The notes under the pieces: generated by a model
Seen by the model: the letters and a program-made list of their open reading frames with translations, nothing else
Database searches by the model: none
Told to the model about the DNA's origin: nothing
Part shown: in pieces, positions 1 to 64,000 of the stretch
How positions within the stretch are numbered: position 1 is the stretch's first letter
Layout of the letters: every line of letters starts with the position of its first letter
DNA from: Bacillus sp. CGMCC 1.16541
GTDB lineage: Bacteria; Bacillota; Bacilli; Bacillales; Bacillaceae_H
Direction of reading: 5' to 3'
NCBI RefSeq assembly: GCF_003184905.1
Contig: NZ_QFRU01000027.1
Coordinates: forward strand, 1 to 64,000
Length of the DNA stretch: 64,000 nt
Translations under genes and position numbers: made by a program

Positions 1-21
1 CATTTTGAGCAAGCAGCATAA
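1..21 (+). CDS. C-terminal tail of a probable IS3-family transposase (OrfB), partial
   Basis: Frame 1 of the window gives His-Phe-Glu-Gln-Ala-Ala and then TAA at 19-21. IS3-family integrase-type transposases often end in a short tail of this kind after an SPxxYR motif, and the stop is followed directly by the putative terminal repeat. Only six codons are visible, so the call depends on the terminal repeat next to it. Confidence 0.45.
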   Translation, partial: HFEQAA

Positions 22-57
22 TGAAATAACCGTGTCTAACTTTTAGGGGTCACTTCA
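1..57 (+). mobile_element. Right end of an IS3-family (IS150-like) insertion sequence, cut by window edge
   Basis: The stretch 33-57 reads TGTCTAACTTTTAGGGGTCA followed by CTTCA. Its reverse complement, TGAAGTGACCCCTAAAAGTTAGACA, has the form of terminal inverted repeats of IS3-family IS150-group elements (TG...CA ends, a CCCxAAAAGTT(A)GACA core). It lies 11 bases after a stop codon that closes an open frame running in from the left edge, which is the layout of an IS3 right end. The other end and the target duplication are outside the window. Family assignment rests on memory of typical termini, not on a search. Confidence 0.65.
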
Positions 58-77
58 CATACGCAGTGCTTTTTTAT

Positions 78-1457
78 TTAGAGTGATTCGTTTGTTTTAC
101 TTACTTGACTGACGTTATTGAGTCGATCAATTAAACCTAGGCCGAATTCAGGTGATGGATCGCTGTTTCCTTGTGATAGTAAGTTTTCACGAAGTTCATA
201 TGCAGATGAACCGTGTTCAGCAAAGTCCAGTCCAGAGATTTCTTCTTCACGAGATACACGAATAGAAGAGAAACGAGTTAAGATAAAGAGGAAGATTCCG
301 ACTGTTCCCATTGTCCATACCATGACCGCTCCAATTCCAATTGCTTGAATACCTAGTAAGCTCGCACCACCGCCGTAGAATAATCCGTTTGCTGTGTCGA
401 AAAGACCAACAGCTAATGTTCCCCAAATACCAACAACACCATGAACTGAAATCGCGCCTACTGGGTCATCTAGTTTTAAAACGCTATCGAAGAATTGAAC
501 AGCTTCTACTAAAATGACACCTGCAATTAATCCGATAATTAAAGCACCAATAATGGATACATTTGCTGTTCCAGCTGTGATACCGACTAACCCAGCAAGA
601 GCTCCGTTTAATGTTAAGCTTGCATCAATCCGTTTATAGCGGATAAGGGTATAAAGTGCTGATGAGATGACACCGCATGAAGCTGACATAAGCGTTGTAG
701 CAATGACACTTGGAACAAGCTCAGGGTCTGCTGCTAATGTACTACCACCGTTAAACCCAAACCAACCGAACCAAAGAATGAACACACCTAACGCACCAAG
801 AGGAATGTTGTGACCAGGAATGACATTTACTTTTCCATTTTTATATTTTCCGATACGAGCTCCTAAGAAACTAACCGCGACGACTGCTCCTAATGCACCT
901 GTTAAATGAACAACTGTTGAACCAGCAAAATCAACAAATCCTAGTTCAGATAACCAGCCGCCTCCCCAAATCCAGTGACCAACCACTGGATAAATGAATG
1001 CAGTCATGACCACTGTTAGAAAGATATAACTAGATAATTTCATTCGTTCAGCGACTGCTCCAGAGATAATGGTTGCACAAGTTGCTGCAAACACAACTTG
1101 GAAAACAAAGAATCCAATTTGATCTTGATGACCACTTAAAAGGAAACCGTCCGTTCCGATAAATCCTCCACCTGAAGAACCGAACATAATTCCGTATCCT
1201 ACAACGAAATAGAGAACAGAAGCAATTGAAACAGTGAGCATATTTTTCATTAAAATATTTAGTGCATTTTTAGAACGAGTGAATCCTGTTTCTACCATTG
1301 CAAATCCAGCATGCATGAAGAATACTAAAAATGCTGCAATCATCACCCACATCATATCTAAAGACGCACTTACCGTTTCCACTGTTGGAGCAGCTGCATT
1401 CGCACTTGTTGCACTGAATAAACCTGCCGTTAAAAGAGCACCGATTTTCTTTTTCAT
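78..1457 (-). CDS. amtB: Ammonium transporter AmtB/NrgA
   Basis: Amt/Rh-family membrane channel that conducts ammonium/ammonia across the cytoplasmic membrane. The protein of about 459 residues starts with a signal-peptide-like segment (charged MKKK, hydrophobic stretch, Ala-rich end), then about eleven membrane segments. Family landmarks are present: the DFAGSTVVH segment carrying the first pore histidine and GAISVHGVVGIWG carrying the second. I chose the start at 1457, nine bases after AAAGG. The open frame continues upstream to 1592, but that would overlap glnK. It is the second gene of a glnK-amtB operon, 32 bases behind glnK, the reverse of the nrgA-nrgB order in B. subtilis. No strong terminator is seen before the IS end. 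Expression should follow the nitrogen-responsive promoter in front of glnK. Confidence 0.95.
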   Translation of the reverse strand: MKKKIGALLTAGLFSATSANAAAPTVETVSASLDMMWVMIAAFLVFFMHAGFAMVETGFTRSKNALNILMKNMLTVSIASVLYFVVGYGIMFGSSGGGFIGTDGFLLSGHQDQIGFFVFQVVFAATCATIISGAVAERMKLSSYIFLTVVMTAFIYPVVGHWIWGGGWLSELGFVDFAGSTVVHLTGALGAVVAVSFLGARIGKYKNGKVNVIPGHNIPLGALGVFILWFGWFGFNGGSTLAADPELVPSVIATTLMSASCGVISSALYTLIRYKRIDASLTLNGALAGLVGITAGTANVSIIGALIIGLIAGVILVEAVQFFDSVLKLDDPVGAISVHGVVGIWGTLAVGLFDTANGLFYGGGASLLGIQAIGIGAVMVWTMGTVGIFLFILTRFSSIRVSREEEISGLDFAEHGSSAYELRENLLSQGNSDPSPEFGLGLIDRLNNVSQVSKTNESL

Positions 1458-1489
1458 TTTTTTCATCCTTTCTATTGGGTAGTTATCTT

Positions 1490-1831
1490 TTACAAAATAG
1501 CTTGTAATCCAGATTCTCCTGTGCGAATACGAATGGCATCTTCGACTGGATAAACAAAAATCTTTCCATCTCCAATCTGATTCGTTGCACATGTTGATTG
1601 AATAATCCTTATAATTTCGTCTACGTGTTCTGCTTCTACCACCATTTCAACTTTCACTTTTGGTACAAGCTTTATCTCAAAACTTCTTCCTCTGAATAGT
1701 CCTTGTTGTCCTTTTTGTTGTCCACACCCTGCAACTTCCGATACTGTCAAACCATTAATCCCTACTTCTTCAAGCTTTTCACGTAATGCTTGAAATTTCT
1801 CTGGACGAATAATCGCTTCAACCTTTTTCAT
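1490..1831 (-). CDS. glnK: PII nitrogen regulatory protein GlnK
   Basis: Trimeric PII signal protein that binds ATP/ADP/2-oxoglutarate and normally plugs the AmtB channel in ammonium excess. At 113 residues it has the usual PII length. The T-loop region GCGQQKGQQGLFRG and the C-terminal signature DGKIFVYPVEDAIRIRTGE are intact. Both T-loop positions that are often tyrosine in PII proteins, 46 and 51, are phenylalanine here, so uridylylation at Tyr51 is impossible. This fits a Gram-positive PII controlled by ligand binding only. The start is supported by an AAGGGGG ribosome binding site. First gene of the operon with amtB; the promoter, a GlnR/TnrA-type box and a CodY-type box lie in the 90 bases upstream. 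Confidence 0.95.
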   Translation of the reverse strand: MKKVEAIIRPEKFQALREKLEEVGINGLTVSEVAGCGQQKGQQGLFRGRSFEIKLVPKVKVEMVVEAEHVDEIIRIIQSTCATNQIGDGKIFVYPVEDAIRIRTGESGLQAIL

Positions 1832-1853
1832 TTGCCATCCCCCTTGATTTAAA

Positions 1854-1870
1854 TGTAAGGTTTTATTACA
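1854..1870. promoter_or_regulatory. GlnR/TnrA-type operator in front of glnK
   Basis: TGTAAGGTTTTATTACA matches the consensus TGTNANAWWWTMTNACA with one mismatch (position 7). It lies between the predicted transcription start (about 1882) and the glnK start codon, a position that suggests repression or roadblock rather than activation. A weaker second match (three mismatches) sits 22 bases, about two helical turns, upstream at 1876-1892. Confidence 0.8.
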
Positions 1871-1888
1871 TGATATGTTATGTTTAAT

Positions 1889-1917
1889 ATCATATGATTA
1901 ATTTTCAGAAATTTCAA
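1889..1917 (-). promoter_or_regulatory. Sigma-A promoter of glnK-amtB
   Basis: On the minus strand, TTGAAA (1912-1917) and TATGAT (1889-1894) are separated by 17 bases, close to the ideal sigma-A promoter. Predicted start of transcription is near 1882, giving a leader of about 50 bases. Confidence 0.75.
1900..1914. promoter_or_regulatory. CodY-type box over the glnK promoter
   Basis: AATTTTCAGAAATTT matches the CodY consensus AATTTTCWGAAAATT at 14 of 15 positions. It covers the spacer and part of the -35 region of the glnK-amtB promoter, so bound CodY would be expected to block polymerase when branched-chain amino acids and GTP are plentiful. Confidence 0.6.
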
Positions 1918-1959
1918 GTGGGAATTACAATAAAAACGCCTATTTTTCAAGAAAAGTTA

Positions 1960-1975
1960 AGGTAAGCGCTTCCAG
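1960..1975. promoter_or_regulatory. Possible cre (CcpA) site
   Basis: The palindromic core GTAAGCGCTTCCA resembles the cre consensus WTGNAANCGNWWNCAW with two mismatches. It lies about 43 bases upstream of the glnK -35 element and downstream of the MATE gene, so its target is unclear. Confidence 0.3.
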
Positions 1976-2083
1976 TCAGTATTGGTGAAATCAATAATCA
2001 TGTTAGAAATCCTTACATACTTGTTGATTCGTGAATTGTTATGTGGATCATAGCGAGTGGAGAGGGAGAACAAAGAGAAAACA

Positions 2084-2135
2084 AAAGAGCGATTTGTTCC
2101 CGTTCTTTTGTGAAAGAAGGAACAAATCGCTCTTT
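2084..2135 (-). terminator. Intrinsic terminator of the MATE gene
   Basis: A 17-base arm (2084-2100) pairs perfectly with 2119-2135. The 18-base loop contains a second 6-base stem (TTCTTT/AAAGAA). On the minus strand a T-rich tract follows (complement of 2071-2083), immediately after the stop codon of the gene on that strand. Confidence 0.9.
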
Positions 2136-2149
2136 ATGAAAAAGGGAAG

Positions 2150-3502
2150 CTAAGCGGTTTTTGGAACAAATGCTTTTTGCTCCCATACCTTTGAACGCCA
2201 ACGCCAGAGCATAATTAAACCTCTTAGCCATTCATCAACGATAAAAGCAATCCACACACCGGCTAATCCTAAACCAAATACGACTCCTAATAAGTACGAA
2301 ATGGTAACAGCGATTCCCCACATCGATAAGATTCCTATATAGGTAGGGAACTTAACATCGCCAGCTGCTCGCAAGCTGTTTATGATTACTAAGTTAAACG
2401 CTCTGCCAGGCTCAAGAATAATGGTTAGTAAAATAAGAATACTACCGACAGCGATAATATCTGTATTAGATGTAAAGATTCTTAACAGTGACTCTGAGAA
2501 AAATGAGAAAATAACGGCCATTAGTGTTGAGATGAGTAGCGATAGTTTTAAGCTTTTTAAACAACGCTCATACGCTTCGTCTAACTTCCCAGCTCCTACA
2601 AGGTGGCCGATTAAAATCTGAGTTCCTTGACTGATTGCGACACTAAATAAGAAAATAAACATCATTAAGTTTTGAGCATACACTTTTGTTGTTAATGCTT
2701 CTGTTCCCATCATGGTAATAAAATAGGTAATCACCATTTGAGATGTATTGTAAGATAAATGTTCACCTGCAGATGGAATGCCAATACGTAATAAATTCTT
2801 TAAATGGATACTTGGTAATTTATAAAAAGTAGAGAATGGAAGCTTTTCGTTAATTCGTTTTAGTAAAATAAATACAATGATGATTAAACCAATAAAACGA
2901 CTAATAGCTGTCGAGTAAGCAACGCCTTCTACTCCTAGTACCGGAAATCCAAACGGACCGAAAATTACAAAATAGTTTCCTATAATATTTAAAATATTCA
3001 TGCCAATCGTGACATACATCGTATCTTTCGTAAAACTATAGCTACGCAAAATGGCTCCAATTGTCATAATGACCGCTTGAATTACTGACAGTCCACCAAC
3101 TACTTGTAAGTAAACCGTTGCTTCTCCCATTAATTCATTGGGCAAATCCATCATACTCAGTAAGTACTTAGCCGAAAAATAAACACCTACACTTAAAATA
3201 GCTCCAAAGATAATGTTCGCAATAATGGAGATGACAGCAACTTCTGAAGCTTCCTTTTGCTTTTTAGCCCCTAATTGCTGAGCGACGATAATTGAACTAC
3301 CTGTGGCTACAAATCCAAACATGACGATAATGACATAAAGAATCTGATTTGCGACCCCTACAGCAGCTACTGAATTGTCAGAGTATTGACTAAGCATGAG
3401 GGTATCAGCATTTCCCATTAACATATGGAGAAAAATTTCGATGAAGATGGGCCACGTTAAGGCAAAGAGGGCCATTTTTTTATGTTCTTTGAGTTTACTC
3501 AT
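2150..3502 (-). CDS. MATE-family multidrug/solute efflux transporter
   Basis: Multi antimicrobial extrusion family exporter, a cation-driven antiporter of the cytoplasmic membrane. Its 450 residues and about twelve hydrophobic segments in two similar halves are the normal size. The N-terminal segment with FIEIFLHMLMGNADTLMLSQ and the later repeat with PSAGEHLSYNTSQMV are typical MatE regions. The start is well supported by AAGGAG six bases upstream. It is transcribed alone and divergently from an AraC-family regulator 196 bases away, which may control it. The substrate cannot be read from the sequence. Confidence 0.9.
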   Translation of the reverse strand: MSKLKEHKKMALFALTWPIFIEIFLHMLMGNADTLMLSQYSDNSVAAVGVANQILYVIIVMFGFVATGSSIIVAQQLGAKKQKEASEVAVISIIANIIFGAILSVGVYFSAKYLLSMMDLPNELMGEATVYLQVVGGLSVIQAVIMTIGAILRSYSFTKDTMYVTIGMNILNIIGNYFVIFGPFGFPVLGVEGVAYSTAISRFIGLIIIVFILLKRINEKLPFSTFYKLPSIHLKNLLRIGIPSAGEHLSYNTSQMVITYFITMMGTEALTTKVYAQNLMMFIFLFSVAISQGTQILIGHLVGAGKLDEAYERCLKSLKLSLLISTLMAVIFSFFSESLLRIFTSNTDIIAVGSILILLTIILEPGRAFNLVIINSLRAAGDVKFPTYIGILSMWGIAVTISYLLGVVFGLGLAGVWIAFIVDEWLRGLIMLWRWRSKVWEQKAFVPKTA

Positions 3503-3698
3503 ATTATTCTCCTTTTAACAAATCCGACATACAAACTAGTAATATAGTAAAGGTTTTTCGTTATAATAAAAAGAGATAAAAACGATACCTACCATACAAA
3601 TCCGACTTTATTGATGCGGTCAAGTTATGACGAAAAACTGCTAAAATCACAATAAAGTTTATGAATACAGCTTTATACAGAAAGGGGAGACAATTGGA

Positions 3699-4565
3699 AT
3701 GATGGTAGTGTTTAAAGTACCTCCTTTTCCGACCTTTATTACTGGAGGTACGCATACATTTTTGAAAGGCAAGAAACATTTTAAGCGTACGTACACAGTG
3801 TTTGATTTGTTATATGTAAAAAAAGGAACATTATATATGACAGAAAACGAAGTGGAGTACGAAGTAAACGAAGGGGAGTATATCTTACTATCTCCGGACT
3901 TAGAGCATTATGGTCACCAAGGGTGTGGTGAACGTACAGATGTTATTTGGTTTCATTTTCTAGTAGAAGGGTCATTTTCGTTTGAAGCACATGCATCACT
4001 TCGATGGAGGGACTTGTTTAAAAGGGGAGGAACATTTACAGAGCCTGCTCAATTTATGTTTCAACTACCTACTTATGGCCGGTTTGATAACCGAGCAATT
4101 ATTGAACAAAAGCTCGATCAGTTAGTCCATCTCAATGAATACGGCTCAGTTGAAAATAAATTACAGCAACAAATTGTGTTTCAAGAAATTCTCATTATTC
4201 TTCAAAAAGAAGCCTTGGCAATTCCGACAGCTGCCGAACGAGTATGTGATAAATTCATTTCCTATATTCGTACTCATTTTAAAGAAGATATCTCAGTTCA
4301 AGAAGTAGCGTTAAAGTTGCATTATCACCCCGATTACATTGCGAGAAGTATGAAAAAAACAATGGGGATTGGGCCTGTGGATTACCTACAGCAGTATCGC
4401 ATTTCTCAATCAAAAATTTTATTAGCGACAACAAATATGAAAATTAAAGAGGTAGCAGAAAAAGTAGGCATTCATGATGATACGTATTTTTCGCGTCTCT
4501 TTAAAAAAAAAGAAGGAATCTCACCGAATATGTATCGAAGACTCGTTCACCGAAGTGAAAGATGA
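3699..4565 (+). CDS. AraC-family transcriptional regulator
   Basis: A 288-residue regulator. The N-terminal half (about residues 10-130) is a cupin-like sensing domain with ENEVEYEVNEGEYILLSPDLEHYGH. The C-terminal 100 residues form two helix-turn-helix motifs ending in the AraC signature (IKEVAEKVGIHDDTYFSRLFKKKEGISP). The start ATG follows AAAGGGGAGA at good spacing. It faces away from the MATE exporter and is convergent with the neopullulanase gene, with a shared terminator between them. The inducer is unknown. The cupin type is common in sugar-responsive regulators, so a role in carbohydrate sensing is possible but not shown. Confidence 0.88.
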   Translation: MMVVFKVPPFPTFITGGTHTFLKGKKHFKRTYTVFDLLYVKKGTLYMTENEVEYEVNEGEYILLSPDLEHYGHQGCGERTDVIWFHFLVEGSFSFEAHASLRWRDLFKRGGTFTEPAQFMFQLPTYGRFDNRAIIEQKLDQLVHLNEYGSVENKLQQQIVFQEILIILQKEALAIPTAAERVCDKFISYIRTHFKEDISVQEVALKLHYHPDYIARSMKKTMGIGPVDYLQQYRISQSKILLATTNMKIKEVAEKVGIHDDTYFSRLFKKKEGISPNMYRRLVHRSER

Positions 4566-4569
4566 AAAA

Positions 4570-4622
4570 GAGCTGTTTCAAATAGAGGGGGTGTGTGCCT
4601 CATCTGAAACAGCTCAAACTTT
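4570..4622. terminator. Bidirectional terminator between the AraC gene and neopullulanase
   Basis: GAGCTGTTTCA (4570-4580) pairs with TGAAACAGCTC (4605-4615), with CTTTTTAT-type T-rich sequence following on the plus strand and a CTTTTT run on the minus strand. Confidence 0.85.
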
Positions 4623-6472
<1,850 letters not shown>

Positions 6473-6484
6473 GCGAAATCACGA

Positions 6485-6500
6485 TTGAAAACGCTTAGTT
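6485..6500. promoter_or_regulatory. cre-like box between the divergent mal promoters
   Basis: TTGAAAACGCTTAGTT keeps the TGAAAACGCTT half of a cre site, but the second half-site is degenerate. It is upstream of the -35 elements of both divergent promoters. Confidence 0.4.
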
Positions 6501-6542
6501 GATAGAAAATTAGACTAATAGAAAAATTTTTTAAAAAAGTAG

Positions 6543-6570
6543 TTGTCAAACGATAGTTTATAGGTATAAT
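6543..6570 (+). promoter_or_regulatory. malE operon promoter
   Basis: TTGTCA (6543-6548), a 16-base spacer and a perfect TATAAT (6565-6570). The predicted start near 6577 puts the operators at 6585-6646 just downstream. Confidence 0.75.
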
Positions 6571-6584
6571 AGAATTATAGAAAG

Positions 6585-6598
6585 TGCAAACGTTTTCA
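6585..6598. promoter_or_regulatory. cre/MalR-type operator O1 of the malE operon
   Basis: TGCAAACGTTTTCA matches all core positions of the cre consensus. It lies about eight bases after the predicted malE transcription start, so binding would block transcription. Confidence 0.75.
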
Positions 6599-6605
6599 CT
6601 AGAAA

Positions 6606-6619
6606 TGAAAGCGTTCTAT
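6606..6619. promoter_or_regulatory. Weak cre-like half-site in the malE leader
   Basis: TGAAAGCGTTCTAT keeps the TGAAAGCG half-site of a cre box but has a poor second half. It sits between two better boxes, 21 bases after the first and 26 bases before the third. Confidence 0.35.
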
Positions 6620-6630
6620 TTTAAAGGAAC

Positions 6631-6646
6631 GTGCAAACGTTTGTAC
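6631..6646. promoter_or_regulatory. cre/MalR-type operator O2 of the malE operon
   Basis: GTGCAAACGTTTGTAC is palindromic with a single mismatch and has the central AACGTT typical of LacI/GalR-family operators. It lies 45 bases upstream of the malE start codon. Confidence 0.7.
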
Positions 6647-6691
6647 ATAAAAGAAGTGAAAGAAAATACGAACATTGACGGAGGGGTCATA

Positions 6692-7960
6692 ATGAAGAAA
6701 GCGTTATCAGTATTAATGACTTCAGCACTAACGGTTGGTATGTTAGCAGCTTGTGGTCCACAAGATGAAGAGACAAGCACATCACCAGCATCTGGTAATG
6801 GTGGAGAAAAGCCAGAGAAGTTAGTGGTTTGGGAAGATAAAGATAAAGGTCCAGCATTAGACTACGCAATCAAAAGTTTCGAAAAAGAGCACGGTATCAA
6901 AATTGAGTATAAAGAAGTTGAAACAACAAAAATTCAAGAGCAGTTAGCATTAGATGGTCCTGCTGGAACGGCTCCAGACGTTGTAACAATTCCACATGAT
7001 AACATTGGGCCAGCAGTTACGAAAGGTTTACTTGCAGAGTTAACAACACTTTCAGATGCTACTTCTCGCTTCAGCGAATCATCAGTTGATGCTATGACAT
7101 TTGATGGTAAACTTTACGGCTTACCAAAAGCAACTGAAACACCAGTATTCATTTATAACAAAGCATTAATGCCAGAAGCTCCAGCAACAATGGACGAGCT
7201 TAAAGCATTTGCAACAGATTTCACAAAAGGTGGAAACTACGGTTTCTTAGCTTTACTTGATAACTATTACTTTGCACACGGTTTCCTAAACGGTTACGGT
7301 GGTTATGTATTCGGTGAAAAAGACGGTTCTTTTGATACAGCTGACTTAGGTATTAACAGTGCTGAAGCCGTTGAAGCGGTTGATTATATCAACACTTGGT
7401 ACAAAGACAAGTTATTACCAAACGGTATCATCGGTGAAAACGGTGGTAGTGCATTAGATGGTTTATTTAACGAAGGTAAAGTTGCTTCTGTTATGAATGG
7501 TCCATGGGCATTCCAAGGTTACACTGCAGCAGGCATTGAAATTGGTGCAGCTCCAATGCCAAAATTACCAAATGGTGAGCCTGTCAAAACATTCATGGGT
7601 GTAAAAGGTTGGAACGTAACATCGTTCTCTACGAACAAAGAGTGGGCTGAAAAGTTCATCGATCACATTACAAGTGATGAAAATGCAAAAAAACGTTTTG
7701 AGTTAACACAAGAAATTCCACCAAACACAGCATTACTTGAAGATCCAATTATTAAAGATAATGAATTAGCTTCTGCTGTAGCTGTTCAATCTCAAGATGC
7801 AGTACCAATGCCTTCAATCCCTGAAATGTCAGAGGTTTGGGCTCCGATGCAAAGTGCGATCCAAACAGTTATTACTGGTAAAGCTGATTCTAAGAAAGCA
7901 TTAGATCAAGCTCGTGGCACAATTGAAGAGAACATTAAAGCGAACCACGGCGGAAAATAA
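6692..7960 (+). CDS. malE: Maltodextrin-binding lipoprotein MalE
   Basis: Extracellular substrate-binding lipoprotein of a maltose/maltodextrin ABC importer, 422 residues. I chose the ATG at 6692 behind GGAGGGG. It gives a classic lipoprotein signal, MKKALSV...MLAAC, with the lipidated cysteine at position 21. The longer open frame from 6584 runs through the operators and is not real. The mature part has the family-1 sugar-binding fold: VVWEDKDKGPALDYAIKSFEKEHGIKIEYKEV near the start and EIGAAPMPKLPNGEPVKTFMGVKGWNV in the middle. It is the first gene of malE-malF-malG-amylase-malR. A hairpin right after the gene (7979-8003) probably keeps its mRNA more abundant than that of the permeases. Confidence 0.95.
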   Translation: MKKALSVLMTSALTVGMLAACGPQDEETSTSPASGNGGEKPEKLVVWEDKDKGPALDYAIKSFEKEHGIKIEYKEVETTKIQEQLALDGPAGTAPDVVTIPHDNIGPAVTKGLLAELTTLSDATSRFSESSVDAMTFDGKLYGLPKATETPVFIYNKALMPEAPATMDELKAFATDFTKGGNYGFLALLDNYYFAHGFLNGYGGYVFGEKDGSFDTADLGINSAEAVEAVDYINTWYKDKLLPNGIIGENGGSALDGLFNEGKVASVMNGPWAFQGYTAAGIEIGAAPMPKLPNGEPVKTFMGVKGWNVTSFSTNKEWAEKFIDHITSDENAKKRFELTQEIPPNTALLEDPIIKDNELASAVAVQSQDAVPMPSIPEMSEVWAPMQSAIQTVITGKADSKKALDQARGTIEENIKANHGGK

Positions 7961-7978
7961 TCTGAGTTACATGAAGAA

Positions 7979-8003
7979 GTACCTCTAACATTCTTAGAGG
8001 TAC
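7979..8003 (+). terminator. Hairpin between malE and malF (attenuator or mRNA stabiliser)
   Basis: GTACCTCTAA (7979-7988) pairs perfectly with TTAGAGGTAC (7994-8003) and is followed only by a short pyrimidine tract (TCTTTCATC). A partial terminator here would give more MalE than MalF/MalG, as is usual for binding-protein operons. Confidence 0.65.
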
Positions 8004-8021
8004 TCTTTCATCAATAGTGGC

Positions 8022-8033
8022 GCAAACGTTTGC
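8022..8033. promoter_or_regulatory. Perfect LacI/GalR-type palindrome between malE and malF
   Basis: GCAAACGTTTGC is a perfect 12-base palindrome with the same core as the two operators in front of malE. It is 61 bases upstream of malF. It may act as an internal operator or an auxiliary looping site more than 1.4 kb from the promoter. Confidence 0.65.
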
Positions 8034-8094
8034 ATAGAAATACCCAAATGAATTAAAGGTTTTGCTTATTTAGAATGAAAGGGAGAGGCCAAAA

Positions 8095-9405
8095 ATGGAG
8101 CTAAAACATGTTGAGAATCAGCCAGAGCAAACATTGCATAATAGCAACCATCGTAAAGTGGCGTTAGGCTTATCCATTATCCCTGGGTTAGGTCAGTTAT
8201 ATAATCGTCAAATTTTAAAAGGAATGCTATTTCTTCTACTTACAATTTCCTTCGTTGTCGTATTTAAAGACTTCTTGAATATTGGATTATGGGGGCTTGT
8301 CACACTTGGTGAAAAGTTACCACGTGATCATTCTATTTTCTTGTTAGTATACGGAATTCTATCTGTTATTTTATTAGTTTTCGCTTTAGGATTTTATGCA
8401 TTTAACTTATACGATGCTTATAAAAACGGTGAAAAACGAGACTTAGGATTACGTCTAAGTTCAGTAAAAGAACAATATCACAATGTGTTAGATAGTGGTT
8501 TCCCATATTTAATGATTTCACCAGGATTTGTTCTTCTCGTATTCGTTGTTATTTTCCCAATTTTGTTTGTTATTTTATTAGCGTTTACAAACTATGATTT
8601 ATACCATTCACCTCCAGCAAAGCTAGTTGACTGGGTAGGCTTTAAAAACTTTATTGATATCGCAACCGTGCCAATTTGGCGTGAAACGTTTATTAGTGTA
8701 TTTGCTTGGACGTTAATCTGGACGTTTGGTGCAACGACACTTCAAGTAGCATTAGGTATTTTCTTAGCGATTTTAATTAACCAAAAAGATCTAAAAGGTA
8801 AAGCAATCATTCGTACGGTTTTTATTTTACCTTGGGCAGTACCAGGGTTCGTTTCCATTCTTGTGTTTGCCGGGATGTTCAATGAAACGTTTGGTGCGAT
8901 TAACAATGATATTCTAGCATTCTTCGGCATCGAAGGTGTGAAATGGATGACAGAACCATTATGGAGCCGAATTGCACTCATTATGATTCAAACATGGTTA
9001 GGATTCCCATTCATTTTTGCAATGACAACAGGTGTTCTTCAATCGATTCCAGATGAATTATATGAAGCAGCAACAGTGGATGGAGCAACCGCAATTCAGA
9101 AGTTTATGAAAATCACCTTACCACTTGTGTTGTTTGCAACAGCACCAATTTTAATTACGCAGTATACGTTTAACTTTAATAACTTTAACGTAATCTACTT
9201 ATTTAACGCAGGTGGACCTGCAGTATCTGGACAAACAGCTGGAAGTACCGACATTCTAATCTCATGGATTTACAGTTTAACGATGACTTCTCAGCAATAT
9301 GGAAAAGCTGCAGCAATTACGATGATTCTATCATTAATCGTTATTACAGTAGCACTATGGCAATTTAAACGTACAAAATCATTCCAAGAAGAGGATATGA
9401 TGTAA
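8095..9405 (+). CDS. malF: Maltodextrin ABC transporter permease MalF
   Basis: Inner-membrane permease, 436 residues with about eight membrane segments. It has the long N-terminal extension typical of MalF-type subunits, including a GLGQLYNRQILKG segment. The EAA loop that contacts the ATPase is clear (ELYEAATVDGATAIQKFMKITLPL). The start follows GGGAGAGG. The stop is two bases before malG. No ATPase gene is present anywhere in this operon, so the transporter must borrow one, as B. subtilis MdxEFG does with MsmX. That parallel is inference. Confidence 0.95.
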   Translation: MELKHVENQPEQTLHNSNHRKVALGLSIIPGLGQLYNRQILKGMLFLLLTISFVVVFKDFLNIGLWGLVTLGEKLPRDHSIFLLVYGILSVILLVFALGFYAFNLYDAYKNGEKRDLGLRLSSVKEQYHNVLDSGFPYLMISPGFVLLVFVVIFPILFVILLAFTNYDLYHSPPAKLVDWVGFKNFIDIATVPIWRETFISVFAWTLIWTFGATTLQVALGIFLAILINQKDLKGKAIIRTVFILPWAVPGFVSILVFAGMFNETFGAINNDILAFFGIEGVKWMTEPLWSRIALIMIQTWLGFPFIFAMTTGVLQSIPDELYEAATVDGATAIQKFMKITLPLVLFATAPILITQYTFNFNNFNVIYLFNAGGPAVSGQTAGSTDILISWIYSLTMTSQQYGKAAAITMILSLIVITVALWQFKRTKSFQEEDMM

Positions 9406-9407
9406 CT

Positions 9408-10250
9408 ATGAGTATAAAAACACAAAAAACCATTCGTCTAACACTATCATACGCTGTTATTTTCGTAATGTTTGCTATTATCTTATACCCTATCCTTTGG
9501 ATTGTAGGTTCTTCGTTAAATCCTGGGGATAGCTTGTCTGGATCAAGTATGATTCCAGAAAATGCAACGTTCAAACACTATGCAGCTTTGTTTGATACAA
9601 GCCAAAGTAACTATCTAATTTGGTACGCAAATTCGTTAAAGATTAGTATTTTAACAATGATTTTCTCGCTCATTTTAGTTAGCTTAACAGCGTACTCGTT
9701 TTCGCGTTATCGCTTTATTGGGAGAAAAAATGGGTTACTAACATTTTTAATTCTACAAATGATTCCGAACTTCGCAGCATTAATCGCGATTTTCGTCTTA
9801 GCAACTGTAACAAGATTAGTCGATACACACCTTGGGTTAATTTTAATCTATGTAGGTGGAGCGATTCCGATGAATACATGGCTAATGAAAGGATATTTAG
9901 ATACGATTCCGAAAGAATTAGATGAGTCAGCTAAAATGGACGGAGCGGGTCACTTACGTATCTTCTTCCAGATCGTCATGCCTTTAGCAAAGCCAATCAT
10001 TGCTGTTATCGCATTATTTACGTTCACAGCACCATTTGGAGATTTCATCTTAGCGAAAGTATTACTTCGTTCAGCAGAAAACTATACGTTAGCTGTTGGT
10101 CTCTATGACATGATTTCAAAACAATTTGGTAACCAGTTTACAGCCTTCGCTGCAGGCTCTGTACTAATTGCAGTACCGATTGCTCTCTTATTCTTAGCTT
10201 GTCAAAAATATTTCATTTCAGGTTTGACGGCTGGAGGTACGAAGGGATAA
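9408..10250 (+). CDS. malG: Maltodextrin ABC transporter permease MalG
   Basis: Second permease subunit, 280 residues, about six membrane segments, with the EAA loop ELDESAKMDGAGHLRIFFQIVMPLAKP near residue 170. It starts two bases after the malF stop codon, and its ribosome binding site lies inside the end of malF (AAGAGGA), so the two genes are probably translationally coupled. Together with MalF it forms the channel that takes up maltodextrins captured by MalE. Confidence 0.95.
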   Translation: MSIKTQKTIRLTLSYAVIFVMFAIILYPILWIVGSSLNPGDSLSGSSMIPENATFKHYAALFDTSQSNYLIWYANSLKISILTMIFSLILVSLTAYSFSRYRFIGRKNGLLTFLILQMIPNFAALIAIFVLATVTRLVDTHLGLILIYVGGAIPMNTWLMKGYLDTIPKELDESAKMDGAGHLRIFFQIVMPLAKPIIAVIALFTFTAPFGDFILAKVLLRSAENYTLAVGLYDMISKQFGNQFTAFAAGSVLIAVPIALLFLACQKYFISGLTAGGTKG

Positions 10251-10290
10251 TCTAGGAGAGGTAAATAATTTGTTAAAGGAGGAGAATACG

Positions 10291-11826
10291 GTGAGAGGTA
10301 AACGAGTTTTGGCTCTGTTGCTACTCCCGTTTCTTCTTTTTTACAGCCTTCCTGTGCAGGCCGTTGAAAAAGAAGATCGAACGTGGCAAGATGAAATGAT
10401 TTATTTTATTATGGTAGATCGGTTTAGTAATGGAAACCAAAAGAATGACATTGAAGTTAATGTCGATGATCCAAAAGCTTATCATGGTGGAGACCTTGAA
10501 GGTGTAATACAAAAACTTGATTACATTAAGGAAATGGGCTTTACAGCTATTTGGTTAACACCTATTTTTAAAAATGAAGGTAAAGGCTATCATGGCTATT
10601 GGACAGAAGATTTTTATGAAGTAGAAGAACACTTTGGAACAAAAGAAGACGTAAAGAAATTAGTGGAAGAAGCTCATAAGCGTGATATGAAGGTCATTTT
10701 AGATTTTGTGGTGAATCATGTGGGCTACAATCATCCATGGCTAAATGATCCTGACAAAGCTGATTGGTTTCATGAACAAAAAGAGATTGCGAACTGGGAT
10801 AGTCAAGAAGAAGTAGAAAATGGTTGGATTTACGGTCTTCCGGATTTGAATCAAGAAAATCCTGAAGTGAGAAAGTATTTACTTGATGTGGCAAAATGGT
10901 GGATTAAAGAAACAGACATTGATGGCTATCGCCTTGATACGGTTAAACACGTTCCAAAAGAGTTTTGGACGGAGTTTTCAAAAGAAGTAAAAAGTGTGAA
11001 GGAAGACTTCTTTCTATTAGGAGAAGTTTGGCATAATGATCCACGTTATATCGCTAAATATAATAAAGCAGGTATTGATGCGTTCGTCGATTTTCCACTT
11101 TATGAACAAGTTTCCACGACGTTTAGTAAAGTAGATCAATCGCAGCAAAATCCATATGATGTTTGGAAGCGCAACCAAGCTTACTATGAAAATCCTTATC
11201 TATTAGGAACATTCATTGACAATCATGATACCGTTCGATTTACAAGAAAAGCATTGCAAAACAAACAGCATCCGGGAGCACGAACAAAGCAAGCGTTATC
11301 ATATTTATATACTTCTCCTGGTATTCCGATTGTTTATTATGGAACGGAAATTGCCTTAGATGGTGGAGAAGATCCTGACAACAGACGATTAATGGATTTT
11401 CGAACAGATAAAGAAGTCATTGATTACGTCACAAAGTTGGCTGAATTACGAACAGAATTACCATCTTTAACAAGAGGAACATTTGATTTACTATATGAGA
11501 AGAATGGCATGGCTCTTTATCAACGAACATATAAAGATGAGACGACTGTTGTAGCGATTAATAATACATCATCTACACAGGTTGTTGATTTATCAGAAGA
11601 TGAATTTGGTCAAGACAAGCAATTAAAAGGGTTGCTTGAAGAAGATGTCATTCGACCAGTAGATGGACAATATAAAGTCGCATTGGATCGTGAAATGGCA
11701 AACGTATACGTAGTGACGGATAAAACAGGCTTAAACACGCCTTATATTATCGCATTAGTACTTGTATATGTATCGTTTGGTTTGTTTTTATTTTTTGCAC
11801 GTAAACGCCGTAAGAAAGTGTCATAG
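10291..11826 (+). CDS. Membrane-anchored extracellular alpha-amylase (GH13, BaqA/GH13_45-like)
   Basis: Secreted endo-acting alpha-amylase of 511 residues. I chose the GTG start at 10291, six bases after AAAGGAGGAG; an in-frame TTG at 10270 lies upstream of that site. A signal peptide (RGKRVLALLLLPFLLFYSLPVQA) is followed by the GH13 barrel with catalytic Asp216 (DGYRLDTVKH), Glu245 (GEVWHND) and Asp313 (FIDNHDTVRF). An LPDL segment near 183-186 and a paired Trp-Trp at 203-204 are signatures described for the Bacillus aquimaris BaqA / Anoxybacillus ASKA group (GH13_45). The last 30 residues form a transmembrane helix followed by RKRRKK, so the enzyme should stay on the outer face of the membrane and feed MalE with dextrins. 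It is in the mal operon, 40 bases behind malG. Confidence 0.92.
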   Translation: MRGKRVLALLLLPFLLFYSLPVQAVEKEDRTWQDEMIYFIMVDRFSNGNQKNDIEVNVDDPKAYHGGDLEGVIQKLDYIKEMGFTAIWLTPIFKNEGKGYHGYWTEDFYEVEEHFGTKEDVKKLVEEAHKRDMKVILDFVVNHVGYNHPWLNDPDKADWFHEQKEIANWDSQEEVENGWIYGLPDLNQENPEVRKYLLDVAKWWIKETDIDGYRLDTVKHVPKEFWTEFSKEVKSVKEDFFLLGEVWHNDPRYIAKYNKAGIDAFVDFPLYEQVSTTFSKVDQSQQNPYDVWKRNQAYYENPYLLGTFIDNHDTVRFTRKALQNKQHPGARTKQALSYLYTSPGIPIVYYGTEIALDGGEDPDNRRLMDFRTDKEVIDYVTKLAELRTELPSLTRGTFDLLYEKNGMALYQRTYKDETTVVAINNTSSTQVVDLSEDEFGQDKQLKGLLEEDVIRPVDGQYKVALDREMANVYVVTDKTGLNTPYIIALVLVYVSFGLFLFFARKRRKKVS

Positions 11827-11845
11827 ATTGTATGTTTCGCATTCT

Positions 11846-11860
11846 GTGACGCTTTGTCAC
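11846..11860 (+). terminator. Weak hairpin after the amylase gene
   Basis: GTGAC (11846-11850) pairs with GTCAC (11856-11860) around GCTTT. No T-run follows directly. It could slow transcription before malR but is not a convincing terminator. The rest of the 200-base gap to malR is AT-rich, with a TATGAT (11990-11995) but no good partner -35. Confidence 0.3.
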
Positions 11861-12028
11861 GGATCTTATTTAAGCATAAGTGCACTTTTTTGTATCCGTT
11901 TTCAATGAGCTGAATAAAAGAGTAGAGATAAAGGTTCTCATCTTGTAAAATTGTGTAAAATTAGTCAGCTTACATTTTAAAAAACGTGATATGATTAAAA
12001 CGGCAACGTAGGGAAAGGGGGATTACGT

Positions 12029-13069
12029 ATGGGTGTTACAATTAAAGATGTGGCAAGCTTAGCAAATGTTGCACCTTCGACTGTATCAAGAGTCATTGCG
12101 AATAGTTCACGTATTAGCGAAAAAACAAAGAAGCGTGTACGTTCGGCAATGGAGGAGCTAGGGTATCATCCTAATATCATTGCAAGAAGTTTAGCTAATA
12201 AATCAACGCAAGCAATTGGACTGGTTATGCCAAGTTCTGCAGATAAAGTGTTTCAAAATCCGTTTTTCCCAGAAGTGTTAAGAGGGATTAGTACCGGTGC
12301 ACATGAAAAAAAGCAAGCGCTTTACATGTCTACAGGAGAAACAGAGGACGAAATCTTTCAAGAAGTTGTACAAATGGTTCAAGGTAGACGAGTAGACGGT
12401 CTTATTCTTCTTTACTCAAAAGTTGATGATCAAGTTTTAACGTACCTTCAAGAACGTGATATTCCTTTTGTGGTAGTAGGGAAACCTTACAAAGATAATG
12501 ATTGCATCACATATGTAGATAATGACAATTTCGGAGCGGGTCGTGAAGCAACTGAATACTTAATTAACCTAGGTCATGAAAACATTGCATTTATCGGTGG
12601 AAGTCTTCAGCTCGTTGTAACGATTGATCGTTTAACAGGCTACGACAAAGCGATTCAAAATGCAGGATTAACATACCGTGACGAATATGTTGTACATGAA
12701 GAGTTTTTACAACGCGGTGGTAAAGAGGCGGTCTATGAGTTAATGTCACTAAAAGACCGACCAACAGCTCTTGTTGTGGCAGATGATTTGATGGCGCTTG
12801 GAGTACTGAATACATTAGATGAAATGGGTATCTCTGTTCCAGAAGATATTTCGGTTATTAGCTTTAATAATGTGTTGATTTCAGAACTGGCAAGACCAGC
12901 TTTAACATCTGTTAACATCAATATTTTTGAACTTGGTTATCAAGCCATTCGTAGTTTAATCGATAAAATTGAAAGCCCTTACCATCTTGTGAAACAAATT
13001 CGTATTCCACATGAAATTGTTGAGAGGCAGTCATGTAAACGAATTAAGAAAGAGAGCATGATGTCATAA
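12029..13069 (+). CDS. malR: LacI-family regulator of maltose/maltodextrin genes (MalR)
   Basis: 346-residue LacI/GalR-family repressor. The N-terminal 60 residues are the DNA-binding helix-turn-helix plus hinge helix (TIKDVASLANVAPSTVSRVIANSSRISEKT...RSLANKSTQAIGLVMP). The rest is a periplasmic-binding-protein-like effector domain. It closes the mal cluster, so the near-palindromic AACGTT boxes at 6410-6646 and 8022-8033 are its likely operators, shared or in competition with CcpA. The start follows AAAGGGGGA. The effector is probably maltose or a maltodextrin, by analogy with MalR of other Firmicutes. Confidence 0.9.
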   Translation: MGVTIKDVASLANVAPSTVSRVIANSSRISEKTKKRVRSAMEELGYHPNIIARSLANKSTQAIGLVMPSSADKVFQNPFFPEVLRGISTGAHEKKQALYMSTGETEDEIFQEVVQMVQGRRVDGLILLYSKVDDQVLTYLQERDIPFVVVGKPYKDNDCITYVDNDNFGAGREATEYLINLGHENIAFIGGSLQLVVTIDRLTGYDKAIQNAGLTYRDEYVVHEEFLQRGGKEAVYELMSLKDRPTALVVADDLMALGVLNTLDEMGISVPEDISVISFNNVLISELARPALTSVNINIFELGYQAIRSLIDKIESPYHLVKQIRIPHEIVERQSCKRIKKESMMS

Positions 13070-13083
13070 AAAGAGTAATGTCT

Positions 13084-13130
13084 AGAACTCCACTTTCCAC
13101 GATACTGTAGAAAGATGGAGTTCTTTTGTT
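13084..13130 (+). terminator. malR terminator
   Basis: AGAACTCCA (13084-13092) pairs with TGGAGTTCT (13116-13124); an inner CTTTC/GAAAG extends the stem, and TTTGTTTTTG follows. The T-rich tail doubles as the -35 region of the next promoter. Confidence 0.85.
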
Positions 13131-13152
13131 TTTGTTCGTAAGGGAAGGGTAT
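13128..13152 (+). promoter_or_regulatory. Sigma-B-type promoter of the stress dehydrogenase
   Basis: GTTTTT (13128-13133), a 13-base spacer and a perfect GGGTAT (13147-13152) fit the general-stress sigma-B consensus GTTTAA-N12-15-GGGTAT. No sigma-A promoter of similar quality is seen in this gap. Confidence 0.75.
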
Positions 13153-13211
13153 ACGTGTAAAGAGGAAAGCCATAATAACAGGTGACATTAACTGATAGAG
13201 GAGCGGGTCAT

Positions 13212-14084
13212 ATGAGTAACCAAAATCAGCAGCAAGCGAAAACATTTCCACCTCAACATCAAACGAAACAACCTGGTATAGAATCAGAAATGACGCCAAA
13301 ACCAACTTCGATGAGTAACACGTATAAGGGTAGCGGAAAGCTAGCTAACAAAGTAGCCATTATTACTGGCGGAGACAGCGGAATCGGCCGGGCTGTTGCT
13401 TATCACTATGCAGTAGAAGGGGCAAACGTTGTTCTTACGTATTTAGATGAACATGGTGATGCGGAAGAAACGAAGCAACAAGTAGAGAGCTTAGGAGCAC
13501 AGTGTTTACTTTTATCAGGAGATATAGGTGACGAAGCATTTTGTCAAGAGGTCGTCAAAAAGACGATGCAGCAGTTTGGGCAACTTGATATTTTAGTGAA
13601 CAATGCAGCAGAACAACATCCACAAGAAAGTATCTTACATATTTCAGCAGAGCAGTTGCAAAAAACGTTTCAAACCAATGTATTCTCATTTTTCTATTTA
13701 ACAAAAGCAGCTCTTCCACACCTTAAACAAGGAAGTTCAATTATTAATACTGCTTCTGTTACGGCGTATCAAGGGAATGAACAATTACTCGATTATTCAT
13801 CAACAAAAGGGGCAATCGTTGCTTTTACACGTTCACTTTCTAAATCACTAGTAAGTCAAGGTATTCGTGTGAATGGTGTTGCCCCAGGTCCTATTTGGAC
13901 GCCACTTATTCCGTCAACCTTTTCAAGTGAAAAAGTGTCGACGTTTGGTGCCAATACTCCGATGAAGCGTGCCGGTCAACCAAATGAAGTGGCAACAAGT
14001 TATGTATTCTTAGCAAGTGAAGATTCCGCTTATATAACGGGACAAATGATGCATGTAAACGGTGGAACCCCTGTTAACGGTTAA
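13212..14084 (+). CDS. Short-chain dehydrogenase/reductase, general-stress type (YdaD/YhxC-like)
   Basis: NAD(P)-dependent oxidoreductase of 290 residues. The start at 13212 has GAGGAG at eight bases, and the extra upstream codons of the open frame are discarded. A polar Gln-rich N-terminus of about 45 residues (QNQQQAKTFPPQHQTKQPG) precedes the Rossmann fold, as in the B. subtilis YdaD/YhxC group. The nucleotide motif TGGDSGIG and catalytic YSSTK are intact. The sigma-B-type promoter upstream fits the known stress control of that group. The substrate is unknown. A very strong terminator follows. Confidence 0.88.
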   Translation: MSNQNQQQAKTFPPQHQTKQPGIESEMTPKPTSMSNTYKGSGKLANKVAIITGGDSGIGRAVAYHYAVEGANVVLTYLDEHGDAEETKQQVESLGAQCLLLSGDIGDEAFCQEVVKKTMQQFGQLDILVNNAAEQHPQESILHISAEQLQKTFQTNVFSFFYLTKAALPHLKQGSSIINTASVTAYQGNEQLLDYSSTKGAIVAFTRSLSKSLVSQGIRVNGVAPGPIWTPLIPSTFSSEKVSTFGANTPMKRAGQPNEVATSYVFLASEDSAYITGQMMHVNGGTPVNG

Positions 14085-14094
14085 GTTAAGTTAT

Positions 14095-14141
14095 CTAGAA
14101 AAAGAGACATAACGAAAGAAGCGTTATGTCTCTTTTTCTAG
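14095..14141. terminator. Strong bidirectional terminator between the dehydrogenase and yajQ
   Basis: A perfect 20-base stem (14095-14114 with 14122-14141) around a 7-base loop. One arm contains AAAAAGAGA and the other TCTCTTTTT, giving a T-run in both directions for the two convergent genes. Confidence 0.92.
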
Positions 14142-14157
14142 GTGTAACCTCAATTCC

Positions 14158-14649
14158 TTATCGATAGTTAATAAATTGAACATCGATTGGTAAGTCTAGT
14201 TCACGAACACCAGCAATGACAGCTTGAAGGTCATCACGGCTTTTTGCTGAAACGCGCACTTGATCATCTTGAACTTGGCTTTTTACTTTTAACTTACTGT
14301 TTTTAATCATCGTATTTATCTTTTTGGCGTTATCTTTGTCGATTCCTTGCACAAGTTTGCCACGTTGACGTACGGTACCACCTGATGCATTTTCTACTTT
14401 TCCATATGAAATGTTTTTCGTTGGAACCCCACGCTTAATAAGCTTAGACACTAATACATCTTTTAGTTGGTCCAATTTAAACTCATCATCTGAAACAAGT
14501 ACAAGTTCTTCTTTATCAAGCGAAATATCACTTTTACTTCCTTTGAAGTCATAACGAGTTTTAATTTCTTTTAACGCGATTGTAATGCCATTCTTCACTT
14601 CTTCTAAATCAACTTTTGAGACAATATCAAATGAACTTTCTTTTGCCAT
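14158..14649 (-). CDS. yajQ: YajQ-family nucleotide/c-di-GMP-binding protein (YitK)
   Basis: Small soluble protein of 163 residues made of two ferredoxin-like domains. It begins [21 protein letters not shown] and ends with the typical [12 protein letters not shown]. The ATG at 14649 has GGAGG at good spacing; the longer frame to 14748 lacks support. YajQ homologues bind nucleotides, and in some bacteria cyclic di-GMP; the function in Bacillaceae is not settled. It sits next to the S1-domain gene as yitK does next to yitL in B. subtilis, here divergently oriented. Confidence 0.93.
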
Positions 14650-14918
14650 TGTAAAACCTCCGATATGTAACATTTTCTTGCTTTCATTATAGACAAATTT
14701 AAAACACTCTACAACTAATGTTGAATAGAAGTCAACAAATTGATACAATACAAGTTATGGCTTTTATTCCATAGTACGTTATTCGTATAAAGAAATAAGA
14801 GTAGTAAAGATCGGTTATGAAGACTATGGCAATGGATGAATAGGTATATTAAAAATAAAAATAGCTTAACTAGGTAATGAAGAATATGTTACTTAGATGA
14901 AAGGATTCGATCATAGTA

Positions 14919-15776
14919 ATGATAAAAGCAGGATATAAAGAACGGTTAAAAGTCGTTCGCCAAACACAGATTGGCTATATGTTAAGTGGAGGCTTTAACG
15001 AAGAAATTTTACTTCATAAGAATGAAGTGACAAAGGAATTAGAAGAAGGAGAAGAAGTAGAAGTATTTCTCTATACTGACCAACAAGGTCGTTTAACGGC
15101 TACAATGCATGTTCCGTTTATTGAAGAAGGCACATATGAGTGGTTAGAGGTTGTGGATGTTGATCCGAAAATTGGTGTATTTGTTTATATGGGAATTAAC
15201 AAAGATTTGTTTATCGGTGAGACAGATTTACCACCTCTTAAAAGCTTGTGGCCAAAAAAGGGCGATAAGCTGTATTGTACAATGAAAGTAACAAATAGTG
15301 GGAAAATGTACGGGAAAATCGCAACAGAAGAAGTTATGAAAACTCTTAAAGTCGATGCGCCTAGAGAGTTGTTTAATCGTGAAATTGAAGGCCGTATTTA
15401 TCGTGTATTACGAGTAGGTTCTTCGTTCATTACAGAAGAAGGCTACTTAGGATTTATTCATGAGTCACAACGAAAAGAAGAACCGAATCTAGGTGCACTA
15501 GTAACTGCACGTGTCATTGATGTGAAAGAAGATGGAACAATCAATTTGTCACTTATCCCACGTAAACAAGACAGCATGGACACGGATGCCCAAGAGCTTT
15601 ACGACTACATGGAAAGTCGTGGTGGAGCGATGCCGTTTTGGGATAAAAGTTATCCAGAAGATATTCGCTCACGCTTTAACATGAGTAAAGCAGCTTTCAA
15701 ACGAGCACTTGGTAAGTTAATGAAAGAAGGAAAAGTGTACCAAGAAGAAGGATGGACATACTTTAAACGCGACTAA
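14919..15776 (+). CDS. cvfB: S1-domain RNA-binding protein CvfB/YitL
   Basis: A 285-residue protein of the CvfB family. Three S1-like OB-fold units span about residues 1-215 (for example GYLGFIHESQRKEEPNLGALVTARVIDVKEDGTINLSL), followed by a C-terminal winged helix (FNMSKAAFKRALGKLMKEGKVYQEEGW). CvfB binds RNA and affects virulence-factor expression in Staphylococcus; in Bacillus its targets are unknown. The start is less certain than most: the AAAGGA before the ATG is about 13 bases away. A Rho-independent terminator follows. Confidence 0.9.
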   Translation: MIKAGYKERLKVVRQTQIGYMLSGGFNEEILLHKNEVTKELEEGEEVEVFLYTDQQGRLTATMHVPFIEEGTYEWLEVVDVDPKIGVFVYMGINKDLFIGETDLPPLKSLWPKKGDKLYCTMKVTNSGKMYGKIATEEVMKTLKVDAPRELFNREIEGRIYRVLRVGSSFITEEGYLGFIHESQRKEEPNLGALVTARVIDVKEDGTINLSLIPRKQDSMDTDAQELYDYMESRGGAMPFWDKSYPEDIRSRFNMSKAAFKRALGKLMKEGKVYQEEGWTYFKRD

Positions 15777-15807
15777 TTCCGATTTTGAATAAGAAATAAG
15801 TAAAAAG

Positions 15808-15859
15808 CCCTGCCTCTTTATCCATTTATGTTGATGGAAAATAAAAGGCAGGGTTTTTA
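15808..15859 (+). terminator. cvfB terminator
   Basis: CCCTGCCT (15808-15815) pairs with AGGCAGGG (15846-15853), followed by TTTTTAT. The 30-base loop contains partly complementary AT-rich sequence. Confidence 0.85.
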
Positions 15860-15938
15860 TAGATCTTATTATTTTATCGTTTTTTATAAACGTTGTTGCT
15901 ATCGTTACTAAAATAAATCGAAAAGCAACGAACCTTTT

Positions 15939-16070
15939 TTATAAATGGTCTACTTCTTTAGAATATGAATGCTGTCCGGCTTGACGGCTCTTTTGTTCTT
16001 GCATGTTTTTTTGTTCATGTTTAGCTTGGTTATCTTTTGCTTTTTTATCGTTATCACTTGTTTTTGACAC
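15939..16070 (-). CDS. Small hydrophilic protein, 43 residues (DUF3941-like)
   Basis: A GTG-started frame with AAAGGAG nine bases upstream encodes a very polar, lysine- and glutamine-rich peptide beginning SKTSDNDKKAKDNQAKH and ending SYSKEVDHL. The pattern (TSDNDKK...DN near the start, YSKxxDHL at the end) resembles the small Bacillus proteins grouped as DUF3941, a recollection I could not check. No membrane segment or cysteine is present. It is transcribed in the same direction as the DegV gene, 57 bases behind that gene's start region in the opposite flank, so it is probably its own unit. Function unknown. Confidence 0.7.
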   Translation of the reverse strand: MSKTSDNDKKAKDNQAKHEQKNMQEQKSRQAGQHSYSKEVDHL

Positions 16071-16127
16071 GTGAATACACTCCTTTTTTAAAATAGTGTA
16101 TCCATATGTTGCCCTTGTTGTAAGTGA

Positions 16128-16988
16128 TTATGCGATAATGTCTTCAAGGAAAAATAACGCAATTGTTCCTGGTCCAGCGTGTGAACCAACGGCTGCGCCA
16201 ATTGGATTAATAATAAAAGAGGTACAACCAAATGTTTCTTGAATCATGTGTTTTAGTTGTAAAGCTGTTTCTTCATCATCACCATGACTAATGCCAATTG
16301 TCTGGTCTTTAAAATGTGAACCTCGCTCTTCCATCAGCTCAACCATACGCTTTAATACTTTTTTACGTCCACGTATTTTTTCAATCGGAACTAATTTTCC
16401 GTTTTCTACATGTAGTAAAGGCTTAATGTTTAGTAATCCTCCTACAAATGCAGATGCTTTACTAACCCGGCCACCTTGTGCGAGAAAATCAAGATCATCA
16501 ACTGTAAAGATATGTTGCATATTTGCAGCGTATTTTTTAATTTGTTCACACGTTTCTTCAAATTCTAGCGCTTTTGTAAGTAGTTGTGTTGCGTAGTGAA
16601 CCACAAGTCCTTGACCGAGAGATGCACATTTCGTGTCGATGATTGAAAACTGAAAATCAGGGTATTCAGCTAGTAAATCTTCTCTCATTAACATAGCCGT
16701 TTGGTACGTGCCTGATAATTCCGATGAGAAAGCAATGTAAATACATGAGTCTCCAGACTTTGCAACTTCTTCAAATGCTTCATAAAGGGTAGTTGGAGAT
16801 GCTTGAGATGTTTTAGGCATCGCGCCATTTCGAATCGCATTGTACACTTCTTTTGGTTGAATCGTTTCTAAATCTAGGTACTCTTTATCATTTAAATGAA
16901 CTCGTAAAGGGATACATGAGACATTTTGTTTATGGAAAAATTCTAACGGTAAATCGCTAGCACTATCAGTTAAAATTTTAATTGACAT
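16128..16988 (-). CDS. yitS: DegV-family fatty-acid-binding protein (YitS)
   Basis: Cytosolic DegV/FakB-type protein of 286 residues that binds one fatty acid in a buried pocket; FakB proteins present fatty acids to the kinase FakA. The N-terminal ILTDSASDLP motif and the later TIGISHGD segment are characteristic. The start has AGGAAGG upstream. It lies divergently from yitT, the same neighbours as yitS-yitT in B. subtilis. Which kinase partner it serves cannot be read here. Confidence 0.9.
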   Translation of the reverse strand: MSIKILTDSASDLPLEFFHKQNVSCIPLRVHLNDKEYLDLETIQPKEVYNAIRNGAMPKTSQASPTTLYEAFEEVAKSGDSCIYIAFSSELSGTYQTAMLMREDLLAEYPDFQFSIIDTKCASLGQGLVVHYATQLLTKALEFEETCEQIKKYAANMQHIFTVDDLDFLAQGGRVSKASAFVGGLLNIKPLLHVENGKLVPIEKIRGRKKVLKRMVELMEERGSHFKDQTIGISHGDDEETALQLKHMIQETFGCTSFIINPIGAAVGSHAGPGTIALFFLEDIIA

Positions 16989-17138
16989 ACAAACACCTTC
17001 CTATTACATTTACATGTGGATATGATTAGTTTATAAGTAGTTTAAAAAAAACACAATTTTTCTGTACCTGTTCTTTTTTTATTGAATTAAAACGAACATA
17101 CTAAATGACATAGATGTTAAAAGCAGGAGGTGCATTTG

Positions 17139-17984
17139 TTGATTATTTGGTTAGAAGTGAAGAAATTTGCGGTTGTCATCTTTGGTGCATTATTAAATGC
17201 GATTGCGTTAAACTTGTTTTTAATTCCAGCCAATGTATATGCGAGCGGATTTACTGGAATTGCGCAGTTAATTTCAACAACACTTACAGAGTATACTTCC
17301 TTATCTATTTCGACGGGGATTTTATTATTCCTCTTAAACATTCCTGTCACAATTTTAGGTTGGAAAAAGGTTGGGAAGTCTTTTACGATCTATAGCTTTG
17401 TTAGTGTAGCTGTCACCACTATTTTCTTAGAGCTGATCCCAATTTATCATATGTCTCAAGATATTTTATTAAATGCAGTATTTGGTGGAGTTATTGCCGC
17501 TGTAGGGGTAGGTTTAACCTTAAAATGGGGTGCTTCGACCGGAGGACTAGACATTGTGGCAATGGTATTGTCACGCATGAAAGATAAACCAGTGGGTACA
17601 TATTTCTTTTTATTAAATGCCGTTATTATTACAACAGCAGGGTTGTTATACGGAGGAGAAAAAGCGCTTTATACAATGGTGACACTATATGCTTCTACGC
17701 GCGTTATTGATGCTATTCATACGAGACATGAGAAGCTAACTGCAATGATTGTTACAAAAAAAGCGTCTGATTTAAAACAAGCTATTCATTCAAAACTAGT
17801 TCGAGGAATTACAACGGTACCTGCAAAAGGGGCATTTACAAATGAAGAAAAAGAAATGATGATTATCGTTATTACACGTTATGAACTGTTTGATCTCGAG
17901 CAAATTATAAAAGAAGTAGATCCAAATGCGTTCACAAATATCGTACAAACAACAGGCATCTTTGGTTTCTTTCGAAAAGATTAA
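17139..17984 (+). CDS. yitT: YitT-family membrane protein (DUF161/DUF2179)
   Basis: About 281 residues: five to six membrane segments in the first 170 residues (VVIFGALLNAIALNLFLIPANVYASGFTG), then a soluble C-terminal DUF2179 domain (AMIVTKKASDLKQAIHS...GITTVPAKGAF). I prefer the TTG at 17139, eight bases after AGGAGG. The first possible start, a GTG at 17130, overlaps the ribosome binding site itself. The cellular role of the family is unknown. It is followed at once by a strong terminator. Confidence 0.88.
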   Translation: MIIWLEVKKFAVVIFGALLNAIALNLFLIPANVYASGFTGIAQLISTTLTEYTSLSISTGILLFLLNIPVTILGWKKVGKSFTIYSFVSVAVTTIFLELIPIYHMSQDILLNAVFGGVIAAVGVGLTLKWGASTGGLDIVAMVLSRMKDKPVGTYFFLLNAVIITTAGLLYGGEKALYTMVTLYASTRVIDAIHTRHEKLTAMIVTKKASDLKQAIHSKLVRGITTVPAKGAFTNEEKEMMIIVITRYELFDLEQIIKEVDPNAFTNIVQTTGIFGFFRKD

Positions 17985-18015
17985 AAAAATCACGGGAATC
18001 CCCGTGATTTTTTTA
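17983..18015. terminator. Bidirectional terminator after yitT
   Basis: ATCACGGG (17989-17996) pairs with CCCGTGAT (18001-18008) around a 4-base loop, flanked by seven A and seven T that extend the stem and give T-runs for both convergent units. Confidence 0.92.
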
Positions 18016-18444
18016 TTAAAATTTACGCTCAATTTCTTCAGCCAATTCTTCTACTTGTGCTTTCTCTTCAGGATTTGCTTGATTTTCAGCAAAGTGTAAA
18101 ATTTCTTCAGCAATTTGCATTTGGCCTTGCCCGTTATGATGGGCAGCTTCACTCATGCTCGTCTCATGTTTAGATGTTCCGTAAGCATGATTTAGTGAAT
18201 GATTAAATTGCTTTAATTGTTGCTGCTCTTGTGGAGATGCACTAGCCATTGCTGCTTTTAACATTTCGCTAGACATATCAAGTTGTCCATTGTGATTTTT
18301 AACAGAATCTTTTTGTTCTGCTTTTCGTTCATGAGCATGTTCAAACGAACCCATTTCTTCACGATGTTCTCGAGAAGACGAAGTAACAGCGTCTTTTAAA
18401 CGTTCGACTGCTCCTTTTGCTTGTTCAAAAAGTGATCTTCTCAT
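18016..18444 (-). CDS. Hypothetical hydrophilic protein with an internal duplication (142 residues)
   Basis: No confident family. The N-terminal part (RRSLFEQAKGAVERLKDAV) resembles DUF3813-type Bacillus proteins. The rest carries two similar units of about 35 residues: GQLDMSSEMLKAAMASASPQ (then EQQQLKQF) and GQMQIAEEILHFAENQANPE (then EKAQVEEL), each preceded by an HNG motif. Both are predicted helical and rich in Glu, Gln and Ala. There is no signal peptide. The start codon overlaps the stop of the upstream 51-residue gene (TAATG), so the two are translationally coupled. Function unknown. Confidence 0.7.
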   Translation of the reverse strand: MRRSLFEQAKGAVERLKDAVTSSSREHREEMGSFEHAHERKAEQKDSVKNHNGQLDMSSEMLKAAMASASPQEQQQLKQFNHSLNHAYGTSKHETSMSEAAHHNGQGQMQIAEEILHFAENQANPEEKAQVEELAEEIERKF

Positions 18445-18599
18445 TATTGTTGCCCTCCATGAGGAGAAGAATGGATATTTTGAGCTTTTGCAGCTTCAGC
18501 TTCAGCTAAAGTCATGTGATAAGGAAATCGTGCATCATGTAATTGAACTGCGTCGGCACCTTGTTTCACAAAACGCTTTGATCGATTGCTTCTACCCAT
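18444..18599 (-). CDS. Small basic hypothetical protein (51 residues)
   Basis: Starts at 18599 with GAGGAGG eight bases upstream, a very good ribosome binding site. The product begins GRSNRSKRFVKQGADAVQLH and is rich in Arg, Lys, His and Ala. It contains FPYHMTLAEAEAAKAQN. It overlaps the next gene by one base (TAATG), forming a two-gene unit ending at the yitT terminator. I do not recognise the family. The small size and basic, low-complexity composition would fit a spore-associated or DNA-binding peptide, but that is a guess. Confidence 0.65.
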   Translation of the reverse strand: MGRSNRSKRFVKQGADAVQLHDARFPYHMTLAEAEAAKAQNIHSSPHGGQQ

Positions 18600-18741
18600 A
18601 GTTAGTTCCTCCTCAAATATAAAAAGAATCGACACGATTTGCTGTGTCGATTATAGTATGGGTTACATATTTCGTTATCATTTCACTAAAAATTTACCTG
18701 CATTGAGTAGCGATGGAGAAGATGACAAATAAATGGAATGA

Positions 18742-19554
18742 TTATAATTTCAGTGTGTTTTCCAAATAATAAGCAATACCATCTTCTTCATTAGAGAGTG
18801 TAATCTCGTTCGCAATACTTTTAAGAGCGGAAATACCATTAGCCATTGCAATACCATGACCAGCAAATTCAATCATTTCTAGGTCATTATCTTCATCACC
18901 AAAGGCAATAACACGATCTTTTGGAATGTTGTAATAGTCTGCTACACGTTTTAAACCAACTGCTTTATTTAATCCTTTTCTTACAATTTCAACAACATGC
19001 CAAGGAGCACCCCAGCGACGGTGTTCAATGACTTCTGCATGAACAGAAGATAAATGTGAGCGAATTTCATCTACATGTGCTTCATCTGCATGAATGAGGA
19101 TAGAGGTTGGATCATGACTTAGTGTATGACGAAGATCTCCTGTTTGAAGTTTAGGATTTCCTAAACTAATCACGTCAATGAGTTTTCGGTCTTCGTAGTG
19201 GAGGTAAATATCATCCATCACTTCAGCTAAAATATTGTTCACACTATAGCTATCCATTGCTTCTACAATATGATGAGCCGTTTGACGTTGAAGAGGATTA
19301 TGATAAACACCCCATTCTTGCTGTTGAGGGTGATGCACAAGTGCTCCATTAAAATTCACAATGGGAGTATTTAGTTGAAGTTCGGTATAATACATGGAAC
19401 TAGAGCGATAAGGTCTACCAGTCGCAATCATTACAATATGCCCTTGTTGTTTAGCTTTTTCAATGACTTTTTTTGTTCTAGATGAAATGATTTTATTATC
19501 CGTTAAAAGTGTACCATCTAAATCAAGCGCAATTAAATGTGGTTTTGTCGACAT
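18742..19554 (-). CDS. yitU: HAD-superfamily Cof-type phosphatase (YitU)
   Basis: 270-residue HAD hydrolase of the Cof/type IIB class. Motif I is DLDGTLL near residue 11, motif II lies in MIATGRPYRSS, and motif IV is GDEDNDLEM near 219, all intact, with the C2-type cap in between. Relatives dephosphorylate sugar phosphates or flavin and pyridoxal precursors, so the substrate is open. It is divergent from yitW, as these genes are neighbours in B. subtilis. Confidence 0.9.
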   Translation of the reverse strand: MSTKPHLIALDLDGTLLTDNKIISSRTKKVIEKAKQQGHIVMIATGRPYRSSSMYYTELQLNTPIVNFNGALVHHPQQQEWGVYHNPLQRQTAHHIVEAMDSYSVNNILAEVMDDIYLHYEDRKLIDVISLGNPKLQTGDLRHTLSHDPTSILIHADEAHVDEIRSHLSSVHAEVIEHRRWGAPWHVVEIVRKGLNKAVGLKRVADYYNIPKDRVIAFGDEDNDLEMIEFAGHGIAMANGISALKSIANEITLSNEEDGIAYYLENTLKL

Positions 19555-19685
19555 AAAGACTCCTTTTCCATTTGTAAAATTTTATCCTTACTTTAACATA
19601 TATTTACGAACCTGTCCGTTAAGACCCTTTTATTTCAATTTAGAGAGCTAGTCTGTATAATGGCGGTAACAAAGGAGGGAACGTT

Positions 19686-19994
19686 ATGAGTAAAGAACAA
19701 GAAGAAAAATTAATGGAAGCACTTGAAGAAGTCATTGATCCAGAGCTTGGTGTTGACATTGTGAATTTAGGGCTTGTATATGAAACAACATTAACTGAAG
19801 ATGGCACAGCGGTTGTTACCATGACTCTTACATCTATTGGCTGTCCACTAGCAGGAACCATTACAGAAGATGTCAAGAGAGTATTGTCTCCAATGGAAGG
19901 CGTAAATGATGTGGAAGTCAATATTACATTCAACCCTCCATGGAGCAAAGAGCGTATGTCTCGCTATGCAAAAATTGCATTGAACATTACATGA
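19686..19994 (+). CDS. yitW: MIP18/DUF59-family iron-sulfur assembly factor (YitW/SufT-like)
   Basis: 102-residue single-domain protein with the DUF59 hallmarks: EEVIDPELGVDIVNLGLVY at the start, TSIGCPLAGTI with the conserved cysteine, and NITFNPPWSKERMS near the end. Family members assist maturation of iron-sulfur proteins in the cytosol. The start follows AAAGGAGGG, an excellent ribosome binding site. It is a single gene. Confidence 0.92.
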   Translation: MSKEQEEKLMEALEEVIDPELGVDIVNLGLVYETTLTEDGTAVVTMTLTSIGCPLAGTITEDVKRVLSPMEGVNDVEVNITFNPPWSKERMSRYAKIALNIT

Positions 19995-20056
19995 CATATC
20001 GATATCGAGGCGGGGTCAAAAGGGAGAAAGAACCACCCTCTATTTGGCTCAACCCT

Positions 20057-20098
20057 TAACAATTCTTGTCTCCACGGATAGAGAGGCAAGGATTGTTA
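20057..20098 (+). terminator. Long stable hairpin downstream of yitW
   Basis: Sixteen paired positions (20057-20072 with 20083-20098), including two G-U wobbles, around a 10-base loop. The nearest T-run (TTCTTTTTTC) is about 12 bases further on, so it is an atypical terminator or a processed 3' end. The remaining intergenic DNA to fnr (20099-20268) shows no other clear feature. Confidence 0.5.
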
Positions 20099-20268
20099 CA
20101 TATACACGTTCTTTTTTCAATTTTTGTCACTTGTGTTTTATCCTTAAACTTTGAAGGGAAACTCGAGAGGTGTAGAAACTCATTTGTGAAGTACCTTTTC
20201 CTGACAGCGATGTGACGTTATCTCATTAAAAGTTAATCAACCACTTGGCCGTTTAAGGAAATGGTTGT

Positions 20269-20970
20269 TTAATCCATCTGACATAAGTATGTCGGACAGT
20301 TTTCGCAATTCATTTCTGTTTTTAAAAAATTCAAATCATGAATAGTCACTCGTCCTTTTTCAATGGAAAGAACGTTTCGTTTACGAAGATCACTTAACAT
20401 TCGATTAATGACTTCTCGAGATGTCCCACATAAATTAGCTAACTCTTGGTTTGTCAGAAGGATATTCAATTCGATTCCGTTTTCCCTCATAATACCAAAA
20501 CTATTGCTCATTCGAATTAATGTCGAATACAAGGCTCCTTTTTTCCCATGAAGAATTAAATCACGAAATTTTGTGTGCAACCGCTGCATTCTTTGCCCCA
20601 TCCACTGCATATATTCAATCGATAATGCAGGGTTTTCCACTAATTTTTGTTCAAGAACATGCTTTTCAATCATAACCACTTCACTATCTTCAATTGTTCT
20701 TGCTTGTAGCATATGCTTTGCTGTTCCGCAAAATAATGTTACTTCTCCAATCAAGTCATTTGTACTTGAAATCTGAAAAGTAAGCTCTCGTCCATCTGGG
20801 GTAATTTTGCTCAATTGAATATGACCGCTCTTTATAAAATAAAGGATTGTGGCATCTTCACCTTCTTGAAATACATAACTCCCTTTTTTATAAAAAGTAG
20901 TCTGTGGAAAAGTTAACAGTAAATCATGCAAATTTTGAGACAATGACAATTGTGGATTATTCGTTATCAT
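20269..20970 (-). CDS. fnr: Anaerobic regulator Fnr (Bacillus type, C-terminal iron-sulfur site)
   Basis: Crp/Fnr-family oxygen-sensing activator, 233 residues. An N-terminal cyclic-nucleotide-binding-like domain (about 20-130) is followed by a long dimer helix and a C-terminal winged HTH (LTNQELANLCGTSREVINRMLSDLRKRNVL). The last twelve residues hold Cys222, Cys225 and Cys230 in a C-x2-C-x4-C pattern. This is the same spacing as the three C-terminal ligands of the [4Fe-4S] cluster in B. subtilis Fnr, where an aspartate is the fourth ligand; Asp137 is the likely counterpart here. There are no N-terminal cluster cysteines as in E. coli Fnr. It is divergent from argC, with 420 bases in between. 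Confidence 0.9.
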   Translation of the reverse strand: MITNNPQLSLSQNLHDLLLTFPQTTFYKKGSYVFQEGEDATILYFIKSGHIQLSKITPDGRELTFQISSTNDLIGEVTLFCGTAKHMLQARTIEDSEVVMIEKHVLEQKLVENPALSIEYMQWMGQRMQRLHTKFRDLILHGKKGALYSTLIRMSNSFGIMRENGIELNILLTNQELANLCGTSREVINRMLSDLRKRNVLSIEKGRVTIHDLNFLKTEMNCENCPTYLCQMD

Positions 20971-21194
20971 GGGACCACCTTCTAAACCGTATTCGATGTT
21001 TCAAACATCTTATAAGTGTCCTTGTTTATACATGGATCAAGCGCAACTAGGACTATTTATCTATTATACATGATTCCTTTTAAAAAAATGGTGAGTTTCC
21101 CGAATTTACCGTATCATCAAGTCCATTTAGTCTCCTGCCTTTTACACACGATACCACTTCTCAAACAGCAATCCAGACTTCTTGAATATACCGA

Positions 21195-21299
21195 CAAAGA
21201 TTCACCTAAGCGGATGACGCCAACCTCGTAAGAGGGGTGTCATCCGCTTAGGTCTAACTAATTTGACATAACAGCACTTCCGTTATGTCAAATTAGTTA
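21195..21299 (+). repeat. Copy 1 of a 105-bp two-hairpin structured element
   Basis: Order: conserved lead CAAAGATTCA; hairpin A 21205-21252 (CCTAAG...CTTAGG, inner CCTC-GTAA-GAGG, AA bulge on the 5' side); two-base linker; hairpin B 21255-21299 with an 18-base perfect stem (21255-21272 with 21282-21299) and loop AGCACTTCC. The element at 46697-46801 (minus strand) aligns along its whole length without gaps, and many differing positions are paired changes. It ends 21 bases upstream of the argC -35 element. Confidence 0.85.
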
Positions 21300-21303
21300 G
21301 ATA

Positions 21304-21321
21304 AATTAATAAATATTTATT
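21304..21321. promoter_or_regulatory. ARG-type (ArgR/AhrC) operator at argC
   Basis: TTAATAAATATTTA (21306-21319) matches 12 of 14 core positions of the ARG box TGAATWWWWATTCA and is almost perfectly palindromic. It abuts the argC -35 element, a repressing position. Confidence 0.6.
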
Positions 21322-21349
21322 TGATTTTATTTTTATACAGTATTATAAT
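21321..21349 (+). promoter_or_regulatory. Promoter of the arginine operon
   Basis: TTGATT (21321-21326), a 17-base spacer and a perfect TATAAT (21344-21349). The predicted start near 21357 is about 35 bases before the argC ATG. Confidence 0.8.
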
Positions 21350-21390
21350 GAGTAATAATTTCAAATAGTTTAGTAAAAAGGAGTTTCATA

Positions 21391-22434
21391 ATGAGTAGAT
21401 TAAAAGTTGGGATTGTAGGAGCTACAGGGTATGGAGGGGCAGAGCTTATCCGATTGTTGTCTAATCACCCGTATTTTCATATTTATTCAGTCTATTCATC
21501 TTCACAAGAACATGTAGAGTTAGCGGAGGTGTATCCGCATTTAGCACATTTAACATATACATTAGAGCAAATTGATCCTGTTCAAATGGCTAAAGATATA
21601 GATCTTGTTTTTACAGCAACACCATCTGGTATCTCGAGTAAGCTTGTTCCACAGTTTGTGAATGAAGGTTTGAAAGTAATTGACCTATCAGGTGATTTTC
21701 GCTTAAACAGCGAAGAACTGTACAAAACATGGTATAAAAAAGAACCTGCTTCACAAAAGTATGTACAGCAATCGGTATACGGATTAACAGAGTGGTTCAA
21801 TGAAAATGTACAAAGTAGCACATTTGTTGCAAATCCGGGATGTTATCCAACTGCCACACTGCTAGGACTTGCGCCTGTTGTGAAAGCGCAAATGGTAAAA
21901 GAAGATTCTATTATTATTGATGCTAAGTCAGGCCTATCGGGAGCAGGTCGAGCGTTATCACATGTGAGTCATTATGCAGAAATCAATGAAAATATGAAAA
22001 TCTATAAAGTAAATGAGCATCAGCACATTCCTGAAATTGAGCAAGTATTGAAGCAATGGAATGAGAATGTTCAACCTATTACGTTTAGTACCCATTTAGT
22101 ACCGATGACAAGAGGAATCATGACTACGATTTACTGTACATTAAAAGGCTCTTACACAATCGATGAGCTACATAATCTTTACACAAATAGTTATCAAAGC
22201 TCGCCATTTGTCAGAGTGCGCAAACAAGGTACATTTCCATCTACAAAAGAAGTGAGTGGATCGAACTATTGTGATCTCGGATTAACTGTAGATGCCCGCA
22301 CAAATCGAATGACAATTGTATCTGTGATTGACAATTTAGTAAAAGGTGCTGCAGGTCAAGCGATTCAAAATGCAAACGTCATGATGGACTTTGAGCAACA
22401 AACAGGGCTACATGTATTGCCTGTTTATCCATAG
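21391..22434 (+). CDS. argC: N-acetyl-gamma-glutamyl-phosphate reductase ArgC
   Basis: Third step of ornithine synthesis: NADPH-dependent reduction of N-acetylglutamyl phosphate to the semialdehyde. 347 residues, normal length. The Rossmann motif GATGYGGAELIRLL is at 10-23, the catalytic Cys151 lies in VANPGCYPTA, and a C-terminal dimerisation half includes HLVPMTRGI. The start follows AAAAGGAG. It is the first gene of argC-argJ-argB-argD-carA-carB-argF, the same order as in B. subtilis. Confidence 0.97.
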   Translation: MSRLKVGIVGATGYGGAELIRLLSNHPYFHIYSVYSSSQEHVELAEVYPHLAHLTYTLEQIDPVQMAKDIDLVFTATPSGISSKLVPQFVNEGLKVIDLSGDFRLNSEELYKTWYKKEPASQKYVQQSVYGLTEWFNENVQSSTFVANPGCYPTATLLGLAPVVKAQMVKEDSIIIDAKSGLSGAGRALSHVSHYAEINENMKIYKVNEHQHIPEIEQVLKQWNENVQPITFSTHLVPMTRGIMTTIYCTLKGSYTIDELHNLYTNSYQSSPFVRVRKQGTFPSTKEVSGSNYCDLGLTVDARTNRMTIVSVIDNLVKGAAGQAIQNANVMMDFEQQTGLHVLPVYP

Positions 22435-22469
22435 AGAAGAGATGAGACAACGACACGCAGGAGGAGAAA

Positions 22470-23705
22470 ATGGTGATTAAAACGAAAAAGCAACTAACAA
22501 TCAAGCAAGTAAAGAATGGCACCATTGTACAACCGAAAGGGTTTTTAGCGGCAGGTGTTCATGCGGGCTTGCGTTATTCTAAAAAAGATGTTGGTGTCAT
22601 CTTAAGTGAGAAACCAGCGAGTTGTGCAGCTGTTTATACCCAAAGTACATTTCAAGCAGCACCTTTGCACGTAACAAAAGAAAGCATTTCAGCGGAAAAG
22701 AAACTGCAAGCGATTGTTGTAAATAGTGCGTGTGCCAATGCTTGTACAGGTGAACAAGGATTAAAAGATGCTTATGAGATGAGAGAGCTTTGTGCAACTA
22801 AGTTTCATTTACCCCTTCAGCATGTTGCCGTGGCATCGACTGGAGTAATTGGTGAACTGTTGAACATGAACAAAATTCAAGAAGGGATTTCTTTGTTACA
22901 ACCTTCAAACAACGAGCATGGGGCAGAGGATTTTCAAACAGCTATCCTTACAACAGATACTGTCATGAAATCCACTTGTTATGAAACAAGTATTGATGGG
23001 AAGACGGTCACAATTGGTGGAGCAGCGAAAGGATCTGGGATGATTCATCCTAACATGGCAACGATGCTTGGATTTATCACAACCGATGCACAAATTGAAT
23101 CAGACGTGTTGCAAGAAGCATTAAGTTCAATTACAAATAAAACGTTTAATCAGATTACAGTAGATGGTGATACGTCAACAAATGACATGGTCATTGTACT
23201 TGCCAACGGTATGGCGGAAAATCATTCGTTAACGCCATCACATCCAGATTGGGCAAATTTTTACGAAGCATTAAAGTGTACGTGTGAAGACTTAGCAAAA
23301 CAAATTGCTAGGGATGGTGAAGGGGCCACAAAGCTGATTGAAGTACAAGTAAAAGGTGCCAAAACAAAAGAAGAAGCAAATGTTGTGGCAAAACAAATTG
23401 TTGGTTCAAATCTTGTAAAAACCGCGATGTATGGAGCAGATGCCAACTGGGGACGTATCATTGGGGCGATTGGCTATAGTGGGGTAACGATTAATCCCAT
23501 GAATGTTGATGTGCAAGTAGGCTCAATTGTCATGGTAAAGGGAAGTCAACCACAACCTTTTAGTGAAGAAGAAGCTACGGCGTATTTACAACAAGATAGC
23601 ATTCAAGTGGCTGTTCATCTTCATGATGGAGATCAATATGGAACAGCTTGGGGATGTGACTTAACCTACGACTATGTGAAAATAAATGCAAGCTATCGAA
23701 CATAA
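22470..23705 (+). CDS. argJ: Glutamate N-acetyltransferase ArgJ (ornithine acetyltransferase)
   Basis: Recycles the acetyl group from acetylornithine to glutamate; some ArgJ proteins also use acetyl-CoA. The 411-residue precursor cleaves itself between Ala197 and Thr198 in the sequence HPNMATMLGF, Thr198 becoming the nucleophile. The conserved MYGADANWGRIIGAIGYSG segment is present in the beta chain. The start has AGGAGG upstream. Because a single ArgJ of this type replaces ArgE, the pathway here is the cyclic one; whether it also replaces ArgA cannot be told from sequence alone. Confidence 0.97.
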   Translation: MVIKTKKQLTIKQVKNGTIVQPKGFLAAGVHAGLRYSKKDVGVILSEKPASCAAVYTQSTFQAAPLHVTKESISAEKKLQAIVVNSACANACTGEQGLKDAYEMRELCATKFHLPLQHVAVASTGVIGELLNMNKIQEGISLLQPSNNEHGAEDFQTAILTTDTVMKSTCYETSIDGKTVTIGGAAKGSGMIHPNMATMLGFITTDAQIESDVLQEALSSITNKTFNQITVDGDTSTNDMVIVLANGMAENHSLTPSHPDWANFYEALKCTCEDLAKQIARDGEGATKLIEVQVKGAKTKEEANVVAKQIVGSNLVKTAMYGADANWGRIIGAIGYSGVTINPMNVDVQVGSIVMVKGSQPQPFSEEEATAYLQQDSIQVAVHLHDGDQYGTAWGCDLTYDYVKINASYRT

Positions 23706-23717
23706 GGAGAGAATCGC

Positions 23718-24545
23718 ATGAGCCAAACAATTGTCATTAAGTGTGGTGGAAGCATTGTTAATGAGCTAACAAGTGGTTTCTTTCAAAGTATAAAATCATT
23801 AGTTGGTGCAGGGCATTCTGTTGTGATCGTTCATGGAGGCGGTCCTGATATTCAGCATATGCTTACAGAACTTCAAATCGAAAGTGAATTTATCGATGGA
23901 TTGCGCAAAACGTCCAAAGAAGTATTAGAGGTTGTGACAATGGTTTTATCAGGGAAGGTAAATAAAAAGCTTGTGAACATGTTACATCAGTATGACCTTC
24001 AATCGGTGGGATTATCAGGGTGTGACGGGATGTTGTTAGAAACAAAAGCGATAAACGTTGAAAAGCTGGGTTATGTCGGCGAAGTAGTTAATGTTAACAG
24101 TGAATTGTTGAAGCAGTTAATGACAAATCATTATGTACCCGTCATATCGTCGATTGGAGTAAACAAACAAGGTGAAATGTTTAATATAAATGCTGATCTA
24201 GCTGCTAGTGCTGTTGCGCAGTCAATTCATGCAGAAAAGCTGTTGTTTGTAACGGATGTGCAAGGTGTATTAGTTGAAGAAGAAGTAATCGAAGAGCTAA
24301 CAAAATCAGAGATTACGACATTAATTGAACAAGGTACGATTTATGGAGGAATGATTCCAAAAGTACAAGGTGCTTCACAAGCGCTATCTGATACGCTCAA
24401 GGAAGTGCACATTATTAGTGGAAAACACGCATTTATGGATGAACATGGCCGTGTAATTGGAACGGCAATTAAACATGAAAAAGGTGGGAACAAACACGAT
24501 GAGTTCGTTATTTCCGACGTATCAACGATTGGATCTTCATATTAA
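23718..24545 (+). CDS. argB: Acetylglutamate kinase ArgB
   Basis: Phosphorylates N-acetylglutamate, the second step of ornithine synthesis and often the arginine-feedback point. 275 residues of amino-acid-kinase fold. The glycine motifs [11 protein letters not shown] and [10 protein letters not shown] are at the N-terminus and [14 protein letters not shown] near the C-terminus. The C-terminal tail is longer than I would expect from B. subtilis ArgB: after [10 protein letters not shown] it runs another 17 residues, and the last 47 bases overlap argD in another frame. The start follows AAGGAGAG. Confidence 0.95.
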
Positions 24546-25653
24546 AGAAGCGAATGGCTCGACACTAATTGACCAAAATGGAATTCAATATTTAGATTTT
24601 ATTTCGGGAATTGCCGTTTGTAATGTTGGACACCGAAATCCTTTTGTTCAACAAGCTATTGAAGAGCAATTAAATAAAGTATGGCATGTGTCCAATTTAT
24701 TTCATTTAAATATTCAAGAAGAAGTTGCTTCTATGTTAGTTGACTATTCAAGCGGTGATGCCGTTTTCTTTTGCAACAGCGGAGCAGAAGCAAATGAAGC
24801 AGCGATTAAACTTGCTCGAAAGTATACGAAACGTCATAAAATTATTACGTTTACAAAATCATTTCACGGTCGCACATTTGCGACAATGTCTGCGACAGGG
24901 CAAGCAAAAATTCACGAAGGGTTTGGCCCTCTTTTACAAGAATTTGTTTATGTCCCTTACAATGACTCCAAAGCGTTAGAAGCGGAAATTGATGAAACAG
25001 TGGCTGCTGTGATGGTGGAAGTGATTCAAGGTGAAGGGGGCGTTGTACCAGGCGAAAAGCATTTTTTAGAAACCGTTCAACAGCTATGTCATCAGTACGG
25101 AGCCCTTTTTATGGTAGACGAAGTACAAACAGGCATTGGTCGTACAGGAAAAATGTTTGCATATGAACATTACGGATTATCACCAGACATCATTACGTCA
25201 GCAAAAGGGTTAGGAAGCGGGATGCCAATTGGTGCAATGATAGGGAAAGCTCATTTGAAAGAAGCATTTCAAGCAGGTAGTCATGGTACAACATTTGGTG
25301 GAAACCCAGTCGCGCTCGCATCAGCCAAAGCAACGCTTATGATCATTTCTAGTCCGAACTTCTTAGAAGAAGTACAGAGAAAAGGACACTACTTATTAAG
25401 CGAGTTGAATAAGCGTATTGGAGACGACAGTCGTGTAATCGATATTCGCGGTAAAGGATTAATGGTTGGAATCGAGTGTGGAGAATACGCACCGGTAATC
25501 ATTCAGTCGCTTAAAGAAGAAGGATTACTAACATTAGGAGCTGGTCCTCATGTTGTTCGCCTATTACCACCATTAACGGTGACTGAAGGAGAATTAAAGC
25601 AAGCCTTAGATAGTATTGAAAAAGTGTTCAGTATCAAACACGTAACGGTTTAA
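24499..25653 (+). CDS. argD: Acetylornithine aminotransferase ArgD
   Basis: PLP-dependent class III aminotransferase, 384 residues, converting acetylglutamate semialdehyde to acetylornithine with glutamate. I chose the ATG at 24499 ([10 protein letters not shown], the usual ArgD beginning), which lies inside the end of argB behind AAGGTGG. The PLP lysine is in [15 protein letters not shown], and the cofactor-binding [19 protein letters not shown] and [12 protein letters not shown] motifs are present. The 47-base overlap with argB suggests tight translational coupling. Confidence 0.96.
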
Positions 25654-25700
25654 GAAAACCGATTATTTTTTGGATAACAATGTATAAAAATTCTTTAAAA

Positions 25701-25714
25701 TAAATAAATATTCG
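25701..25714. promoter_or_regulatory. Second ARG-type operator, in front of carA
   Basis: TAAATAAATATTCG matches 12 of 14 core positions of TGAATWWWWATTCA. It lies in the only sizeable gap inside the operon (75 bases), 14 bases before the carA start codon. No convincing separate promoter is seen, so it may act as an internal roadblock. Confidence 0.45.
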
Positions 25715-25728
25715 AAGAGGGATGCAGA

Positions 25729-26805
25729 ATGAAAGGATATTTACATTTAAAAAACGGTGATAAGTTCGAAGGAATACTTGAAGACACATCGACAAAGCAA
25801 GAAGTAAATGGTGAAGTTGTGTTTTTTACAGGAATGACAGGGTATCAAGAAGTCGTGACAGATCCTTCATACAAAAATCAAATTATTGTGTTTACGTATC
25901 CGTTGATTGGTAACTATGGCATTAATGAACATGATTATGAAAGTAAAAAGCCACATGTCTCAGCAGTGGTTGTGTATGAGTGTTGTGAAAGTGGATTTCA
26001 TTATGAAGCAATGTATAGCTTTAAACAATATTTAAAGAAATGGAACATCCCGTTAATTACACACATTGATACACGAGCAGTGGTTAAACGAATACGAAAA
26101 GAAGGTACAATGCCAGCGGTCGTTTCTTCATATGAGGCAAACGAAAAGGTCCAAGAAGACGAAATGGACTTAGTGGTGAAACAAGTATCAACAACAGAGA
26201 TGAACACGTACGGAAAAGGTGATAAACATATTGTCTTAATGGATTTCGGTTATAAAAAGTCGATTCTAAAAGAGTTGTTAAATCGTCAATGTAAAGTAAC
26301 GGTGGTTCCTTACTCCACATCAGAGTCTGTCATTCATCAATTAAACCCAGATGGTATCGTATTATCAAACGGCCCTGGTGACCCAACACAGTTATCCTTT
26401 CAGCTTCCATCATTGAAAAAAATAATGGTCGCGTATCCGACACTTGGGATTTGTTTTGGGCATCAGTTAATTGGGTTAGCATTTGGTGGCAAAACGAAAA
26501 AGTTGCCGTTTGGACACCGAGGTGCGAATCAGCCTGTTATGGATATCGTCAAGAAAAAGGTCTATATGACGTCTCAAAATCATAGTTACGTTGTGGACGA
26601 AGAAAGTATAAAACAGACACCATTAACAGTTCGTTTTAAAAATGTTAACGATGACTCTGTTGAAGGATTAATGCATGAATCTTTACCAGTGTTATCGGTG
26701 CAATATCATCCTGAAGCACATCCAGGTCCAAGTGAAAGCAATTATATCTTCGACGAATTTATCAACTTTGTGAATGAAGCAGGGAGAGAGAAAATATATG
26801 CCTAA
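25729..26805 (+). CDS. carA: Carbamoyl-phosphate synthase, arginine-specific small subunit CarA
   Basis: Glutaminase subunit, 358 residues, that passes ammonia from glutamine to CarB. The N-terminal CPSase_sm domain (about 1-150) is followed by a class I glutamine amidotransferase with nucleophile Cys242 (LGICFGHQLIG) and His327/Glu329 (QYHPEAHPGPSE). The start follows GAGGGATG-type sequence. Its place between argD and argF marks it as the arginine-regulated isozyme rather than the pyrimidine one. It overlaps carB by eight bases. Confidence 0.96.
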   Translation: MKGYLHLKNGDKFEGILEDTSTKQEVNGEVVFFTGMTGYQEVVTDPSYKNQIIVFTYPLIGNYGINEHDYESKKPHVSAVVVYECCESGFHYEAMYSFKQYLKKWNIPLITHIDTRAVVKRIRKEGTMPAVVSSYEANEKVQEDEMDLVVKQVSTTEMNTYGKGDKHIVLMDFGYKKSILKELLNRQCKVTVVPYSTSESVIHQLNPDGIVLSNGPGDPTQLSFQLPSLKKIMVAYPTLGICFGHQLIGLAFGGKTKKLPFGHRGANQPVMDIVKKKVYMTSQNHSYVVDEESIKQTPLTVRFKNVNDDSVEGLMHESLPVLSVQYHPEAHPGPSESNYIFDEFINFVNEAGREKIYA

Positions 26806-29800
26806 AGATCAAACATTACAAACAATACTTGTCATTGGTTCAGGTCCCATTGTAATTGGGCAAGCGGCAGAGTTTGACTATTCTGGGACACAAGCTTGTT
26901 TATCGTTAAAAGAAGAAGGCTATAAGGTTGTTCTTATGAATAACAATCCAGCTACAATTATGACGGACGAACACATTGCAGATGAGATTTATTTTGAACC
27001 ATTAACTGTGGATTACGTAGAAGAAGTCATTAAAAAAGAAAAGCCAGATGGTTTGCTTGCAACATTAGGTGGCCAGACAGGGTTAAATTTAGCGCTAGAA
27101 CTACATGAAACTGGAATTTTAGAAAAGTATGACGTGAAGCTATTAGGAACACCAATTGACTCAATTAAAAAAGGAGAGAGTCGTGAAGAGTTTCGTTCAT
27201 TAATGAAGCAATTAAATGAGCCTGTACCCGAAAGTGAGATTGTGGTGACAGTGGAAGAAGCATTGACATTTGCGAATAAAATTGGGTTCCCTGTTATTGT
27301 GCGTCCTGCTTATACGTTAGGGGGAACAGGTGGTGGAATTGCTCACACAATGAATGAGCTTGAGCAGTTAGCGACTTCTGGTTTACGCGAGAGTGCCATT
27401 CACCAATGTCTCATTGAAAAGAGCATTGCAGGATATAAAGAGATTGAATACGAAGTGATGCGTGATAAGCAAAACACATGTATTACGATTTGTAATATGG
27501 AAAATATTGATCCAGTTGGTGTACATACGGGAGATTCAATCGTAGTTGCACCGTCTCAAACCTTAACAGATGTAGAGTATCAAATGCTACGTTCTGCTTC
27601 GATTAAAATTATTTCAGCATTGGGGATTATCGGAGGGTGTAACATTCAATTCGCCCTTGACCCTCATAGCAAACAATATTATTTAATTGAAGTGAACCCT
27701 CGTGTTAGTCGATCTTCAGCACTTGCATCCAAAGCAACGGGGTATCCAATTGCAAAAATTGCAGCCAAACTAGCAGTCGGTTATACATTAGATGAAGTAT
27801 TAAATCCTGTAACAGGAGACACATATGCAAGCTTTGAACCTTCGCTTGACTATGTGGTTGTTAAGTTTCCGAGATGGCCATTCGATAAATTCTTTTATGC
27901 AGATCGCACGTTAGGTACGCAAATGAAAGCAACAGGAGAAGTAATGGCCATTGATCGAAACTTTGAGCGTAGCCTCCAAAAAGCGCTCACTTCCCTTGAG
28001 CTTAACTTGAATGGTTTAGAGTTTGAACAGTTAAAAGACCTATCTACTTCTAAACTAAAAGAAGAGTTAGGAAAACAAAACGATGAACGACTGTTTATTA
28101 TCTTTGAGCTCATTCGTCGAGGATTTGACGTGAAAGACATTCATGAACAGACAAAAATTGATGCATTTTACTTAACGCATTTTCAACAATTACTGCAACT
28201 GGAAACAAAGTTAAAGAGCACTAATTTACAGAAGGTAAGTATGGAGTTATTAAAAGAAGCAAAAGAAAAAGGATTTACAGACTCTTACCTTGCGAGCATT
28301 TGGGATACAAAAGAATGTGACGTAAGACAAAAGCGAAAAGAAGCTCGCATTATCCCAAGCTACAAGATGGTAGATACATGTGCAGCAGAGTTTGAGTCAT
28401 CCACTGCTTACTTTTATTCAAGCTACTATGGAGAAAGTGAACTAACTCCAACAACGAATAAAAAAGTAGCGATCATTGGTTCAGGTCCGATTCGCATTGG
28501 TCAAGGAGTTGAATTTGATTACAGCTCTGTTCACGGTGTATGGGCTCTTCAAGAAGAAGGTTATGAGACCATTCTCATTAATAATAATCCAGAAACAGTA
28601 AGCACCGATTTTGAAGTGGCAAATCGCTTATTCTTTGAACCAATTACAGTAGAAGATGTATTAAATGTGTTAGAAGCTGAAAAGGTGGACCATGTTATTT
28701 TGCAGTATGGGGGCCAAACAGCAATCAACCTTGTGAAAGGACTTGAAGAAGCGGGGATATCGATCTTAGGTGTTACGAATAACATGATTGATACGCTTGA
28801 AGATCGAGAGCTTTTTTATCAACTATTAGAAGATCTGCATATTCCTCACGTTCCTGGAGAGATGGCAAATGATAAAGAAGAACTTATTCAAAAAGCGACA
28901 GAACTTGGCTTCCCAATTTTAATTCGACCGTCCTATGTGATTGGTGGAAAAGGGATGATGACATTACAAAATAAGGGAGAACTAATACAATGCTTGCCGC
29001 TTATTCATAAAACGCACTATCCCATTTTATTAGATGCGTATGTGCCAGGAAAAGAAGCGGAAATTGACGCAGTGTGCGATGGACAAAATGTGTTGGTTCC
29101 AACGATTGTGGAGCACGTTGAAAAAGCGGGTGTTCACTCAGGTGATAGTTATGCTTACTTACCGTCTCAAACATTGAAAGAGACGCACAAGCAAAAAATA
29201 GTTGATTACGCTAAGAAAATTACACAGAAATTGAACTATAAAGGAATTATGAACATCCAATATGTTATTCAAGACGATAACGTATACGTGTTAGAAGTAA
29301 ATCCACGTGCTAGTCGTACCGTTCCTGTTGTGAGTAAGGTCACGAAAGTTCCACTTATTTCGTTATCAACTCAAGTATTGCTTGGGAAATTATTGACGGA
29401 AATTCACGAACAAAAGGGATTACTGTCAGATGTTTCGCATGTGACAGTGAAATTCCCGGTGTTCTCGACAAATAAATTAGCAGGTGTCGATCCATTAGTA
29501 GGACCAGAAATGAAATCGACAGGAGAAGGGATCGCCATCGCTTCTACGATAGAAGAAGCAGCGAAAAAAGTGTTTCATTCGTACTTGATGTCTCATAAAG
29601 AAGCACATGAAGTTTATATTCAAGGAAATAGCGTAAGCAATAATCTAGTATCAACGATTAAAGCAACAGGATTGACGGTTGTAGCAGAAGAAGATGTATC
29701 ATCTTGGGTTCGTAAAAAAGAAGCGTTATTATTTGTTAGCTTACAGCAAGAGGAGAAAGAAGCACGCATGGAAGCATTGAAACACGGACTGCTTGTGATG

Positions 29801-29917
29801 ACAGAGGAAGACACGATTCAACTGTTTTTAAAAGCATTTGATGCACAACATACCTCTATTGCGTCTTTGCAAGAATGGATTAGTCAAAATGAAAAAGAGA
29901 AGGAAGTGACGATATGA
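26798..29917 (+). CDS. carB: Carbamoyl-phosphate synthase, arginine-specific large subunit CarB
   Basis: 1039 residues: two homologous ATP-grasp halves, the first phosphorylating bicarbonate and the second carbamate. Both halves begin with the expected [21 protein letters not shown] and [21 protein letters not shown] motifs. The C-terminal allosteric domain (from about 930) is short and ends EKEKEVTI. The start at 26798 follows GGGAGAG, and upstream codons are ignored. The coding end overlaps argF in an ATGA junction, so carA-carB-argF are translationally linked. Confidence 0.97.
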
Positions 29918-30873
29918 CAAGTTCATTATCTTATATAAAAACGAATGTGAACTTAAAAAATAAAGACTTACTAAGCTTGATGGATTATTCGACAGAAGAA
30001 ATTCTATCACTCATTGAAGATGCTATTGACTTAAAAGAAAAGCATCTAAAAGGCGACATCCTTTCACCCCTTAAAGGAAAAACATTGGGAATGATTTTTG
30101 AAAAGTCATCGACTAGAACAAGGGTATCATTTGAAGCAGGCATGATGCAATTAGGTGGAAATGCTCTTTATTTAAACAGCAAAGACTTGCAACTTGGTAG
30201 AGGAGAGACGGTCGCTGACACAGCAAAAGTTCTTTCGCAGTTTATTGATGTTATTATGATTCGCACATTTGAACACGAGAAAGTTGTTGAGTTGGCAAAA
30301 CATGCAGATATTCCAGTGATTAATGGATTAACAGATGACTTTCATCCTTGCCAAGCATTAGCAGACTTGCTTACCATTTACGAGCATAAAAAGACTTTTC
30401 AAAAACTAAAAGTGTCTTACATTGGAGATGGCAACAATGTAGCTCATTCATTAATGATTGCTTGTGCAAAAGTAGGAATAGACTTTACGATTGCTTGTCC
30501 AAAAGGTTATGAGCCAAAAGAATTTGTTGTGAAGTATGCTAAAGAAGTGGCAAAAGAGAACCATTCAACGATTACGATTACAGAAGATCCTGTAGAAGCT
30601 GCAAAAGATGCAGACGTGCTATATGCAGATGTATGGACGAGTATGGGACAGGAAGAAGAGTCCGCAAAACGTCTTCAGGTGTTTGCACCGTATCAAATTA
30701 ATGAAGAGTTAGTGCAGCATGCAAAAGACGATTATGTATTCTTGCACTGCCTGCCAGCTCATCGTGAGGAAGAGGTAACAGCTGCAATTATTGATGGTCC
30801 GAACTCTGCTGTATTTCAACAAGCAGGAAACCGAATGCATGTGCAAAAAGCATTGTTACAAGCTATTCTATAA
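29914..30873 (+). CDS. argF: Ornithine carbamoyltransferase ArgF
   Basis: Joins carbamoyl phosphate and ornithine to citrulline. 319 residues, the usual length. The carbamoyl-phosphate motif [10 protein letters not shown] is near residue 66, [11 protein letters not shown] lies in the middle, and the ornithine-binding HCLPAHR is near the C-terminus. The start overlaps the carB stop (ATGA). Last gene of the operon; argG and argH are not in the window. Confidence 0.97.
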
Positions 30874-30887
30874 ACGATTAAACGTCG

Positions 30888-31196
30888 GTGCTGGGACATA
30901 AGTGTTTCAGTAGATAAAATATCCGAACCATCTTGAGTTATACACTCTTGGTCGTTCGGATATTTTTTGATTTGGAAAACAAGTTTAAAAGAATAGTGGA
31001 ATGGAGCGTAGGACACTCGACTCCTGCGGGAAATAGAGGAAAGGCTGAGGCCTCGCAGGAACGAGGAGACTGAGGTTCCTCCCCACGGAAAGCGAGTGGC
31101 TGGAGCGAAATGGAACGAACTTGTTCTTATAACCTAACGAAAATAGAAACGTCATTGTTCGTTTTTGAGAAGGAATCGTTTCGTTACGTCCCACCC
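30888..31196 (+). repeat. Large Bacillaceae dispersed repeat with multi-helix core
   Basis: Bounded by GGTGCTGGGACATAAG on the left and CGTTACGTCCCACCC on the right, which are roughly inverse. The core contains nested helices: ACAAGTT/AACTTGT (30979-30985 with 31118-31124), CACTCG/CGAGTG (31014-31019 with 31093-31098) and TCCTGCG/CGCAGGA (31022-31028 with 31054-31060). The GGAGCG...CTCCTGCGGGA... CGGAAAGCGAG...GGAGCG pattern is a repeat I recognise from many Bacillaceae intergenic regions. GC content is visibly higher than the surroundings. The argF terminator lies inside its left part. Confidence 0.8.
30916..30968 (+). terminator. Terminator of the arginine operon
   Basis: AAAATATCCGAAC (30916-30928) pairs perfectly with GTTCGGATATTTT (30954-30966), followed by further T residues. 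Confidence 0.9.
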
Positions 31197-31264
31197 TCAT
31201 GTTTAATTTAAGGATGTTCAGGGAACACCAAGAGTAGACTAGAAGAAATGAAAGGTGATTTATC

Positions 31265-31912
31265 ATGAAAGTACTCGTTGTAGGAGCAAATGGACTGACA
31301 GGAAAGCATGTGATTTCTTTACTAGCACAGGATGATACTTTTGAGGCTGTTGCAATGATTCGTGATGAAAAGCAAGCGAGCGATTTAGAAGCAAAGGGTG
31401 CTAAAACAGTGTTAGGTGATCTAGAAAAAGATCTTTCAAGCGCTGTAAAAGGAATGGACGCAATCATTTTCGCTGCAGGATCAGGCTCAAAAACAGGTGA
31501 CGATAAAACAATTGCTGTCGATCAAGAAGGAGCTAAAAATATAATCGATGAAGCAAAGAACCAAGGTGTCGCAAGGTTTGTAATGCTAAGTTCAATGGGA
31601 ACGGATGCGCCTGATCAGGGACCTGAGGGCTTACAACTTTATTTACGTGCAAAAGCAATTGCGGATACGCACTTAGAGCAATCTAACCTTCAATATACAA
31701 TTGTTCGACCTGGTGCGTTAACAAATGATCCACCGACAGGGAAGATTGATGTGAATGATCAAATTAAAGATAAATCAAAATCAATTTCACGTGAAGATGT
31801 AGCAAAAATTCTAGTAGAGTCCTTAAGAGAAGAAACAACAATCGGAAAGAACTTTGAAGTTCTTTCTGGAGAAACACCAATTGAACAAGCACTAAAGTTT
31901 GCGCACGAATAA
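31265..31912 (+). CDS. NAD(P)-binding atypical short-chain dehydrogenase (YhfK-like)
   Basis: 215-residue Rossmann-fold protein of the SDR_a5 type (YhfK/YwnB, NmrA-like). The nucleotide motif VVGANGLTGKHV is at the N-terminus and LSSMGTDAPDQG in the middle. The Tyr-x3-Lys motif is replaced by YLRAKAIAD, as usual in this subgroup. Relatives are thought to be redox sensors or reductases with unknown substrates. The start follows AAAGGTGATTT. It stands alone between the large repeat and uppP. Confidence 0.88.
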   Translation: MKVLVVGANGLTGKHVISLLAQDDTFEAVAMIRDEKQASDLEAKGAKTVLGDLEKDLSSAVKGMDAIIFAAGSGSKTGDDKTIAVDQEGAKNIIDEAKNQGVARFVMLSSMGTDAPDQGPEGLQLYLRAKAIADTHLEQSNLQYTIVRPGALTNDPPTGKIDVNDQIKDKSKSISREDVAKILVESLREETTIGKNFEVLSGETPIEQALKFAHE

Positions 31913-31951
31913 AGAAAATCCAGCGGTAAACGAAGCCGCTGGATTTTCTTT
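31911..31951. terminator. Bidirectional terminator between yhfK-like gene and uppP
   Basis: AAAGAAAATCCAGCGG (31911-31926) pairs perfectly with 31936-31951, giving a T-rich exit on both strands. The stem overlaps the stop codon of the plus-strand gene. Confidence 0.92.
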
Positions 31952-31952
31952 A

Positions 31953-32765
31953 TTATAAGAATAGAACAACAAGTGAACCGACAATAAAACAATAAATCGC
32001 AAAGTATTTTAAGTTACCACGCGCCATGATACCCATGAACCATTTTAATGAGAAATAAGAGGCAACGAGTGAACCTAAAAATGCCACTGTATAAGGAACA
32101 GCAAGTTGTGCAAGGTTTTTATCGTTTAATAAGTCTGTGATCGCTAGAATAGTACCACCTAAACTAACAGGGATGAACAAGAGAAAAGAAAAGCGTAGCG
32201 CGGTTTCTTGTTTTGTTCCGCGTAGCATCGCAGCTACGATCGTCGCACCTGAGCGACTAATACCTGGAATCAATGCGATACATTGAGCAAGTCCAATAAT
32301 GATCGCATCTTTCATGGAAAGTGCTGCATCATTTTTACGACCACGAAGGTTACGAATGATCCATAGTGCAAAACCCGTTGCGAGTAGCGCAAACCCTAAT
32401 ACTTTAACGGTTTTAAGCTCACTTTCTATGTAGTCACCGAATAGCACACCAACAACACCAGCTGGAATCGTTGCAACGATTAAATAAATAATAAATTGAA
32501 AATCAGACTTTGCATTTGTGTCTTTTGTTTTTAGATAACGAAGACCATTTACAACTAAACGAACGATATCTTCACGGTAAATAAGCAAAACAGCAAGTAA
32601 TGAAGCTGTGTTGACAAGTAGTTCAAAGCTTAACCCTTCAATTTCTAAATTTAGTAAGTGTTGTGCCAATACTAAATGTCCGCTTGACGAAATTGGAATT
32701 GGTTCAGTGAATCCTTGGAAAAGCCCTAAGAATAAATACTTTAGTATAAGTAAAAATTGTTCCAT
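31953..32765 (-). CDS. uppP: Undecaprenyl-diphosphatase UppP (BacA)
   Basis: Membrane enzyme that dephosphorylates undecaprenyl diphosphate to recycle the cell-wall lipid carrier; extra copies give bacitracin resistance. 270 residues, seven to eight membrane segments. The two active-site motifs are clear: [14 protein letters not shown] near the N-terminus and [14 protein letters not shown] in the middle. I chose the ATG at 32765, nine bases after GAGAGG; six extra codons upstream would use up the ribosome binding site. Confidence 0.95.
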
Positions 32766-32970
32766 AGTGTATATCCTCTCCAATTAGTTAGAGTATCTTT
32801 CAATGATTAACTACATAAGTATAAGAAATTTTTTCGTTGGTGTGAAGGATAATTCATTATATTTTAAAATGTACACGCTTTCTCTTCACTGTAGCAAACA
32901 TATCCATTATGAAAAAGAGCGATGACGGGAATAGTATAATTGAAAGAATTCACTAGAAGGAGGAAGTGAC

Positions 32971-33150
32971 ATGGGACAAAATCGACACTTCACACCTGGT
33001 CAAAAAGCACCGAACAATGGTCTATATATAGAGATTGGTGAAACAGGAAGCAACGTTAACAATCCACAAAAAGTAAAATTAAAAGCAGGACAGCGTTTTC
33101 CTGAAACATCCAATGCCGATCGTCATTGGACATATATGCCAAAGCCTTAA
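32971..33150 (+). CDS. yjzC: Small conserved protein YjzC
   Basis: 59 residues, beginning GQNRHFTPGQKAPNNGLYIE and ending RHWTYMPKP. I recognise this as YjzC, which also follows the arginine genes in B. subtilis and has the same length. The ribosome binding site (AAGGAGG, 33 kb region) is strong. The protein is basic and soluble without membrane segments, with repeated Gly/Asn turns. Function is unknown, though strong conservation in Bacillaceae suggests a real role. Confidence 0.9.
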   Translation: MGQNRHFTPGQKAPNNGLYIEIGETGSNVNNPQKVKLKAGQRFPETSNADRHWTYMPKP

Positions 33151-33168
33151 CTTTACGTGTGACCGTAC

Positions 33169-33194
33169 AAAGCCATCCAATTGTGGATGGCTTT
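33169..33194 (+). terminator. yjzC terminator
   Basis: AAAGCCATCCA (33169-33179) pairs with TGGATGGCTTT (33184-33194) around a four-base loop. The T-run is short, and the right arm runs into the region where the clpB -35 would lie. Confidence 0.7.
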
Positions 33195-33215
33195 ACTTCG
33201 ATTAAAAGGTAAATG

Positions 33216-33221
33216 TATAAT
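33216..33221 (+). promoter_or_regulatory. clpB promoter -10 element
   Basis: A perfect TATAAT with a poor -35 (TTACTT at 33193-33198, 17-base spacer). The predicted start is near 33228, immediately before the CtsR box. Confidence 0.6.
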
Positions 33222-33232
33222 AAATTCATGAA

Positions 33233-33249
33233 GGTCAAATTTAGTCAAA
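33233..33249 (+). promoter_or_regulatory. CtsR operator of clpB
   Basis: GGTCAAA-TTT-AGTCAAA is a direct heptad repeat with a three-base spacer, matching the CtsR consensus RGTCAAANANRGTCAAA at all heptad positions. It covers about +5 to +21 of the predicted transcript, so CtsR would block clpB until heat stress. Confidence 0.92.
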
Positions 33250-33272
33250 CTCTTGAACGATGGAGGATTATG

Positions 33273-35882
33273 ATGGATATTAATAAAATGACACAAAAGT
33301 TACAAGAAGCTATCTCAAAAGCACAATCCATTGCGATTTCACAACATCATCAACAAATTGACGTTGATCATCTTATGAAAGCACTACTTGAACAAAGTGA
33401 TGGAATTGCACCAAGAATGTTAGAAAAGTTGGGAGTATCCATTTCTTCCTTTGAGCATGGATTGAATGAGATGATGGCAAAAAAGCCAATTGTTACAGGG
33501 TCTGGAGCTGAAGCAGGAAAAGTGTACATTACAAACAAGCTTCAACAACTGCTTCTTAAAGCAGAAGAAGAAGCTCGTCAGTTACATGATGAGTATGTGT
33601 CGGTTGAACATGTATTAGTAAGTGTTGTAGATGAAAAGAGCACAAATGTGGGTCAACTCTTTGCTCGTTATAACATCACACGAAATAAGCTTTTACAAGT
33701 TGTGAAAGAAATAAGGGGGAACCAGCGTATTACAAGTCAAAATCCAGAAGTTACATATGAAGCTTTAACAAAATACGGACGTGATTTAGTGGCAGAAGTG
33801 AAAGCAGGAAAGATTGATCCTGTAATTGGTCGAGATGCCGAAATTCGTCGTGTCATTCGAATTCTGTCACGTAAAACAAAAAATAATCCAGTACTGATTG
33901 GAGAACCAGGTGTTGGAAAGACAGCGATTGTAGAAGGACTAGCTCAACGAATTGTCAGAAGAGATGTTCCGGAAGGGCTAAAGGATAAAACGGTCTTTTC
34001 ATTAGACATGGGTGCTTTAATCGCAGGTGCGAAATTTCGTGGAGAGTTTGAAGAACGATTGAAAGCCGTTCTTCAAGAAGTAAAAAAGAGCGACGGACGC
34101 ATTCTATTGTTTATCGATGAACTTCATACCATTGTAGGAGCGGGACGTACAGATGGATCCATGGACGCAGGAAATTTATTAAAGCCAATGCTAGCACGAG
34201 GAGAACTTCATTGTATCGGAGCGACTACGCTAGATGAGCACCGTCAATATATTGAAAAGGACCCTGCTCTAGAGCGTCGTTTTCAACAAGTGTTAGTAGA
34301 AGAGCCGACGGTTGAAGACACTGTGTCAATTTTACGAGGATTGAAAGAGCGTTTTGAAATCCATCACGGTGTAAATATTCATGACCGTGCTCTAGTAGGT
34401 GCTGCGACGATGTCAGATCGTTATATATCAGATCGGTTTTTGCCAGATAAAGCAATCGATTTAATTGATGAAGCATGTGCAACAATTCGTACAGAAATTG
34501 ATTCGATGCCATCAGAGTTAGATGAAGTGACAAGAAAGCTCATGCAACTGCAAATTGAAGAAGCAGCTTTAAGTAAAGATTCTGACCCTGTCAGTCAAGA
34601 ACGATTACAAATCATTCAACAAGACATCTCAAACCTCCAAGAAAAAGCAAATGCTATGAAGTTAAAGTGGGAGCAAGAAAAAAGCGCGATTCAATCTGTA
34701 CAAGATATGAGGGAACAGTTAGAAAAAGCAAGACGTGATTTAGAAGAAGCAGAGAATCAATATGATTTAAATAAAGCAGCAGAACTTCGACATGGTCGTA
34801 TTCCAACTTTAGAAAAAGACCTAAAGGCACTAGAACAGCAAACAGAACAAAAGTCAGCAGATAATCGCTTAATTCGAGAAGAAGTAACAGAAGAAGAAAT
34901 TGCTGAGATTGTTGGGAGATGGACAGGTATTCCTGTTTCCAAGCTTGTAGAAGGAGAACGTGAAAAGCTATTAAAATTAGAGTCCATCTTAAAAGAAAGA
35001 GTGATTGGACAAGATGAAGCTGTTTCCCTTGTAACAGATGCGGTCATCCGAGCGAGAGCGGGAATTAAAGACCAGAATCGTCCAATTGGTTCATTTATCT
35101 TTCTTGGTCCCACTGGAGTAGGAAAAACTGAATTGGCAAAAACATTAGCTCAAACACTATTTGATAGTGAAGAGCAAATTGTGAGAATTGATATGTCAGA
35201 GTACATGGAAAAGCATGCCGTATCACGCTTAATTGGTGCACCTCCTGGCTACGTAGGGTACGAAGAGGGGGGCCAGTTAACAGAAGCCGTCAGACGAAAA
35301 CCATATTCAGTTGTACTATTAGATGAGATTGAAAAAGCTCATCCAGAAGTATTCAACATTTTATTGCAAATTTTAGATGATGGACGCATTACTGATTCAA
35401 AAGGTAAGGTAGTCGATTTTAAAAATACGATCATTATTATGACATCGAACATTGGCTCTCACTTCTTATTAGAAGGATTGTCTGAGCAAGGAGATATAAA
35501 AGAAGAAGCGCGTGAGCAAGTGATGACGCAACTTCGTCAACATTTTCGACCGGAGTTCTTAAATCGAATTGATGATACAATCTTGTTTAAACCACTCACA
35601 GTGAATGAAGTAGGAGGTATTGTCGAAAAATTAATTTCGTTACTGCAAATTCGATTAGCTGATCGACATATTACCTTATCATTAACACAAAGAGCAAAAA
35701 AGTATATTGTTACAAATGCCTTTGATCCTGTGTATGGAGCAAGACCTTTAAAACGTTTTATCCAGAAACAGTTAGAAACACAACTAGCAAGACAACTAAT
35801 TGCTGGAAAGATAACGGATTATAGCGATGTAATTGTAGATGTAGAGGCTGAAGGATTTACGTTTATCCATCAAAAAGTATAA
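33273..35882 (+). CDS. clpB: ATP-dependent disaggregase ClpB
   Basis: Hsp100 chaperone of 869 residues that works with DnaK to pull apart protein aggregates. Order of domains: double Clp_N repeat (1-145), first AAA+ module with Walker A GEPGVGKT at 210-217, the long coiled-coil middle domain (about 400-520) specific to ClpB, a second AAA+ module with GPTGVGKT, and the D2 C-terminal domain. There is no ClpP-binding IGF/L loop that I can see. The start at 33273 is six bases after GGAGG; the ATG three bases earlier is too close. Control by CtsR is evident. B. subtilis, whose gene order is otherwise followed here, lacks clpB. Confidence 0.96.
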
Positions 35883-35905
35883 TTGCTTCACGATACAATT
35901 AGTAG

Positions 35906-35944
35906 AAAGGGAAGTAGATGGTGAAAGACTACTTCCTTTTTTAT
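35906..35944 (+). terminator. clpB terminator
   Basis: GGAAGTAG (35910-35917) pairs with CTACTTCC (35929-35936), followed by TTTTTTAT. The 5' side is A-rich and extends the stem imperfectly. Confidence 0.85.
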
Positions 35945-36075
35945 GTTCTAAAAAAGACAAAAAGCAAAAAAGTACCCTATTAGGTGTGTTTTTTTACTAT
36001 TGACTCATATTGTAAGCGCTTATAGAATGAAAACTAACAAAATAATATAGTGGTATATGAAATTGGATGCGCTTT

Positions 36076-36594
36076 CTATCTTACAAGTTGTTTTTTAGAA
36101 GATTCATTTGTTTGCCACAGTAAAAGAAGATAAATTAGCGGAATTAACAAGTTTGCTGTAATCAGCCATTTCAATACTAAAGAAGAAATAGGATATAAAA
36201 CAAATGTCATGGTACAAAGTTTAATCATCCATCTGTTGTTCTTTTGTGACTGATAGTAAGCATACGTTGCTAGCCAAGCAAAGGCCAAATAAAAAGGAAT
36301 GATGCAAACGATTACAAAGAGCTTTGAAGAATGGACAACCGATTCATGTAGGTTAAACAGAACATGATTAAAGATGGAAACAAGATAGAGTAGAAAGAAA
36401 AACAAATCATGAATAGGGTTCATAAATGCTAATGATTTTACTGATAAGCGTTGCAACTTATAAATGAACAATAATGTAAGGATGAGCGATAAGTGATGAA
36501 GCAGCGGTACATTTGTTAATAAAAAAACAAGTTGAATCACAAACATCATCATAACAACTGAATGTTTCAAATAGGGGGAGAAAAGAAAAGTCAT
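36076..36594 (-). CDS. Hypothetical membrane protein (172 residues)
   Basis: No recognised family. The protein has about five strongly hydrophobic segments (VVMMMFVIQLVFLLTNVPLL, LFFFLLYLVSIFNHVLF, VIVCIIPFYLAFAWLATY, TMTFVLYPISSLVLKW, LLIPLIYLLLLW) joined by short polar loops with several histidines. AGGAGAT eight bases before the ATG supports translation. It is divergent from the sodium/solute symporter with a 62-base gap, so the two share a promoter region. It could be a small integral membrane protein accessory to transport, but nothing in the sequence shows this. Confidence 0.65.
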   Translation of the reverse strand: MTFLFSPYLKHSVVMMMFVIQLVFLLTNVPLLHHLSLILTLLFIYKLQRLSVKSLAFMNPIHDLFFFLLYLVSIFNHVLFNLHESVVHSSKLFVIVCIIPFYLAFAWLATYAYYQSQKNNRWMIKLCTMTFVLYPISSLVLKWLITANLLIPLIYLLLLWQTNESSKKQLVR

Positions 36595-36656
36595 ACAAGC
36601 ATCTCCTAGTTAAGTGTAAGAAGTAATTATTAAATGAATGTAAGGGTGTGACAGCT

Positions 36657-38249
36657 ATGAACATCATGACAGTAGTATCGTTTTTATTATTCACAGGATT
36701 AGTAGCCTATATTTCATATCGTCTGACACGTAATGATAATCTTGAAACGTCAGAAGGATATTTTTTAGGTGGACGTAGTTTAACAGGATGGGTGATTGCA
36801 GGATCCTTAATGCTAACAAACTTATCAACGGAACAACTAGTTGGATTAAATGCAGATGGATATGCATACAACATGTCAGTAATGGGATGGGAAGTAGGTT
36901 CATCTATTGCGTTAGTATTAGTTGCCTTGTTCTTGTTACCACGTTATTTAAAGGGTGGTATTACAACCATTCCTGACTTTTTAGAAGAGCGATTTGATTC
37001 AGGAACAAAACAGATTGTTACGTTATTATTTTTATTCGGATATGTATTAAACTTATTGCCTCCTATTTTATATTCTGGAGCAACAGCGTTAAGTGGTATT
37101 TTTAATGTTCCAGAGTTATTAGGTGTAAGTTCTACAGCGGCAATTTGGATTACTGTTTGGACAATTGGAATTATCGGTTCAATTTATGCTATTTTTGGTG
37201 GATTGAAAGCGGTTGCGATTTCAGATACGATTAACGGAATTGGTTTACTTATTGGTGGATTAATGATTCCAATTTTAGGTTTAACAGTATTAGGTGATGG
37301 TTCACCAATCACAGGTTTCAATACAATTGTAGAAAATACACCTGAAAAACTTAACTCAATCGGAAGCAATTCAGATCCAGTTCCTTTTAGTACAATGTTT
37401 ACAGGGATGTTACTTGTGAACTTATTCTACTGGGGTACAGCGCAGCACATTATTCAACGTGCATTAGCAGCTAAAAACTTAAAAGAAGGCCAAAAAGGTC
37501 TAATCATTGCGGCCTTTTTAAAACTATTAGGTCCAGCATTCTTAATCATTCCTGGTATTATTGCTTATAACATCTTCGGACCTGGTCTTCAACCAATGGA
37601 AGCGTATCCGAAGTTAGTAAATCACGTTCTTCCAACACCACTAGTTGGATTCTTCGCAGCAGTGTTATTTGGGGCAATTTTATCATCATTTAACTCAGCT
37701 CTGAACTCAAGTGTTACGTTGTTTGTGTTAAATATTTATAAGCCTTATTTCAAACCAAAAGCACCAGATAAAGTGTTAGTACGTCACGGGAAAGTAGCAG
37801 GAATCTTCTTAGCGCTATTCGCTATGAGTGTTGCACCACTAATTGCCAATGTACCGCAAGGATTCTTCCAGTACTTACAAATTGTGAACGGTTTCTATAA
37901 CGTTCCAATCTTCACGATTATCTTTATCGGATATGTCACAAAACGAGTACCAGCAATTGCTGCAAAAGTTTCGTTAGCTGTATTTATTTCTGTGTATGCT
38001 GTAACTCAATTAGTATGGGATACAGGACTACACTTCCTTCACATTTTAGGAATTCTATTTGTAGTATGTGCAGTGTTAATGTTAATTATCGGTAAAATTG
38101 CACCAAGAGATACAGACTATACACTAGAGGACAAAGAAGCTGTTGAGTTAACACCTTGGAAACTTGTGTATCCAATGGGGATAGCAGCAGTTGTGGCTAT
38201 GATTGTTGTATACGCTTTATTCTCTGAAGCTGGATTTGCTTCTATGTAA
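36657..38249 (+). CDS. Sodium/solute symporter (SSS family, SGLT/YidK-like)
   Basis: Sodium-coupled uptake carrier of 530 residues with about thirteen to fourteen membrane segments. The LTNLSTEQLVGLNADGYAYNMSVMGWE region in helix 1-2 is typical of the sugar-transporting SGLT/YidK branch, as is the ILSSFNSALNSS segment. I prefer the ATG at 36657 to a GTG three codons earlier; the ribosome binding site (TAAGGG) is weak. It lies 2.2 kb upstream of galK-galT and next to an AraC regulator, so galactose or a galactoside is a reasonable but unproven substrate. Confidence 0.85.
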   Translation: MNIMTVVSFLLFTGLVAYISYRLTRNDNLETSEGYFLGGRSLTGWVIAGSLMLTNLSTEQLVGLNADGYAYNMSVMGWEVGSSIALVLVALFLLPRYLKGGITTIPDFLEERFDSGTKQIVTLLFLFGYVLNLLPPILYSGATALSGIFNVPELLGVSSTAAIWITVWTIGIIGSIYAIFGGLKAVAISDTINGIGLLIGGLMIPILGLTVLGDGSPITGFNTIVENTPEKLNSIGSNSDPVPFSTMFTGMLLVNLFYWGTAQHIIQRALAAKNLKEGQKGLIIAAFLKLLGPAFLIIPGIIAYNIFGPGLQPMEAYPKLVNHVLPTPLVGFFAAVLFGAILSSFNSALNSSVTLFVLNIYKPYFKPKAPDKVLVRHGKVAGIFLALFAMSVAPLIANVPQGFFQYLQIVNGFYNVPIFTIIFIGYVTKRVPAIAAKVSLAVFISVYAVTQLVWDTGLHFLHILGILFVVCAVLMLIIGKIAPRDTDYTLEDKEAVELTPWKLVYPMGIAAVVAMIVVYALFSEAGFASM

Positions 38250-38256
38250 GACAAAT

Positions 38257-38311
38257 AAAAATCTCTTGCCTTTTATCTGTTCGTTGGACGGATAAGGTGA
38301 GAGATTTTTTT
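38257..38311 (+). terminator. Terminator of the symporter gene
   Basis: AAAATCTCT pairs with AGAGATTTT across a long hairpin with inner CCTTTTATC/GATAAGG-like pairing, followed by seven T. Confidence 0.88.
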
Positions 38312-38417
38312 GTTCTCTTCACACCTAGTTTGAATCGTTCTTCGTTTTAAAGTGTACAATCTGTTTGGAATGATTTATGATAGTAAAAAATGAGTGAAGG
38401 GAAAAGGATTACGAAGT

Positions 38418-38660
38418 ATGAAAGAACGAGTGGATGTTGTGTATGATGAAGTGTATGAATTCATTGATGAGTCGCTACAGAAGATTCGTACAATCGAAAC
38501 GACTCATACAGATGATGAATTGCTAGAAAAGATGAAGCGAACGGAAATTGCACTTCAAGCGGCACGTGATATTTTAGAGAACATGGTCATGCCAGGTAAA
38601 AAAATGACGTTTATTTATGAAAATGGATCGGTCACGTTAGAAATTCCTGAGCAGAAATAA
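38418..38660 (+). CDS. Hypothetical soluble protein (80 residues)
   Basis: Acidic, helical protein starting KERVDVVYDEVYEFIDESLQ and ending in a beta-like segment TFIYENGSVTLEIPEQK. The ATG at 38418 follows AAAGGA at nine bases; an upstream GTG is dismissed because it lies in front of that site. No family recognised. The first 55 residues look like a helical hairpin (heptad-like Leu/Ile spacing), so it may be an oligomeric binding protein. The stop codon merges into a strong terminator. Confidence 0.7.
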   Translation: MKERVDVVYDEVYEFIDESLQKIRTIETTHTDDELLEKMKRTEIALQAARDILENMVMPGKKMTFIYENGSVTLEIPEQK

Positions 38661-38695
38661 AGGCGATTATCAATCACTTGATAATCGCCTTTATT
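38659..38695. terminator. Bidirectional terminator between the 80-residue gene and the AraC gene
   Basis: A perfect 15-base stem, 38659-38673 with 38678-38692, around loop TCAC, T-rich on both exits. The stop codons of both convergent genes lie inside or at the edge of the stem. Confidence 0.9.
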
Positions 38696-39584
38696 TTGGA
38701 AGCATAATATGGTCTTCAATGGAAACATCGCTTTTTCGGTATTGTCCTGGGGTATACCCGGTCATTTTTCGAAATACTTTTGTTAAGTAATTTGCATTGG
38801 CATAGCCAACGTTTTCAGCAATCTCTTCAATTGAATATTTTGTTTGATGGAGCAGTTCGGCTGCTTTTTGAACCCGCATTTTTGTTAAATATTGAATTGG
38901 AGTCATCCCTGTTGTTTCTTTAAATAGTCGACTAAAATGATAGCGTGATAAGTTTGCTGCATGAGCCATTTCATCAGGTCCGATTTCTTCTTGGTAGTGA
39001 TTGCGCGCAAATAAAATGGAGCTAATGATACTCTCAGGCCAATCTTCTGTAAAGGTATCCATCGTTTTTACATATTGATAAAGCTCCATAATAAAACGGT
39101 AGGAAAGACTAGAGGCTTGAAAAGAATCTGTGATTTTTCGCTCACCTGCTCGTTTAAAAATTTGAGCTAACAATCGAATCGGTGCAGATTCTGGATGAAA
39201 TCGTATAACAGAATGATACTTGCGTTGAATATAGTCCCAACAAGCAGCCACTTCATCTCCATATAGGGTTAAGAATAGAAACTCCCATTGCTCGCTTTCT
39301 TTCGGTAAATAATAGCGATAATCACCAGTCGTTCCAACGATAAAGGCTTTTCCGGCATCTAATTTATATGATTTTCCGTTCAGGTCAATCATGCCGTATC
39401 CTGAGATTGTGTATTGGAAAATATATTTTCCTCCATCTTTTCGTTCGTTTCCATCCCAACTATATAAAGTAGAGGTAGCTTCGTCCCATCCAACAGACCA
39501 AACTTGAGCGACACGATTTGTTGAAGGTTCTAAAAAGCGAAATGCGTATGTACTGTATTCTTTTGTTTGAAAGTGAGATAGCAA
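38691..39584 (-). CDS. AraC-family regulator next to galKT
   Basis: 297-residue regulator with a cupin-like N-terminal sugar-sensing half (KYIFQYTISGYGMIDLNGKSYKLDAGKAFIV) and two C-terminal HTH motifs (MAHAANLSRYHFSRLFKETTGMTPIQYL and IEEIAENVGYANANYLTKVFRKMTGYTPGQYR). The start is TTG at 39584, supported by AAGGAGG nine bases upstream. It is transcribed divergently from galK and shares a 290-base control region with it, so it probably activates galKT, and perhaps the symporter, in response to galactose. That assignment rests on position only. Confidence 0.88.
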   Translation of the reverse strand: MLSHFQTKEYSTYAFRFLEPSTNRVAQVWSVGWDEATSTLYSWDGNERKDGGKYIFQYTISGYGMIDLNGKSYKLDAGKAFIVGTTGDYRYYLPKESEQWEFLFLTLYGDEVAACWDYIQRKYHSVIRFHPESAPIRLLAQIFKRAGERKITDSFQASSLSYRFIMELYQYVKTMDTFTEDWPESIISSILFARNHYQEEIGPDEMAHAANLSRYHFSRLFKETTGMTPIQYLTKMRVQKAAELLHQTKYSIEEIAENVGYANANYLTKVFRKMTGYTPGQYRKSDVSIEDHIMLPK

Positions 39585-39799
39585 ATTTTCACCCTCCTTG
39601 TATGAATATATCTACATGTAGTATACATGAACGTAATCGTTTTCCTTCTTCTAGTTCTTGTTTTATAGGATACCTTAAAGGGAATAGAGAAGTAAAGGAT
39701 TTGATAGAGAAAGTAAGTCAATTATTTTTCTATTAACAAACGTACATATATAAAAACTTAATAGCAAAAAAATACCGATATCACCTTTCGTATTTACCA

Positions 39800-39828
39800 T
39801 TGAGTCTCGCACCTTTCCCTTTTACAAT
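39800..39828 (+). promoter_or_regulatory. galK-galT promoter
   Basis: TTGAGT (39800-39805), a 17-base spacer and TACAAT (39823-39828). Predicted start near 39835. The rest of the 290-base gap between the AraC gene and galK is AT-rich, with no other clear element. Confidence 0.7.
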
Positions 39829-39832
39829 GAAG

Positions 39833-39848
39833 TTGAATACGTTTTCAA
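39833..39848. promoter_or_regulatory. cre (CcpA) site over the galK transcription start
   Basis: TTGAATACGTTTTCAA fits the cre consensus WTGNAANCGNWWNCAW with one mismatch. It covers about -2 to +14 of the predicted transcript, so glucose repression of galKT is expected. Confidence 0.75.
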
Positions 39849-39874
39849 TTTTAAATAAGATAGGTGATTGATAG

Positions 39875-41056
39875 ATGATGGATCAATTAAAAATAGACTT
39901 TAATAAAATCTTTCCTGGAGGAGAAGCGAGAGTATTCTTTGCACCAGGTCGCGTTAACTTAATTGGTGAGCATACAGACTACAATGGAGGGCATGTGTTT
40001 CCATGTGCGTTAAGCATTGGAACGTACGCAGTTGTGCGAAAGCGAGAAGATCAGTTAATACGGATGTATTCTTTAAATTTTGAAGATATCGGTACAGTTG
40101 AATGTTCACTAGATAACCTTTCCTATCAGACCGATCATGATTGGGCTAACTATCCAAAAGGAGTAATTGATGTTTTAAGAAAAAGTGGACAAACCATTTC
40201 AACAGGTTTCGATATTCTATTCTATGGAAACATCCCGAATGGAGCAGGGCTTTCTTCATCTGCTTCAATTGAGTTAGCAACGGCTGTTGTGGTAAATGAG
40301 TTATTTCAACTTAACTTAGATACTATCTCACTTGTTAAGGCTTCTCAACAAGCAGAGAATGAGTTTATTGGTGTGAGTTGCGGGATTATGGATCAATTTG
40401 CGATTGGAATGGGAAAACAAGATGCTGCAATTCTGTTAAACTGCCAAACACTCGATTATACGTACAGCCCTTTAAAGCTAAAAGATGCGTCTTTAATTAT
40501 TGGGAATACAAATAAACGTAGAGGGTTAGCAGATTCTAAATACAATGAGCGCCGTAGTGAGTGTGATGCAGCTTTAAAAGACTTACAACAAGAGCTTTCC
40601 ATTTCTTCATTAGGGGATTTAACGAGTCAACAATTTGAACAATTTAAACATTTGATTAAAAATGACATTCATCAAAAAAGAGCGAAGCATGCTGTGTATG
40701 AAAATGAACGTACGAAAGAAGCTGTTATTAAACTTCAAGCAGGTGATTTAACAGGTTTTGGCCTGTTAATGAATGAATCACATCGTTCATTACGCGATGA
40801 CTACGAAGTAACAGGAACAGAATTAGATGCATTAGTAGAAGCGGCGTGGGCTCAAGACGGTGTAATCGGTTCAAGAATGACAGGTGCGGGCTTTGGTGGC
40901 TGTACAATTAGTATTGTAAAGAACGAGTATGTAGATACATTTATTGAAGAAGTAAACAAATCGTATTATGAAAAAACAAAATTAACAGCAGACTTCTACG
41001 TCGTCCAAGTGGGTGATGGTGCGAGAGAGTTAGATGCAGAGACTGTTAAAGGGTAA
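39875..41056 (+). CDS. galK: Galactokinase GalK
   Basis: GHMP-family kinase that phosphorylates galactose at C1, first step of the Leloir pathway. 393 residues. Signature segments are APGRVNLIGEHTDYNGGHVFP near the N-terminus, the ATP loop NIPNGAGLSSSASIELA, and the C-terminal GSRMTGAGFGGCTIS. It is followed 18 bases later by galT. An in-frame ATG three bases downstream of the first is equally possible as start. Confidence 0.97.
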   Translation: MMDQLKIDFNKIFPGGEARVFFAPGRVNLIGEHTDYNGGHVFPCALSIGTYAVVRKREDQLIRMYSLNFEDIGTVECSLDNLSYQTDHDWANYPKGVIDVLRKSGQTISTGFDILFYGNIPNGAGLSSSASIELATAVVVNELFQLNLDTISLVKASQQAENEFIGVSCGIMDQFAIGMGKQDAAILLNCQTLDYTYSPLKLKDASLIIGNTNKRRGLADSKYNERRSECDAALKDLQQELSISSLGDLTSQQFEQFKHLIKNDIHQKRAKHAVYENERTKEAVIKLQAGDLTGFGLLMNESHRSLRDDYEVTGTELDALVEAAWAQDGVIGSRMTGAGFGGCTISIVKNEYVDTFIEEVNKSYYEKTKLTADFYVVQVGDGARELDAETVKG

Positions 41057-41083
41057 CAAAAGTAGAGAGAAAGGATGATGACG

Positions 41084-42601
41084 ATGTCAACAACGATTTA
41101 TCAACACATTCATGACCTTATTCAATACGGCGTACAAAAGCAGCTCATCACAAAATGGGATGTAGATGTTGTACGTAATAAAGTGTTAGAAGTACTACAA
41201 CTAGATGAGTATATTCATCCTAATGATGAAACAACAGTTTACGACAGTGCAGTTCCTATCTTAGAACAGATCCTTGATTGGGCGGCTGAACATGATCGCT
41301 TAGAAGAAAATACAGTCACATATCGAGACTTGCTTGATACGAAGTTAATGAGTTGTTTTGTACCACTGCCTTCTGAGGTGAATCGTCGCTTTTATACGAC
41401 ATATGAAGAAAAGAGTCCAAAAGAAGCAACAAATGATTTCTATCAATTCTCAAAAGATGTGCATTATATTCGAACAGATCGTATTGCGAAAAATGAAGCG
41501 TGGTTATCAGATACACCGTATGGTGAACTAGAAATTACGATTAATTTGTCAAAGCCGGAAAAAGATCCAAAGGCCATTGCAGCAGCAAAAACAATGAAGC
41601 AAAGTACGTATCCTGAATGTTTACTTTGTAAAGAGAATGCTGGGTATGCAGGTCGTGTGAATCATCCAGCAAGACAAAACCATCGCATCATTCCAGTTGA
41701 ACTGAACAATGAGCAATGGTATTTACAATTCTCACCATACGTGTATTATCATGAACATGCGATTATTTTCTCTGGTGAACATACACCAATGAAGATTTCT
41801 CAACAAACGTTTAAGAGACTGTTACAGTTTACAGATCAGTTTCCACATTATTTCTTAGGCTCTAATGCCGACCTTCCAATTGTAGGGGGGTCTATCTTAA
41901 GTCACGACCATTTTCAAGGAGGCTATCACGAGTTTCCGATGGCTAAGGCAGAGATTGAAAAAGTGTATGAAATTGATCAGTTTAAAGGAGTAACGGTTGG
42001 AAGAGTGAACTGGCCAATGTCAGTTGTACGTTTACAAGGTACGAATCAAGAAGAACTTGTACAGTGTGCACAATTTATTTTTGAGAATTGGCAGCAATAC
42101 AGTGATGAAACAGTAGGTGTGTTAGCATTTACAAACGATACACCTCATAATACAGTGACACCGATTGCAAGAAGAAGAGGAGAATTATTTGAATTAGACC
42201 TAGTGTTACGAAATAACCGTACAAGTGAACAGCATCCAGATGGCATTTTCCATCCTCATGCAGAAGTTCATCATATTAAGAAAGAAAACATTGGGTTAAT
42301 TGAGGTAATGGGGCTTGCTGTATTACCAGGTCGTTTAAAAGATGAAATGCAAGCATTAGCGACATGTTTAACGCAAGAAAACATGGAAGAAGAAGTAAAA
42401 AATCAAGAAGAAATCGTAAAGCATCTTGAGTGGGCAAAAACGTTAAAAGAAAAGCATTCATTCTCATCAATGGAAGAAGCACAACGTATTTTACAAGATG
42501 AGTTAGGAACGGTATTTGCAACGATTTTAGAACATGCGGGTGTTTTCAAGAGAGATGAACAAGGAAAGCAAGCATTTGACACATTTATGAATGGACTATA
42601 A
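41084..42601 (+). CDS. galT: Galactose-1-phosphate uridylyltransferase GalT (Firmicute class 2)
   Basis: Exchanges UMP between UDP-glucose and galactose-1-phosphate. 505 residues, the long Firmicute form rather than the 350-residue E. coli type. Key segments are LCKENAGYAGRVNHPARQNHR and GGSILSHDHFQGGYHEFP, with the uridylylated histidine region. I start at 41084, nine bases after AAAGG; two earlier ATGs are too close to it. The epimerase GalE, needed to regenerate UDP-glucose, is not in the window. Confidence 0.96.
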   Translation: MSTTIYQHIHDLIQYGVQKQLITKWDVDVVRNKVLEVLQLDEYIHPNDETTVYDSAVPILEQILDWAAEHDRLEENTVTYRDLLDTKLMSCFVPLPSEVNRRFYTTYEEKSPKEATNDFYQFSKDVHYIRTDRIAKNEAWLSDTPYGELEITINLSKPEKDPKAIAAAKTMKQSTYPECLLCKENAGYAGRVNHPARQNHRIIPVELNNEQWYLQFSPYVYYHEHAIIFSGEHTPMKISQQTFKRLLQFTDQFPHYFLGSNADLPIVGGSILSHDHFQGGYHEFPMAKAEIEKVYEIDQFKGVTVGRVNWPMSVVRLQGTNQEELVQCAQFIFENWQQYSDETVGVLAFTNDTPHNTVTPIARRRGELFELDLVLRNNRTSEQHPDGIFHPHAEVHHIKKENIGLIEVMGLAVLPGRLKDEMQALATCLTQENMEEEVKNQEEIVKHLEWAKTLKEKHSFSSMEEAQRILQDELGTVFATILEHAGVFKRDEQGKQAFDTFMNGL

Positions 42602-42640
42602 AAAAACAGTGTTGGCTACATGTAGCCAACACTGTTTTTT
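42601..42640. terminator. Bidirectional terminator after galT
   Basis: A perfect 40-base palindrome with six A on the left and six T on the right. It serves galT and the convergent yjzD. Confidence 0.93.
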
Positions 42641-42646
42641 TAATGA

Positions 42647-42838
42647 TTAATGATGATTATCTGGCATAGGCTCATTTGGTACGCCTACTTCACCTAGTAA
42701 AATGATAACTAGTGAGAAAACGACACTAACGATGGAAGCGTGTGCAAAATCATATGTACCGCCTGCCATTGAAGAGATAACGTATGCAGACATGTTGATC
42801 AATAAGAAGCCCCAAAAAAATGTCCAAAAGAAACGCAT
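42647..42838 (-). CDS. yjzD: Small membrane protein YjzD-like (DUF2929)
   Basis: 63 residues: two membrane segments (FFWTFFWGFLLINMSAYVISSM and ASIVSVVFSLVIILLGEVG) and a short polar tail PNEPMPDNHH. Start at 42838, six bases after GAGGTG. The size, topology and position (between the arginine block and yjaU) match yjzD of B. subtilis. Function unknown. Confidence 0.82.
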   Translation of the reverse strand: MRFFWTFFWGFLLINMSAYVISSMAGGTYDFAHASIVSVVFSLVIILLGEVGVPNEPMPDNHH

Positions 42839-42985
42839 TATTTTCACCTCAGTTTCTACAAGCAGTTTGTTATTAGTTTACCATAAGAACTTCAAGCGAG
42901 AAAATGAAATTTTAACGAAACTTCATAGATTGTCTAAAAGGATATTGATTTTTAAAGTCGAACATGAAGAGTAGGGGGGATAATT

Positions 42986-43114
42986 ATGAAAGAAGAGGAA
43001 AAAACAGAATTAGAATTATTGTTAGAACAAGATGAATCAAATTTAACCGATTTAGGAATAGAAACACTTACAAGGCTTAAACAAGAGGAAGTGCAGAACG
43101 AAGGGAAAGAATGA
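42986..43114 (+). CDS. Small acidic hypothetical peptide (42 residues)
   Basis: A short frame beginning KEEEKTELELLLEQDESNLT with a strong ribosome binding site (GGGGGGAT, six bases from the ATG). It is almost entirely Glu/Lys/Leu-rich and predicted helical. The opposite strand has a longer frame, but without a ribosome binding site. No family recognised; a real small gene is plausible because of the initiation signal and the 90-base spacing to yjaU. Confidence 0.5.
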   Translation: MKEEEKTELELLLEQDESNLTDLGIETLTRLKQEEVQNEGKE

Positions 43115-43204
43115 ATCGAAAATAGGCATTGTTCTCTTTCCATTTACGGCCTTTTTCATACACTATATCGAGTTAGATTTGTAAATAAAGACGGAGGAAC
43201 CATC

Positions 43205-43942
43205 ATGATTGATCGACGTTTTTTCAGCCTTGATAATCAATGGAGTGTTGTGCATGTTCCAGAAAAGCCAAATGGTTTTGGGGTATTGATATTAGGAGAC
43301 AAAGATCATTTTGTAGAGAGTTCAACAAGTTTGTGGATTCAGCATGCAGGACGATCTCAGCTTGTAACCTATTTACAAGACCAAGGTTATACAGTTTTTT
43401 ATTCAAACTTATATGGTAGACATTGGGGATCGTTAAAGGCATGTCGATTAGCAAAACAACTATATCATTTAATGATGAAGCAAGAAATTTTAAATAAGCG
43501 CATTCATATTTTAGCTGAAGGGATGGGGGCATTAATTGCTCTTCAATTAATGGAAAGTGGAGAAGACTCCATTAGGTCTGTTGCATTTCTAAATCCATGT
43601 ATTGATTTTCATGCCCATGTACGCTATGAAAAAGCGAATAAACTTTTCTATAGGCAGATGATGAAAGAGCTAAGTCAAGCATATGAAGTTGAGAGAAAAA
43701 AAGTAGACCATGTGATTGCCACTTACCCCTCTCTTAGCAGTTTTCAATCCATATTACCTACAAAAATATGGACAACAGCAAATGAAGCCACCCACTATCC
43801 ATTCTTTCACAGTAAAAACTATGAATCTCACCGTAACAATCTTCAAGCACCTATCACCCTTTCACTTTACCTAATGGAAAAGAAATATTTATTTCAACAT
43901 GCACTTACACATTTTTATGAACAATGTGAAAAAGAGTTATAA
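43205..43942 (+). CDS. yjaU: Alpha/beta-hydrolase-like protein (YjaU position), probably non-catalytic
   Basis: 245 residues with an alpha/beta-hydrolase layout: strand and loop VLILGDKDHF, then VFYSNLYGRHWGS, then the nucleophile-elbow region IHILAEGMGALIALQLMESG. In that elbow the position of the usual serine (G-x-S-x-G) is glycine, so ordinary esterase activity is unlikely. The start follows GGAGGAACC. It occupies the place of yjaU in B. subtilis, just before yjaV. Function unknown. Confidence 0.75.
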   Translation: MIDRRFFSLDNQWSVVHVPEKPNGFGVLILGDKDHFVESSTSLWIQHAGRSQLVTYLQDQGYTVFYSNLYGRHWGSLKACRLAKQLYHLMMKQEILNKRIHILAEGMGALIALQLMESGEDSIRSVAFLNPCIDFHAHVRYEKANKLFYRQMMKELSQAYEVERKKVDHVIATYPSLSSFQSILPTKIWTTANEATHYPFFHSKNYESHRNNLQAPITLSLYLMEKKYLFQHALTHFYEQCEKEL

Positions 43943-43944
43943 CA

Positions 43945-43979
43945 AAAGCTCCTATGATTATACATATCTTAGGGGCTTT
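43945..43979 (+). terminator. Hairpin after yjaU
   Basis: AAAGCTCCTA (43945-43954) pairs with TAGGGGCTTT (43970-43979), with one G-U wobble. Only a short T-run is present, inside the right arm. Confidence 0.6.
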
Positions 43980-44015
43980 ATTATGATTCGTATGAGGAGA
44001 AAATGGGGGGATTGC

Positions 44016-44906
44016 ATGGCAAAGGTTATTGTTGTTGGTTCTAACCGTTTTGTTGGTTTTCATTTATGTACGTCTTTTTTGAATGAAGGAATTGAAGTGA
44101 AAGGATATACACATGAAGCGCATAAAGGTGAATCGTCTTTGCAAGAAGAGATGCTTGCTTTTTTAGGGAGAAACGCAAACTTTACAAGCGAACAAATCGA
44201 GGACGAGAATTGGCAACTGACAATTGATTCAGATACAGAAGTGGTCTATTTTACGTACTTTGATGGGGGTGACTTTGATCACTTGGAATTTCTACGTGAG
44301 AAAATGCAGGATGCGAATAAAGCACTCATTCAAACAATTACAACATGCAGACAGACGAATACAAAGCTTGTTTTTTTATCCAGCTTACGAGTATTTGGAG
44401 ATGAACAAACAGAAATAACAGAAGAAACCATCCCGAAACCTGATCATCGAGAGGGTAAATTAATGTTGCATTTCGAAAAAATGATTGAAAAAAGTACACA
44501 ACCAGACTTTCCGTGTATGATTGTTCGAGTGCCAACCGTTTATGGACCTTGGCAACCATTAGCAATGTGTTATCAACACACTATCATTCATAAAACCCAA
44601 AAGCAGAACGTAGAGGAAGATACTCGTCATCTTCTTTATATTGATGATGTAGTAAAAGCGCTAAAAGTTAGTCAACGAGTGCCGTTTAACTATGAACTTG
44701 TTCACTTAGTAAACAGTCAAGATAGAGAATGGGGAAAAGGCGCTCATTTACTTAAAATAAAGGGTATTGAAGAAAAAGTGAATGAATTTAAAGAAAGCGT
44801 GAAAGCAAAAGAACTATTAAACTTTCAACCAAAAGTGAGCATAAAAGAAGGCATGTATCAACAAATGAGCCATACACGTGCGATGTTTTCTTACATGAGT
44901 CTATAA
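44016..44906 (+). CDS. yjaV: NAD-dependent epimerase/dehydratase-like protein (YjaV)
   Basis: 297 residues with an extended-SDR fold: nucleotide motif VIVVGSNRFVGFHL at the N-terminus, and LVFLSSLRVFGDE and VRVPTVYGPWQP in the positions typical of sugar epimerases. The classical Tyr-x3-Lys is not obvious, so its activity is uncertain. The start at 44016 follows GGGGGG; the open frame extends upstream to 43899 but runs through the yjaU terminator. It lies directly before med, as in B. subtilis. Confidence 0.8.
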   Translation: MAKVIVVGSNRFVGFHLCTSFLNEGIEVKGYTHEAHKGESSLQEEMLAFLGRNANFTSEQIEDENWQLTIDSDTEVVYFTYFDGGDFDHLEFLREKMQDANKALIQTITTCRQTNTKLVFLSSLRVFGDEQTEITEETIPKPDHREGKLMLHFEKMIEKSTQPDFPCMIVRVPTVYGPWQPLAMCYQHTIIHKTQKQNVEEDTRHLLYIDDVVKALKVSQRVPFNYELVHLVNSQDREWGKGAHLLKIKGIEEKVNEFKESVKAKELLNFQPKVSIKEGMYQQMSHTRAMFSYMSL

Positions 44907-44910
44907 ATGA

Positions 44911-44957
44911 AACTAAGCGTATGACATCTTACTGGAGTGGGTGTTATACGCTTAGTT
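44911..44957 (-). repeat. Degenerate third copy of hairpin A of the structured element
   Basis: AACTAAGCGTATGACA (44911-44926) pairs with 44942-44957. Read on the minus strand, it aligns with hairpin A of the element at 21205-21252 with roughly 36 of 43 positions alike, including GTAAGA and TGTCATnCGCTTAG. Four bases of the inner stem are missing, and no hairpin B is present. It lies between yjaV and med and may also act as the yjaV transcript end. Confidence 0.6.
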
Positions 44958-45065
44958 GAGTATAATAAGGGAAATTTTTCTTTTACAATTATATACGGGC
45001 AAGTTAAAATAATGAAAGAAGTAGCAAAAAATAAAGTTGATATAAGATATAAAGGAGTGGCCATT

Positions 45066-46013
45066 TTGAACAAACTACTTTGTTTGTCTTTGCTCCTCCT
45101 GTTACTTTTGTTAGGTTGTAACGCCCCGATGCAAGGAAACATAAAAAATGTAGGGTTGCTTGTTCCAGATACAATTAGTGATCAAGTTTGGGGGACAAAA
45201 GGATACACAGGAATGTTAAAGATTCAATCAAAGTTTAACACAGATGTTTTCTATAAAGAGAATATGAAGTCTGCAGAAGTAGTGAAAGAAGCGGTTAAAG
45301 AGTTTGATGAACGAGGTGTGAACCTTATCTTTGGCCATGGAGATATATATGCACAATATTTTAACGAACTAGGAAAAGTATATCCGGACATTCACTTTAT
45401 TTGTTTTAATGGAGATGCAAAAGCAGAAAATGTAACAAGCTTAAACTTTGAAGGCCATGCGATGGGCTTCTTTGGCGGTATGGTAGCTGGAAAAATGACC
45501 GAAACTAACAACGTCGGTGTTATTTCAGCGTTTGAATGGCAACCAGAAGTAAACGGTTTTTTTGAAGGAGCCCTTCACGAAAATCCAGATGTGAATGTTG
45601 AAGTCAAATTCGTTAAAAACTGGGACGATATTCAGACTGCAAATATGTTTTTAGATGAGATGATTGCAGAAGGAGTCGATGTGGTCTATCCTGCTGGTGA
45701 TGGCTTTAACGTACCACTTATCGAAAAGTTAAAAGCAAAGGGATTATATGCAATCGGATATGTAACCGAGCAATCTGACCTAGGTGAAAATACGGTACTA
45801 ACAAGTACAGTTCAACACGTAGATGTTCTCTATGAACTAGTGGCTCAAAAGTTTAATGATGGCACTCTAGAGTCAGGTAATCTTTCATTTGATTTTCAAG
45901 ATGATGTGATTTCAGTTGGAAAGTTTAGTCCGCTTGTAAAAGAGGAATATAAAGAACAGATTTTTAAACATATTGAAACGTATAAAACGACAGGAGAACT
46001 ACCTAATCAGTAG
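45066..46013 (+). CDS. med: Competence regulator Med, BMP-family lipoprotein
   Basis: 315 residues. The start is TTG at 45066, eight bases after AAAGGAG. It gives a very short lipoprotein signal, NKLLCLSLLLLLLLLGC, with the lipidated Cys at 18. The rest is the basic-membrane-protein (BMP/PnrA) fold: NVGLLVPDTISDQVWGTKGYTGM and GFFGGMVAGKMTETNNVGVIS. In B. subtilis Med raises comK expression and is co-transcribed with comZ, as the spacing here suggests. BMP-type proteins bind nucleosides, so a small-molecule input is possible. Confidence 0.93.
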   Translation: MNKLLCLSLLLLLLLLGCNAPMQGNIKNVGLLVPDTISDQVWGTKGYTGMLKIQSKFNTDVFYKENMKSAEVVKEAVKEFDERGVNLIFGHGDIYAQYFNELGKVYPDIHFICFNGDAKAENVTSLNFEGHAMGFFGGMVAGKMTETNNVGVISAFEWQPEVNGFFEGALHENPDVNVEVKFVKNWDDIQTANMFLDEMIAEGVDVVYPAGDGFNVPLIEKLKAKGLYAIGYVTEQSDLGENTVLTSTVQHVDVLYELVAQKFNDGTLESGNLSFDFQDDVISVGKFSPLVKEEYKEQIFKHIETYKTTGELPNQ

Positions 46014-46046
46014 TTTGTATACATATGACAAAAGGAGATTGAAACG

Positions 46047-46238
46047 ATGAATGAACAACAAATGCAATTTATGCAAATCGCGATGAAATATTTACCGGAA
46101 GCGAAAGAGCTTTTAGATAATACAGGTGTTGAACTAAGCATGGAACATTTACAACCTGTTATGGAGCTATTAACCAAAGTGATGAATGATGCATATGAAC
46201 TTGGTAAGCAAGAGGCGTTAAAAGAAAACAATGCGTAA
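46047..46238 (+). CDS. comZ: ComG operon repressor ComZ
   Basis: 63 residues, the same size as B. subtilis ComZ, with a leucine-rich helical region (MQFMQIAMKYLPEAKELLDNTG and EHLQPVMELLTKVMNDAYELGKQEA). It follows med by 33 bases with AAAAGGAGA as ribosome binding site. ComZ lowers comG expression in B. subtilis; the mechanism is only partly known. Confidence 0.93.
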   Translation: MNEQQMQFMQIAMKYLPEAKELLDNTGVELSMEHLQPVMELLTKVMNDAYELGKQEALKENNA

Positions 46239-46243
46239 AAACA

Positions 46244-46275
46244 AACAGCTTGGAGTATCCAAGCTGTTATTTTTT
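46244..46275. terminator. Bidirectional terminator after comZ
   Basis: AACAGCTTGGA (46244-46254) pairs with TCCAAGCTGTT (46258-46268) around a three-base loop, followed by ATTTTTTAT. Confidence 0.9.
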
Positions 46276-46470
46276 ATCTTTAAACCAATCTAATACAGGA
46301 GATAATTCTTTAAACATAGGTTTCATTTTATCAACAGAAGACGCAATATCTTGAACTTGATTGAACACATGGTTCCAATCAGTACCACTTAGTGTACCCT
46401 CTGTTTCTTCTTGTTTTGGTGAACCAAACATCATTTTTGTAAAGGGATCCATTTTTCTGTTTTTATTCAC
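46267..46470 (-). CDS. Small hypothetical protein in the yjzB position (67 residues)
   Basis: GTG start at 46470 with GGAGAGGAG seven bases upstream. The product has a basic beginning (NKNRKMDPFTKMMFGSPKQ), then an amphipathic helix VFNQVQDIASSVDKMKPMFKELSPVLDWF. Position between comZ and fabH is that of yjzB in B. subtilis, but I cannot confirm sequence similarity. No signal or membrane segment. Function unknown. Confidence 0.68.
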   Translation of the reverse strand: MNKNRKMDPFTKMMFGSPKQEETEGTLSGTDWNHVFNQVQDIASSVDKMKPMFKELSPVLDWFKDKK

Positions 46471-46632
46471 GTTAATACTCCTCTCCTATAAACTAACTAC
46501 ATTTACACCGATCCACTATTACTATATGAACAACGTCTGTATCTGCATCGGACAAACACCCATAATCATGAAGATCATCATAGAAAGTTTGCCTGACAGA
46601 AGGAGAAGAGGGGTGCACGGAAGAAGTTTCGC

Positions 46633-46661
46633 TAGACAAGAGGGGGTAAATGACGTAAAAT
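46633..46661 (+). promoter_or_regulatory. fabH-fabF promoter
   Basis: TAGACA (46633-46638), a 17-base spacer and TAAAAT (46656-46661), each one base from consensus. The predicted start near 46668 gives a leader of about 230 bases that contains the structured element in antisense. Confidence 0.7.
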
Positions 46662-46678
46662 TAGTACCAAGTCATAAT
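46660..46678. promoter_or_regulatory. FapR operator of fabH-fabF
   Basis: ATTAGTACCAAGTCATAAT closely matches the FapR consensus ATTAGTACCTRGTCTTAAT and overlaps the -10 element and start point. FapR represses fatty-acid synthesis genes and is released by malonyl-CoA; fabHA-fabF is a known target in B. subtilis. Confidence 0.88.
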
Positions 46679-46696
46679 AACAATTATTAATCGAGC

Positions 46697-46801
46697 TGAC
46701 TCATATGACATGACGGAAGATCTGTCATGTCATATGAGTCAGACCTAAGGGTATGCCGCCCCCCTTACGGGGTTAGCGGCATATCCTTAGGTGGACCTTT
46801 G
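46697..46801 (-). repeat. Copy 2 of the 105-bp two-hairpin structured element
   Basis: Read on the minus strand: lead CAAAGGTCCA; hairpin A (46744-46791) with inner CCCC-GTAA-GGGG and the AA bulge; two-base linker; hairpin B with an 18-base perfect stem (46697-46714 with 46724-46741) and loop AGATCTTCC. It aligns with 21195-21299 without gaps. It sits in the fabH leader in the opposite orientation to fabH. Confidence 0.85.
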
Positions 46802-46898
46802 ATGGCGGATTTAAAAGCTGTGTGTGAACTGGTACTTAGGTGATTGGACGATTAAATACTTAGAATTATATAAACTCTTTAATAAAAGGAGATGCTAT

Positions 46899-47831
46899 AT
46901 GAATACAGGGATTATTGGGATTGGTCGTTATGTTCCGGAGAAAATTGTGACGAATGCGGATCTTGAAAAAATGGTGGATACGTCTGACGAGTGGATTCGA
47001 ACACGAACAGGGATTGAAGCAAGACAAATTGCTGAAGAGAATGAAAAATCTTCACATATGGCACATAAAGCAGCGTTAAAAGCATTAGAAAATGCAAACA
47101 TGAGTGCAGAAGATATTGATTTAATTATTGTTGCAACAGTAACACCTGATCATCCTTTTCCGTCAGTTGCTTGTTTATTACAAGAAAGTATAGGAGCAAA
47201 AAAGGCAGCAGCATTTGACATTAGTGCTGCTTGTGCAGGGTTTATGTATGGGATTGTAACAGCTAAACAGTTTATCGATAATGGAGATTATAAGCATGTA
47301 TTAGTAGTTGGTGTTGAGAAACTGTCTAGTATTATTGATTGGGAAGATCGTAATACGGCTGTTTTATTTGGTGACGGAGCGGGAGCCGCTGTTATTGGTC
47401 CTGTATCAGAAGGAAGAGGGATTTTATCATACGAGCTTGGTTCAGATGGTGCTGGAGCAAAACATTTATATCAAGATGAGCACATCGTGATGAATGGTCG
47501 TGAAGTGTTTAAGTTTGCCGTTCGTCAAATGGGTGAGTCAGCAATTAATGTGCTTGAAAAAGCCGGTTTATCAAAAGATGATGTGGACTTTTTAATTCCG
47601 CATCAAGCGAATATTCGCATCATGGAAGCAGCAAGACATCGATTAGATTTACCAGAAGAAAAGATGTCAAAAACGGTTCATAAATTTGGAAATACATCAG
47701 CAGCATCTATTCCTCTTTCCATTGTAGAAGAAGTGGAAAATGGTAAAATAAAAGACGATGATCTAGTCGTCATGGTAGGCTTTGGTGGAGGCTTAACATG
47801 GGGTGCAATTGCAGTGAGATGGGGAAAATAA
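46899..47831 (+). CDS. fabH: Beta-ketoacyl-ACP synthase III FabH
   Basis: Starts fatty-acid chains by condensing an acyl-CoA with malonyl-ACP. 310 residues. The active-site Cys112 is in [13 protein letters not shown], followed by His ([11 protein letters not shown]) and Asn (KFGNTSAAS). The start at 46899 has AAAAGGAGA at eight bases, and upstream in-frame codons are ignored. The gene is followed 55 bases later by fabF, and a FapR operator controls the pair. In Bacillus this enzyme prefers branched-chain primers; the preference itself cannot be seen here. Confidence 0.97.
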
Positions 47832-47886
47832 GAGATTTTCAATCCGTTTCCTATAACAGATTATGATATTGAGGGAGATGAATGAA

Positions 47887-49128
47887 ATGACAAAAAAGCG
47901 AGTAGTAGTAACAGGGCTTGGAGCTGTTACACCAATTGGAAATGATGTAGCAACGTCTTGGAATAATGTAGTGGCAGGAGTATCAGGAATTGGTCCACTT
48001 ACAAGACTCAATCCAGATGAGTATTCAGCGAAGGTATCAGCTGAATTAAAAGACTTTAACGTAGAAAATTTTATGGATAAAAAAGAAGCGCGTAAAATGG
48101 ATCGTTTTACTCAATATGCTGTTGCTGCTTCATTAATGGCAGTAAAAGATGCGAATTTAGATATTACAGAGGAAATTGCCCCTCGCGTTGGGGTTTGGAT
48201 TGGCTCGGGTATTGGTGGAATGGAAACATTTGAGCAGCAGTTTGAAACGTTCCAGCAAAAAGGATATCGTCGTGTGAGTCCATTTTTCGTGCCGATGATG
48301 ATTCCAGATATGGCAACAGGGCAAGTATCTATTGCGTTAGGTGCGAAAGGCATGAACTCTTGTACGGTAACGGCATGTGCTACCGGAACAAACTCGATTG
48401 GTGACGCGTTCAAAGTCATTCAACGTGGTGATGCAGATGTGATGGTAACGGGAGGAACAGAAGCACCTATTACTCGTATGTCAATGGCAGGCTTTTGTGC
48501 CAATAAAGCGCTATCTACTAATCCTGACCCAGCATTAGCTTGTCGTCCATTTGATAAAAATCGCGATGGCTTCATTATGGGTGAAGGTGCAGGTATTCTT
48601 GTTCTAGAAGAATTAGAACATGCATTAGCACGCGGAGCACGCATCTATGCAGAAATTGTTGGATACGGAGCAACAGGTGATGCGCATCATATTACAGCTC
48701 CAGCTCCTGGTGGTGAAGGCGGCGTTCGTGCGATGCGTCAAGCGATTGAGGATGGGGGCTTACAACCAAGTGATATTGATTATATCAATGCACATGGAAC
48801 AAGTACGGAATACAATGATAAATATGAAACAATGGCGATTAAAGAAGTATTTGGTGAGCATGCTCGCAAAGTTGCCATTAGTTCAACAAAATCAATGACA
48901 GGTCACTTACTAGGCGCAGCGGGTGGCGTAGAAGCGATTTTTAGTGTTAAAGCAATCGAAGCAGGGATAATCCCACCAACAATTAACTATGAAACACCAG
49001 ATGAGGACTGTGATTTAGATTATGTTCCGAACGAAGCAAGAAAGCAAGAAGTCAATGCGGCATTAAGTAACTCACTAGGCTTTGGTGGCCACAACGCAAC
49101 AATCGTGTTTAAAAAATATCAATCATGA
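47887..49128 (+). CDS. fabF: Beta-ketoacyl-ACP synthase II FabF
   Basis: Chain-elongating condensing enzyme, 413 residues. Catalytic Cys164 is in [11 protein letters not shown], with the two histidines in [11 protein letters not shown] and [14 protein letters not shown] chose the ATG at 47887, nine bases after GGGAG. Second and last gene of the fabH-fabF operon. Confidence 0.97.
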
Positions 49129-49140
49129 AGTGAGTGTATG

Positions 49141-49178
49141 AAAAGGGCTAGAGAAGGATGTCTTCTCTAGCCCTTTTT
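49141..49178 (+). terminator. fabF terminator
   Basis: GGGCTAGAGAAG (49145-49156) pairs perfectly with CTTCTCTAGCCC (49162-49173) around a five-base loop, followed by five T. Confidence 0.93.
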
Positions 49179-49251
49179 CTTGATTTTAAAACGCAAAAAA
49201 TGAGTCAAACACATAGGATGAAACGAGAACAATTGAAAGAGGGAATGACAA

Positions 49252-50034
49252 ATGTCAATCGTTTCAACTTATAAATGGGGATCCAGTGAAGATTTATACG
49301 AAAAGCTATTGCCTTTTTTTCCTGACACAAAGTCCGATGAAATTGCAGAAACATTGCTTGGATACGGAATGTGTAAACCAAGTAGTGAATTTTATGACGT
49401 GTTAAAAGAACTCAACAAACGAAATATGTGGAATAAATTACAAGAAAAATACGTCGTGTTAAAAAAAGAATGGAGTGGTCCTAACATTCCTGTGTTTATT
49501 TTACCTAGCAATCTATTCAACCGGAAAATACAAACAGAATTAAATGGACGATCAGGAGTAGCGTTTGAAGATAAATTATTTGTGTTTATGTCCATGCAAA
49601 CATCAGATGAAGAAGCTTACTCTGTTTTAACTCATGAATACAATCATGTGTGCCGCATGAAAAAACTCAGTAAAAAAGAAAATGAATTAACTTTACTAGA
49701 TACGATGATAATGGAAGGACTAGCTGAATATGCTGTAAAAGAGTATTGCGGAGAAACGTATATGGCTCCTTGGACGAACTATTATTCGAAAAAACAAGCA
49801 CAATCGTTTTGGAACAAATACATTGTAGGAAACGAAGATTTGAAGCATATGAGTAGACGTCATGACGACTTATTATATGGGCAACGGTGGTATCCTCGGA
49901 TGCTCGGATATAGTGTTGGCTACTACATTGTCATGTCTTGTGTAGAAAAACAGTTGTTTTCGTCGAAGCAACTAATGAGGATTCCAAGCAATACTATTTT
50001 ACAAAAATCTACGTTCAACTTGAACAATGATTAA
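49252..50034 (+). CDS. yjaZ: DUF2268 putative zinc metalloprotease YjaZ
   Basis: 260 residues, same size as YjaZ of B. subtilis. The metal site HEYNH (HExxH type) near residue 128 is followed by EGLAEY about 28 residues on, a gluzincin-like arrangement. There is no signal peptide, so it acts inside the cell. Start follows AGAGGGA. Relatives are annotated as Zn-dependent proteases; no substrate is known. It sits between fabF and the app operon as in B. subtilis. Confidence 0.9.
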   Translation: MSIVSTYKWGSSEDLYEKLLPFFPDTKSDEIAETLLGYGMCKPSSEFYDVLKELNKRNMWNKLQEKYVVLKKEWSGPNIPVFILPSNLFNRKIQTELNGRSGVAFEDKLFVFMSMQTSDEEAYSVLTHEYNHVCRMKKLSKKENELTLLDTMIMEGLAEYAVKEYCGETYMAPWTNYYSKKQAQSFWNKYIVGNEDLKHMSRRHDDLLYGQRWYPRMLGYSVGYYIVMSCVEKQLFSSKQLMRIPSNTILQKSTFNLNND

Positions 50035-50162
50035 AACTTTACAAAACACACCAAAATTCGCTATTTTCTGCTATTCTTCGGATGATTTGTTAAAACTCCT
50101 AACACTATTGTGCACTAATTCACGAAAGGAGTTCGCTAATTTTGAAAAGAAAAATAAAAAAT

Positions 50163-50177
50163 AATTTTCAAAAAATA
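50163..50177. promoter_or_regulatory. CodY-type box upstream of appD
   Basis: AATTTTCAAAAAATA matches 13 of 15 positions of the CodY consensus. It is 18 bases upstream of the -35 element. Peptide transport operons are common CodY targets. Confidence 0.5.
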
Positions 50178-50194
50178 TTGATTTTGTAAAGTTT

Positions 50195-50222
50195 TTGTAA
50201 TATTATCTTATTCAAATATAAT
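50195..50222 (+). promoter_or_regulatory. Promoter of the app operon
   Basis: TTGTAA (50195-50200), a 16-base spacer and a perfect TATAAT (50217-50222). The predicted start is about 30 bases before the appD ATG. Confidence 0.75.
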
Positions 50223-50259
50223 ATTTTGTAAAAATTCAAAAAATGTGTAGAGGTGTGTA

Positions 50260-51288
50260 ATGAAGATGGGATCTAAACATAGTCAAGAGACACCGTTACT
50301 TGAAGTGAGGAATCTAGAAACTTCGTTTTCGATTAATGGTAAATGGCACAACGCTGTTGATAATGTGTCTTTTCAAATAAAAAGGAAAAGAATTGTCGGA
50401 ATTGTTGGAGAATCAGGTTGCGGTAAAAGTGTGTTGTCTCTTTCTGTCATCCGATTGTTACCGAAACTAAATAGTAAGATTAGTAGTGGGAAAATTGTAT
50501 TTGAAGGCAAAGACCTTAGTGAATTAAACGATAATGAAATGAACAAAGTTCGTGGAAAAGACATCTCAATGATTTTCCAAGAGCCAATGACGTCGCTTAA
50601 TCCAGTTTTAACTATTGGATATCAGTTAGCGGAAGTTTTGCATAATCATCGTAATATCTCAAAAGCGGAGGCAAGAGAAGAAAGTGTTGCTTTACTAAAG
50701 AGTGTCGGTATTTCAAGGCCTGAGAAAATTGTTGATGAATATCCTCATCAGCTATCAGGTGGTATGCGTCAGCGTGTTATGATCGCAATTGCGATTGCGT
50801 GTCAGCCAAAGTTACTCATTGCCGATGAGCCAACAACAGCACTAGACGTAACGGTTCAAGCGCAAATTCTCGATTTATTAAAAGAAATTCAAGAAATTAA
50901 TGATATGTCTATTATCATGATTACACATGACCTTGGTGTTGTAGCGGAGATGTGTGATGAAGTAGTGGTCATGTATGCAGGAAGAGTAGTGGAGCATACT
51001 GACGTTGATACGTTATTCCATGATCCAAAACATCCTTATACACAAGCATTACTTGATTCGATTCCTAAATTAGACGAGGAAGCGGAAGAATTAAATACGA
51101 TTAAAGGAATTGTTCCATCACTTGTCAATATGCCTGCTACGGGCTGTCGTTTTGCAGACCGTTGTGTGCATGCGATGAAGGAATGTAGAGAAATAACTCC
51201 TCAACTAGCACCAGAGTCAGAAGGACACGATGTGGCGTGCTTGCTTTATAAAAGCAGTTTTCCACGTGAAGGAGTGAAAACAAGCTAA
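50260..51288 (+). CDS. appD: Oligopeptide ABC transporter ATPase AppD
   Basis: 342 residues, one of two ATPases that power an oligopeptide importer. Walker A GESGCGKS, signature LSGGMRQRV, Walker B LLIADEPTTALD and the C-terminal oligo_HPY domain with its cysteine pattern (GCRFADRCVHAMKEC...VACLLY), a possible iron-sulfur or zinc site, are all present. First gene of appD-appF-appA-appB-appC, the B. subtilis order. Its stop codon overlaps the appF start (TAATG). An alternative ATG two codons downstream is possible. Confidence 0.94.
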   Translation: MKMGSKHSQETPLLEVRNLETSFSINGKWHNAVDNVSFQIKRKRIVGIVGESGCGKSVLSLSVIRLLPKLNSKISSGKIVFEGKDLSELNDNEMNKVRGKDISMIFQEPMTSLNPVLTIGYQLAEVLHNHRNISKAEAREESVALLKSVGISRPEKIVDEYPHQLSGGMRQRVMIAIAIACQPKLLIADEPTTALDVTVQAQILDLLKEIQEINDMSIIMITHDLGVVAEMCDEVVVMYAGRVVEHTDVDTLFHDPKHPYTQALLDSIPKLDEEAEELNTIKGIVPSLVNMPATGCRFADRCVHAMKECREITPQLAPESEGHDVACLLYKSSFPREGVKTS

Positions 51289-52274
51289 TGAGTATCGAAG
51301 TAAAAGAGAAAGATATTTTACTAGAAGTAAAAAATTTAAAAACCTATTATCCGATTCACGGTGGCTTTTTTCGTCGTAAGGTCGGTGATGTAAAAGCTGT
51401 AGATGATGTCTCATTTGAACTACGTAAAGGTGAAACGTTAGGATTAGTTGGTGAGTCAGGGTGTGGAAAATCAACAACTGGTCGTACCATTTTACGCCTG
51501 CTCGATCCGACAGAAGGTAAAATTGTGTTTGATGGACAAGATATTACGAGATTAAGAGGAACATCGTTACGGAAAGTAAGACAAGATTTCCAAATGATTT
51601 TCCAAGATCCATATGCATCACTGAACCCGACACAAATGGTTGGGGATGTTGTGTCTGAACCTATTCGTAATTTTACCGGAAAATCACTTAAACAATTAAA
51701 GCCAGAAGTGATGGAGCTTTTAACGAAAGTTGGATTACCAGAAGATGCGTATTACAAATATCCACATGAATTTTCAGGTGGACAGCGTCAACGTATTGGG
51801 ATTGCACGCGCACTAGCACTTCGTCCAAAACTTATTATTGCGGACGAGCCTGTATCGGCACTAGACGTATCTGTACAATCACAAGTACTCAACCTTTTAA
51901 AAGAGTTACAAGATGAATTTGAGCTTACGTTTTTGTTTATTGCCCATGACCTTAGTGTTGTAAAACATATGAGTGATCGTATTGGAGTTATGTATCTAGG
52001 GGGACTAGTAGAAATTGCTGATAAGAAAAGCTTATATGCTGAACCACTTCATCCTTATACACAAGCATTAATTTCTGCTATACCGGAACCTGATCCACGC
52101 AAGAAAAAGAAGCGTATCATTTTAGAAGGTGACGTTCCAAGTCCAGTCGATCCACCGAGTGGCTGTCCATTTCATCCGAGATGCATTCATGCAAAAGATG
52201 AGTGTAAACAGGTAAAGCCACAATTAAAGGAGGTGAAGCCAGGTCACAGGGTAGCTTGCCATCTTTATAGTTAG
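51288..52274 (+). CDS. appF: Oligopeptide ABC transporter ATPase AppF
   Basis: 328 residues; partner of AppD. Walker A GESGCGKST, signature FSGGQRQRIGIARAL, Walker B LIIADEPVSALD, and the oligo_HPY C-terminus SGCPFHPRCIHAKDECK. The start overlaps the appD stop by one base, so expression of both ATPases should be equal. Confidence 0.94.
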   Translation: MSIEVKEKDILLEVKNLKTYYPIHGGFFRRKVGDVKAVDDVSFELRKGETLGLVGESGCGKSTTGRTILRLLDPTEGKIVFDGQDITRLRGTSLRKVRQDFQMIFQDPYASLNPTQMVGDVVSEPIRNFTGKSLKQLKPEVMELLTKVGLPEDAYYKYPHEFSGGQRQRIGIARALALRPKLIIADEPVSALDVSVQSQVLNLLKELQDEFELTFLFIAHDLSVVKHMSDRIGVMYLGGLVEIADKKSLYAEPLHPYTQALISAIPEPDPRKKKKRIILEGDVPSPVDPPSGCPFHPRCIHAKDECKQVKPQLKEVKPGHRVACHLYS

Positions 52275-52325
52275 AAAATTCTTAAAAAGGCTACATATTT
52301 TGATGATTACTAGGGGGGAAAACCA

Positions 52326-54056
52326 ATGAAGAAAAAATCACTATTAGGTCTAATGTCATTGCTTATTGTGATGTCACTATTCTTAGCGGCATGCGGAGGC
52401 GGTAACTCAGCACCTACAAACAAAACAGAAAGCGAACCAAAAACAGAAGGTCCAAAAACAGATGCACCGACAGAAGGTGGCGTTGTAACTTACGCAATCG
52501 ATGGCGCACCAGAAGGTATTATGGAAGCAGGTTTTTATGGAAGTGCATATGACGCTGATATCTTATCGTTTATCACAGAAGGCGTTTACAAAGTAAACAA
52601 AGAGTTAAAGTATGAGCCAAACTTTGCTGAGTGGGAAGTTAGTGAAGATAGATTAACTTACACATTCAAATTCAAAGAAGGCGTAAAATGGCATAATGGC
52701 GAAGAGCTAACAGTTGAAGACTGGAAATACGCATTAGAAGTACTTGCAGATAAAGACTACACTGGTCCTCGTTTTGTAAACGTAGAGCATGTTAAAGGTG
52801 CAACTGAGTATAGAGAAGGAAAAGCAGATTCAATCTCAGGTATCGAAGTTGTAGATCCTTACACAATCAAAATTACGTTTAAAGAAGTACGTGTAAATAA
52901 CCTTGAAAACTTATGGTCATACCCAATGCCTAAAAAGCATTACGAAGGTATTGCTGTAGCAGATTTACAAGAATCTAAACAAGTTCGTCAAGAGCCTGTA
53001 GGTCTTGGAGCGTTCAAAGTTAAAAAGGTAGTTAATGGAGAGTACGTAGAATTAGAGCGTTTCGATGATTACTGGCAAGGTAAGCCACTTCTTGATGGCG
53101 TAGTTGTAAAAGTAATTGACCCATCATTAACAGCAGGTGCGCTACAAAAGAACGAAATTGATTTAATCTCAGTACGTCCAGCTGACTTACCACAACTTGA
53201 AAGCTTAGATAACGTTGAGCTTTTAGAAGGAAAAGCAGCTGTATACTCTTACATTGGATTACGTTTTGGTCATCGCGATCAAGCTACAGGTAAAAACGTA
53301 GCAGATTTCGATAAATTCGAAAACAAACAATTACGTCAAGCATTACTTTATGCTATTGACCGTCAATCAATGATTAAAGCATTCATGGGTGGAAAAGCAG
53401 TAGAATTTAACACAGTAATTCCTTCTGTATTCTGGATTGCTGCTGAAGAAAGTGAATTAAACCCTTATAAGTATGATCCAGAAAAAGCAAAATCATTATT
53501 AGCTGAAGCTGGTTATAAAGATGTGAATGGTGATGGCTTCGTAGAAGATCCAAAAGGTGAAGAGTTTAAAATTTCATTCGGTCACTATGCTGGTCCAGCT
53601 AACTTTGAAGGTCGTGCAAAAGCGATCATCCAAGCTTGGAATGATATCGGTGTGAAAACTGAAATGGCAACTGGTTCTTTAATCGAGTTTAACTTATACA
53701 ATGAAATGAAAGACAACGATGATAAAGCATTAGAAGCATTCTTCGGTTCTTGGGGAACTGGTGCTGATCCAGATCCAAACGGATTATGGGGTTCAAACTC
53801 TGAGTGGAACTACGGTCGTTGGGTGAACGAAGAATCTGATAAGTTAATCTTAGCAGGTTTAAGTGAGCAAGCATTTGATGAAGAGTTCCGTAAGAACACA
53901 TACGTTGAATGGCAAAAATTATTTAACGATGAGTTACCAGGTCTTCCGTTATGGGAAAACATGAACCTTTATGCAGTGAACAAGCGCCTTCAAGGTGTAA
54001 CAATGGATCCAAATACAGCAATTCTTGATCCTCATAAATGGTCTGTAACAGAGTAA
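52326..54056 (+). CDS. appA: Oligopeptide-binding lipoprotein AppA
   Basis: 576-residue extracytoplasmic binding protein (SBP family 5). The lipoprotein signal MKKKSLLGLMSLLIVMSLFLAAC puts the lipidated Cys at 23, followed by a Gly/Ser/Thr/Pro-rich linker. Family motifs are RLTYTFKFKEGVKWHNGEELTVEDWKYALE near residue 115 and LPLWENMNLYAVNK at the end. Ribosome binding site TAGGGGGG. AppA of B. subtilis supports peptide uptake and can replace Opp; the ligand size here is unknown. Confidence 0.94.
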   Translation: MKKKSLLGLMSLLIVMSLFLAACGGGNSAPTNKTESEPKTEGPKTDAPTEGGVVTYAIDGAPEGIMEAGFYGSAYDADILSFITEGVYKVNKELKYEPNFAEWEVSEDRLTYTFKFKEGVKWHNGEELTVEDWKYALEVLADKDYTGPRFVNVEHVKGATEYREGKADSISGIEVVDPYTIKITFKEVRVNNLENLWSYPMPKKHYEGIAVADLQESKQVRQEPVGLGAFKVKKVVNGEYVELERFDDYWQGKPLLDGVVVKVIDPSLTAGALQKNEIDLISVRPADLPQLESLDNVELLEGKAAVYSYIGLRFGHRDQATGKNVADFDKFENKQLRQALLYAIDRQSMIKAFMGGKAVEFNTVIPSVFWIAAEESELNPYKYDPEKAKSLLAEAGYKDVNGDGFVEDPKGEEFKISFGHYAGPANFEGRAKAIIQAWNDIGVKTEMATGSLIEFNLYNEMKDNDDKALEAFFGSWGTGADPDPNGLWGSNSEWNYGRWVNEESDKLILAGLSEQAFDEEFRKNTYVEWQKLFNDELPGLPLWENMNLYAVNKRLQGVTMDPNTAILDPHKWSVTE

Positions 54057-54091
54057 TCGAAACATTTTTAAGTAGATAAGGAGAGTCAACA

Positions 54092-55057
54092 ATGCTTCAA
54101 TACTCACTAAGACGTATACTTGGAATGATTCCACTGTTGATTCTAATCTCCTTTGTAGTATTCACCCTGGCAAAGATGATGCCAGGGGACCCCTTTGGGG
54201 GGGAAATTAATCCGAGTAATACAGATCCAAAATATATTGAAGAGATGCGTGAAAAGCTCGGATATAATGATCCGATTCCTGTTCAATATTGGAACTGGGT
54301 TACAGGAATGTTCCAAGGAGATTTTGGGAAATCAACAACACATAAGCTACCAACACTAGAAGTAATTACAGAACGTATACCTAATACGTTATTCTTAGCT
54401 ATTACCTCACTACTCATCACCTATATGTTTGCATTTGTATTAGGGATGTATGCAGGTAAGAAGCCGTATACAATCGGAGATAATTTAATTGCTGGTTACA
54501 ACTATTTTGCATTAGCTGTACCATCTTTTATCGCCGGCATTGTAGCTATTTACTTTTTTTCGTTTCGACTTGATTGGTTTCCATTTAGTGGATCAGTTGC
54601 AGTTGGATTAGAGCCAGGAACGCTTGCGTATTATCAAAGTAAGCTGCATCATGTTATTATGCCAGCCCTGATTCTTGGATTAATGTCAACCGCTTCATAT
54701 ACTCAATTTTTACGTAATGACATTATTGAAAATAGCCGAAAAGACTTTGTTCGCACAGCTCGTGCGAAGGGAACGAAAGAATCTAAAATTTACAATGTTC
54801 ATATTTTACGAAACTCTATTATTCCACTTGTTACATTTTTAGGATTTGACCTTGTAACTATTATTAGTGGAGCTGTTATTACAGAAACAATCTTTACGTA
54901 TCCAGGAATTGGTCAACTCTTCGTTGAGTCTGTTACAACACGTGATTACTCTGTCATGATGACATTAACTATGATGTTTTCAGTGTTAACATTAGTAGGT
55001 AATCTAGTAGCTGACTTATTATACGGAGTAGTGGATCCGCGAATTCGTCTAGACTAG
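54092..55057 (+). CDS. appB: Oligopeptide ABC transporter permease AppB
   Basis: 321 residues, six membrane segments, with the OppB/DppB-type N-terminus (LRRILGMIPLLILISFVVFTLAKMMPGDPF). The EAA loop VRTARAKGTKESKIYNVHILRNSIIP that contacts the ATPases is present. It follows AppA with AAGGAGAG as ribosome binding site. Confidence 0.94.
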   Translation: MLQYSLRRILGMIPLLILISFVVFTLAKMMPGDPFGGEINPSNTDPKYIEEMREKLGYNDPIPVQYWNWVTGMFQGDFGKSTTHKLPTLEVITERIPNTLFLAITSLLITYMFAFVLGMYAGKKPYTIGDNLIAGYNYFALAVPSFIAGIVAIYFFSFRLDWFPFSGSVAVGLEPGTLAYYQSKLHHVIMPALILGLMSTASYTQFLRNDIIENSRKDFVRTARAKGTKESKIYNVHILRNSIIPLVTFLGFDLVTIISGAVITETIFTYPGIGQLFVESVTTRDYSVMMTLTMMFSVLTLVGNLVADLLYGVVDPRIRLD

Positions 55058-55069
55058 GAGGGGAACGAA

Positions 55070-55984
55070 ATGGAAGTCGTAACAAATAAGAATGTACAAC
55101 CAGAACCTAATACGAAAGTCCAGAAGAGTCCTTCTCCCTGGGCGATTGCGAGAAAGAAATTCCTTCGCAATAAGTTAGCGATGATTAGCTTAACATTCAT
55201 GGTCATTATTACAGGGCTAGCGATTTTAGCTCCTTATATCACGACACATGATATTTCTCGTATCGATTACATGAAAATGAGTTTAGCTCCTTCCACTGAA
55301 CATTGGTTAGGAACCGATACAAATGGACGAGATGTTTTCACTAGAACCATTTATGGTGGTCGTACATCATTATTAATAGGGTTTGCATGTACGATTTTAG
55401 TAGTTATTATTGGAACAATTGTTGGGGCGTTAGCGGGTTACTACGGAGGAATTGTTGATCAAGCTCTTATGCGCTTCACAGACTTTGTTTTAAACTTTCC
55501 TTTAATGGTATTTGTTATCGTACTAAACACAATTTTTGTAGGGAAAATTTCTGGAGTATGGACACTCATCCTCGTTGTTAGTGCATTAAGTTGGGCTGGG
55601 GTAGCACGTCTTGTACGAAGTAAAATTCTAGCCGAAAAAGAAAATGAATATGTCTTAGCAGCTATCTCCATTGGCTGTAGCCCAGTGAAAGTAATTACAA
55701 AACATCTATTACCTAACGTATTTTCAACTATTATTGTACAAGCAACACTCTTAATGGCGGTTATGATTGTATTTGAATCTGGTATTAGTTTTATCGGGTT
55801 TGGTGTACCATCTGATACACCAACATGGGGGAACATGTTAACAGAAGCAAGACAATCAAATGTATTACAAAATCAAGTGTGGATGTGGGTTCCACCAGGA
55901 TTAGCGATTACATTTACTATTTTAGCCATTAACTTTATTGGAGAAGGATTAAAAGATGCATTAAATCCTAAATCAAACCGTTAA
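55070..55984 (+). CDS. appC: Oligopeptide ABC transporter permease AppC
   Basis: 304 residues, six membrane segments; the N-terminal OppC extension (SPWAIARKKFLRNKLAMISLTFMVIITGLAILAPYI) and the EAA loop YVLAAISIGCSPVKVITKHLLPNV are present. It starts 12 bases after appB behind AGGAGGGG and ends the operon. Confidence 0.94.
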   Translation: MEVVTNKNVQPEPNTKVQKSPSPWAIARKKFLRNKLAMISLTFMVIITGLAILAPYITTHDISRIDYMKMSLAPSTEHWLGTDTNGRDVFTRTIYGGRTSLLIGFACTILVVIIGTIVGALAGYYGGIVDQALMRFTDFVLNFPLMVFVIVLNTIFVGKISGVWTLILVVSALSWAGVARLVRSKILAEKENEYVLAAISIGCSPVKVITKHLLPNVFSTIIVQATLLMAVMIVFESGISFIGFGVPSDTPTWGNMLTEARQSNVLQNQVWMWVPPGLAITFTILAINFIGEGLKDALNPKSNR

Positions 55985-56018
55985 AAAATCTATCACCTTC
56001 ATGTGATGGATTTTTTTT
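55983..56018 (+). terminator. app operon terminator
   Basis: AATC-T-ATCAC (55987-55996) pairs with GTGAT-G-GATT (56003-56012), followed by TTTTTT. Confidence 0.88.
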
Positions 56019-56112
56019 GCTTTTTTCACATTTATCTAGGAGATTGACTGTGACATGTTTTCTTTCTTTTTTCATATGATGTAGTAAAAGCTGGACAAGG
56101 GAGAACAGTAGA

Positions 56113-56151
56113 ATGGATAGACGAAATGATGGATTTGATGAGAAGAGATGA
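56113..56151 (+). CDS. 12-codon leader reading frame coupled to the next gene
   Basis: ATG at 56113 has an ideal ribosome binding site (AAGGGAGA, eight bases upstream) and encodes MDRRNDGFDEKR. Its TGA stop (56149-56151) overlaps the ATG of the following membrane-protein gene (56148), which has no good ribosome binding site of its own. The arrangement suggests translation of the short frame drives the next gene by reinitiation. Peptide function, if any, unknown. Confidence 0.5.
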   Translation: MDRRNDGFDEKR

Positions 56152-56366
56152 GATTCTTTTTATTCCTCGTTGGCTTTGGTTTGTCGGTAGTGGGAGGAAT
56201 AATGTTGATTACGTATTTAAATTTAGTACCAGCAGGGTATACGTACAGAGATTATATCTGGTTTATTAGATCAAGACCGGAGTGTTACTTTTTACTTGTA
56301 GGACTAGCTATTAGTAGTTTGTGTATTTATCATCCGACTGGAATGAGAAAAAATAATGAAAGATAA
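56148..56366 (+). CDS. Small membrane protein (72 residues)
   Basis: Two membrane helices (RFFLFLVGFGLSVVGGIMLITYL and CYFLLVGLAISSLCIYH) joined by a polar loop PAGYTYRDYIWFIRSRPE, with a short basic tail. The start codon overlaps the stop of a 12-codon frame (ATGA), and the frame upstream is closed, so this start is forced. Family unknown to me. It sits between appC and yjbA. Confidence 0.65.
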   Translation: MRFFLFLVGFGLSVVGGIMLITYLNLVPAGYTYRDYIWFIRSRPECYFLLVGLAISSLCIYHPTGMRKNNER

Positions 56367-56451
56367 AGATTGAATAGTATGATTTGGAATAAAAATACCT
56401 ATCTTTGCCTATACTGATTTTTAATAAACAGTGTGTAAGTGAGGGGTGAAA

Positions 56452-57192
56452 ATGTTGTATCTTCATGATGTTTGGGTTAATTGGTTTGAAGGTGAAGAAA
56501 ATGGTTACAATGTTTGCCACTTTCACGAGTGGCGAAAAGATGATTGTGTGGAATTACTCGATCAAGTCCCATTGTTAAAAGTAGACTCATTATTGTTTCA
56601 CTACATTGAAAATGACTTATCGGAATTACCACAATCATTGTTAGGTGAAGTGTATCAAAAAGCATATATTCGTAAGAACCACGAGCGTATACAGTTGGAA
56701 TATTGCTTCGTTGTGACAGATGGAAATGGCATCTTAGCAGTGGATACAATGGGCTATCATATTCCGATTCGTAAAAGTCGTCTCATTCCAAGACAAGAGC
56801 AACTTGTATATGAAATGATTGAAGAGCAAGACATGGCGAAGTATGAGTTTAGCAAGCAAGAATTGTTGAAGAAAGAACATCATATTCTATCGCCTGCACC
56901 TGCGACGATGACTGGATTAACGAGAAAAGAACGCCAACTAAAGCAATTATTGTTTATGGCTCTTGATCAATTGCATGCATCTAAAAATGCAGCGCAAGTT
57001 CGTTATTGGTACACGGAGTGGAATCCAGAGCGATATAGTTACATACAAGATATGAATTTTGAAGATGTGTGGCAAGAGCTATTTGATGAAACAAAAGAAG
57101 GCTGGTCGCATAAGCATAAACAGCTTTGTGAAAACTTAATTAAAGGACAACCTTTCTTTGAAAAGCTATGGGAAATTGAACAAGAACCAAAA

Positions 57193-57201
<9 letters not shown>
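56452..57201 (+). CDS. yjbA: Conserved protein YjbA (DUF3603)
   Basis: 249 residues, soluble. It begins [30 protein letters not shown], the recognisable YjbA start, and contains [26 protein letters not shown]. The ATG at 56452 follows GAGGGGTG. It lies between app and trpS as in B. subtilis. Function unknown. Confidence 0.9.
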
Positions 57202-58225
<1,024 letters not shown>

Positions 58226-58253
58226 TTAATCTTCCTTTCTAATTTTAGGCAAC

Positions 58254-58535
58254 AAAAAAGCCCATTCATCTCCTAACAAACGTTAGGGACGAATGGACCG
58301 CGTTGCCACCCTATTTATTCCAGCATTTACGAGAAATGCGAAATCTCTTTAACCATAATGAATAGACATTATGTGTTATGTAACGTATAACAAACGTTCA
58401 AGCTTTTCACTTGAAAGCTCAGAAGTCCATTCCATACTCGTAATTGTTTGTTTTCACCAACCACAAACTCTCTAAAAAATTACAAGGAGTATGTACTACT
58501 CTTCCTCATTGCCTATATCATTAAATTTGCTTTTG
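58254..58535 (-). promoter_or_regulatory. T-box riboswitch of trpS
   Basis: Minus strand. The T-box sequence AGGGTGGCAACGCGG is at 58298-58312. It is followed by a terminator stem (58262-58277 with 58282-58296) and a T-run (58254-58259). The T-box can pair with the 5' arm of the terminator to form the antiterminator. In stem I a GAATGGACTTC loop carries a TGG triplet (58427-58429), the expected Trp specifier codon; a second TGG lies five bases upstream. Flanking AGTA and GAGC sequences fit a stem I loop E. Confidence 0.92.
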
Positions 58536-58541
58536 TATTCT

Positions 58542-58570
58542 ATTATATCCATTTGATGATGAAATGCAAA
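58542..58570 (-). promoter_or_regulatory. trpS promoter
   Basis: Minus strand: TTGCAT (58564-58569), a 16-base spacer and a perfect TATAAT (58542-58547). The transcript would begin near 58535, just before stem I of the T-box. Confidence 0.75.
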
Positions 58571-58739
58571 CTGTCGAAATAAAATTTATATTTGCAAATT
58601 CGACAATTTATGCTATAGTTTTTGTAATCTAATTGCAATATCTATTTAATATGGAAATTTGTTCATGCGGAAAGGACAGTTGTGTGTCTAGTAGACAACT
58701 TCCTACAGAAGTCTACAAAATCAAATTTTAATAATAGTA

Positions 58740-58768
58740 TTGCAATAAATTTTTAAACTATTTATAAT
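58740..58768 (+). promoter_or_regulatory. Main candidate promoter of the opp operon
   Basis: TTGCAA (58740-58745), a 17-base spacer and a perfect TATAAT (58763-58768). It predicts a leader of about 310 bases before oppA. Confidence 0.7.
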
Positions 58769-58812
58769 AGTCGTAGTTCATATATTTTTTACAAATATAT
58801 TACAACGCCTTA

Positions 58813-58827
58813 ATTTTTCAGAAAAAA
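58813..58827. promoter_or_regulatory. CodY-type box in the opp leader
   Basis: ATTTTTCAGAAAAAA keeps the complete TTTTCAGAAAA core of the CodY box, 12 of 15 positions overall. It lies about 40 bases after the predicted opp start, a roadblock position. Confidence 0.5.
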
Positions 58828-59086
58828 TAAAATAGATAGTGTTTTGCTACAATAATTTTGTAGCTCTTTCGCATCTTCTACAGCATGAGTACATACACAT
58901 ACAAGTGTCCATGTGTCATTTCTATATTTCATAGAGTAGAAGATATATTTATAGAGTTGGTTCTTTATCTCTCTACTACGCGAAAAAAAGACTGACTATT
59001 TAGCAAAAACAAATTATTTCTGAAGTTAAGAAATTGTATGTTGTGAAAAGTATATGAATTAAGAAAAATTAGGGGGTAAAACATTC

Positions 59087-60733
59087 ATGAAGAAAAGATT
59101 ATCCGTTCTTTTCAGCTTGTTGCTTGTATTCAGCCTTTTCTTAACAGCATGTGGATTCAATAAAGAATCTGGCAGCGGTTCAAGCAATGCTGGTTCATCA
59201 GGCGGCGAAAGCGGCAGCGGCGATGCAAAACAAGAACTTCGTTTAAACATTAAAACTGAGCCATTCTCATTACATCCAGGTTTAGCGAACGATAGCACAT
59301 CTGGTGCTGTACTTCGTCAAACGTTTGAAGGTTTAACTCGTATTAAAGACGGTGAGCCTGAAAACGCAATTGCAGAAGACGTTCAAATGAGTGAAGATGG
59401 ATTAACGTACACGTTTAAATTACGTGATGCAAAATGGACAAATGGTGATGCTGTAACAGCTCAAGATTTCGAATACGCATGGAAATGGGTATTAGATGCG
59501 AAAAACGAATCTGACTATGCTGAACAGTTATACTACCTAAAAGGTGGAGAAGCTGCACATAAAGGTGAAGGTAGCCTTGATGATGTAGGTGTTAAAGCAG
59601 TAGACGAAAAAACATTAGAAGTAACACTTGAGCATCCAACAGCTTACTTCTTAGAATTAACAGCGTTCTATACGTACTACCCAGTTAATAGCAAAATTGC
59701 TCAAGAAAATGATAAGTGGTACACAGATGCAGGAGATGCATATGTAACAAACGGTCCATTCAAGATGACTGAATGGTCTCATAACGACAAAATCGTTTTA
59801 GAGAAAAATGCAGACTATTGGGATGCAGATGCTGTAAAACTTGAAAAAGTTGACATGTTCATGATCAACGATAACAACACTGAATTATCAATGTTTGATA
59901 ACGGTGAATTAGACTGGGCAGGTAACCCAACAGGTGCTCTTCCAGTAGAAGCAATTCCTCAATTAAAAGATGAAGGTAAATTAAACATTTCAGTTAAAAC
60001 TGGTACTTACATGTACAAATTCAACACACAAGTTGAAGGGTTAGACAATGTAAATATCCGTAAAGCCTTATCTTATGCAATCGATCGTCAAGCGATCATT
60101 GATAATGTATCAAAACAAGAACAAGTTCCTGCAACTGCAATGGTTCCGCCTCAAGCGTACCATGAAGATAGCCACTCTTTATACAAAGATGGTGATGTAG
60201 AAGCTGCGAAAGAGCTTCTAGCTAAAGGTTTAGAAGAAAAAGGCATGGATAAGTTAACGCTTAAACTTTCTTACAACACAGATGAAGGCCATCAAAAGAT
60301 CGCACAAGCTGTTCAAGATATGTGGTCTAAAGCTTTCGAAGGTAAAGTAGAAGTAGCACTTGATAACCAAGAGTGGAACGTATACATCGATAAGTTACAC
60401 AACGGTGACTATGAAATCGGTCGTATGGGTTGGATTGGTGACTTCAACGATCCAATTACATTCTTAGAGTTATTCCGTGAAAAAGACGGCGGTAACAACA
60501 ACACATTCTGGGAAAATGCGAAATACAAAGAATTACTTGCTCAATCTCAACAAGAAGTTGATGCTGACAAGCGTTTAGAGTTATTAAAACAAGCAGAGCA
60601 AATTTTAATTGATGAAATGCCAGCTGCACCAATTTACTACTACACTGATGCTTGGGTTCAAGCTGAAAACTTAAAAGACGTAGAAGTATCATCACTTGGT
60701 GATATTCAATTAAAATGGGCTCACTTTGAGTAA
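59087..60733 (+). CDS. oppA: Oligopeptide-binding lipoprotein OppA
   Basis: 548 residues, SBP family 5. The signal MKKRLSVLFSLLLVFSLFLTAC puts the lipidated Cys at 22, followed by a 25-residue Gly/Ser-rich linker. Family motifs are TYTFKLRDAKWTNGDAVTAQDFEYAWKW and NVNIRKALSYAIDRQAI. OppA captures peptides, including signalling peptides for sporulation and competence in B. subtilis. Ribosome binding site TAGGGGG. A hairpin after the gene should keep its expression above that of the permeases. Confidence 0.95.
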   Translation: MKKRLSVLFSLLLVFSLFLTACGFNKESGSGSSNAGSSGGESGSGDAKQELRLNIKTEPFSLHPGLANDSTSGAVLRQTFEGLTRIKDGEPENAIAEDVQMSEDGLTYTFKLRDAKWTNGDAVTAQDFEYAWKWVLDAKNESDYAEQLYYLKGGEAAHKGEGSLDDVGVKAVDEKTLEVTLEHPTAYFLELTAFYTYYPVNSKIAQENDKWYTDAGDAYVTNGPFKMTEWSHNDKIVLEKNADYWDADAVKLEKVDMFMINDNNTELSMFDNGELDWAGNPTGALPVEAIPQLKDEGKLNISVKTGTYMYKFNTQVEGLDNVNIRKALSYAIDRQAIIDNVSKQEQVPATAMVPPQAYHEDSHSLYKDGDVEAAKELLAKGLEEKGMDKLTLKLSYNTDEGHQKIAQAVQDMWSKAFEGKVEVALDNQEWNVYIDKLHNGDYEIGRMGWIGDFNDPITFLELFREKDGGNNNTFWENAKYKELLAQSQQEVDADKRLELLKQAEQILIDEMPAAPIYYYTDAWVQAENLKDVEVSSLGDIQLKWAHFE

Positions 60734-60757
60734 TAGTTGAATCTGTTTTGTACAAAG

Positions 60758-60781
60758 GTATATGGGGATATCCCCATATAC
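60758..60781 (+). terminator. Attenuator hairpin between oppA and oppB
   Basis: A perfect 24-base palindrome (GTATATGGGGAT and its complement), flanked by AAAG on the left and TTTTCTTCTT on the right. It resembles a leaky terminator that lets part of transcription through to oppBCDF. Confidence 0.8.
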
Positions 60782-60830
60782 TTTTCTTCTTGATAGGGGA
60801 TTATTTGTTAAATTATGGAGGTGTCCTATT

Positions 60831-61766
60831 TTGCTTAAATATATCGGCAAACGTTTGCTGTACATGTTTCTTTCACTCTTCTTAATTATTACAGCGACGT
60901 TTTTCTTAATGAGAGCAGCACCTGGAGGGCCATTCGCTTCTGAGAAAAAGCTTCCTCCAGAAATTGAAGCCAATTTAAATGCTTACTATGGATTAGACAA
61001 ACCATGGTACGGTCAATATTTTGATTATTTATCATCCATTGCACAATGGGATTTCGGTCCTTCGTTTAAATACAAGGGTCAAACCGTTAATGATTTAATT
61101 AGTGGAGGCTTTCCTGTTTCATTCATGCTAGGAATGGAAGCAATCTTTTTAGCACTAGCTATTGGTGTGTTATTAGGCGTTATTGCCGCATTAAACCACA
61201 ATAAGTGGCCAGATTATTCTGCAATGATTGTTGCTGTACTTGGTATTTCGGTTCCAAGCTTTATCATGGCAACCATTTTACAATATTTCTTAGCCATTAA
61301 ATTAGGCTTGTTCCCGGTAGCACGATGGGAGTCTTGGGCTCATACATTCTTACCGGCTTTAGCATTAGCTTCAACCCCAATGGCATTTATCGCACGTTTA
61401 ACACGTTCGAGTATGTTAGAAGTATTAAGCAATGACTACATTAAAACAGCAAAAGCAAAAGGATTAAGTAAACCAGTAATTACAGTAAAACATGCGATTC
61501 GAAACGCAATGTTACCGGTTGTTTCTTACATGGGTCCTTTAACAGCAGGGATTTTAACGGGAAGCTTCGTTATTGAAAAAATCTTCGGTATTCCTGGTTT
61601 AGGATCTCACTTTGTAACGAGCATTACAAACCGTGATTATACGGTTATTATGGGTGTTACAGTGTTCTATAGTATCTTACTACTCGTATCAATCTTAATT
61701 GTTGATATTTTATACGGATTAATTGATCCACGAATTAAGCTAACTGGCGGAAAGAAGGGAGAGTAA
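60831..61766 (+). CDS. oppB: Oligopeptide ABC transporter permease OppB
   Basis: 311 residues, six membrane segments. The TTG at 60831 is nine bases after GGAGG and gives [34 protein letters not shown], the usual OppB start and length. The EAA loop [26 protein letters not shown] is present. The longer frame from 60762 runs through the hairpin and is not real. Confidence 0.93.
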
Positions 61767-61769
61767 AGG

Positions 61770-62687
61770 ATGCAACAGATCCCTAAAAATATGTTTGAAC
61801 CAGCTTCAATCGATGCACGTGAAGCTGAAAAAATATCAAAACCAAGTTTATCTTTTTGGAAAGATGTCACGATTCGTTTTCGTAAAAATAAGCTTGCGAT
61901 GTTCGGAATCGTGTTATTAGTTCTTCTTGTCTTCATGGCAATCTTCGGTCCAATGATGACACCATATGACTATAAAACAAATGATTTAATGAATGCCAAC
62001 CAACCACCTTCAGTTGATCATTGGTTTGGTACAGATGATTTAGGCCGTGACATGTTTACAAGAACATGGGAAGGGGCTCGTATCTCATTATTTATCGGTA
62101 TCTCAGCAGCACTCATTGATTTATTCATTGGTGTTTTATGGGGAAGTATCGCTGGTTACCGCGGTGGTCGTACAGACGAATACATGATGCGCTTTGCCGA
62201 TATTTTATGGGGTGTTCCTTACTTATTACTTGTTATTTTATTAATGGTTGTTTTAGACCAAGGTTTAGGAACAATGATCCTAGCAATGACGATTACAGGT
62301 TGGATTAACATGGCACGTATTGTTCGTGGACAAATCCTACAATTAAAGAACCAAGAATACGTATTAGCTTCACAAACATTAGGAGCGAGCACATCAAGGA
62401 TTTTAATGAAACACTTAGTGCCGAATGCGATGGGACCAATTTTAGTTACAATGACATTAACAATTCCATCAGCTATTTTCACTGAGTCGTTCTTAAGTTA
62501 TTTAGGTTTAGGTGTACCAGCACCACTTGCAAGTTGGGGAACAATGGCTTCTGACGGACTTCCAGCATTGAAATACTATCCGTGGCGTTTATTTTTCCCA
62601 GCAACATTTATTTGTTTAACTATTTTTGCGTTTAACGTAATCGGTGATGGACTACGTGATGCGTTAGATCCAAGACTACGCAAATAA
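61770..62687 (+). CDS. oppC: Oligopeptide ABC transporter permease OppC
   Basis: 305 residues, six membrane segments with the OppC N-terminal extension and EAA loop YVLASQTLGASTSRILMKHLVPNA. It starts three bases after oppB, with its ribosome binding site (GAGTAAAGG) across the oppB stop, so the permeases are coupled. Confidence 0.95.
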   Translation: MQQIPKNMFEPASIDAREAEKISKPSLSFWKDVTIRFRKNKLAMFGIVLLVLLVFMAIFGPMMTPYDYKTNDLMNANQPPSVDHWFGTDDLGRDMFTRTWEGARISLFIGISAALIDLFIGVLWGSIAGYRGGRTDEYMMRFADILWGVPYLLLVILLMVVLDQGLGTMILAMTITGWINMARIVRGQILQLKNQEYVLASQTLGASTSRILMKHLVPNAMGPILVTMTLTIPSAIFTESFLSYLGLGVPAPLASWGTMASDGLPALKYYPWRLFFPATFICLTIFAFNVIGDGLRDALDPRLRK

Positions 62688-62700
62688 AGGAGTGAGAAAC

Positions 62701-63768
62701 ATGGAACGTTTATTAGAAGTAAAAGACTTAGAAGTCTCATTCCAAACGTATGGCGGAGAAGTAAAAGCTGTTCGTGGTGTAAACTTTCACTTAAATAAAG
62801 GTGAAACTCTAGCCATCGTTGGTGAATCAGGTTCAGGAAAAAGTGTTACCTCTCAAACGATTATGCGCTTAATTCCAATGCCTCCGGGTAAAATTGCAAA
62901 CGGCCAAATCTTGTTTGACGGTGATGATATCGTTAAAAAAACCGATAAACAAATGGAACAAATCCGAGGTAAAGATATAGGAATGATTTTCCAAGATCCA
63001 ATGACATCGTTAAACCCAACGATGAAAGTTGGAAATCAAATTACAGAAGTGTTAGTGAAGCATTCTAACATGTCAAAAGCACAAGCTAAGGAGAGAGCAA
63101 TTGAGCTCTTAACACTTGTTGGAATTCCATTTCCTGAGCAACGTGTGAATCAATACCCACATGAATTTAGTGGTGGTATGAGACAGCGTGTGATGATTGC
63201 GATTGCTTTAGCTTCTAATCCAAAGCTTTTAATTGCCGATGAGCCAACAACGGCATTAGATGTAACGATTCAAGCGCAAATTCTAGAGCTGATGAAAGAG
63301 TTACAGAAAAAGATGGATACAGCCATTATCTTTATCACACATGATTTAGGTGTGGTAGCAAACGTTGCAGATCGTGTCGCTGTTATGTACGCAGGACAAA
63401 TTGTCGAAACTGGTACAGTGGATGAGATTTTCTATAATCCACAACACCCTTATACATGGGGCTTACTTGCTTCAATGCCGAGCCTTGATAATGATTCAAA
63501 AGAAGAATTAGCTGCGATTCCAGGAACGCCACCGGATTTAACGAATCCGCCTAAAGGTGACGCATTTGCACCACGTAACCCTTATGCAATGAAAATCGAC
63601 TTTGAACAAGAACCACCAATGTTTAAAGTGTCAGATACACACTATGCAAAAACATGGTTACTACACCCTGATGCGCCAAAGGTAGAGCCTCCAGAATCCG
63701 TAAAACGTCGCATGCGCCAACTCGCAAACACATATGCAAAACCTGTATTAGCGAAGGAAGGTGAATAA
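62701..63768 (+). CDS. oppD: Oligopeptide ABC transporter ATPase OppD
   Basis: 355 residues. Walker A GESGSGKSV, signature FSGGMRQRV, Walker B LLIADEPTTALD. The C-terminal oligo_HPY region lacks the cysteine cluster seen in AppD (it reads GDAFAPRNPYAMKIDFEQEPP), a difference between the two transporters. The ATG at 62701 follows AAAGGAG; an in-frame GTG nine bases earlier overlaps that site. Confidence 0.95.
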   Translation: MERLLEVKDLEVSFQTYGGEVKAVRGVNFHLNKGETLAIVGESGSGKSVTSQTIMRLIPMPPGKIANGQILFDGDDIVKKTDKQMEQIRGKDIGMIFQDPMTSLNPTMKVGNQITEVLVKHSNMSKAQAKERAIELLTLVGIPFPEQRVNQYPHEFSGGMRQRVMIAIALASNPKLLIADEPTTALDVTIQAQILELMKELQKKMDTAIIFITHDLGVVANVADRVAVMYAGQIVETGTVDEIFYNPQHPYTWGLLASMPSLDNDSKEELAAIPGTPPDLTNPPKGDAFAPRNPYAMKIDFEQEPPMFKVSDTHYAKTWLLHPDAPKVEPPESVKRRMRQLANTYAKPVLAKEGE

Positions 63769-63769
63769 G

Positions 63770-64000
63770 ATGACAGAAAAACTAGTTGAAATTAAGAACT
63801 TAAAGCAACACTTTGACACAGGAAAAAGTGTAATCAAAGCTGTAGATGGTCTGACATTCGACATCTATAAAGGTGAAACATTAGGATTAGTTGGTGAATC
63901 TGGTTGCGGTAAATCCACAACAGGTCGTACAATCATCCGCCTTTACGATGCAACAGACGGAGAGGTTCTCTTTAACGGTGAAAATGTACATGGGCGTAAA
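63770..64000 (+). CDS. oppF: Oligopeptide ABC transporter ATPase OppF, cut by the window edge
   Basis: The first 77 codons are visible, starting TEKLVEIKNLKQHFDTGKSVIKAVDGLTF, with Walker A GESGCGKST at the expected place. It starts one base after the oppD stop, behind AGGAAGGTG. The reading frame is open at the right edge; the remaining three quarters of the gene are outside the window. Confidence 0.93.
   Translation, partial: MTEKLVEIKNLKQHFDTGKSVIKAVDGLTFDIYKGETLGLVGESGCGKSTTGRTIIRLYDATDGEVLFNGENVHGRK

Follow-up and report, generated by a model that had tools for sequence, protein, structure and literature searches.

A dispersed, REP/MITE-like two-hairpin repeat of the Priestia group, with hairpin B covariation probably due in large part to template switching

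Two full copies and a partial relative in the window

The window analysed here is a stretch of 64,000 nucleotides from Bacillus sp. CGMCC 1.16541 (contig NZ_QFRU01000027.1, positions 1 to 64,000), and it holds two full copies of a two-hairpin element. The core of copy 1, as modelled, spans 21181..21307 on the + strand (cmsearch, 133.8 bits, E = 2.7e-33) and comprises a lead, hairpin A, hairpin B, and a tail. Folding places hairpin A at 21204..21253 (+), with an AA bulge at 21222-21223 and a GTAA loop at 21228-21231, and hairpin B at 21255..21299 (+), with an 18-pair stem and a loop at 21273-21281. The modelled core of copy 2 lies on the − strand at 46689..46815 (cmsearch, 124.4 bits, E = 7.9e-31). 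Its hairpin B folds at 46697..46741 (−), and its hairpin A, located by folding and cmsearch at 46743..46792 (−), has one broken pair (A-C).

An earlier note, made from the letters alone, had singled out 21195-21299 (+) and 46697-46801 (−) as two copies of one element. Both are two-hairpin copies, their gapless alignment was confirmed, and the fold reproduced the 18-pair stem and nine-nucleotide loop of hairpin B, the AA bulge, and the GTAA loop. The note had also described many of the differences between the copies as compensated; this is so for hairpin B, where the four changed pairs are all still paired, and fails in hairpin A at the broken A-C pair of copy 2. The 105-base stretch of copy 1 has a minimum free energy of −60.8 kcal/mol (z = −12.86) and that of copy 2 one of −65.5 kcal/mol (z = −11.31), and none of 200 shuffles was as stable as the window copies.

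A degenerate third copy, also proposed from the letters, was found as a match at 14088-14199 (−; cmsearch with filters off, 39.5 bits, E = 2.1e-8). It carries hairpin B only, at 14095..14141 (−), 11 nt past the stop codon of a + strand gene. By eye this relative resembles an ordinary bidirectional terminator, and it may offer a clue to the relation between hairpin B and terminators.

The gene argC lies 91 nt downstream of copy 1, and no ORF of at least 90 amino acids overlaps either full copy. The note's failure to recognise a named RNA agrees with Rfam, which gave no model for the element: at gathering scores the window had a single match, none of it on the element, and the six weak matches around the element were all far below gathering scores. 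The single match is a T-box leader at 58282-58518 (−; RF00230, 133.3 bits).

Distribution and anatomy of the family

A blastn search returned 17 match pieces in the genome of origin and matches in 10 of 41 genomes. We then used a covariance model (R1) built from 28 copies chosen for having no gaps and 35 or more of their 40 pairs formed, a choice that inflates the share of paired cells. Such a search had been suggested in the earlier note, and it found homologues in the element's own genome and in related Bacillaceae. In its own genome there were 37 matches at E ≤ 0.001; three of these repeat a listed place on its opposite strand, which leaves 34 places. Since 15 of these exceed 90 bits, a chance origin is excluded. 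Priestia abyssalis has at least 149 matches at E ≤ 0.001 (150 candidates scored, opposite-strand matches included), with 68 strong places among the matches listed. Twelve of the 16 family genomes had matches, including a single weak one in genome G004. Order-wide, 13 of 397 genomes had matches; a single one lay outside the family, with a weak match (E = 8.4e-4). The 397 genomes are a sample of a larger group, searched with stricter filters that lose weak matches. A pattern scan found 24 stretches, all in P. abyssalis DSM 25875, Bacillus sp. FJAT-14578, P. aryabhattai B8W22, or P. koreensis DSM 16467.

The phage collection contained no match to the element. The plasmid collection had matches on one P. 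megaterium plasmid, NZ_CP069400.1, with three copies (L230) at 10020-10146, 17598-17715, and 18684-18810. They sit within a gene block encoding corA, PilZ, LCP, MATE, and a GRP transporter; by gene content this block resembles a chromosomal region of genome G008, which suggests transfer.

For the counts below we assembled 113 copies, comprising matches of about 62 bits or more and excluding lower-scoring matches, opposite-strand matches, and the duplicates L011 and L016 (of L158 and L160). Of this set, 110 fold with two hairpins, and pair counts rest on the 60 that are gapless; all 113 were found through model R1 and so lean to its structure.

In P. abyssalis and FJAT-14578 the core forms the 3′ side of a larger unit with TATATA-like ends. 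A 5′ motif can be recognised in 42 copies, and in 37 of these the distance between the ends is 191-194 nt. For copy 1, flank alignment points to 21100..21180 (+), which includes CCAGAC, as the probable 5′ part of a unit of about 190 nt, with the left limit extrapolated from P. abyssalis copies. An alignment of 58 copies gave no consensus fold for this 5′ part of about 85 nt. Same-strand tandems occur in the element's own genome, at spacings of 183-202 bp on contigs C1, C3, and C38; on C9 the spacing is 302-334 bp.

Among the 110 two-hairpin copies, the loop of hairpin A is GCAA in 61, GTAA in 16, and GAAA in 12 (89 of 110 together) and is inverted in one. The loop of hairpin B contains CTT in 87 and is inverted in two, both from one locus. 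Loops that are kept and rarely inverted suggest recognition of one folded strand, though rare flipping alone would also keep their orientation.

Partial copies in FJAT-14578 are without hairpin A, hairpin B, or both, and several of their junctions fall, by eye, at short repeats; we infer that the missing hairpins are losses. The twelve loci concerned were picked because they looked partial. Two separate loci, L237 and L238, are without both hairpins and apparently share the same junction at GAATT repeats. Upstream of the copy at another locus, L090, a stretch of about 76 nt (262-337) matches many places in the eight genomes searched and is possibly a tRNA gene.

Covariation and change at orthologous loci

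Of all evidence for a functional RNA, covariation is usually ranked as the strongest. Among the 28 model copies, both sides had changed in 27 of 40 pairs, including all 18 of hairpin B. None of 500 shuffles reached any of five covariation measures and all slid versions scored lower, which places the covariation proposed from the two window copies beyond both kinds of control.

A structured RNA would be expected to favour G-U over A-C intermediates. Cells of the 60 gapless copies were 1005 Watson-Crick, 51 G-U, 14 A-C, and 10 other (of 1080) in hairpin B, and 1088 Watson-Crick, 71 G-U, 35 A-C, and 126 other (of 1320) in hairpin A. The raw G-U excess arises mostly from columns common to the P. 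abyssalis group. Counted as independent events per group and column, it vanishes (26 G-U against 18 A-C in hairpin A, P = 0.29; 10 against 12 in hairpin B, P = 0.83), and we dropped it as evidence. T-T and A-G mismatches persist in hairpin A in about half of the gapless copies; arm correction is therefore incomplete.

Copies at the same locus, recognised by their flanks, show how the hairpins change. In 15 gapless orthologous pairs, among which sequences recur, hairpin B had 29 two-sided changes that remain paired and 16 one-sided changes. Hairpin A had 31 one-sided changes, five two-sided paired, and five two-sided unpaired. Concerted change is therefore clear in hairpin B and not in hairpin A. 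Between L087 and L092, whose flanks are 97.2 and 97.4 per cent identical, 10 of 18 hairpin B pairs differ, and seven of these are two-sided and still paired. Across five genomes the L092 stem has a single other occurrence, in the copy of G007 at 265155. L087, L092, and L096 represent one locus in P. megaterium-group genomes, with two quite different B stems. Inversions are also seen. At one locus, L207 and L208 carry in hairpin B the reverse complement of the common loop GCTCTTT, a sequence that differs by one base from the loop of their ortholog L091; at a second locus, the hairpin A top of L204 exactly matches the reverse complement of that of L192.

Template switching between the arms of an inverted repeat is described in PMC8604942 as homogenising the arms and inverting the spacer, and multi-base compensatory changes in hairpins are likewise attributed to it in PMC8794818. 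Hairpins maintained in this way share with ours arm homogenisation, spacer inversion, and multi-base compensatory changes; here, in contrast, the pattern belongs to one dispersed bacterial repeat family and, of the two hairpins, stands out mainly in one.

The earlier note had favoured selection on a folded single strand, with palindrome correction in a mobile REP/MITE-like repeat as its alternative. The alternative fits the changes between orthologous copies. The favoured reading is weakened by those changes and by the lack of a G-U preference by event: two-arm changes in hairpin B, in-place inversions, and hairpin losses all count against it, while the mostly one-sided changes of hairpin A at the same loci and the GNAA pattern kept in its loop still speak for it.

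Of the alternatives to a mobile repeat, a functional structured RNA survives best, and we still consider it unlikely. The + strand would be transcribed, with a GNRA-capped hairpin A beside a hairpin of free stem sequence, and the covariation would reflect RNA selection. Covariation beyond both controls, the kept hairpin A loop, the one-sided changes of hairpin A, and the retention of same-locus copies across P. megaterium-group genomes are all consistent with it. Against it stand the event counts for G-U, the distance of every Rfam match around the element from a gathering score, and a flanking-gene context that is mixed; moreover, promoter-like sites near the window copies are at about shuffle level (two against a shuffle mean of 1.9; three against a mean of 1.4, SD 1.1), and transcription from the neighbouring gene would read the opposite strand at 41 of 90 loci.

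Placement, movement, and the preferred explanation

That last figure reflects an oriented placement. In 50 of 113 copies, and at 41 of 90 locus clusters, hairpin B ends no more than 25 nt from a stop codon on the opposite strand; of random intergenic points in two 400-kb stretches, 5.0 and 6.4 per cent do so (ORFs of at least 100 codons; the crude ORF caller yields some false neighbours). Such copies occur in all five genome groups (7/17, 17/42, 7/16, 10/18, and 9/20). Among 47 copies with a mapped left end, 19 are stop-adjacent at the B end and four at the left end. The remaining 49 of 90 loci are not stop-adjacent. Copy 2 is scored in the count of 50 by virtue of a 109-aa ORF that is probably a false call, antisense to a gene; neither full window copy illustrates this placement clearly.

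The placement would suit an element of mRNA 3′ ends, whose reverse strand, transcribed from the upstream gene, would terminate transcription or protect or process the mRNA end. Its recurrence in all five groups and the terminator-like look of the relative at 14095-14141 point this way. Yet the stem followed by a U-tract that marks an intrinsic terminator is not general here, with that relative as a possible exception: the longest A-run of the hairpin B 5′ arm, a U-run on the reverse strand, is at most four in 58 of 60 gapless copies. Neither window copy has a terminator-like site, more than half of the loci are away from stops, and the A-C excess expected of a selected reverse-strand RNA is absent. 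We regard this account as slightly less likely still than a + strand RNA. A scan for terminators beyond the element was too insensitive to use, finding terminators for only 16/148 and 37/164 ordinary genes.

Copies also show a strand bias. In P. abyssalis, 52 of the 68 places among the matches listed fit a pattern of a single strand for each part of the chromosome (Fisher P = 8.7e-6, with the split at 2.25 Mb chosen after seeing the data). In G007, G008, and G012, 27 of 30 places of at least 60 bits agree with this bias (mid-contig split; many G007 and G008 positions are similar). Among 42 sorted P. abyssalis copies the strand split is 16 to 1 beside a stop codon and 19 to 6 elsewhere. Gene orientation accounts for part of the bias, and the two are confounded.

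Along 400 kb in which P. abyssalis and FJAT-14578 are syntenic, some element places have shorter counterparts; these sites have diverged, and none offered a clean empty site or target duplication. TATATA-like sequences stand at both unit ends, and their deviations do not match by eye. Movement is thus deduced rather than seen, since the shorter counterpart sites have diverged and carry no clean duplication. As in MITEs, the copies are dispersed and numerous, and the two in the window have no ORF of 90 aa or more. Among the matches in 400 kb of each of two genomes, no copy had its ends separated by a gene, as a MITE parent would.

Three candidate partner enzymes went unsupported by searches of their distribution across genomes. 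The Y1 transposase (PF01797) was found in 6 of 16 family genomes and was absent from 7 of the 12 that bear the element, and no element lay beside it in 21 Y1 loci (66,865 bases). No integron integrase (TIGR02249) exceeded the curated cut-off in the 16 genomes; ordinary tyrosine recombinases matched below it, as in all 14 controls. Reverse transcriptase had no match in the element-bearing genomes G003-G006, G012, and G015.

These searches bear on the least probable account, an attC-like recombination unit in which a recombinase would read the bulge and loops of one strand, stems would vary, and replication would set the strand of insertion: kept bulge and loops with free stems, tandem copies, and the strand bias are in keeping with it, and the integrase result and the confounding of that bias with gene orientation tell against it. 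As characterised in PMC2727003, integron attC sites share with our family structure-based recognition, little sequence conservation, extrahelical bases, and use of one strand; they differ in that no integron integrase passed the cut-off here and no cassette, or unit bearing a cargo gene, was noticed among the copies.

The explanation we prefer, at a probability of roughly 0.55, is that the element is a dispersed, non-autonomous REP/MITE-like DNA repeat of the Priestia group, with hairpin B covariation that comes largely from template switching. Within a hairpin, a polymerase switching template would copy one arm onto the other and sometimes invert the spacer, producing many of the paired changes, above all in hairpin B. 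A candidate recombinase or transposase would read the folded single strand when the unit moves, and loop and bulge bases would be kept because of this reading. Copies would survive just past stop codons because harm is least at those positions, and they would be co-transcribed there, in reverse, within 3′ UTRs. Counting against template switching are the replaced L092 stem, which exceeds what a simple arm copy explains and had no donor copy in five genomes, the mostly one-sided changes of hairpin A, and the mismatches that hairpin A retains; the lack of a clean empty site and of a linked enzyme among those searched for weighs against the repeat explanation more broadly. The folded strand may have a part in the unit's own movement, the reverse strand may act at mRNA ends, or the + strand may serve as an RNA.

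A REP/MITE-like family without a GTAG or CGTC tag is the safest description. As reported in PMC3733652, REPs (GTAG and CGTC superfamilies, linked to RAYTs) are palindromic, intergenic, multi-copy, and near gene 3′ ends, lying less than 20 bp from these and often supplying stop codons. The present family is likewise intergenic and beside gene 3′ ends at 41 of 90 loci. It differs in being about 190 nt long with two hairpins, against 20-40 bp for REPs, in having GTAA in a loop and no GTAG or CGTC tag at the hairpin foot (consensus of 58 and of 28 copies, by eye), and in the seven of 12 element-bearing family genomes that give no Y1 transposase match. Small size, dispersal, folding, and a narrow group are shared with bcr1 of the B. 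cereus group (PMC3733652 and PMC2267715) and with BOX, RUP, and SPRITE of pneumococcus; judged by their descriptions, these differ in that no clear terminal inverted repeat or target duplication was seen here. A search of titles and abstract openings in the open-licence literature found no description of such a repeat, and within that literature the family is apparently undescribed.

A bolder form of the mobile-repeat explanation, which we hold to be doubtful and about as improbable as the + strand RNA, is a new class of folded-single-strand mobile units in Firmicutes. An enzyme would recognise the GNAA loop, AA bulge, and pyrimidine loop of one DNA strand, stems would be rewritten freely enough for a single locus to bear two very unlike stems in one species group, and insertion would take a fixed orientation past stop codons on the replication-biased strand.

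The oriented placement beside stop codons gives a repeat that has no known mobilising enzyme a precise rule that can be tested. The family covaries beyond shuffled and slid controls, yet at least one of its hairpins bears marks of template switching. The family is a natural test set for separating RNA selection from template switching, and a caution for covariation-based RNA discovery.
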